Positions 1 through 33,355 of a stretch of DNA of 33,355 nt are shown in pieces. Each line of letters begins with the position of its first letter. The stretch's first letter is position 1. Made by a program: the position numbers and the translations under genes. This DNA is from Candidatus Binatia bacterium (GTDB taxonomy: Bacteria > Desulfobacterota > Binatia > UBA9968 > JAJDTQ01). A model generated the notes under the pieces. That model worked only from the letters and a program-made list of their open reading frames with translations, was not told where the DNA came from and ran no database searches. Location: positions 1 to 33,355 of the forward strand of contig JAJDXX010000251.1 in assembly GCA_022823055.1 (NCBI GenBank), in the 5' to 3' direction.

Positions 1-412
1 CCACGTCCGGTCCGATTTCCACGGCCGACAGGCCGTGAAGCTCCCGGCGTTCCGCGCGCCCGCCGAGGAGATTGGCGTGGCCGCGCCGGACCTTGCGCGC
101 GCTCGACCCGCACAGCGCAAAGTGAACGCCCCGGTGCTCCATCAGCCAGTGCACCGCGTCGAGCAGCGCCGGCACCTTCTGTACCTCGTCGATGACCATG
201 AACCCGGCGCCGTGCCGGCGCTGTTCCTCGATCAGCATCTCCGGCGCCTGCAGGTACCGGCGGTACGACTCGGGCCGCAGGAGATCGATCCACGGCACAT
301 CGGAGAAATGCTCGGCGAGAAGCGTGCTCTTCCCCGTCTGGCGCGGCCCCCAGAGAAAGAAGGTGCCGGGAGTCGAATCGCGCAGGGCAAGCAAGCGTCT
401 GAATCTTTCCAT
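1..412 (-). CDS. AAA+ ATPase, DUF4143-type, N-terminal part truncated by the window edge
   Basis: Minus-strand translation from ATG at 412: MERFRRLLALRDSTPGTFFLWGPRQTGKSTLLAEHFSDVPWIDLL...FMVIDEVQKVPALLDAVHWLMEHRGVHFALCGSSARKVRRG. Walker A GPRQTGKST and Walker B FMVIDE. Absent from the ORF track because it runs off the edge. Confidence 0.9.
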   Translation of the reverse strand, partial: MERFRRLLALRDSTPGTFFLWGPRQTGKSTLLAEHFSDVPWIDLLRPESYRRYLQAPEMLIEEQRRHGAGFMVIDEVQKVPALLDAVHWLMEHRGVHFALCGSSARKVRRGHANLLGGRAERRELHGLSAVEIGPDV

Positions 413-584
413 GTCTGATTGAATTTGACATGTATTTCAGTATTTGACAATCTGATTTACGCAACCTGGATCCGACGGTTTCGCCGCCTCTTGCTTTACT
501 CGAATAATCCGATACCTTGTCGCTTGTCGCCCTTGGGGACACTGGGACCGGGCGCACATTGGAGCAAGGGAGGAGGACCGATCC

Positions 585-1625
585 ATGGACAAGGTTCCGA
601 TCATCGACGCGGACGGACACATTCTCGAAGACAACGACGAGCTTGAAAACTACTTCGAAGGCCCGTACGAGGGACACCGCAGGCACAAGGTGTTCGGGCT
701 GTTCCCGTCTCTGGACGGCTGGCCCCGGGGCGCGGTCAAGGGGGTGAAGAAGGCCAGCCAGACCTCGCCGGAGAGCTGGCTCGAGTTCATCGACGGCGCC
801 GGTATCGACGCGGCGGTGCTCTATCCCACCGCTGGCCTGGGTTTCGGCTTGATCCAGGACTCTGACTGGGCGTGCGGGCTGGCGCGCGCCTACAACAACT
901 GGTTCCACGACAAGTACACGCGCACGAGCCCGCGTCTCAAGGGCGTCGCGATCCTGCCGGTGCACGATGTGCCGCAAGCCGTGGAGGAGTTGCGCCACGC
1001 GGTCACCGAGCAGGGCATGGTGGGCGGGCTCCTGCCCGCGGTCAACGTGCTGCACAAGGGCTTCGGCCACTCCGACTTCCACCCCCTCTACGAGGAGGCG
1101 CAACGCCTGGACACCCCCCTGGCCATCCACGGCGCGCCGAGTCAGGGGCTCGGCTTCGACTTCCTCCAGACCATGTCCATGATCCACACCCTGGAGCACC
1201 CCATCGCGCAGATGATCCAGATGGCCAGCATGGTGCTGGACGGGGTCTTCGAGCTGTTCCCGAAACTGCGGGTGGGCTACCTGGAGGCCGGCGCCGGCTG
1301 GGTCCCGTACATGATGGAGCGCATGGACGACAAGTTCCACGTGGACCGCAAGCGCAAGCACTTCCCGCTGAAGAAGCTGCCCAGCGAGTACGTCAGGGAA
1401 GGCAACGTCTTCGTCACCTGCGAGCTGGACGAGAAGATCCTCGACGTGGTGGCGCGGGAGATGGGCGAGGACTGCCTGATGTACCCGTCGGACTACCCGC
1501 ACGAGAAGGCCGTGTCGGAGTTCGGCACCGACATCCCCGAGTTCCTGGAACGCCCCGACCTGTCCCAGGGCCTCAAGCAGAAGATCCTCTGCGACAACGC
1601 CAAGCGGTTCTACGGGATCTCATAG
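585..1625 (+). CDS. Amidohydrolase family (amidohydrolase_2) protein
   Basis: 346 aa; IIDADGHILEDND start, LAIHGAP and YPSDYPH motifs of the metal-dependent hydrolase family; GGGAGGAGG ribosome-binding site upstream. Confidence 0.85.
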   Translation: MDKVPIIDADGHILEDNDELENYFEGPYEGHRRHKVFGLFPSLDGWPRGAVKGVKKASQTSPESWLEFIDGAGIDAAVLYPTAGLGFGLIQDSDWACGLARAYNNWFHDKYTRTSPRLKGVAILPVHDVPQAVEELRHAVTEQGMVGGLLPAVNVLHKGFGHSDFHPLYEEAQRLDTPLAIHGAPSQGLGFDFLQTMSMIHTLEHPIAQMIQMASMVLDGVFELFPKLRVGYLEAGAGWVPYMMERMDDKFHVDRKRKHFPLKKLPSEYVREGNVFVTCELDEKILDVVAREMGEDCLMYPSDYPHEKAVSEFGTDIPEFLERPDLSQGLKQKILCDNAKRFYGIS

Positions 1626-1650
1626 ACCGGTTTCCCACGCCGCCTCGAAA

Positions 1651-2030
1651 CGTCATTCCCGCGGAACAGGCTGTGTCAAAACACCATTCAAGAGAGGCAA
1701 CAACCCCCAGAAACGTCATTCCCGCGAAAGCGGGATCCAGGTGGGGTAGAGCGGGGAAACGCCGCTGTAGCGCCCTGCCACCACCCCTGGATTCCCGCTT
1801 TCGCGGGAATGACGGATTGGGGTTTGGTCGCCACGAAGCAGAGTATTGACACCGCCTGGGAAGCGGGAATCCAGGGGTGGAGAGGGGCAAACGGCCTGTT
1901 CCCCGCCTCACCCCACCTGGATTCCCGCTTCCGCGGGAATGACGATTTTGGGGGTTGGTGCCATTTCGTGTCTGAGCGGAGTCTTGACACAGCCTGGGAA
2001 GCGGGAATCCAGGGGTGGGGGTGTGGCGGG
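1651..2030. repeat. Mosaic dRS3/NIME-like repeat block A
   Basis: Palindromes ATTCCC-N8-GGGAAT at 1791-1810 and 1921-1940, a 1-nt-shorter copy at 1718-1736, and half copies near 1655, 1865 and 2001, joined by two recurring spacer modules. Confidence 0.9.
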
Positions 2031-2034
2031 ATGG

Positions 2035-3477
2035 TCAGCCCAGCCTCACCGACAGATCCGGCCTGCGGATGTAGATCTGCTTGGTCTCGGAGCGCTCCGT
2101 GAGCGACCGGATCAGCCCCACGAGCCCGCCGCCGTTGCGTGACCGCGGCGGCGCCTGCTGCATGGCGCGCACGTCCTCCTCGGAGGTGAAGTAGCGCAGC
2201 AGCAGCTCGTCGTCGGACACGCCTGGGCCGCCGAGCTTCTCCCGCAGCTCCTTCACCGAGGTGTCCGGCGGGCGCCAACTCTCCAGTTCCTTGGCCCGCG
2301 GCCGGTCGAGAATGTGGTCGCGCACCTCCGGGTCCATGGACGAGGCCTCCTCCTCGCCCCAGTGGCCCATGGCGTACAGGATGACCTCGTCGGTGACCTG
2401 CGCGTAGCGCTTGCCCAGGATCACGTTGATGGCGCACTGGCTGCCGACGAACTGGGAGTACGGCGTCACCATGATGGGATAGCCGAACTCCTCCCGCACC
2501 CGGCAGGCCTCGTCCAGCACCTCGCCGAGGCGGTCGCCCATGCCGATGTTGGCGAGCTGGTGCCGCAGGTTGGAGATCATCCCGCCGGGCACCTGGTGCT
2601 GGAAGTGGTAGGCGTCGTAGTGAAGCGGTTCGCCGATGGGGAGCCCCTCCTCCTTCGCCACACGAGTGAAGTGCTCCGACACCGGCCGGAGCCCGTCCTC
2701 GTCGATGACCGGGTTGTAGCCCAGGGCGCGGGCGTTGCGCACGATGTTGAACAGCGACGGGTTGGACGAACCGTCCGACAGCGGCGGCAGCGCCGCGTTG
2801 ATGATGGGAATGCCGGCCTCGATGGCGTCCAGCGTGCACAGGGGCCCGAGACCGCTGTTGCAGTGAGTGTGGAACTCCACGGGGACATCGCTGGCGTTCT
2901 CCAACACCACCGGAGCCAGTGAACGGGTGCGGTCCGGCGTGAACAGGCCGCCCGGGTCCTTGAGGCAGATGCGCTTCACCGGCAGCTTGGCGGCCTCGCG
3001 CGTGCGCTCGGCGTAGTACTCGTCGGTGTGCTTGGGCGAGATGGAGAAGATCAGGTTGACAATGGTCTCAAGGCCAGCCTCGGCGGCGGTACGTACCTGC
3101 TCGGCCCACACCGCCGGTGTGTTGGAGGGGTCCGAAGTGCGCGCCTCGCTGATGCCGTTGGCCGCCAGGCGTTCGAGCCAGAGCTGCTGCACCGCTGGCG
3201 GGGTGTGCTGGAACGCGGCCATGTAGCGGTTGCGGATGAGCCGCAACGGCGTCTTGGGCACCTGTTCCCTCACTCGCCGCACGCGCGCCCAGGGATCGTC
3301 CTTCAACTCGCGCACGCACTTCTTGAAGAAGGCCGAGGCGATGATCTCCATGGCCAGGAAGCCGGCCTCGTCCATTTGCGCAGCCACGGGCAGCATCATG
3401 TCGGTGCGGATGCCCATTGCCCACAGGCTCGACGGCCCGTCGCGCAGGGTGGTGTCGACGAAGTGGATCTCTTTCAT
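2035..3477 (-). CDS. Pyruvate carboxylase subunit B / oxaloacetate decarboxylase alpha-like carboxyltransferase (HMGL-like TIM barrel), no biotinyl domain
   Basis: MKEIHFVDTTLRDGPSSLWAMGIRTDMMLPVAAQMDEAGF..., LKDPGGLF, EFHTHCNSGLG, PGGMISNLRHQL. The track start at 3522 is longer; ATG 3477 fits the family N-terminus. Confidence 0.85.
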   Translation of the reverse strand: MKEIHFVDTTLRDGPSSLWAMGIRTDMMLPVAAQMDEAGFLAMEIIASAFFKKCVRELKDDPWARVRRVREQVPKTPLRLIRNRYMAAFQHTPPAVQQLWLERLAANGISEARTSDPSNTPAVWAEQVRTAAEAGLETIVNLIFSISPKHTDEYYAERTREAAKLPVKRICLKDPGGLFTPDRTRSLAPVVLENASDVPVEFHTHCNSGLGPLCTLDAIEAGIPIINAALPPLSDGSSNPSLFNIVRNARALGYNPVIDEDGLRPVSEHFTRVAKEEGLPIGEPLHYDAYHFQHQVPGGMISNLRHQLANIGMGDRLGEVLDEACRVREEFGYPIMVTPYSQFVGSQCAINVILGKRYAQVTDEVILYAMGHWGEEEASSMDPEVRDHILDRPRAKELESWRPPDTSVKELREKLGGPGVSDDELLLRYFTSEEDVRAMQQAPPRSRNGGGLVGLIRSLTERSETKQIYIRRPDLSVRLG

Positions 3478-3595
3478 GCCGGGCAGCATATAGAATTCGG
3501 CGGGCGATGGACAGCGGGGCACGGCACGCAGAGTTTCCGGACGAGGCCTGAACTGGAGGCTTGCGTGAAGTCCTCGTCAAGGATAGCATGAGAGC

Positions 3596-3784
3596 ATGGA
3601 ATTGACCCAGGAAACCATCTCGCTGTTGCTCGTGGGGGTGGCGTTGGCGGGACTCATTATCGCCGGACAACGCGAGATGCGCCGCGACATTGCCGACTTG
3701 CGCGAGCGTATGGCCCGTCTGGAGGGTCTGTTTGAGGGTCACGTAAGTGCTTCAGACCGACAGCACCCACACCCCACCACGTAA
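3596..3784 (+). CDS. Small single-TM protein with a C-terminal coiled coil
   Basis: 62 aa MELTQETISLLLVGVALAGLIIAGQREMRRDIADLRERMARLEGLFEGHVSASDRQHPHPTT; hydrophobic N-terminus then a heptad-like charged helix. Confidence 0.6.
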   Translation: MELTQETISLLLVGVALAGLIIAGQREMRRDIADLRERMARLEGLFEGHVSASDRQHPHPTT

Positions 3785-3863
3785 CCTTTCCGACCCGGAC
3801 AACGTATCGAGGGCACAAGCCGCGCCCTCGTCTTCAACACGAGCGCACTAGGCGCCCATACAC

Positions 3864-4739
3864 ATGGCTGCAACAGAATCGAGCAAAAAGAAGTGGCTCG
3901 CGTGGACCGCGATCGTGATGTTGCTGATCGTGGCCGGGGTGGGTACGTGGGTGTGGTCGTCGCTGGGTTACATCACCACCGACGACGCCCGGGTGAAGGC
4001 CGACATCGTCACCATCAGCACCGAGGTCCCGGGACGGATCGGCGCGCTGCACAAGGACGAGGGCGACGCGGTCAAGCCCGGCGAGGTCATGGTGAGACTC
4101 GACACGCGCGAGATCCGCATCCGCATCGAGCAACACAAGGCGGCGGTGGACTACGCGCGCAGCCAGTTGTTGCAGGCGGAGCGGGAGTTGAGCCACGCGG
4201 GTGACGCGCGACAGCGCGAGATCCGGGAAGCCGACATGCTCGCCAGGAAGGCGCGGGTGCGGGAGGCCGAGGCGGAGCTGCGGGAGCTTGAGTTCCGGCT
4301 CGGCTTGATGACGCTGCGCAGTCCGGTGCGAGGAATGGTGGTCAAGAAGAACGCCCACCGGGGCGAGTTCGTGCAGCCGGGCCAGCCCGTGTTCATGGTG
4401 GTGGATTCCAGCCGCTACTGGGTGGAAGCCAACGTGGACGAGACGCAGATCCGCTTCGTCAAGCCGGGCAGCAAGGCGGCGGTTCGGCTGGATTCGTATC
4501 CCGGCGTCCAGTTCGACGGCGAGGTCACGGACGTAGGCGGCGCCACCACTTCCGAGTTCTCGCTTTTCTCACCGCAGAAGCTCACCGGGGTGTTCATCAA
4601 GTCCACGCAGAAGCTGCCGGTCAAGATCGCGGTGCAGGACACCGACGGCATCCTCCGCGTCGGCATGCTCGCCGTGGTGCGCATCGAGAAGCCCGAAGGC
4701 CGGCAGGATGGACTGCACGCCAGCGGCACGGGCCAATAA
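3864..4739 (+). CDS. HlyD-family (EmrA-like) periplasmic adaptor
   Basis: N-terminal TM, YITTDDARVKADIVTISTEVPGRI lipoyl motif, LMTLRSPVRGMVVKKNAHRGEFVQPGQPVFMVVD. Confidence 0.92.
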   Translation: MAATESSKKKWLAWTAIVMLLIVAGVGTWVWSSLGYITTDDARVKADIVTISTEVPGRIGALHKDEGDAVKPGEVMVRLDTREIRIRIEQHKAAVDYARSQLLQAERELSHAGDARQREIREADMLARKARVREAEAELRELEFRLGLMTLRSPVRGMVVKKNAHRGEFVQPGQPVFMVVDSSRYWVEANVDETQIRFVKPGSKAAVRLDSYPGVQFDGEVTDVGGATTSEFSLFSPQKLTGVFIKSTQKLPVKIAVQDTDGILRVGMLAVVRIEKPEGRQDGLHASGTGQ

Positions 4740-4757
4740 CGGCCCACCCGCCACGCC

Positions 4758-6359
4758 ATGACGCCCGAGCCTCCGGTCCAGGTCTACGACCCCGCCCGGA
4801 AGTGGCCCATCACCATCACCCTCTCCCTGGGGATGATCAGCGTGGGGCTGGGCATCACCGGCGTCGACACCGCCATCCCGGCGATGATGTCGTCCCTGGG
4901 CACCTCGCTGCACCGCATCCAGTGGGTGCTGATCGCGTTCATGATCACCCGCACCGTGCTGATCCCCTGCGTCGGCTGGCTGGGACAGCGCATCGGCGAC
5001 CGCAACCTGTTCATCCTGAGCGCCGCCACTTTCGGCGTGGGCTCGTTCCTGTGCTCCATGGCCTGGGACGTCAACTCGCTCATCTTCTTCCGCATCATCC
5101 AGGGCATGGGGGTGGGGCCGCTCATCGGCGTCTCCATGTCCATCATGTACGAGGCCTTCCCCCGCAACGAGCGCGGGCTGGCCATGGGGCTGTTCATGAC
5201 CGGCTGGTCGCTGGGACCGTTCTTCGGACCGCCGGCGGGCGGCTACCTGGCCCAGTACATAAGCTGGCGCACCATCTTCTACCTGCCCCTGCCGACCCTG
5301 ATGGTGGCGGTCATGGCGGCCCTGCTCATCCTCCCCCAGCGCTCCTCGTCCCACAAGCCCGCCGCCTTTGACCTGCTCGGATTCCTCACTCTCACCGGCG
5401 GGCTGGTGGCGATGCTCCTAGGGCTCACACAGGGTCAGGCGGAGGGCTGGACCAGCCCCTGGATCCTGTCGCTGTTCGGGGCCGCCGCCCTGCTTATCGC
5501 GGTCTTCATCATCGCCGAGATCAGGGCCGAGCACCCCTACGTCCAGATCCGCTACTTCAAGAACCTCAACTTCAGCATCTCCAGCATGATCGTGCTGATC
5601 CGGGTCATGGGCTTTCGCGGCACCAGCTTCATCCTGAACCTGTTCCTGCAGAAGGCGCTCTTCTACCCGCCCTTGCAGGCCGGCATCTTCATGCTTCCCG
5701 CCGCCGTGGCCGTGGGCATCGTGTCGCCCTTCGCCGGCATGCTGTCGGACCGTTTCGGACCCAAGATCCTGCTGGTGACCGGACTCGTGCTACTGACCGT
5801 TACCCTGTTCTCGCTTGCCAACGTCACCATCTGGACCGCCGCGGGCGTGATCTACTTCCTGGTGATCCTCAAGAGCATTGGCCAGTCCACCATCAACGCG
5901 CCGCTGAACTCCATCGCCCTGGGCGCCCTGCCCGAGGGCGAGTCGCGCATGGGCAGCGGCATCCTGGGCCTCGCCCGCGGCCTCGGCGAAGCCTTCGGCA
6001 TCGCCACCTTGAGCTTCCTCCTGGAACGCCACATCTTCTACAAGGTCGAGGCCATGACCCCGGGCGTGGGCGCCCGCCTCGCCGAGAACCTGCAGGCCGA
6101 CGTGATGCTCCAGCTCCGCGCCCTGCTCCAGCACGCCGGCCAGTTCGGCATCGGCCTGGACCAACGCGCTGAGTCCCTGCTAGGATTCAGCCTGCTGACG
6201 GAGGGTGTGACCTTGGCCTACCACCAGCTATTCCTCCTGATCGGCCTCATGTACCTGGGGCTGGTGGTGATGGTGGCGTTTCTGAAGACACGGAGGGGGC
6301 AGAAGCAGCCGGCGCCGGTGACAGGGTCGGCAGAGGCGGCGGGAACGCGGACCGCCTGA
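4758..6359 (+). CDS. DHA2-family MFS efflux transporter (EmrB/QacA-like)
   Basis: 533 aa, about 14 hydrophobic segments; MSSLGTSLHRIQWVLIAFMITRTVLIPCVGWLGQRIGDRNLFI; directly follows the EmrA-like adaptor. Confidence 0.93.
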   Translation: MTPEPPVQVYDPARKWPITITLSLGMISVGLGITGVDTAIPAMMSSLGTSLHRIQWVLIAFMITRTVLIPCVGWLGQRIGDRNLFILSAATFGVGSFLCSMAWDVNSLIFFRIIQGMGVGPLIGVSMSIMYEAFPRNERGLAMGLFMTGWSLGPFFGPPAGGYLAQYISWRTIFYLPLPTLMVAVMAALLILPQRSSSHKPAAFDLLGFLTLTGGLVAMLLGLTQGQAEGWTSPWILSLFGAAALLIAVFIIAEIRAEHPYVQIRYFKNLNFSISSMIVLIRVMGFRGTSFILNLFLQKALFYPPLQAGIFMLPAAVAVGIVSPFAGMLSDRFGPKILLVTGLVLLTVTLFSLANVTIWTAAGVIYFLVILKSIGQSTINAPLNSIALGALPEGESRMGSGILGLARGLGEAFGIATLSFLLERHIFYKVEAMTPGVGARLAENLQADVMLQLRALLQHAGQFGIGLDQRAESLLGFSLLTEGVTLAYHQLFLLIGLMYLGLVVMVAFLKTRRGQKQPAPVTGSAEAAGTRTA

Positions 6360-6371
6360 CAAAGAACGCCG

Positions 6372-6521
6372 CTACAGCAGCTCCCGGCCGACCGGCCTGG
6401 AGTCGATCCAGGCACGATCCTCGGACCCAGGAGTTTCGTTTTCGTCACACTGCGCCATAAGCTCCTCAAGGGAGTAGCGGGGACGGGCCTTGGGCTGAGT
6501 CACGAGACGATCCATAGTCAT
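6372..6521 (-). CDS. Orphan MazE/ChpBI-type antitoxin C-terminal region (49 aa)
   Basis: Hand translation MTMDRLVTQPKARPRYSLEELMAQCDENETPGSEDRAWIDSRPVGRELL*; matches the YSLEELLAQCD...DRxWLDxxPVGREL tail of MazE-family antitoxins; GGAGGAGCG RBS; ATGA overlap with the stop of the upstream gene. Confidence 0.7.
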   Translation of the reverse strand: MTMDRLVTQPKARPRYSLEELMAQCDENETPGSEDRAWIDSRPVGRELL

Positions 6522-8812
6522 CGCTCCTCCTTCATCGTGCGTTCCTCCTTGACCGTCGTAGTATAACGCACCCCTCTCGGCACGGGCACCGCCTGATGCA
6601 CGGTGGTGCCGTGCTTGCCTTCGGTGCGCCGGGTCGCGTCCACGGCGACGAACGCCGTGTAGTCGGACATGAGGCCGTACTCCAGGGCGGTCTTCTTGAT
6701 GGCGCCGGCCAGCTCGTTATGGGGGTCGTGGATCCAGGCCTGGCGGTCGGCGAGGTCGGCGATGCGAAGGCGCGCCCAGATGTTGGGGATGAAGGCGTGG
6801 GCGTCCTCTCCGTCCGAGTGAGGGACGGCGTATTCGACGCGCTTTCCGCCGGCGCGGCCCCGCACCACGGGCTGGCCCGGCTCGCCCGTGAACTTGCCGG
6901 TGACCACCACGGCGCGGCCGACGAAGAGGTCGGGCAGCCGCTTGGGGTAGGTGTCGGTCACCTTCATCGTTCCCCAGTCGATCTCGACGTCCGACAGGAC
7001 CGGCCGGCTGATGCGGTTGAAGAAGTAGCGCATGACTTCCGCGCCGGAATCGTCCAGTGCCAGGTAGGCGGCGGCTCCGCGCCCCACCTTGGCCATGCGG
7101 TTCAGGAGATAGCGGTTGACCGAGTCCCCCACGCCGAAGCTGAAGATCCTCGACGCTCCGATGGACTTGTGGATGGCCTCCAGTATCTCGACCTCGTTGC
7201 CGATGTAGCCGTCGGTCAGGAAGGTCACGAAGCGCAGGCGCCGGGGGTCGTGTGGAAAACTCAGGGCGGCGCGGATGCCCTCGATCATTTCCGTACCGCC
7301 GCTGCCCTTGAGTTGCCGGACGTACCGTTTCGCCCGGGCGACGTTCTCCGGCGTGGCCGGAACGGGCTCCGGCCCGAACTGGCTCGCGTTGTTGGAGAAA
7401 CGGATGACCTGGAAGGTGTCTCCGGGCTTGAGCATATCCAGGGCCGCGAGAATCGCCGCCTTGGCCTGGGCGATGGGCTCGCCATGCATGGAGCCGGAGC
7501 AGTCCAGCACGAACACCATCTCCATCGGATGCCGCGGCGCGGCGTCCAGGTGTTCGGGCGGATACAGCACCATCGTGAAGTAACCCTGCCCCTTCTTGCG
7601 GTCCACGTAGGTGAGGAGGTTCGTCTTGACGCGCCCGCCCGCCACCTTGAACTTGAGGACGAAGTCCCGGTTGGGGATCGTCGCCTGATCGGCGAGCCTG
7701 ATGGTGGCGGCCTCGGGACTCGTGCGCGTCCGGTCGATGCGGTGACTCGACTCGATGGCCTCGATGCCGACGCCGGCGTCGAGCTTCACTGTAATGCCGA
7801 TGTCGTGCCCCGATCGTTCCTCGGGGCGCAGATACCGCACGCCAGTGCCGGTCGATACGGGTTGAACGTGGGCGCGCGGAAGCGGGTGCACGGGATCCTT
7901 GGAGCCGGGCGGGTTGTAGCGCGGACCGACCACGGTGGGGAACACGAACGTGTACCAGCCGTCGCGGTAGGCCAGCGAGTGGAAGTAGCGGATATTCACG
8001 TCGATGCGCTTCCCGGGCTCGATGTTGGCCACCTTCTGCTCGAAGATGTTGGGGCGGTGCTGAGTCAGCAGGCTCGCCTGGTAGCCCTGTGCACGCGCCT
8101 CCCGGTAGATGGCCTCGGCCTCCTCCTTCTCCCTCAGGATGCCGCGGATGCGGCGTTCGCCGATGGTCATCACGAACTCGCTCACCGCCGCCTTCTCGGG
8201 CAGCGGGAACATGTAGACGGCCTCGATCTTCTCGTCGAAGGGATTCTGGAACTGCTGGGTCACGTCCACCGTGCCCACGTACCCGGTAATCGCCGCGTGG
8301 ACCTCGGTGTGCTTGAGCGGAAGCGGGATTTCCTGTTTGTCGTCGCCGGCGGAGGGCCGGGTGGCCACAAGCGCCCCCGAGCCCGGATGTTCCGGCTCCG
8401 TTGGAGACTGCTCGACTTCGACCGGCCGGCGCGCCACGATGATCCACAACTCCTCATCCGGGTCCAGAGGCCTCGCCGCCGCTATCGCCAGGTCGGCAAC
8501 TGCTGATTGAGCCATCAGCGGGGCAAGTGCCGGCCCACTCCACCCTCCCCTTTTTCCGAAAGCGCGGCGCCTGAAGGACCGCGGCATGGGCGACGATTCG
8601 GGAGCGCCGGTCCTGCGTTCGAGAGCGGCCCCGGCGGCCGGCGGAGTTGGGACATGGGCGACCTGCCCGGTGGCGCCCTGGGGCGAGGCCGGTCCCGAGG
8701 GGGCGCTGCCCGGTTCGGAGTGCGGCGCCTCGGGCGCGCATGCCCCCATCGTGAGCACCATGCACAGGGCGGCCACGGTCATCCATCTATCAGCGATTCC
8801 TTGTTGTTTCAT
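6518..8812 (-). CDS. VIT domain + von Willebrand factor A domain protein, probable lipoprotein
   Basis: 764 aa; signal plus CAPEAP lipobox-like region; VIT region (HTEVHAAITGYVGTVDVTQQFQNPFDEKIEAVYMFPLPEKAAVSEFVMTIGERRIRGILREKEEA); vWA MIDAS MVFVLDCSGSMHGEP. Confidence 0.92.
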   Translation of the reverse strand: MKQQGIADRWMTVAALCMVLTMGACAPEAPHSEPGSAPSGPASPQGATGQVAHVPTPPAAGAALERRTGAPESSPMPRSFRRRAFGKRGGWSGPALAPLMAQSAVADLAIAAARPLDPDEELWIIVARRPVEVEQSPTEPEHPGSGALVATRPSAGDDKQEIPLPLKHTEVHAAITGYVGTVDVTQQFQNPFDEKIEAVYMFPLPEKAAVSEFVMTIGERRIRGILREKEEAEAIYREARAQGYQASLLTQHRPNIFEQKVANIEPGKRIDVNIRYFHSLAYRDGWYTFVFPTVVGPRYNPPGSKDPVHPLPRAHVQPVSTGTGVRYLRPEERSGHDIGITVKLDAGVGIEAIESSHRIDRTRTSPEAATIRLADQATIPNRDFVLKFKVAGGRVKTNLLTYVDRKKGQGYFTMVLYPPEHLDAAPRHPMEMVFVLDCSGSMHGEPIAQAKAAILAALDMLKPGDTFQVIRFSNNASQFGPEPVPATPENVARAKRYVRQLKGSGGTEMIEGIRAALSFPHDPRRLRFVTFLTDGYIGNEVEILEAIHKSIGASRIFSFGVGDSVNRYLLNRMAKVGRGAAAYLALDDSGAEVMRYFFNRISRPVLSDVEIDWGTMKVTDTYPKRLPDLFVGRAVVVTGKFTGEPGQPVVRGRAGGKRVEYAVPHSDGEDAHAFIPNIWARLRIADLADRQAWIHDPHNELAGAIKKTALEYGLMSDYTAFVAVDATRRTEGKHGTTVHQAVPVPRGVRYTTTVKEERTMKEER

Positions 8813-8817
8813 TTGCG

Positions 8818-9279
8818 CTATCTCCCCGACCGGTCGTTGAGGTGAATCGTGGCGTGCACGGGTTCGCCCTCCGCATTGCCGGCCGTGACCAGTCTGAGAA
8901 CGTAAGCGGGCTCGGAGTCGCCGGCGAGGCGAACGTGAACGGTCGCGATGCGGACCCGGCCCACCGGGATTTCTTTCCCGGACCGCAACGTGAAATCGGC
9001 GACGATGATGCGGTCGGCGCGGCCGTCGCTGACCGCCTTGCGGTCATAGTAGGGCGCCCTTGCGAACGCCGGACTGTCCCCGTTCTCGACCCCCACCACG
9101 CGCATCCGGCCGCCGGTTTCGGACAACTCGAACTGCCAGGCCGCCACGGGCCCGGTGGATTCCAGGTGGACGTCCAGTGCTGCGAAACGGACCTTCGCCT
9201 CTTCCGCGAACGACCAGCCGGGCAAAGCGGCGGCGCAAAGGACGAAGCAAAGCAGAATATTCGAGCGCCAGCGGCTCAT
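8818..9279 (-). CDS. Secreted protein, cohesin-like beta-sandwich (tentative)
   Basis: Signal peptide MSRWRSNILLCFVLCAAALPGWSFAEE, then FAALDVHLESTGPVAAWQFELSETGGRMRVVGVENGDSPAFARAPYYDRKAVSDGR..., the pattern of cohesin-like domains. Start overlaps the 3' end of the next upstream gene. Confidence 0.6.
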   Translation of the reverse strand: MSRWRSNILLCFVLCAAALPGWSFAEEAKVRFAALDVHLESTGPVAAWQFELSETGGRMRVVGVENGDSPAFARAPYYDRKAVSDGRADRIIVADFTLRSGKEIPVGRVRIATVHVRLAGDSEPAYVLRLVTAGNAEGEPVHATIHLNDRSGR

Positions 9280-9764
9280 AGCTTCTCCGCGGAACTGTCC
9301 AACGCCACGATGCTCATGGCCAGCGCGTCAATCTTCGCCCGAGCGGCCGGCGCCTGGTCGCCGCGCGCCATCCGGGCCAGCGCAAAGGCGTCGAGAATGT
9401 CCACGGTCCCCGAGCCGTCGATGTCGTCGGATATGCTGGTGACCGTAGTGACGCCGAGGTCGGCGGGTCCCATCGGGGTGTACGTTCGCCAAAGAAGGAC
9501 ACCCACCAGGAGGCTCGCGGCCAGGCTTCCGGCCATGGCCCATCGAACCCCGGACGGATGCGCGCGCCGAGGCCGTGTCCCGAAGTGGTTTCTGGCGGCA
9601 TCGGCGATGCGCCGGTCCGCCTCTGGAGACATGACGGTCACCGACCTGTCGAGGCGGGTGAGTTCCCGGGCCAACTCCTCGGGCAGGTCGATCTCTTCTT
9701 CAACGGACGGCACGTCGTGTGCCGGCCGCGTGGAAAGGATGCCTCCGTCGTCGTCACGTTCCAT
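9276..9764 (-). CDS. Single-TM protein with an extracytoplasmic dockerin-I-like motif; possible anti-sigma factor
   Basis: 162 aa; TM WAMAGSLAASLLVGVLLW; DIDGSGTVDILDAFALARMARG at about 9360-9425; lies directly downstream of an ECF sigma gene. Confidence 0.65.
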   Translation of the reverse strand: MERDDDGGILSTRPAHDVPSVEEEIDLPEELARELTRLDRSVTVMSPEADRRIADAARNHFGTRPRRAHPSGVRWAMAGSLAASLLVGVLLWRTYTPMGPADLGVTTVTSISDDIDGSGTVDILDAFALARMARGDQAPAARAKIDALAMSIVALDSSAEKL

Positions 9765-9802
9765 GGTTCCACCCCGTTAAGCGCGCGAGACCGGCAAAAG
9801 GT

Positions 9803-10384
9803 TCACGGCTTGCCGAAATCCTTGATCTCCGGGCTTTCCCGCAGCTCCCTGACCGCGAGATGGAGCCGGGACTTGACGGTGCCGAGGGGTATGGAAAGGG
9901 TGTCCGCGATGTCCTGCAGGGACATGTCGTCGACGAAACGCAGGAGCAGCACCTCGCGGCGCTCCGCGGACAGACGGGCCAGGGCCGACGACAACCGCGC
10001 CGCGTCTCGCTCCGCCGGATCGGTGCCGCCGGGCGCCGGCAGCCGGTCCGGGTCGAACTCCTCGGAGTCGTCCAGGCGCGCGTGTTGGCGCAGGGAAGAA
10101 AGGGTCAGGTTCTTGGCGACCGGATAGAGCAACGACCGGAGCTGCGCCGTGAGCACCAGCCCTTCGCCCGTGGGGGGGAACTTCTTCAGCAGGTAGAGAA
10201 ACGTCTCCTGCAGCACGTCGACGGCCGCGTCCCGGTCGGCGCCGAACCGCAGGGCCACCCGCGTGACGTAGTCGCGGTGCCGCCGGTACAGCGTTTCAAA
10301 GCCCTGGACCGCCTCATCGCGGTCGCCGCGGTTGCATAGCTCCACCAGCTCCCTGTCGCTGCGTCGGTCCAACGGCTGTGCCAT
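9803..10384 (-). CDS. ECF (sigma-70 family) RNA polymerase sigma factor
   Basis: 193 aa; sigma2 region (FETLYRRHRDYVTRVALRFGADRDAAVDVLQETFLYLLKKF) and sigma4 HTH (LSAERREVLLLRFVDDMSLQDIADTLSIPLGTVKSRLHLAVRELRE). Confidence 0.93.
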   Translation of the reverse strand: MAQPLDRRSDRELVELCNRGDRDEAVQGFETLYRRHRDYVTRVALRFGADRDAAVDVLQETFLYLLKKFPPTGEGLVLTAQLRSLLYPVAKNLTLSSLRQHARLDDSEEFDPDRLPAPGGTDPAERDAARLSSALARLSAERREVLLLRFVDDMSLQDIADTLSIPLGTVKSRLHLAVRELRESPEIKDFGKP

Positions 10385-10435
10385 GGAGCGTCCAGTATAG
10401 GGCTTCCCCGGCGGCGGGGAAATTCCGTCTCGCCG

Positions 10436-10825
10436 TCACTTCCGAAAACCCGACTTGCCGGCCATCCAGAGACCCACCTGACGCAACCGCCGGAACCACG
10501 GGTAGAAAAAACGCGCCCGTTCGGAACTGGATCCCACCCATCTCGTGAGCATGTTGACCCAGCCGGACTCAACGGCCAGAGATCCGAGCACCGTCATGGC
10601 CTCGGCTCCTTGGTAGCGCCGGCCCTCCAACACGAGGATCATGCCGTCCTCGATATCGCATCCGTCCCGCCGCAACTCGTCCACGAGGTCGGGGGCGTTT
10701 CTGCCGTCGATGAACCGCAACCGCCTCCCGTCGGCGGTCTTGAACCTGGACTTCCGCGCGTACGTCCGGCAGTAGATGCATTCGCCGTCGTAAAGCAGAA
10801 AGTCGTTGTCTCCGCTGGAGTCCGT
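10436..10825 (-). CDS. DCC-family (DUF393) thiol-disulfide oxidoreductase-like protein; start codon uncertain
   Basis: Minus frame extended beyond the listed ORF reads DSSGDNDFLLYDGECIYCRTYARKSRFKTADGRRLRFIDGRNAPDLVDELRRDGCDIEDGMILVLEGRRYQGAEAMTVL..., with the YDGECxxC motif. No ATG/GTG/TTG upstream of the motif; ACG at 10825 follows AAGGA. Confidence 0.7.
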   Translation of the reverse strand, partial: TDSSGDNDFLLYDGECIYCRTYARKSRFKTADGRRLRFIDGRNAPDLVDELRRDGCDIEDGMILVLEGRRYQGAEAMTVLGSLAVESGWVNMLTRWVGSSSERARFFYPWFRRLRQVGLWMAGKSGFRK

Positions 10826-10860
10826 TTTACAATCCTTCCGAGTCAGCCTATGATTTTCTC

Positions 10861-11496
10861 ATGTGGAAGCGTACGTTCTCCCGCCGCGGCGCCTTGTTTG
10901 CCGCGGCAGCCGCGGGTGTCACGGGCCTGTCGTGGCTGGCCCGTTCGCGGGCGACGCTCCTGGACTATCCTTTTTCCGGTCCCGCCCCGGACCGCTCGCT
11001 CGGACTCGCGCCGCCGCTTGACTGCACCCGTGCCATACCCGAGACGACCGAGGGACCGTTCTATACGCCGGGGACGCCGCGCCGGACCAATCTGCGGGAA
11101 CCCGGCTCGAACGGCCGGCGGCTGGTGCTGACGGGACTCGTGCTCTCGCCGGACTGCCGCCCCATCGGCGGGGCCGTGGTCGACATCTGGCATGCCGACG
11201 AGCACGGTCGCTACGACAACTCCGGTTTCCGGTACCGCGGCCATCAGTACACCGACGCCGCCGGAGCGTTTCGCTTCGAGACCATCCGGCCCGTGCGCTA
11301 CACGGGGCGCACGCCGCATATCCACGTCAAGGTCCAGGGCTCGTCCACGCGCCCGCTCACCACCCAGCTCTACTTTCCCGACGTGCCCGAGGACAACGCC
11401 CGGGACGGTATCTTTCACGACGACCTGCTGATGGACCTGAGGCGCACCTCACAAGGCTGGCTCGGACGCTTCGATTTCGTGCTCGCGCCGGCCTGA
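10861..11496 (+). CDS. Intradiol ring-cleavage dioxygenase family protein with twin-arginine-like signal
   Basis: MWKRTFSRRGALFAAAAAGVTGLSWLA; TEGPFYTP, GAVVDIWHADEHGRYDN, YRGHQYTD, GRTPHIHVKV iron-ligand regions. Confidence 0.88.
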   Translation: MWKRTFSRRGALFAAAAAGVTGLSWLARSRATLLDYPFSGPAPDRSLGLAPPLDCTRAIPETTEGPFYTPGTPRRTNLREPGSNGRRLVLTGLVLSPDCRPIGGAVVDIWHADEHGRYDNSGFRYRGHQYTDAAGAFRFETIRPVRYTGRTPHIHVKVQGSSTRPLTTQLYFPDVPEDNARDGIFHDDLLMDLRRTSQGWLGRFDFVLAPA

Positions 11497-11573
11497 TGCC
11501 GACCGCCGCCCCAACGAATTGACCGAACAGGCCCAATCCACGGGCTCCCGCTTTCGCCAGTCTCGGTCACGGC

Positions 11574-11906
11574 CTACCTCACGTAACGAAACTCCAGCGT
11601 GGTACAGCCTTCCTCGGTCCGGTAGGGACCGTGCTTCATTCCCGGGGGCCGGCAGGCATACATGCCCTTCTTGAGAAGCCTGTCCCCATCCCACTGGCTT
11701 CCCTCCACGATGTACACCTCCTCCCAGAAATCGTGGACGAAGGTCTCCGTGCTCGCGCCACCGGGGTCCACCTTGAGAAGCCGGGTGACGAAACCGATCT
11801 CCGGGTCCTCGGTCAGGATCTTCTGATAGTGACCCGGCGGCGCGCCCTCCACCGGCACCCAGGGCAGGTCGTCCACCGGAAAGAACTCGAGCTCTGGCTT
11901 GGGCAT
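11574..11906 (-). CDS. Cupin-domain protein
   Basis: MPKPELEFFPVDDLPWVPVEGAPPGHYQKILTEDPEIGFVTRLLKVDPGG...WEEVYIVEGSQWDGDRLLKKGMYACRPPGMKHGPYRTEEGCTTLEFRYV; GGAGG RBS before ATG 11906. Confidence 0.8.
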   Translation of the reverse strand: MPKPELEFFPVDDLPWVPVEGAPPGHYQKILTEDPEIGFVTRLLKVDPGGASTETFVHDFWEEVYIVEGSQWDGDRLLKKGMYACRPPGMKHGPYRTEEGCTTLEFRYVR

Positions 11907-11967
11907 GGCCGAACCTCCTTGATTCGTCGTGTTTCTATGCACCGACGGCTATCCTATCATACGACGC

Positions 11968-13203
11968 ATGGCCAGCGGCACGAGGGAAATGTACATCATC
12001 GCCGTCTTCTGTCTGGCGCAATCCCTGGCCCAGATCGGCGCCATGGCGTTCGCGGCGCTGCTGCCGGCCTTCTTCGCGGAATGGTCCCTCAGCCACGCGC
12101 AGGCGGGGTGGCTTTCCGGCATCATGTTCGGCGCCTACGCCGCCGCGGTGCCGATCCTGCTGCCGCTGACGGACCGCGTCGACGCGCGCAGGGTCTACAT
12201 GTGCGCGGTTTCCATCACCATGCTTTCCCATCTCGGCATGGCCTTCCTGGCCGAGGGCTTCTGGACCGGCCTCGTCTTCCGCGCGCTGAACGGCATCGGC
12301 TGGGCCGGCACCTACATGGTGGGGCTCAAGGCGTTGTCCGAACGGGTGGAGGGGCCGGCGCAATCGCGCGCCGTGGCCGTTCACGGCGCCAGCACGGGGA
12401 TCAGCAGCTCGTTCTCCTTCGTCATCGCCGGCGCCGTGACGGCGCAATTCGGCTGGCAGGCCGCGTTCATGGTCGGGGCCGGCGGGGCGTTCGGGGCGTT
12501 GCTCGTGGCCCTGACCCTGTTCCCGGCAAGTCCGAGGAGGGAGCGGCCGGCCTCCGCGGCACGGCTCCTGGACTTCAAGCCGGTGCTCCGCAATGCCTCG
12601 GTCATGGCCTATGCCCTGGGATACTGCGTGCACACCTGGGAGATGTTCGTCGTCCGTTCCTGGATGGTGACGTTCCTGACCTTCGCGGCGGCCCAGGGCC
12701 ACGGTGCGCCGAATGTCCTCGTTCCGACCGTGGTGGCGACCCTGGCGAGCCTGCTCGGCACGGCCTCCAGCGTCCTCGGCAACGAGATGGCGCGGCGCCT
12801 CGGCCGCAAGCGCTGGATCCTGCTCGTCTTCACGATATCCATGGCATTGGCGCTGGCAGTCGGCTTTACGGCGGGGGCAGGATACGGTACGGCCGCTGTC
12901 GTCTGTCTCCTCTACAACGCGGCGATCTACGCGGACTCCTCGTCGCTCACTGCCGGCACGGTCGGCAATGCCGACCCCGAGAGGCGCGGCGCCGCGCTGG
13001 CCGTGCACGCGATGCTGGGATACGGCGGCGGCTTTGTCGGGCCGTTGATGATGGGCCTGATCCTGCACGTGCTCGGCGGCGAAAGCGTGGTCAACTGGGG
13101 CATCGCCTTCGGCCACATCGCCATCGTGCTACTCGTGGGGCCGCTGGCCATCCGCGTTCTCAAGCCGCTTGACCTGCCCGGCGACCGGCCCGGCGCGGAC
13201 TAG
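11968..13203 (+). CDS. MFS transporter
   Basis: MASGTREMYIIAVFCLAQSLAQIGAMAFAALLPAFFAEWSLSHAQAGWLSGIMFGAYAAAVPILLPLTDRVDARRVY; 12-TM-like hydrophobicity. Confidence 0.88.
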   Translation: MASGTREMYIIAVFCLAQSLAQIGAMAFAALLPAFFAEWSLSHAQAGWLSGIMFGAYAAAVPILLPLTDRVDARRVYMCAVSITMLSHLGMAFLAEGFWTGLVFRALNGIGWAGTYMVGLKALSERVEGPAQSRAVAVHGASTGISSSFSFVIAGAVTAQFGWQAAFMVGAGGAFGALLVALTLFPASPRRERPASAARLLDFKPVLRNASVMAYALGYCVHTWEMFVVRSWMVTFLTFAAAQGHGAPNVLVPTVVATLASLLGTASSVLGNEMARRLGRKRWILLVFTISMALALAVGFTAGAGYGTAAVVCLLYNAAIYADSSSLTAGTVGNADPERRGAALAVHAMLGYGGGFVGPLMMGLILHVLGGESVVNWGIAFGHIAIVLLVGPLAIRVLKPLDLPGDRPGAD

Positions 13204-13216
13204 CCTGGTGTCCCGA

Positions 13217-14038
13217 TCAAGAAAATCGGCGCAAGGAACTGGCGAGCCCTACGAGGGAAAGACTGTAGATAAGCCACTTGGACGGATCGAAGTTATACCA
13301 CTGGGGGCCGTTCCGATAATCGCTTTGATACCTGTGGTGATAATTGTGGTAGCCCTCTCCGAAGGTGATGAGCGAGATCCACCAACTGTCACGACTGGAG
13401 TCGGACGTCCCGTGAGGTTGGGCACCCCACAGGTGACAAATGGAATTGATGCAAAACGTGGAGTTCAAGACGAAAAAGGTCCGCCCCACTCCGGCGAGCA
13501 GGAAACATCCCAGCCCCCCGAACCAGCCGTCGTACAAGAACCCCACCACGAACGGCAGCGCCAAGCCGGAAAGGACAATGGGGATGTAGTAACGGTGTTG
13601 CCACATTACGACGGCGTCCTGTTGCAGCTTGCGGGCAAACTTGTCGTCTTTGTGGGGATCGCTCCAGAACAACCAACCACAATGGCTATGCCAGAACCCC
13701 CGCTTGGCATTGTAGGGATCTTCTTCCCGGTCGCACCGGGCATGATGGCGGATATGGTCCGCCGTCCATCTGAGGCCCGAATTTTGCAGCGCCCACCCTC
13801 CCGCGATCAAGAGAAGGCCTTTCACCCAACGGGTGCAGGCAAAGCTGCGGTGCGCCAACAAACGGTGATACCCCACGGTGATGCCCAGTCCCGTGATGAT
13901 ATAGAGCACGACGAACATGGCCCAATCGACCAGGGAATAACCATAAAAATACCCGTGCGCCGGCAACCCAATGATCGCACCGCCCGTGACGCCGGCAAAC
14001 AGCGTCACGTTCAAGAGATTAAGACTTCGTCCCGGCAT
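13217..14038 (-). CDS. Acyl-CoA/fatty acid delta-9-type desaturase
   Basis: Histidine boxes HRLLAH, HIRHH and EGYHNYHH with TM segments; 273 aa. Confidence 0.9.
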   Translation of the reverse strand: MPGRSLNLLNVTLFAGVTGGAIIGLPAHGYFYGYSLVDWAMFVVLYIITGLGITVGYHRLLAHRSFACTRWVKGLLLIAGGWALQNSGLRWTADHIRHHARCDREEDPYNAKRGFWHSHCGWLFWSDPHKDDKFARKLQQDAVVMWQHRYYIPIVLSGLALPFVVGFLYDGWFGGLGCFLLAGVGRTFFVLNSTFCINSICHLWGAQPHGTSDSSRDSWWISLITFGEGYHNYHHRYQSDYRNGPQWYNFDPSKWLIYSLSLVGLASSLRRFS

Positions 14039-14127
14039 TCAAACTTCCTCTACCTTTCTTTTGTGCCCAACCAGTCTCCCGCACGGATCACGTCAAACCG
14101 CGCGGTACATGGCACCAATTCCTTCCT

Positions 14128-15579
14128 CTACGCGTCGTCCACGATGCTTCCACGCTCGATCACGAAGGTCCGGTCCAGCAGGCGGGCGATGTGGACGTCG
14201 TTGGACTCCGCCACCAGCACGGAGGCGCCCTCCTTCTTGAGGTCGTCGAGTATTTCCACCATGCGCTGAGCGAAGATCGGGGCGATGCCTTCGCCGGGCT
14301 CGTCGAGCAGGAGCAGCCGGGTGCCGCACATTAGCGCGCGGGCGAAGGCAACGAACTTCTGCTGGCCGCCGGACAGGCTCGTGGCGCCGCGGTGGCGGAA
14401 CTCCTCGACCTCGGGCATGAGGCCGTAGATCCACTGCAGGCGCGCCCGGGTGTTTTCCGCGCCGGTGGCCCAGACCGGCAGCAGGATGTTCTCCTCGGCG
14501 GTCAGCTCGGGCACCAGCCGGCGATCCTCGGGCATGAAGCCGATCCCCAGGTGCGCGCGGCGATGGGCCGGGGTCGCGGCGAGGTCCACGTCGCCGAGCC
14601 GTACCGCGCCCCGCTGGATCGACAACGCACCCATGACCGCGCGCATGAACGTGGTCTTGCCCGCGCCGTTGCGGCCGATGAGGCCGCACATGGATCCCGA
14701 CGGGACGTTCAAATCGACCCCACGCAGGATCTGGGTGGCGCCGATGCTCACGTCGAGGTCGCTGACGGCGAGGGTCTCCTCTCCGGATGAGGAACGACCT
14801 GATGCCGCCGCCCGTGCTTCCGCGCCCGCTTCATGACGCCGGCCCAGCACATATTCCCGCACGCCCTGGTCCCGCATGGCCTGCGCGGTGGGCGCATCGC
14901 AGATGATCTCGCCTTGGTAGAAGGCGAGCACACGGTCGACATAGCGTTCGACGATCTCCATGTCGTGCTCGATGAACAGCACGGTCGTGCGCTCTTCCCT
15001 CAGCGCCTGCATGAGGATGTCCATGATGGCGAACTTCTCCTCCGCGCTGATGCCGCTGGTGGGCTCGTCCAGCATGAGCAGCTTCGGCTTGCGCACCGTG
15101 GCCATGGCGATGTCCAGCAGCTTACGAATGCCTTGGGGCAGCGCGGAGCCGATAACGTCGCGGTATTCCGAAATCTGGTAACGCGCGAGATGGGCTTCCA
15201 CGCGGGTCGCGCGCTCTTCTTCCACGAGGGGCGTCAGGAGGCCCGCCCCGTCTTCCTCGGCGACGCCGTAGGCCATCATCAGGTTGTCGAAGGCGGTTTC
15301 GGACAGGAACACCTGGGGCACCTGGAAGGAGCGACACAGGCCCATGCGCGCGATGGCCCGCACCGAAAGCCCGAGGATGTCGCGGCCCATGAACTCCACG
15401 GTTCCGCCGCCGGGCGGGAGGTGGCCGGTGACCAGGTTGACGAAGGTGGTCTTGCCGGCGCCGTTGGCGCCGATGACGCCGATGGTCTCGCCCTCCTCCA
15501 CCACGACGTTGATGTCGTGGGCGGCTACCACCGCGCCGAAGGACTTCTCGAGATCGTGGACTTCCAGGACCGCGGACAT
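14128..15579 (-). CDS. Branched-chain amino acid/amide-type ABC transporter ATP-binding protein, LivG-LivF fusion
   Basis: Two ABC domains in one 483-aa ORF: GANGAGKTTFVNLVTG...LLMLDEPTSGIS and GRNGAGKTTFMRAVMG...LSGGQQKFVAFARAL...LLLLDEPGEGIAP. Confidence 0.92.
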   Translation of the reverse strand: MSAVLEVHDLEKSFGAVVAAHDINVVVEEGETIGVIGANGAGKTTFVNLVTGHLPPGGGTVEFMGRDILGLSVRAIARMGLCRSFQVPQVFLSETAFDNLMMAYGVAEEDGAGLLTPLVEEERATRVEAHLARYQISEYRDVIGSALPQGIRKLLDIAMATVRKPKLLMLDEPTSGISAEEKFAIMDILMQALREERTTVLFIEHDMEIVERYVDRVLAFYQGEIICDAPTAQAMRDQGVREYVLGRRHEAGAEARAAASGRSSSGEETLAVSDLDVSIGATQILRGVDLNVPSGSMCGLIGRNGAGKTTFMRAVMGALSIQRGAVRLGDVDLAATPAHRRAHLGIGFMPEDRRLVPELTAEENILLPVWATGAENTRARLQWIYGLMPEVEEFRHRGATSLSGGQQKFVAFARALMCGTRLLLLDEPGEGIAPIFAQRMVEILDDLKKEGASVLVAESNDVHIARLLDRTFVIERGSIVDDA

Positions 15580-15585
15580 GGCCGG

Positions 15586-16572
15586 TTATGCCTCTTCCTT
15601 CCCGGTCCGGAGGGTCGCAACCGCCGCTTTCCGGCCCCGCCACCGGTCCACCAGCGACCACAGGCCGTTGGGCAGGAACATGATGATGGCAAGCAGCGTT
15701 CCGCCCATGATGAGCTGCCAGATCTCGGGGAACTTGTCGAAGGCGTAGGTGCGGATGAGCTCGTAGATCAAGGCACCGATGAAGGGCGCGGTGACGTTGC
15801 CGGTGCCGCTCAGGATGGCGATGAAGACGAAGTCCCCGGACACCGGCCAGTACACCATGGAGTCCGGGTCCACGTGGCCGATGGTGAGGGCGGCGATGGC
15901 GCCGCCGAAACCGCCAAGGAGCCCGGAGACGACGAACTTGGCGTGGACCGCCCGTTCCCCTGAGTAGCCCAGATAACCCAGCCGGATCTCGTTCTCGCGC
16001 ACCGCCGTGGTCATGTTGCCCAGGGTGGAGCGCAGGTAGAGGTGCACCAGCACCGCCACCCCCCAGGTCAGGATAACCGCGAACACGAACAGCGCGGTCT
16101 TGTTCTCCGCTCCCAGCGGTGCGTACCAGAGGTAGGTCGTCGTCTCCAGGCTGATGCCGTCGGTGGATCCCAACTCCTCGAGCTTGGCCAGCACGCCGTA
16201 GAGGATCATGGAGAACGCCATGTTCAACAGCGCGAAGAAAATGCCGCGGTACTGCCGCAGCAGGAACCCCAGGCCGTATGCGAGCAGCCCCGCCGTCACG
16301 ACCCCGCAGGCGATGGTGAGAAAGGCATCGGTGATGCCCAAGTACCGGCTCATCAGCCCGACCGTGTAGGCGCCGACGCCGAAGTAGAGCGCGTGGCCGA
16401 AAGAGATCAGCCCGCAACGCCACAGCACCAGGAGACCCAGCGCCACCGATCCCCGGGCCAGGGAAAGGGTGAGGATGGAACGGAACCAGTCCGGCACCAC
16501 GAAGTTGAGCAGCAGGAGCGCGGCGAGGCCGATGGTCAGGCCCCAGAGTGTCTTGTCCTGGCGCCAGGTCAT
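15586..16572 (-). CDS. LivM-type ABC transporter permease
   Basis: 328 aa hydrophobic; LLVLWRCGLISFGHALYFGVGAYTVGLMSRYLG; between LivGF and LivH. Confidence 0.92.
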   Translation of the reverse strand: MTWRQDKTLWGLTIGLAALLLLNFVVPDWFRSILTLSLARGSVALGLLVLWRCGLISFGHALYFGVGAYTVGLMSRYLGITDAFLTIACGVVTAGLLAYGLGFLLRQYRGIFFALLNMAFSMILYGVLAKLEELGSTDGISLETTTYLWYAPLGAENKTALFVFAVILTWGVAVLVHLYLRSTLGNMTTAVRENEIRLGYLGYSGERAVHAKFVVSGLLGGFGGAIAALTIGHVDPDSMVYWPVSGDFVFIAILSGTGNVTAPFIGALIYELIRTYAFDKFPEIWQLIMGGTLLAIIMFLPNGLWSLVDRWRGRKAAVATLRTGKEEA

Positions 16573-17471
16573 ATGGTCCTCGGCTTGGCGGGCGCGAACA
16601 GCCCCTGGGGCCGGACGATGAGCACCGCTGCCATGATCAGGTAGATGACGAACAGCTCCAGGGCCGGCTCCTGGTGCACCGCGAACGCCCGGGCAACGCC
16701 CACGATCACCGAGCCGATGAGGGCGCCGGGAATGCTGCCCATGCCGCCGATGACCACCACGGCGAAGGCCAGCACGATCACCTCCACGCCGATGCCCGGC
16801 TGGACCGAGATGGCCGGCGCCTGGTAGGCGCCGCCCAAGGCTCCCAGGAACGAGCCCAGCATGAAGGTCAACAGAAAGATCCGGTTGACGTTGATCCCCA
16901 TGGCCTGGGCCAGCTCCCGGTCATGGATCACCGCCAGCAGCAGCTTGCCGAACTGGGTCCGGTTGAGCCCGTACCAGAGCACCGCGGCCACCACGGCCGA
17001 CAACAGGACCATGGACAGGCTGTAGTTGTCGAAGGGAAGTCCGGCGATCTCCGTCGAACCCAGCAGCCCGAGGGGCTCCGGCGCGAGATAGGGATCGGTG
17101 CCCCAGATCAGCAGCAGCACGTCCTCCAGCACCAGGAACGCCGCGAAGGTCGCCAGCACGATGATGTGCTCGTCCTCGTGATAGAGATGCCGGAGCAGGC
17201 CGCGCTCGATGATGACGCCGAAGAGCACGCCGAGGAAGAGCGCAGCGAACAGCATCACCGCAAAGGCGCCGAACTGGGGCCAGTCCACCTGGAAATAAAG
17301 GATCAGCAACGTGGCCGTCAGATAGGCGCCGAACGCGTAGAGCGCGCCGTGAGTGACGTTGAGGAGCTTCTGAACGCCGCAGATGACGGTCAGGCCCACC
17401 GCCACCATGAACAGGTACGAACCGTAGACGAGTCCGTCGACGAGGATGATGAGTAGGAGCTCGAAATCCAA
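16569..17471 (-). CDS. LivH-type ABC transporter permease
   Basis: 300 aa; LIILVDGLVYGSYLFMVAVGLTVICGVQKLLNVTHGALYAFGAYL; 4-nt overlap with LivM. Confidence 0.93.
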   Translation of the reverse strand: MDFELLLIILVDGLVYGSYLFMVAVGLTVICGVQKLLNVTHGALYAFGAYLTATLLILYFQVDWPQFGAFAVMLFAALFLGVLFGVIIERGLLRHLYHEDEHIIVLATFAAFLVLEDVLLLIWGTDPYLAPEPLGLLGSTEIAGLPFDNYSLSMVLLSAVVAAVLWYGLNRTQFGKLLLAVIHDRELAQAMGINVNRIFLLTFMLGSFLGALGGAYQAPAISVQPGIGVEVIVLAFAVVVIGGMGSIPGALIGSVIVGVARAFAVHQEPALELFVIYLIMAAVLIVRPQGLFAPAKPRTI

Positions 17472-17504
17472 CGGTTCCCCCGTGCGCGGGAATGGATGAG
17501 GACG

Positions 17505-17536
17505 GACCCGGGCGCCGGCACTTCGGCGCCCGGGTC
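17505..17536. promoter_or_regulatory. Perfect 13-bp GC-rich stem-loop between livK-like and livH-like genes
   Basis: GACCCGGGCGCCG-(GCACTT)-CGGCGCCCGGGTC between the SBP stop (17563) and the permease start (17471). Confidence 0.75.
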
Positions 17537-17562
17537 ACGAAGAAACTAGATCAGAGCGCCGA

Positions 17563-18876
17563 TCAGTCGCACTTGGCGCCCTTCATGCCGCCCTTGACCC
17601 AGTCCGCCGCATTGACCCCTTCCGGCGGGTTCACGCACTCGGCCTTGAACTCCACCACGTCCTTGACCACGATCTCGCCCTTGGCATCGTCCCACTCGGC
17701 ATAGCCCCAGCGGTCCGAGGTGACCGCCTGATGCCCCTTGCCGAGGGACATCTTGACCTTGGCGGCCAAGATGTCGTAGGTGGCGTGCTCCAGCGCCTTG
17801 ATGACCTGATCGGTGGACGGGAACTTGCCGCCGTTGGCCTTCATGGCCGTGTCGTAGGCGTACTTGGCCGCCACGATGCCATCGGCATAGTGATAGGCCG
17901 GCGACGAAGGCGGCTGCTTGTACGCCTTGCGGTATTCGCTCCGGAACCACTTGTTGAGCGGGGTGTCGATACCCTCCGCGTACAATCCGTAGGGACCACG
18001 GGCGAGCTGTCCCGGCGGGAACTTCTTGCCGATCCGGTGGGCCGTTATTTCGCCTACCGTGAAAACGAACGTCTTGCGCTTGAACAGTCCCCTGGCTTTG
18101 CCCTGGGCGATCAAGGCCTCGATGTCGCCGCCCCAGAAGCTCGAGTGCACCACCTTCTGCTTGGCCCTGAGCAGCACCGAGATCTCGGTGCCGTACTGGC
18201 CGGAGAACAGCTTGGGGAACTGCTGCTTATTGGCCGGCTTGAGTTCCGGCGCCAGGGTCTGCACGCCCAGGTTGAAATCGCGCCAGGCATCCTGGCCCCA
18301 GGCGTAGTTCTGGTTGATGCCCATGTAGCCGTCCTTGGCCTCGTTCCGGAGCTTCTTGACGACGTAGTGCGCGGCGCCCACGTTGCCCGCGGTGCTGTGG
18401 TTGATGATGCGGAAGAGGTACTTCGGTTCCTTCACCAGTTCCTCGAAGATGCGCGGCGTGCCGCATACCGTCAGCAGGGTCAGGACCCGCAACTCCTCCA
18501 CCACCCGGGCGATGGCGGCGCAGCTCCCGGAGGAGACGTAGCCGACCACGACGTCCACTCCCTCCTTCTGCACCTTGTTGCGCAGCTCCGTGACCTGCTT
18601 GGTGCCGCCGCCCGACTCGTCGTAGACCACGAGATCGATCTTGCGGCCGGCAAGCCCGACGCTGTTGTAGGGCGCCGGCAGGCTGCCTTCGTTGATGGCG
18701 CGGACCACCAGCTCCACGCCGTTCTTGGACGCGGTGCCGTAGGTCGGCGCGCCGCCCCCGGTAAGGAACGTCGGAACCGCCACCTTGACGGTCTGCGCCG
18801 AAGCGGCGCCCGCCGCCAGCAACACCGCCAAGGCAGCGCCCAACGCCATGAATCTTGTACGGGGAATTGCGTTCAT
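17563..18876 (-). CDS. LivK-type ABC transporter substrate-binding protein
   Basis: MNAIPRTRFMALGAALAVLLAAGAASAQTVKVAVPTFLTGGGAPTYGTASKNGVELVVRAINEG...VDVVVGYVSSGSCAAIARV; signal peptide; start moved to 18876. Confidence 0.92.
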   Translation of the reverse strand: MNAIPRTRFMALGAALAVLLAAGAASAQTVKVAVPTFLTGGGAPTYGTASKNGVELVVRAINEGSLPAPYNSVGLAGRKIDLVVYDESGGGTKQVTELRNKVQKEGVDVVVGYVSSGSCAAIARVVEELRVLTLLTVCGTPRIFEELVKEPKYLFRIINHSTAGNVGAAHYVVKKLRNEAKDGYMGINQNYAWGQDAWRDFNLGVQTLAPELKPANKQQFPKLFSGQYGTEISVLLRAKQKVVHSSFWGGDIEALIAQGKARGLFKRKTFVFTVGEITAHRIGKKFPPGQLARGPYGLYAEGIDTPLNKWFRSEYRKAYKQPPSSPAYHYADGIVAAKYAYDTAMKANGGKFPSTDQVIKALEHATYDILAAKVKMSLGKGHQAVTSDRWGYAEWDDAKGEIVVKDVVEFKAECVNPPEGVNAADWVKGGMKGAKCD

Positions 18877-18976
18877 GTCAGCCTCCCATGTCTCCAAAAT
18901 CGCGGCGGACATGCCGCCGCCACAGGCCGGATACCGGTGAGCCGGGCGCGCCACGCGTTCGCTCGCGGCGGGCCGA

Positions 18977-18999
18977 TTGCGCTATACCGTACAGCGCAA
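18977..18999. promoter_or_regulatory. Inverted repeat, candidate operator between divergent SBP and VOC genes
   Basis: TTGCGCT-ATACCGTAC-AGCGCAA, perfect 7-bp arms, in the 18877-19065 divergent intergenic region. Confidence 0.4.
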
Positions 19000-19065
19000 G
19001 TCACTCTCAAAGCAAGCCCAATGCACCGGCGCGGAACGCGGTTGCCGTCACGGAAGGAAACGCAC

Positions 19066-19686
19066 ATGGCCAAGAACATGACCCAACGAGGCAAGGTCGA
19101 CCTGGAGGGGCTGCACGGTCCCGAGGTCCAGGCGATGAAAGGCATCCAGCCGCCGGCCGACATGCCCTTCCGCATCGGCAACATGAGCCACGCCGTGCTG
19201 GTAGTCCGGGACGTCGACACCTCGGTCCGGTTCTACACCCAGGTGCTCGGCTTCAAGGTTTCCGACGTCTACCCGGAGAGCATGGTGCCGGGCCGGATGG
19301 TGTTCATGCGCTTCAACGAAGACCATCACGGGCTCGGCGTCATCGGCCAGGCCGGCGAGGCTTCCGCGGGACGGGAACTGCACCATCTGGCCTTCGAGGT
19401 CCCCACCCTCGACGACGTCTTCCGCGCCCGGGAGCACCTCGAGAAGCACGGCGTGCCCATCGATTTCCACGGCCGCCGTCGCGCCGGCTGCCAGGTGTCG
19501 GTGGAGTTCCGCGACCCGGACGGCCACAGCCTGGAGATATTCTGGGGGCTCGACCAGGTGGAATGGGACGGCGAGGCGCGCCCGCCCGAGGAATGGGCGC
19601 CGAGACCTTCGCTCGAAGAGGCGCTCGACGAGGCGCCGCCGGGACAGGACACCACCCTCGCCGATCCGGCCCTGCGGCGGAACTAG
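19066..19686 (+). CDS. VOC (glyoxalase/dioxygenase superfamily) protein
   Basis: MAKNMTQRGKVDLEG...MSHAVLVVRDVDTSVRFYTQVLGFKVSDVYPE...HHLAFEVPTLDDVFRAREHLEKHGV...VEFRDPDGHSLEIFWGLDQ; ATG 19066 after GGAAGGAAA. Confidence 0.88.
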   Translation: MAKNMTQRGKVDLEGLHGPEVQAMKGIQPPADMPFRIGNMSHAVLVVRDVDTSVRFYTQVLGFKVSDVYPESMVPGRMVFMRFNEDHHGLGVIGQAGEASAGRELHHLAFEVPTLDDVFRAREHLEKHGVPIDFHGRRRAGCQVSVEFRDPDGHSLEIFWGLDQVEWDGEARPPEEWAPRPSLEEALDEAPPGQDTTLADPALRRN

Positions 19687-19732
19687 CCGGCGGCCGCCGC
19701 GGGCGATCGGGAAAAGCGCGTTACCGGTACGA

Positions 19733-22309
19733 CTACCAGCTCATGTTGGCGCTCAGCATGACGCCCTGGTTGTTCGAGCCGCCGGCCGGATCGTTGTGCA
19801 CCCCTTCCAGGCTCATCGTGACCCTCGACCCCGCCTTGAACTGCCCGCCCACGCTCAGCCGCCGTGTCCCCGCGCCGGAGAGCGACACGTCGGTGTAGGG
19901 CGTCAGCACGCCCCGGCCGCCCCACACGGCGCCGAAACCATAAGCGACGCGCGCATGGACGCGCCCCGTTCGATCCTCCCCCGCCAACCCGCCGACCCCG
20001 TTGTTCCACAACCGTTGCACGCCCCCCGCCGCCTGGCCCCACGCCGGCCGCAGGCTCACCGCGAACCCCAGCCCCGCCTCCCGCGGATCAAGCCGCACCA
20101 GCCCGCTCACCCCCCACTCCTCGTAATCTTCGCCGTGGGCGAACAAAGTCCGCGCCCGCCCTTCCACCGTCAGCCCCAACGCCGCGTCCGTAAAGCGCAG
20201 CCCGCCCCCGGTCTCGACACCGCTGCCCGTGTCCCCGTCCCCGCCGTCGTAGCGCATCCCCACCTCGATCGACGGCGTGAACGTCGCCCCCGACGCAAGT
20301 TTCCGCTCGTGCACCCCTTCCAGCATCAGCCGCTGCCGGCTGGCGCTCAACTTCGTTTCCTCAAGATTCCCGGACCCTTCGATCTCCGCCCACGAAAACG
20401 CCGTCTCGGCTTTCACCCGCAGGCTCGTGGTCCCACCCCCGATCAACTCATCGCTGGATACCAGAGGCCCGTTCACTCCCGCCGCCACCATCCGTTGCGT
20501 CAGGTCGCTAGCTTGGGTGCCCCCCGATTCATCGATCTCAACCTCCCCCCGGCCATAGCCACCCGTGGCCCAAAGGTTCATCCCACCCGGCGCCTGCCAG
20601 CCCACATACGGGTTGACGCTCGTCAGCGTGGTCGCGAACTCGCCCATCGCCCCGGAGGACGTGTAATCCACGGTCCCTCGCGCCCATCCCAGCGACACCC
20701 CCGCCAGCAGGTCCTCGCTCAACCGGGTGTCCACCCCGAGGTTGGCGCTCACCACGTTGCCGTCATAGTCCATAGTCTCCGGGTTGCCGCCGGAGAAGTC
20801 GCGGTAGCCGCCGCTTCCCCAGAACGCCAGGTTCCCCAGCAGGCCACCGGTGCCCGCCGCGGTGAGCGGCAGGGTGAAGGAGGAGCCCGCGAGCAGCCGG
20901 CCGAGGTTGAACGTGCCGTTCCGCAGCGCGCGCGCGTTTGTCAGAAGAACATCGGAGAACGTGGAGGCGCCGCCGAGCTTGAACCCCTGGGCCGGCGGTG
21001 TGCCGGAGGTGGCCTGCTGGATGCGGTCCGAGACGGCATCCACCGTGCTGGCGGTCATGGCCCGAATGACCTGGGGCAGCACCGTCTTGACGGCATTGTT
21101 TTGCCGCGCGGTCACCACGTTGGGTGAATTCTGGTAAAAACCCGATCCGACGATGAAGTTGAGTGGACGTGTTCCGCCTTGCCCCTCGACCGCACCCGTG
21201 AACACTCTTGCATAGCCTGTCTTGGGAATCTCGGCGCTGTCGGTGTCGTCCGTGGGATCGTCGAAGTGGTATTGCCAGAAGTCGCCCTCCGGGCCGCTGT
21301 CCGCCGCGCGGAAAACCTGATCCGCAATGCGTTCCCCGGTCACGGCGTCCACGGAAATTCCCGGCTGTCGCAGCTCGAATCGGTCCGGATTTGCGCCGTG
21401 GAACAGGATCGTGTTGGTGATGCGATCTATGACATAGAGGTACACGTTACCGTGTCGCCAGGGCCCGTTCGGATCCCGCAGGGCGAGGAATGCCTCCGCG
21501 CTAGCGGCCGCATCTCCGCTCTGCAGGAGTTCGATAATGTAGTTCCCCGCTCCCGTGACGAAGGCCTTCAACGTTCCGCGGTCCACCACGTCCCGCGCGG
21601 TAATGGCCGGGTCGCCATGGTCGATTTGTTCCGAAGCCAACGGAAACAAGTGAGACTCGCCAAGATCGAACCCGGCAAGCGCCACGAAGGGGAGCCCTCC
21701 ATAGGCGGTCGAGACATAGGCACTGGCATAGCCGGCGGCGCCGGGTACGGCGCTGGTCGCATCGAACGGGGAGTCCGGCTCTTGGGACAATGTGGCGATG
21801 AAGGCGGCTTGAGCGCAGCCGGCGACGGCGGGGTCGGGAGACGTCAAGTCAGCCAGAACGGTTTGGGGAACTCCCAGCGCGGAAAGGATCGCTGCATAGA
21901 TCGACGGGTGGAGTCGCCTGCCCGTCAGTGTCATGTCTTTCGTATGCAGGAACAGCCTGCCGTCGGCCGACAGTACCACGACGTAGGTGGAACCGGCCCG
22001 CCAAAGGCTCCCCTCTTGTCTCAGGAGACACGAGAAGTACAGGAACGGCCCGAGATCCACCGACTCGTTCTGCTCCCTGAATTGCGCCGTCACAGCCAGA
22101 GCGAAGTCCCTCAGACTGCCGCCGTCTTCCACCTGTTGCGCCGTCACGGGTGGGGCCGGAGGAGGAGTCACGCCGGCAGGGAGCGGACAAGCCTCTCCCG
22201 TCTGCGCCACTGCGTGGCGCGCATCCGAAAGGACGCCGGCCAGCACGAGCACGCCGACACAGAGAATCATGGATGTGGAGGCAAACCACCTTCCGGTTAC
22301 CATAAACAA
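19733..22309 (-). CDS. Autotransporter with N-terminal Cache-like domains and C-terminal beta-barrel
   Basis: 858 aa; signal peptide; two Cache-like segments (about 45-145 and 240-400; ...GYARVFTGAVEGQGGTRPLNFIVGSGFYQ); barrel from FWGSGGYRDFSGGNPETMDYDGNVVSANLGVDTRLSEDLLAGVSLGWARG to terminal ...MLSANMSW. Confidence 0.82.
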   Translation of the reverse strand: MFMVTGRWFASTSMILCVGVLVLAGVLSDARHAVAQTGEACPLPAGVTPPPAPPVTAQQVEDGGSLRDFALAVTAQFREQNESVDLGPFLYFSCLLRQEGSLWRAGSTYVVVLSADGRLFLHTKDMTLTGRRLHPSIYAAILSALGVPQTVLADLTSPDPAVAGCAQAAFIATLSQEPDSPFDATSAVPGAAGYASAYVSTAYGGLPFVALAGFDLGESHLFPLASEQIDHGDPAITARDVVDRGTLKAFVTGAGNYIIELLQSGDAAASAEAFLALRDPNGPWRHGNVYLYVIDRITNTILFHGANPDRFELRQPGISVDAVTGERIADQVFRAADSGPEGDFWQYHFDDPTDDTDSAEIPKTGYARVFTGAVEGQGGTRPLNFIVGSGFYQNSPNVVTARQNNAVKTVLPQVIRAMTASTVDAVSDRIQQATSGTPPAQGFKLGGASTFSDVLLTNARALRNGTFNLGRLLAGSSFTLPLTAAGTGGLLGNLAFWGSGGYRDFSGGNPETMDYDGNVVSANLGVDTRLSEDLLAGVSLGWARGTVDYTSSGAMGEFATTLTSVNPYVGWQAPGGMNLWATGGYGRGEVEIDESGGTQASDLTQRMVAAGVNGPLVSSDELIGGGTTSLRVKAETAFSWAEIEGSGNLEETKLSASRQRLMLEGVHERKLASGATFTPSIEVGMRYDGGDGDTGSGVETGGGLRFTDAALGLTVEGRARTLFAHGEDYEEWGVSGLVRLDPREAGLGFAVSLRPAWGQAAGGVQRLWNNGVGGLAGEDRTGRVHARVAYGFGAVWGGRGVLTPYTDVSLSGAGTRRLSVGGQFKAGSRVTMSLEGVHNDPAGGSNNQGVMLSANMSW

Positions 22310-22361
22310 AGCTCCTCCTGATTGGAAAACGTATCAGTCCGCAACCGAGTTCGTGCGAATC

Positions 22362-22384
22362 GTACGCTACAGTACAGCGTACTG
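22362..22384. promoter_or_regulatory. Overlapping inverted repeats, candidate operator upstream of the Cache-autotransporter gene
   Basis: GTACGCT(62-68)-N7-AGCGTAC(76-82) and CAGTAC(70-75)-N3-GTACTG(79-84), about 55-75 bp upstream of the start codon. Confidence 0.4.
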
Positions 22385-22412
22385 CGCTCTTGAGGCAACG
22401 TTTCCAGGAGGA

Positions 22413-23258
22413 TCAGGCGGTGCCCGGTTGGCGGGATGTCGCCATGACACCCGCTCGTTCGTCGCCCGGATTGACGATGAACGCTTCGCCACGGGTGAAG
22501 AAGTCGCGCACTAGGGCGACGAACCGTTCGGGTTGGTCCACCTCGATGTTGTGGCCGGCGTCGTAAACGTAGACCAGCTTGGCATGGGGAATCTCCCGCG
22601 CCAGGAGCTGCCCGCTCTCGGGCGGCATCATGCCGTCCTTGGTGCCCTGCAACACGAGGGTCTGTTGCTCGATCTCGGGCAACCGGGCCACGAGCGCCTC
22701 ATCGAGTCCGATGGAATTGTGGTAGTAGTTGGCCCATCGCCGGCTTTCGGCAAGCTCTTCGGGCGTCTTCTCACCCGGCGGAATCCGTTCCGGGTGCGCG
22801 AACATCCGGCTTCGCATCTCTTCCGGGCTGCCCGCCGGCTTCTGCGGGATGTGCGGCGGACGGAAGCCCGACGGGCACTGGAGGACGGCGGAGCTTATTT
22901 TCTCGGGGTGACGTACGGTGACCCACGCCGACAGGAACCCGCCGAAGGACTGGCCGATCAGGTCGCAAGGCCCGCCGATCACCGAATCCACGAACTCGCC
23001 GGCGAGATCGGCGAGCGCCGGCATGGTGTCGAGATCCTCATGGGCCGGGGTCCCGTCGAAGCCGGGGGCGACCATCATGTGGATCCGGTGATCGCGCGAC
23101 AGCTCGTCCAGGGCGTAAGTGAAGCGGATGCCGCCCGCGCTGTGCAAGTACAGCACGGGCGGCCCCTCGCCGGCGACATGGTAGGTCACCGGGCCGGACG
23201 GAAGGTCGGCGGTGTGTCTCTCAAAGGGCTCACCCGCGTGCCCCGATGTCTTCATCAT
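22413..23258 (-). CDS. Alpha/beta hydrolase
   Basis: 281 aa; VLYLHSAGGIRFTYALDELS, nucleophile elbow LIGQSFGGFLS, C-terminal GHNIEVDQPERF. Confidence 0.9.
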   Translation of the reverse strand: MMKTSGHAGEPFERHTADLPSGPVTYHVAGEGPPVLYLHSAGGIRFTYALDELSRDHRIHMMVAPGFDGTPAHEDLDTMPALADLAGEFVDSVIGGPCDLIGQSFGGFLSAWVTVRHPEKISSAVLQCPSGFRPPHIPQKPAGSPEEMRSRMFAHPERIPPGEKTPEELAESRRWANYYHNSIGLDEALVARLPEIEQQTLVLQGTKDGMMPPESGQLLAREIPHAKLVYVYDAGHNIEVDQPERFVALVRDFFTRGEAFIVNPGDERAGVMATSRQPGTA

Positions 23259-23297
23259 GATTGTCTCTCCGGTCCGGCCCCCGTCGCCACCGGCCTG

Positions 23298-24329
23298 CTA
23301 CTTCTCGCGCAGGGCGGCGCGGAACGTCTTCGAAAGCCGCGCTTCGTTCTGCATCCGCCAGTCAAAAGGCACGTCGACGACCTTCTTCCCCTGTATGTAG
23401 TTGTACATGTAGCCGCTCTTCGAGCTGACCAGCGAATAGCCGCGGACGTCGTGTATGGTCTTCTGCCCGGCCGGCGACACCACCCAGTAGCCCCACAGTT
23501 TGGCGATGTTAGGCGCCTTGGCGTCCTTCACGATGTACGCTCCACGGGAGCCGAAGATGATCGTGTCCACGTCCGGATGCTTCACCGGAGCGCCCTTGGC
23601 GATCTCGGCCCAGGCATCGGTGCCGAGACCGACGGCGAATTCACCGCCGATGATCCGCGAGCGCACGTCGGGATACCGGGCCAGCATCTTGACCTCCTGT
23701 TGCCGCAGCAGGGCCTCCAGGTACTTCTTCGCGTTCTCCTCGCCCCAGGCATAGGTGTAGTGCACCCAGGGAGCCGGCGAACGCGGCATGGCGATCCGAC
23801 CCTTCCATTTCGGGTCGAGCAGGTCGTTGTAGTTCTTGGGCTCGTCGGCAGGCTTCACCAGGTTGGTATTGATGGTCATCAGGGTGAGATAACCGTCATG
23901 CGTCTTGATGCCGTACTCGCCCTCCATCAGGCTCTTGGGCAGGCCGAACTCGCCCGACCAGTCGAACTTGACGATGGCGTCGCCCTCGATCAGCGCGCGC
24001 GGGCTCGATGTCCAGAACACGTCGAGCCCCGTCGGCACGTTGTTCTTGAGGGCGCGGATGACCTCCACCCGCTTGCGCGTATGGCGGCCACCGATCTGAT
24101 TGAGCTTGATGTTGGTGCCATAGAACGAGTTGAACCCCTTGTTCATCATCTGGACCTGGCGGGGGTTCATGGTGGTGCCGAAGACGGTGGCCTCGCCTTC
24201 GGCCTGTGCCGGCTTGAGGAGCTTCTTAACCGCATCCGGCAGATCCGCGCCGGCAGCCATCGCCGGTACGCCGAACAACACTGCCGCCGTGGCGAGCAGC
24301 CCTACCCAAGTCGTGAGCATCCTTTTCAT
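23298..24329 (-). CDS. Fe3+/spermidine-type ABC transporter extracellular substrate-binding protein
   Basis: Signal MKRMLTTWVGLLATAAVLFGVPAMAAG; FNSFYGTNIKLNQIGG...GDAIVKFDWSGEFGLP...YNDLLDPKWKGRIAMPRS. Confidence 0.88.
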   Translation of the reverse strand: MKRMLTTWVGLLATAAVLFGVPAMAAGADLPDAVKKLLKPAQAEGEATVFGTTMNPRQVQMMNKGFNSFYGTNIKLNQIGGRHTRKRVEVIRALKNNVPTGLDVFWTSSPRALIEGDAIVKFDWSGEFGLPKSLMEGEYGIKTHDGYLTLMTINTNLVKPADEPKNYNDLLDPKWKGRIAMPRSPAPWVHYTYAWGEENAKKYLEALLRQQEVKMLARYPDVRSRIIGGEFAVGLGTDAWAEIAKGAPVKHPDVDTIIFGSRGAYIVKDAKAPNIAKLWGYWVVSPAGQKTIHDVRGYSLVSSKSGYMYNYIQGKKVVDVPFDWRMQNEARLSKTFRAALREK

Positions 24330-24386
24330 TTTCTCGCTCCTTTCCTTGTTGGCCAGGGTATTTCCGGTCCTCCCACCGGAATCCGT

Positions 24387-26168
24387 TCAACTGCCGTACT
24401 CGAGCCTTCGCTTGCGGGTCGTTCTTGCAAGTTCGCCCATCCAGCCGGACAGCCGGCTCAGCAGACCATCGCGCCGCGCGACATCGTGGCCGCGGATCTC
24501 CTGCATCCCGGTCATGCGCCGTGCGAACAGCGCCAGGATGGCGAGAATGAAGATCATGTAGAACGCGACCGCCGCCGCGGCGTTCTGCTCGCCGTTGGTC
24601 TGGAGATTGAAGATCAGGGTGGCGACGACCTCGGAGTTTCCGGTGTTCATCACCAGCGGCAGGGTGAGGTCGCGCGCGGAGAGCATGCCCACCATCAGCG
24701 CGGAATAGAAGATCGCCGGCGCCATCAAGGGAAGAAAGATGCGCCGGAAGGTTTCGAGCATGGAGACGCCGGACACGTAGGCGGCCTCGTCGAGCTCGAA
24801 GTGGATCTGCAGGGAAGCCGCATTCATGGTCCGGGTGCAGTAGGCGAGCATGCGGGTTCCCATGGCGATGGCTACGAGCCAGATGGTCCCGAACAACGGC
24901 AACCAGTGGTACATTTCGATGCCGATGAACTGGAACGCGACCCCCGTCACGATGGTAGGCACCGCCGGTGCCAGGAACACGATGTTGTCGGCCCAGCGGG
25001 CCACGCGGTTGCGGCTGCGCGTGACCACCCACGTGACGCTGGTGGCCAGCGATGCGGCCACGACGATGGCCCCCGCCATCAGGATCAGCGTATGGCGCAG
25101 CGGCTCGCCGATCCACGCCAGCGCGTCGCGGAAGCTGTCGAGGCTGATGGTATCCAGAGCGGCGATGGAGGGGGGTTGAAAGAAGGGCACCAGCGCCACC
25201 CAAATGATGGTAATGACCGGAATCCCGATGCTCACCATCACCCAGACGCTAACCCAGCAATAGGCGGCCCAGCGCCAACGCCCCAGCGGTTGCGGCGCCG
25301 AGGCCCGCACCTTGCCGCCCACCACCGCGTATTTCCGCGCCTGTTTCAGGAATCGCGCGTAGAACAGGATGGCCACGCCACAGATGGCGAACAAGACGAC
25401 GCCTGCCGCGCCCGCGAAGCCCAGGTTGGGCGGACCGTCCGACTCCGCGATGGCGTCGTAGATCCACAGGACCAGCACGTCGCCGGGCATGCCGATGATG
25501 GCGACGAAGTCGAACATCTCGACACCGAGCACGAAATAGAAGATGCACACCGCCACCATGCTGGGGCCCAGCAGCGGCAGCACGATGCGGCATACCGTGT
25601 AGGTCTTGGACACGCCGCTGACCCAGGCCGCCTCCTCCAACGACGCATCGAGGTTTCGGAAGGCCGGCAGCATCATGAAAACCCCGCCCGGGACCAGCAC
25701 GATGCCTTGCAGAAAGCAGATCCAGGACACTTGGTAGACATCGAACAGCGCGCCGCCCGTGAACTTGGTCATGCCGAAGAGCGTGTTGACCAACCCCGAG
25801 GTAGGATTGAACAGCCACACGTAGGACATGGCGGTGATGAAACCGGGGATCGCAAGCTTGGCCGTCAGCAGCGTGAAAAGGCCGGTGCGGTAGCGGAAGT
25901 CCGTGCGCGCCAGGAGCCATGTGAAGGGAAAGGCGAATACGAACATCCAGAAGACGGTGCCGACGCCAAGGAGGGCGGTCCTCCCGGTGACCCCGACGAG
26001 GTGCTTCTGGGTGAGCAACTCGACGTAGTTGGCGAACGTGTACTGTCCTTCGACATCCTGGTCGGCGAAGCTGGTGAGGATATTGCCGAAGACCGTGACG
26101 CACACCAGCACCAGGCCGGAAATGGCGAGCAGGTAGACCCAGCTTATACCGAGGAGTCTAGCTCGCAC
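24387..26168 (-). CDS. Fe3+-type ABC transporter fused permease (FbpB-like)
   Basis: 593 aa with two permease halves; EEAAWVSGVSKTYTVCRIVLPLLGPSM and DEAAYVSGVSMLETFRRIFLPLMAPAI EAA loops. Confidence 0.93.
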   Translation of the reverse strand: MRARLLGISWVYLLAISGLVLVCVTVFGNILTSFADQDVEGQYTFANYVELLTQKHLVGVTGRTALLGVGTVFWMFVFAFPFTWLLARTDFRYRTGLFTLLTAKLAIPGFITAMSYVWLFNPTSGLVNTLFGMTKFTGGALFDVYQVSWICFLQGIVLVPGGVFMMLPAFRNLDASLEEAAWVSGVSKTYTVCRIVLPLLGPSMVAVCIFYFVLGVEMFDFVAIIGMPGDVLVLWIYDAIAESDGPPNLGFAGAAGVVLFAICGVAILFYARFLKQARKYAVVGGKVRASAPQPLGRWRWAAYCWVSVWVMVSIGIPVITIIWVALVPFFQPPSIAALDTISLDSFRDALAWIGEPLRHTLILMAGAIVVAASLATSVTWVVTRSRNRVARWADNIVFLAPAVPTIVTGVAFQFIGIEMYHWLPLFGTIWLVAIAMGTRMLAYCTRTMNAASLQIHFELDEAAYVSGVSMLETFRRIFLPLMAPAIFYSALMVGMLSARDLTLPLVMNTGNSEVVATLIFNLQTNGEQNAAAAVAFYMIFILAILALFARRMTGMQEIRGHDVARRDGLLSRLSGWMGELARTTRKRRLEYGS

Positions 26169-27327
26169 GTGCTGCCTCCTCGCCCGCGAGTCCGCCCTCG
26201 AGCCCCTCCATGTCCAGGCCCTCGGACGGCGCGACCACCACGGCCTCCGCCGGCGGGAAATGGAGTCGGATCGAATCCCCGCGGCTGATGGCCTCCCGGT
26301 GATGCCGCCTCACTCTGACCGGCTGACCGCAAGATTCGACGGTATGCACGTAACCCTCGCCGACATAGCTTGATGCGGCCACCGTGCCCGTAACCAGATT
26401 GCCAGCATCCCCTGGAATGTCCCCGCCGATCTCGATGTCCTCCGGGCGTATCCCCAACATGCAGTTCGCGCCGGCCGCGAAACCGCCGCGGCTGGTGAGT
26501 TGCGCGTCGAGTTGTCCGAAGGCCGTCTCCACGCGGGCCGTGCCGCCGTTGCCGCCCCGATAGACCGCGGGAAAAATGTTCATGTCGCCGATGAACCGTG
26601 CGACGAACTCGTTTTCCGGCCGATGGTACACCGCTTGCGGGTCGCCGATCTGGACGATGCGGCCTTCGGACATGACGGCGATGCGGTCACCGGTCTCCAG
26701 GGCTTCCGCCTGGTTATGGGTGACGTGGATCGTCGTGAGGTTCAGGCGGTGCATCAGGTCGCGCATCTGGGCGCGGAGCCGCACCTGGAGCTTGAAGTCC
26801 AGGTTGCTCAACGGCTCGTCCATCAGCAGGATGCGCGGCTGCAGCGCGAGCGCCCGCGCCAGCGCCACCCGCTGCTGCTGGCCGCCGCTGAGCGTGATGA
26901 CCGGCCGTTCCGCCAAGGCATCGAGACCGAGCATCTCGAGCACCTCCCCGACACGGACACGCACCTCTTCCTTCGGCATCTTGAGGCGGCCGCGCCGGAG
27001 CGGAAAGGCGATGTTCTCGAACACGTCCATGTGCGGCCAGATGGCGTAGGACTGAAACACCATCGCGATGGGGCGTCGATCGGGTGGAACGAAAACGCTG
27101 TTTTCGTCGTCGAAGATGGGCTCGCCGTCGATGCGGATCTCGCCGGCGCTGGGCCGTTCCAGCCCGGCGATGGAGCGCAGCATGGTGGTCTTGCCGCAAC
27201 CCGAGGGGCCCAGCAGGACAAAGAACTCGCCGGTGGCGATGTCCAGGTCGATGCCGCGCAAGGCGTGCACGACGCCGTCCTTCAGCGGGAACTTGGCCTC
27301 GAGACGCCTGGTCTGCAGCACCGCCAT
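26158..27327 (-). CDS. ABC transporter ATP-binding protein (FbpC/PotA-like)
   Basis: MAVLQTRRLEAKFPLKDGVVHALRGIDLDIATGEFFVLLGPSGCGKTTMLRSIAGLE, LSGGQQQRVALARALALQPRILLMDEPLSNLD, C-terminal TOBE region; overlaps the permease start by 11 nt. Confidence 0.95.
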   Translation of the reverse strand: MAVLQTRRLEAKFPLKDGVVHALRGIDLDIATGEFFVLLGPSGCGKTTMLRSIAGLERPSAGEIRIDGEPIFDDENSVFVPPDRRPIAMVFQSYAIWPHMDVFENIAFPLRRGRLKMPKEEVRVRVGEVLEMLGLDALAERPVITLSGGQQQRVALARALALQPRILLMDEPLSNLDFKLQVRLRAQMRDLMHRLNLTTIHVTHNQAEALETGDRIAVMSEGRIVQIGDPQAVYHRPENEFVARFIGDMNIFPAVYRGGNGGTARVETAFGQLDAQLTSRGGFAAGANCMLGIRPEDIEIGGDIPGDAGNLVTGTVAASSYVGEGYVHTVESCGQPVRVRRHHREAISRGDSIRLHFPPAEAVVVAPSEGLDMEGLEGGLAGEEAARAS

Positions 27328-27348
27328 GGTTTGGCTCCAGGTTGCGGT

Positions 27349-28359
27349 TTACTCGGGCGCGAGAACCCCTTCCTCTTTCAACCGCTTGATGGTGGCTTTG
27401 GCCGTGGCGCGCGCGTCGCCGCCGGTGTCGTTGGACATGAAAGTCTGCTTCTCGAACTCGCGGCCGAAGAACTCGGACTTGACCTGCGCCGGGAAGTTCA
27501 TGAAAACCTCGGTGCGCCGTTTCCGCTGACGGTCGAGATCGACGGTGGAGACCAGCACGGATTCCCCCGCGCCGTCGATGCGGGCGTCGACGTGGCCGAG
27601 ATAGTTGACCACCGTGGAGCCGCCGCGCGTGGCCTGGGCCGCGCTGTACCGGCCGCTCAGCGCGCCGGCGTTGGCGGAGGCCAGGTACACGAGGTTTTCG
27701 TAGGCGCGCGACCGGCGCACTTGGTCCCGCGTCTCGGCCATGGGTCCGTTGGTCTCGGTGGTGGGATGCAGAAGGACCTCGGCGCCCCGAAACGTGAGGG
27801 CACGCGACAGCTCGAAGAAGTTCACGTCGTGCTCCACGATCGTGGCGAGCCGTCCATACGGCGTATCGAGCACCGGGAAGAGGGAGTCTTCGCCGTACCG
27901 CCGCACGTACTCTGTGTACACGTCCGCCGGACAGACGCTGGGAATCAACCCTTCCACGTTGTGCTCGTGGCACTTGCGGTAGCGCAACTCGACGGTGCCC
28001 GAGGGGCCGACGATGAAGCCCGAGGTGAACCAGACCTCGGGCCAGTCGGGGTCCCGTTCGAAGGCGGCCCCCGCCACGTAGACCTCGTGCTCCCGCGCGA
28101 ACGCCCCGATCACGTCGGTCTCGGGTCCCGGGATCTCGATGCAGACGGTCTTCCAGTCCTCGGGCGTGCGCTTGTGGTTGAATCCCTGAAGCCAAGCCTC
28201 CGGGAACACCACGACGCGCGCTTCGTCCCGGACCACCGCCGCTTCGGCGATATCGAGCCCGCGCCGGAGGTTGCGGGCGATGACGTTGTCCTTGCGCGCC
28301 GGGTCGTCGATGACCTCGATGGACGACTGGATACAGGCGATCTGGAACTTCTTCGGCAT
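27349..28359 (-). CDS. Nitrilase/carbon-nitrogen hydrolase superfamily protein with catalytic Cys replaced by Glu
   Basis: MPKKFQIACIQSSIEVIDDPARKDN...VVFPEAWLQGF...LRYRKCHEHN...RLATIVEHDVNFFELSRALTFRGAEVLLHPTTE; Glu and Lys conserved, Cys position is E. Confidence 0.88.
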   Translation of the reverse strand: MPKKFQIACIQSSIEVIDDPARKDNVIARNLRRGLDIAEAAVVRDEARVVVFPEAWLQGFNHKRTPEDWKTVCIEIPGPETDVIGAFAREHEVYVAGAAFERDPDWPEVWFTSGFIVGPSGTVELRYRKCHEHNVEGLIPSVCPADVYTEYVRRYGEDSLFPVLDTPYGRLATIVEHDVNFFELSRALTFRGAEVLLHPTTETNGPMAETRDQVRRSRAYENLVYLASANAGALSGRYSAAQATRGGSTVVNYLGHVDARIDGAGESVLVSTVDLDRQRKRRTEVFMNFPAQVKSEFFGREFEKQTFMSNDTGGDARATAKATIKRLKEEGVLAPE

Positions 28360-28361
28360 GG

Positions 28362-29516
28362 TCAGGCCAGGGCGCGGTTCTGTTGTTCCGATGGGGCGGC
28401 CGGTTCGTATCCCTCGGGCGGCGCATAGACCCCGTCCCGGAGATAGCGCGCGATCACCGCCTCCGTGCTTTGCCGCGCCTCGGACTTGTGGGCGATGGGC
28501 GCTTCGAGCCAGCGGTTGATGCCGGTGGCCTGGTGCCGGGTGTACTCGCGCGCATAGATCTCCGTGCGCGACTGCACCAGGATGTTGTCGCGTATTTCCG
28601 CGCGCCGTTCCCTGAGCGCCCGCAGGTCGATGGGGCCGATGGCCAGCGCCTCGCCGGGGTTCGGCGCCGCGCCGGCCACCTTGCCGTTGAAGTCCACGAT
28701 TTCCGAGCCGCCGTGGGAACGGTGCAGGGGCGAGATCTCGCCGTCGCGCCGCTCCTGGAAGTTCAGGCCCGGCGAATCCGCGAACACGTTGCCCGACACC
28801 TGCGCGGCGTAGCCGCCGTGATTGGAGGAGATGACGTACATGCAGTTCTCGTACGCGCGGGTGCGCCGGCTCATCTCCCACGGTTCGCGGTGCGGTCCAT
28901 ACGGCTCGCCCGTGCAGTGCAGCAGGATCTCGGCGCCGTGTTGCGCGAAGGCGCGCGGCATCTCCGGGAAGTTGATGTCGTAGCAGTTGATGAGCGCGAG
29001 CCGCCCGATCTCGGTGTCCACCACCGGAAAGAGCGCGTCTTCCCCGCCTTCGTTCTTCACGTAAAGGTCGTAGCAGCCGGTGGGCGTCGAATAGGTGGTG
29101 TGGCCCTGGACGTCCGCCCCGTTGATCTTGCGGTAGCGCAGCACGAGGTCGCCCGACGGGCCGAACAGGTAGGCGGAATTGAACCAGCGGTTTGGATAGG
29201 CCGGATCGTACTCCATGGTGCCGCCGGCGACGTAGGCCCGGTTGATGCGCGCGAAGTTGGCGAGTGGCTCCAGCTCCGGCCCGGGAATGCGAAGGGCGAT
29301 GCGTGTCCATTCCTCCACCGAGCGGACATGCTCGACGCCGGTGAGGGAAAACTCGGGCAGCACGTAGAGCTTCGCCTGGCCCCAGCGGCAGCTCACGTAC
29401 TCCATCAGCGAGAGATAGCGGTTGACGTTCTCGCGGATGATGGCGTCACGCCATTCCGGTTCGCGGACGTGGCGGATGATGGTTTGAACGGCGACGGCCG
29501 TGTATTTCTCGATCAC
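28362..29516 (-). CDS. Nitrilase/aliphatic amidase-like carbon-nitrogen hydrolase, intact catalytic triad
   Basis: VLPEFSLTG (Glu), LRYRKINGAD (Lys), RLALINCYDINFPEMPRAFAQHGAEILLHCTGE (Cys). GTG start at 29516 preceded by GGGAGG; the ATG at 29564 lies in repeat DNA. Confidence 0.9.
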   Translation of the reverse strand: MIEKYTAVAVQTIIRHVREPEWRDAIIRENVNRYLSLMEYVSCRWGQAKLYVLPEFSLTGVEHVRSVEEWTRIALRIPGPELEPLANFARINRAYVAGGTMEYDPAYPNRWFNSAYLFGPSGDLVLRYRKINGADVQGHTTYSTPTGCYDLYVKNEGGEDALFPVVDTEIGRLALINCYDINFPEMPRAFAQHGAEILLHCTGEPYGPHREPWEMSRRTRAYENCMYVISSNHGGYAAQVSGNVFADSPGLNFQERRDGEISPLHRSHGGSEIVDFNGKVAGAAPNPGEALAIGPIDLRALRERRAEIRDNILVQSRTEIYAREYTRHQATGINRWLEAPIAHKSEARQSTEAVIARYLRDGVYAPPEGYEPAAPSEQQNRALA

Positions 29517-29537
29517 TTCGACCTCCCTTCCGCCGCT

Positions 29538-29745
29538 GGATTCCCGCTTTCCAGGCTGTGTCAAAACCCACCCAGACCGGAATTGGCACGGTTACCCCCG
29601 AACGTCATTCCCGCGGAAGCGGGTATCCAGGGGTGGTGAGGGGTCAAACGGGCGTATTCCCCGCCGCCCCCCTGGATTCCCGCTTCCGCGGGAATGACGG
29701 TTCGGGGGTTGGTGCCATTTCCTTTCCGAGCGGACTATTGACACA
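29538..29745. repeat. Mosaic dRS3/NIME-like repeat block B
   Basis: ATTCCCGCTTCCGCGGGAAT at 29676-29695, variant ATTCCCGCGGAAGCGGGTAT at 29607-29626, half copy at 29540; same spacer modules as blocks A and E. Confidence 0.9.
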
Positions 29746-29773
29746 ACCTCTTTCGTGGGAGGACGGTAAACTC

Positions 29774-30928
29774 CTATACGGCCGCCGCCCTCTCTTCCAC
29801 GCCGAGACGGCGCGCCACGGGAAAGACCTCGTCACGGAGAAGACTCATGGTCTGGTGGACGCTGTCGTCGGGCACGTTCCCGATCTTGACGCTGAGATTG
29901 GTCACGCCGTGACCGAACTCTTGGTAAAGCCTGGTAATCTGTTCGATGGCCATGTCGGGTGTTCCGCACATCACCAAGCCGCGCTCCATTCGCTCCTCGA
30001 GGGAGAGCTGGTTGTGTGTCCGGAGCTTGGTCGTCTGGCGCTCGGCATCGTGGTCGTCCTTGAAGTAGCGGGTTTTCTGCACCACCAGCCGCTGCGCCGT
30101 GCGGATGCCCCCGCCCAGCACGTTGAAGAAGTAGTCGTAGCCTCGGCGCAGGGTCCGGATCGCCTCGTCCCTGGTGGGAGCGACGCAGCAATTCATGGCC
30201 AGGATGATGTTGTGGGGCCGCGGCTCCCAGCCCAGCTTGCGCGCGTGTTCCTTGTAGACGTCGATGGAATGATGGGCGGTTTCGTAGTCCTGTACGCGAA
30301 GGACGCCCATGGTGGCTCCGTGCTCGGCGGCCAAGCGCGCGGAGCCGTCGCTGCTCGCCGACATGACGATCTCGGGGTGCGGCTTCTGGGCCGGCTTGGG
30401 CCAGATCGAAACCGCGCGGAACTGGTAGTGCTCGCCCTCCCAGCCGAACGGCTCGGGTTCGGTCCAGGCCTTCTTGATCAGCTCGATGGCCTCGTTCATG
30501 CGCCCGTAGGACTCGCTTGGCGCCACGTTGTAGGCCACGTACTCATGGGGAATGCCGCGCATGAACCCGGCCACCAGCCGGCCGCCGGATATCATGTCCA
30601 GCATCGCGTATTCCTCGGCCACCCGGATCGGGTTGACGATGGGCACGATGTTCCCGGACTGGAGGATCATCGACTTGCTGGTGCGCTCCGCGACACAGGC
30701 GCCGATGAGGTTGGGGTTCGGCATGAGCCCGTACGGGCTCATGTGGTGCTCGTTGTTGCCGATCCAGTCGAAGCCGCATTCTTCCGCGAACACCTTGGTG
30801 TCGATCCCCGCCCGGAAGATCCGCACGCCCTCGTCCGGACTGAACTGCTTGTTCGCCACCGGCCAGTCCTGCCCGACCTTTTTGACTCCGGTGTAGGGCA
30901 TGTGGTGCGTGTACGAGAATTTCATCAA
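29774..30928 (-). CDS. LLM-class (luciferase-like) flavin-dependent oxidoreductase
   Basis: 384 aa; AEECGFDWIGNNEHHMSPYGLMPNPNLIGACVAERT...VAEEYAMLDMISGGRLVAGFMRGIPHEY. Confidence 0.92.
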   Translation of the reverse strand: MMKFSYTHHMPYTGVKKVGQDWPVANKQFSPDEGVRIFRAGIDTKVFAEECGFDWIGNNEHHMSPYGLMPNPNLIGACVAERTSKSMILQSGNIVPIVNPIRVAEEYAMLDMISGGRLVAGFMRGIPHEYVAYNVAPSESYGRMNEAIELIKKAWTEPEPFGWEGEHYQFRAVSIWPKPAQKPHPEIVMSASSDGSARLAAEHGATMGVLRVQDYETAHHSIDVYKEHARKLGWEPRPHNIILAMNCCVAPTRDEAIRTLRRGYDYFFNVLGGGIRTAQRLVVQKTRYFKDDHDAERQTTKLRTHNQLSLEERMERGLVMCGTPDMAIEQITRLYQEFGHGVTNLSVKIGNVPDDSVHQTMSLLRDEVFPVARRLGVEERAAAV

Positions 30929-31087
30929 CGATTCCTTGGAGCTACGTCCTGTTCCAGTGGGACCGGAGACAACTTCTGGACGGTTTACTTAGTTTGTATC
31001 GTCCACCAATGACATGCGGTTTGTCAACTCACGAGTTGGACGCGCACGAAGCTCCTTCGATCAACTTCGGTCGAACACCCCTCTCCG

Positions 31088-31187
31088 CCCCTGGATTCCC
31101 GCTTCCGCGGGAATGACGATTCGAGGGGGCGGTGCCATTTCGTGTCCGAGCAGAGTTTTGACACAACCTGTTTCGCGGGAATGACGG
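31088..31187. repeat. dRS3/NIME-like repeat, partial unit C
   Basis: ATTCCCGCTTCCGCGGGAAT at 31095-31114 followed by the GGTGCCATTTCGTGTCCGAGCAGAGTTTTGACACAACCTG module and GCGGGAATGACGG. Confidence 0.85.
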
Positions 31188-31202
31188 AGTAGCTAGTGGC
31201 CC

Positions 31203-32477
<1,275 letters not shown>

Positions 32478-32534
32478 TCATCCCTTTTCGTGGCGCTTTT
32501 CCCCGGCTCACCTTGGAAATCCTCCCCCGGTTGC

Positions 32535-32618
32535 CACCCTCCGAGTCATTCCTTTCCCACCTCCGAGTCATTTCCCACCTCCGAGTCATTTCCCGCGCAA
32601 GCGGGAATCCAGGGGTGG
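32535..32618. repeat. Tandem 18-bp repeat fused to a dRS3-like palindrome (block D)
   Basis: CACCTCCGAGTCATTTCC twice in tandem (32558-32575, 32576-32593) after a degenerate copy (32535-32557); the last runs into ATTTCCCGCGCAAGCGGGAAT (32588-32608). Confidence 0.8.
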
Positions 32619-32639
32619 GGAGGCTGGGCGCCGCCCCGC

Positions 32640-33011
32640 TTAGGGCTCGGAAAAATCGAACGCATGACGAACGTGGCGCACGGCCGGCGGATGCGACCGC
32701 AGCGAAATACCGACCACGTCGAACTGCACGTCCCGGTCATGCAAGTGGTGTCTGTTGAGATAGTGCAGCGCGACGCGCTTCAACCGTTGTTGCTTGGCGC
32801 CGTTGACCGATTCCAGCGGCGCGCCCGACGTGTCCACCCTGCGGGTCTTCACCTCCACGAACACCACGGCTCGCTTGTCGATGGCGATCAGATCGATCTC
32901 GCCCAGAGGGCAACGGTAGTTACGCTCGACGATGGCGTAGCCCTGGCGTTTGAGGTAACGCTCGGCGAGTTCCTCCCCGGCCTTGCCCAAGGACTTGCGC
33001 GCATCAGCCAT
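32640..33011 (-). CDS. YraN-family (UPF0102) nuclease-like protein
   Basis: MADARKSLGKAGEELAERYLKRQGYAIVERNYRCPLGEIDLIAIDKRAVVFVEVKTRR; GEIDLI...FVEVKTR nuclease-fold signature. Confidence 0.93.
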   Translation of the reverse strand: MADARKSLGKAGEELAERYLKRQGYAIVERNYRCPLGEIDLIAIDKRAVVFVEVKTRRVDTSGAPLESVNGAKQQRLKRVALHYLNRHHLHDRDVQFDVVGISLRSHPPAVRHVRHAFDFSEP

Positions 33012-33074
33012 CCCTTTTTCTGGCACCTGAAAGCGGCAGCGGCAAGCCCACTGCCCCAGGATTCAGCCCCTCCC

Positions 33075-33355
33075 ACCCCTGGATTCCCGCTTTCCAGGCT
33101 GTGTCAAAACCCCGCACGAAGAGGGACTGGCACCAACCCCCCGAATCGTCATTCCCGCGGAAGCGGGAATCCAGGGGTTGGGAGGGGCCAAACGGCCGTA
33201 TTCCCCGCCGCACCACCCCTGTATTCCCGCTTCCGGGGGAATGACGGTTCGGGGTGTCCGTGCCATTCCGTGGTCGTCTGGGGTTTTGACACGGCTTGGG
33301 AAGCGGGAATACAGGCGGGGTGAGGCGGGGAACGGCGTGTTTTCCTTCACCCGCC
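33075..33355. repeat. Mosaic dRS3/NIME-like repeat block E, continues past the window edge
   Basis: Palindromes at 33151-33170 and 33223-33242, half copies at 33083 and 33303; about 105-bp imperfect inverted arms around a roughly 40-bp centre. Confidence 0.9.

Follow-up and report, generated by a model that had tools for sequence, protein, structure and literature searches.

A conserved ECF sigma factor operon of Candidatus Binatia with a dockerin-bearing candidate anti-sigma factor, a predicted cohesin-fold protein and a MIDAS lipoprotein

Genes at the locus

The stretch of DNA analysed here (the window, 33,355 nt) is one whole contig of a genome of 4.3 Mb. All five open reading frames listed in a preliminary description of this DNA were found at the positions and on the strand given there, and their junctions agree. 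On the minus strand, the gene order runs from an ECF sigma factor through a transmembrane (TM) protein, an exported 153-aa protein and a VIT-vWA lipoprotein to a MazE tail of 49 codons. The features, in order of coordinates, are the following.

6372..6521, minus strand: MazE/ChpS C-terminal remnant, 49 aa, outside the conserved unit (NF008463, positions 39-82 of 83)
6518..8812, minus strand: VIT-vWA lipoprotein, 764 aa, lipobox near the N-terminus, MIDAS residues intact (Pfam VIT 3e-35, VWA_3 3.6e-20)
7070..7522, minus strand: vWA domain with MIDAS (DCSGS, GGT, TDG) (Pfam and motif)
7985..8317, minus strand: VIT domain (Pfam)
8818..9279, minus strand: exported protein with predicted cohesin fold, 153 aa, N-terminal signal peptide (AlphaFold2 on 58 homologues; Foldseek)
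9276..9764, minus strand: putative membrane anti-sigma factor, 162 aa, with a short cytoplasmic N-terminus, one TM helix and a periplasmic half-dockerin (directly upstream of the cohesin-like gene in 58/58 loci)
9390..9425, minus strand: dockerin-type calcium loop DIDGSGTVDILD, residues 114-125 of the putative anti-sigma factor (alignment with two-loop relatives)
9489..9545, minus strand: TM helix of the putative anti-sigma factor, approximately residues 74-92 (hydropathy of relatives; nearly invariant within the genus)
9803..10384, minus strand: ECF sigma factor, 193 aa (Pfam Sigma70_r4_2 2.4e-15, Sigma70_r2 1e-7, both over cut-off; orthologue in 54/58 loci)

The genes are tightly packed, with 38 nt between the ECF and TM-protein genes, 4-nt overlaps at the junctions 9276/9279 and 6518/6521, and a gap of 5 nt at 8812/8818. 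The identity of the sigma factor is secure, as Pfam regions 2 and 4 both score above cut-off while regions 1 and 3 are absent, the composition expected of an ECF factor. The conserved stretch preceding its gene contains TTCCCC-N6-GGGGAA and TATACT. A GGAA block resembling a -35 element is not conserved, and for this reason we do not claim autoregulation by the ECF factor. A two-block motif search for a shared promoter upstream of 55 ECF genes gave counts close to those of shuffled sequences (top count 5 versus 3-5).

At the downstream end, the antitoxin tail had been described as a member of the operon. We dropped it as a fifth component, because in one locus of the same genus (L024) MazE is full-length at this place and is accompanied by a MazF-like toxin gene, while in another (L023) only the N-terminal part of MazE is present. 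Such a distribution marks a degrading unit that lies downstream, and the 49-aa tail is the leftover of a toxin-antitoxin pair situated beyond the end of the operon. A comparison of truncated copies of the tail, over only 38 codons, still shows a bias towards synonymous substitutions.

Conservation of the four-gene unit

Within the genus of the window, to which two records named Candidatus Binatia (L035 and L036) also belong, the four remaining genes were found in identical order and setting in six of nine genomes. The operon is missing from two genomes less than 90% complete (G006 and G008) and from one that is 99% complete (G001). A profile search added two distant relatives from the same phylum, both with the order ECF, TM protein, cohesin-like protein and VIT-vWA protein.

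An alignment of the VIT-vWA protein, searched against bacterial and archaeal genomes, retrieved 223 relatives. The best 80 of these were kept and come from Binatota, Gammaproteobacteria (many of them Woeseiaceae), Planctomycetota, Verrucomicrobiota and records named Myxococcales or Deltaproteobacteria. A gene of the 153-aa family adjoins the VIT-vWA gene in 75 of these best 80 of 223, and this and the following counts describe the present VIT-vWA clade rather than all VIT-vWA proteins, since the 80 loci were picked by the similarity of a single gene. Three of the five exceptions start at a contig edge and one has less than 1 kb upstream. The fifth VIT-vWA gene (L100) is the second of its genome, where the cohesin-like gene sits at another place, next to a dockerin. 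In more distant VIT-vWA relatives (L025-L028) the 153-aa family is absent.

Context could be counted in 58 loci whose sequence extends at least 2.5 kb beyond the cohesin-like gene on its upstream side. A TM protein with dockerin loops directly precedes that gene in all 58, and an ECF gene lies within 3 kb in 54, on the same strand in 48 and divergent in six. As for the four others, no ECF gene was found near the set in L056, L064 and L079, and that of L057 is 4 kb off; in L064 and L079 a two-component pair takes the upstream place of the ECF gene. The gene set is thus kept together across phyla and escapes one of the refuting conditions named in the preliminary description; the four genes are a conserved operon in several phyla. 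On a quick tree of the VIT-vWA proteins, the Binatia rows adjoin gammaproteobacterial rows, which points to transfer between phyla.

The VIT and vWA domains of the lipoprotein (121 and 73 bits) are secure. Among the 80 relatives, the MIDAS residues are intact in 76-78 and the motif DxSGS is present in 78, while 70 share the C-terminal pattern P-x-G-V-x-Y-x-T-[TS]-V. A lipobox pattern was found in 55 of 68.

The TM protein and its exported neighbor

In all 68 relatives of the TM protein the membrane helix is N-terminal to the dockerin loop. A type I dockerin has two calcium loops of 12 residues, each followed by a helix. The window protein has a single 12-residue loop (DIDGSGTVDILD); the second loop is missing, although the helix that would follow it can still be recognized in the alignment. 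The Pfam scan of this protein returned no dockerin match. Two loops of 12 residues each were counted, by a strict pattern, in 39 of the 68 relatives and in the majority of those outside the clade of the window, and all ten two-loop TM proteins that were scanned score above the Pfam Dockerin_1 cut-off. The dockerin-like motif that had been described is therefore upheld by its one loop and by its two-loop relatives, but not by any Pfam match of the window protein itself. The one-loop loci form one well supported clade on the VIT-vWA tree (23 rows, SH-aLRT 99), beside Phycisphaeraceae; this was a quick tree made without bootstrap, and of the two rows in the clade that lack a label, one is a record at a contig edge and the other a broken gene. 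As the one-loop loci fall in one clade, and the Binatia rows beside gammaproteobacterial ones, the distribution points to a single loss of the second loop, in the clade of the window, together with the transfer between phyla.

The preliminary description also remarked that a TM protein encoded after an ECF sigma gene is often its anti-sigma factor. Linkage speaks for such a role, with the TM protein in 58 and the ECF gene in 54 of the 58 loci, but a recognized anti-sigma domain is lacking: the class I domain consists of four helices, often with a zinc motif (PMC7406223), and was not recognized in the window protein, for which Pfam and NCBIfam scans gave no match to an anti-sigma family. The strict zinc motif HxxxCxxC occurs in two of the 68 relatives (L104 and L109), where it lies, zinc-finger-like, in the cytoplasmic part. 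The remaining TM proteins have in common a short segment, LP..L...L......P..vD.aIl, N-terminal to the membrane helix. Since a recognized domain is missing and the strict zinc motif is so rare, we file the TM protein only as a candidate anti-sigma factor, whose action is inferred from its position. That it forms a sigma/anti-sigma pair with the ECF factor is nevertheless well supported by linkage.

For the 153-aa protein, the cohesin-like character proposed earlier drew no support from the window sequence alone. By sequence, the window proteins gave no dockerin or cohesin match of value against PDB and Pfam; the Pfam Cohesin family (PF00963) does not match the 153-aa protein, and among its homologues it gives weak matches in three of 58 (best E 0.033). 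Structure prediction was more informative. An AlphaFold2 model built from 58 homologues, which replaced an earlier one from six near-identical rows (pLDDT 57.7), reached a pLDDT of 94.5 and a pTM of 0.88, and displays the jelly-roll beta-sandwich of cohesins. In a Foldseek search against PDB, the first 21 matches are all cohesins or cohesin-containing constructs, with moderate scores (E 7e-4 to 8e-3, TM up to about 0.64); a non-cellulosomal cohesin of Archaeoglobus (TM 0.64) is among them. A cohesin fold of the 153-aa family is supported by this confident prediction and by the cohesins that head the fold matches, while a sequence kinship to cohesins is not established. With this predicted fold, a second refuting condition of the preliminary description is escaped.

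The two neighbors are probably binding partners. Their genes lie next to each other in all loci with context, and full-length copies of the 153-aa family number exactly one per genome in the 28 genomes searched, with one extra short fragment match in G461. The genomes G333/G463 (apparently one and the same genome), G415, G457, G459 and G462 have a single Pfam dockerin each, and Pfam cohesins are absent from 22 of the 28, which makes the two neighbors each other's obvious partner. Moreover, an insertion of three residues in the cohesin-like protein was found in all 16 sampled members of the one-loop clade and, by eye, in none of 42 proteins outside it; a scripted count gave two outside the clade, apparently rows such as L071 and L088 that are aligned one residue off. 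Because the loop loss and the insertion both fall in one clade, they amount to one coincidence and not to repeated coevolution, and their shared branch is suggestive only as backing for the partnership.

A possible signalling system across the envelope

We consider it fairly probable that the four genes are an ECF sigma/anti-sigma operon that senses through a dedicated periplasmic dockerin-cohesin pair, accompanied by a MIDAS lipoprotein of adhesin type. The conserved gene set, the predicted cohesin fold and the ECF/TM-protein linkage are what stands of the original proposal, from which the antitoxin tail has fallen away. We infer how binding, anti-sigma action, signal, direction of the switch and lipoprotein would fit together as follows. 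The sigma factor is probably tethered to the inner membrane by the short stretch of the TM protein that lies in the cytoplasm; on the periplasmic side, the TM protein presents its calcium-loop dockerin. The exported protein, with its single cohesin-fold domain, would most likely have this dockerin as its dedicated partner, much as RseB sits on the periplasmic portion of RseA, a precedent for a small periplasmic protein that gates an anti-sigma factor (PMC8103513). The VIT-vWA lipoprotein, with its intact MIDAS, is probably the adhesin or ligand-binding part, made together with the pair and reporting through it. The cohesin-dockerin contact may be lost or gained through a ligand, through calcium or when the vWA complex is damaged, and the altered contact would change the stability of the anti-sigma factor and free the sigma factor. 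The wider claim of a widespread class of trans-envelope signalling systems, in which a dedicated cohesin-dockerin receiver controls an ECF sigma factor, a MIDAS vWA lipoprotein binds the ligand, and one clade has switched to a single-loop dockerin while its cohesin has changed to match, we regard as evenly balanced.

Other explanations start from the same genes. The TM protein might be mainly a membrane anchor, its dockerin docking the cohesin and the cohesin holding the lipoprotein, while the role of the ECF factor would be confined to transcribing the operon, with no control exerted on it by way of the dockerin. Gene content and order fit this too, the cytoplasmic part of most TM proteins is short and has no recognized anti-sigma domain, and in L064 and L079 a two-component pair stands upstream in place of an ECF gene. 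We nevertheless find it unlikely, given that the ECF gene precedes the TM protein in most loci, which is the usual sigma/anti-sigma order, and stays near even when reversed, that L104 and L109 resemble zinc anti-sigma factors in their cytoplasmic motif, and that a plain anchor would have no need of the conserved N-terminal segment. Alternatively, the dockerin loops could be the calcium sensor of an anti-sigma factor, and the cohesin-fold protein could have a different ligand, be it carbohydrate, the vWA lipoprotein or a component of the cell wall. Cohesin-fold sandwiches are akin to carbohydrate-binding folds, similarity to Pfam Cohesin is weak, and one clade has the single-loop form; the constant adjacency of dockerin and cohesin-fold genes, their joint change in one clade and fold matches to cohesins that bind dockerins make this explanation distinctly improbable.

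Two further explanations appeal to known systems. In a scaffold of the cellulosome or 'planctosome' type, the cohesin would gather dockerin-bearing enzymes; several planctomycete genomes with the system are indeed rich in dockerins (up to 88 matches), and a peptidase complex of cohesins and dockerins has been proposed in Planctomycetes (PMC6461901). The protein in question, however, has one cohesin-fold domain and lacks both an anchor and a second module. It is single-copy, and it is present as well in genomes in which no dockerin besides the operon's own was found. A multi-cohesin scaffold with dockerin enzymes does not match this make-up, and we judge this explanation very improbable. A variant of the proteobacterial dedicated sortase system (TIGR03784/TIGR03788) is scarcely credible: against TIGR03788, the VIT-vWA protein of the window reaches 495.5 bits, below the curated cut-off of 551.65, no sortase was found in the genome of the window or in 24 of 28 others, and in four Woeseiaceae genomes a sortase is present but distant from the VIT-vWA locus. 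No LPxTG-like C-terminal signal was found in any of the 80 relatives, which have a lipobox instead. Membership in that system is refuted by the absent sortase and sorting signal.

The dockerin-cohesin sensing operon that we favor has likenesses to several described systems. With RpoE-RseA-RseB it shares an ECF sigma factor, an anti-sigma factor with one TM helix and a small exported protein, encoded in the operon too, with a possible place on the periplasmic part of the anti-sigma factor, but the contact is here predicted to be of the dockerin-cohesin kind, no sequence kinship was found, and the unit includes a VIT-vWA lipoprotein. In the case of SigI/RsgI, a membrane anti-sigma factor likewise senses through a binding module outside the cytoplasm. 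The modules of RsgI recognize polysaccharides, and SigI is not known as an ECF factor of this type, whereas the module here is a dockerin with an encoded partner. The role of SigI/RsgI is known from cellulosome-making clostridia (PMC11557425). The dedicated sortase system has a related VIT-vWA protein beside regulatory genes, but there sortase and sorting signal stand where the present loci have a lipobox and ECF, dockerin and cohesin genes. Cellulosomal and non-cellulosomal cohesin-dockerin pairs, like the planctosome, involve both folds, calcium loops included, but here the dockerin is on a candidate anti-sigma factor and the exported cohesin is solitary, with neither enzymes nor scaffold.

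In the open literature we found neither an anti-sigma factor described as carrying a dockerin nor an account of this gene set, although papers on ECF classification, planctomycete ECF factors and non-cellulosomal cohesins may mention them; the nearest published arrangement is the proposed planctosome, which is differently built (PMC6461901). Judged on that literature, we file the set as a new variant among ECF sigma/anti-sigma systems.

A broader interest lies in the use to which the two modules may have been put. Cohesin-dockerin contacts are the assembly joints of cellulosomes, and, to our knowledge, cohesin- and dockerin-like modules outside cellulosomes mostly have no assigned job. The present gene set is suggestive of a cellulosomal 'hook and eye' reused as a signal receiver. 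In the present loci, which span several phyla, the genes of the two partners are neighbors and one partner belongs to a candidate anti-sigma factor, so that it becomes directly testable whether such a pair can carry a signal. Synthetic sensors could also profit from a membrane regulator that brings its own natural binding pair. Finally, the proposal offers a hypothesis of what a family of VIT-vWA lipoproteins and a group of ECF factors from Planctomycetota and Gammaproteobacteria may do.

Flanks of the operon

The features listed here adjoin the operon of the window or of its relatives in the genus.

L024, 12166-12750: intact MazE-MazF-like pair, downstream of the operon
L023, about 11970-12090: MazE N-terminal piece, downstream of the operon
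Window, 6372-6521: MazE C-terminal tail, downstream of the operon
Window, 10439-10720: reading frame weakly matching a DCC1-like thiol-disulfide oxidoreductase

The MazE-MazF-like pair is whole in one genome, that of L024, and in others worn down to the N-terminal piece or the C-terminal tail. Among the 38 codons of the tail that were compared, amino-acid changes were fewer than silent changes. On the other side, in each of the six genus genomes, the weakly matching DCC1-like frame stops some 50 nt short of the ECF sigma gene, and the gap between the two, within the 60 nt before 10384, holds a conserved TTCCCC-N6-GGGGAA repeat and TATACT.

Variant loci of VIT-vWA relatives

L064, 1080-3743: response regulator and histidine-kinase-like gene
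L079, 1442-4126: response regulator and histidine-kinase-like gene
L033, 2447-5775: VIT-vWA reading frame with DUF1329-like N-terminal part
L033, 623-1888: further DUF1329 gene
L025, 8874-11978: more distant VIT-vWA protein
L100, 5383-7911: second VIT-vWA copy, without cohesin-like gene

In most loci the ECF gene precedes the dockerin-TM gene; in L064 and L079 the position immediately 5' of the dockerin-TM gene is taken by two-component genes reminiscent of the dedicated sortase system's regulators. In L033, the DUF1329-like part, which in this record is apparently frameshifted, runs on into the VIT-vWA frame, and the other DUF1329 gene comes after it. The VIT-vWA gene of L025 has a divergent sigma-70-like gene as its neighbour and lacks a cohesin-like one. 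The L100 copy follows ABC-transporter-like genes, and the N-terminus of its frame resembles a membrane protein.

Sortase genes in Woeseiaceae

A marine sortase (TIGR03784) was found at a separate site in the Woeseiaceae genomes of L040, L042, L046 and L054, so that both VIT-vWA systems may coexist in these genomes.
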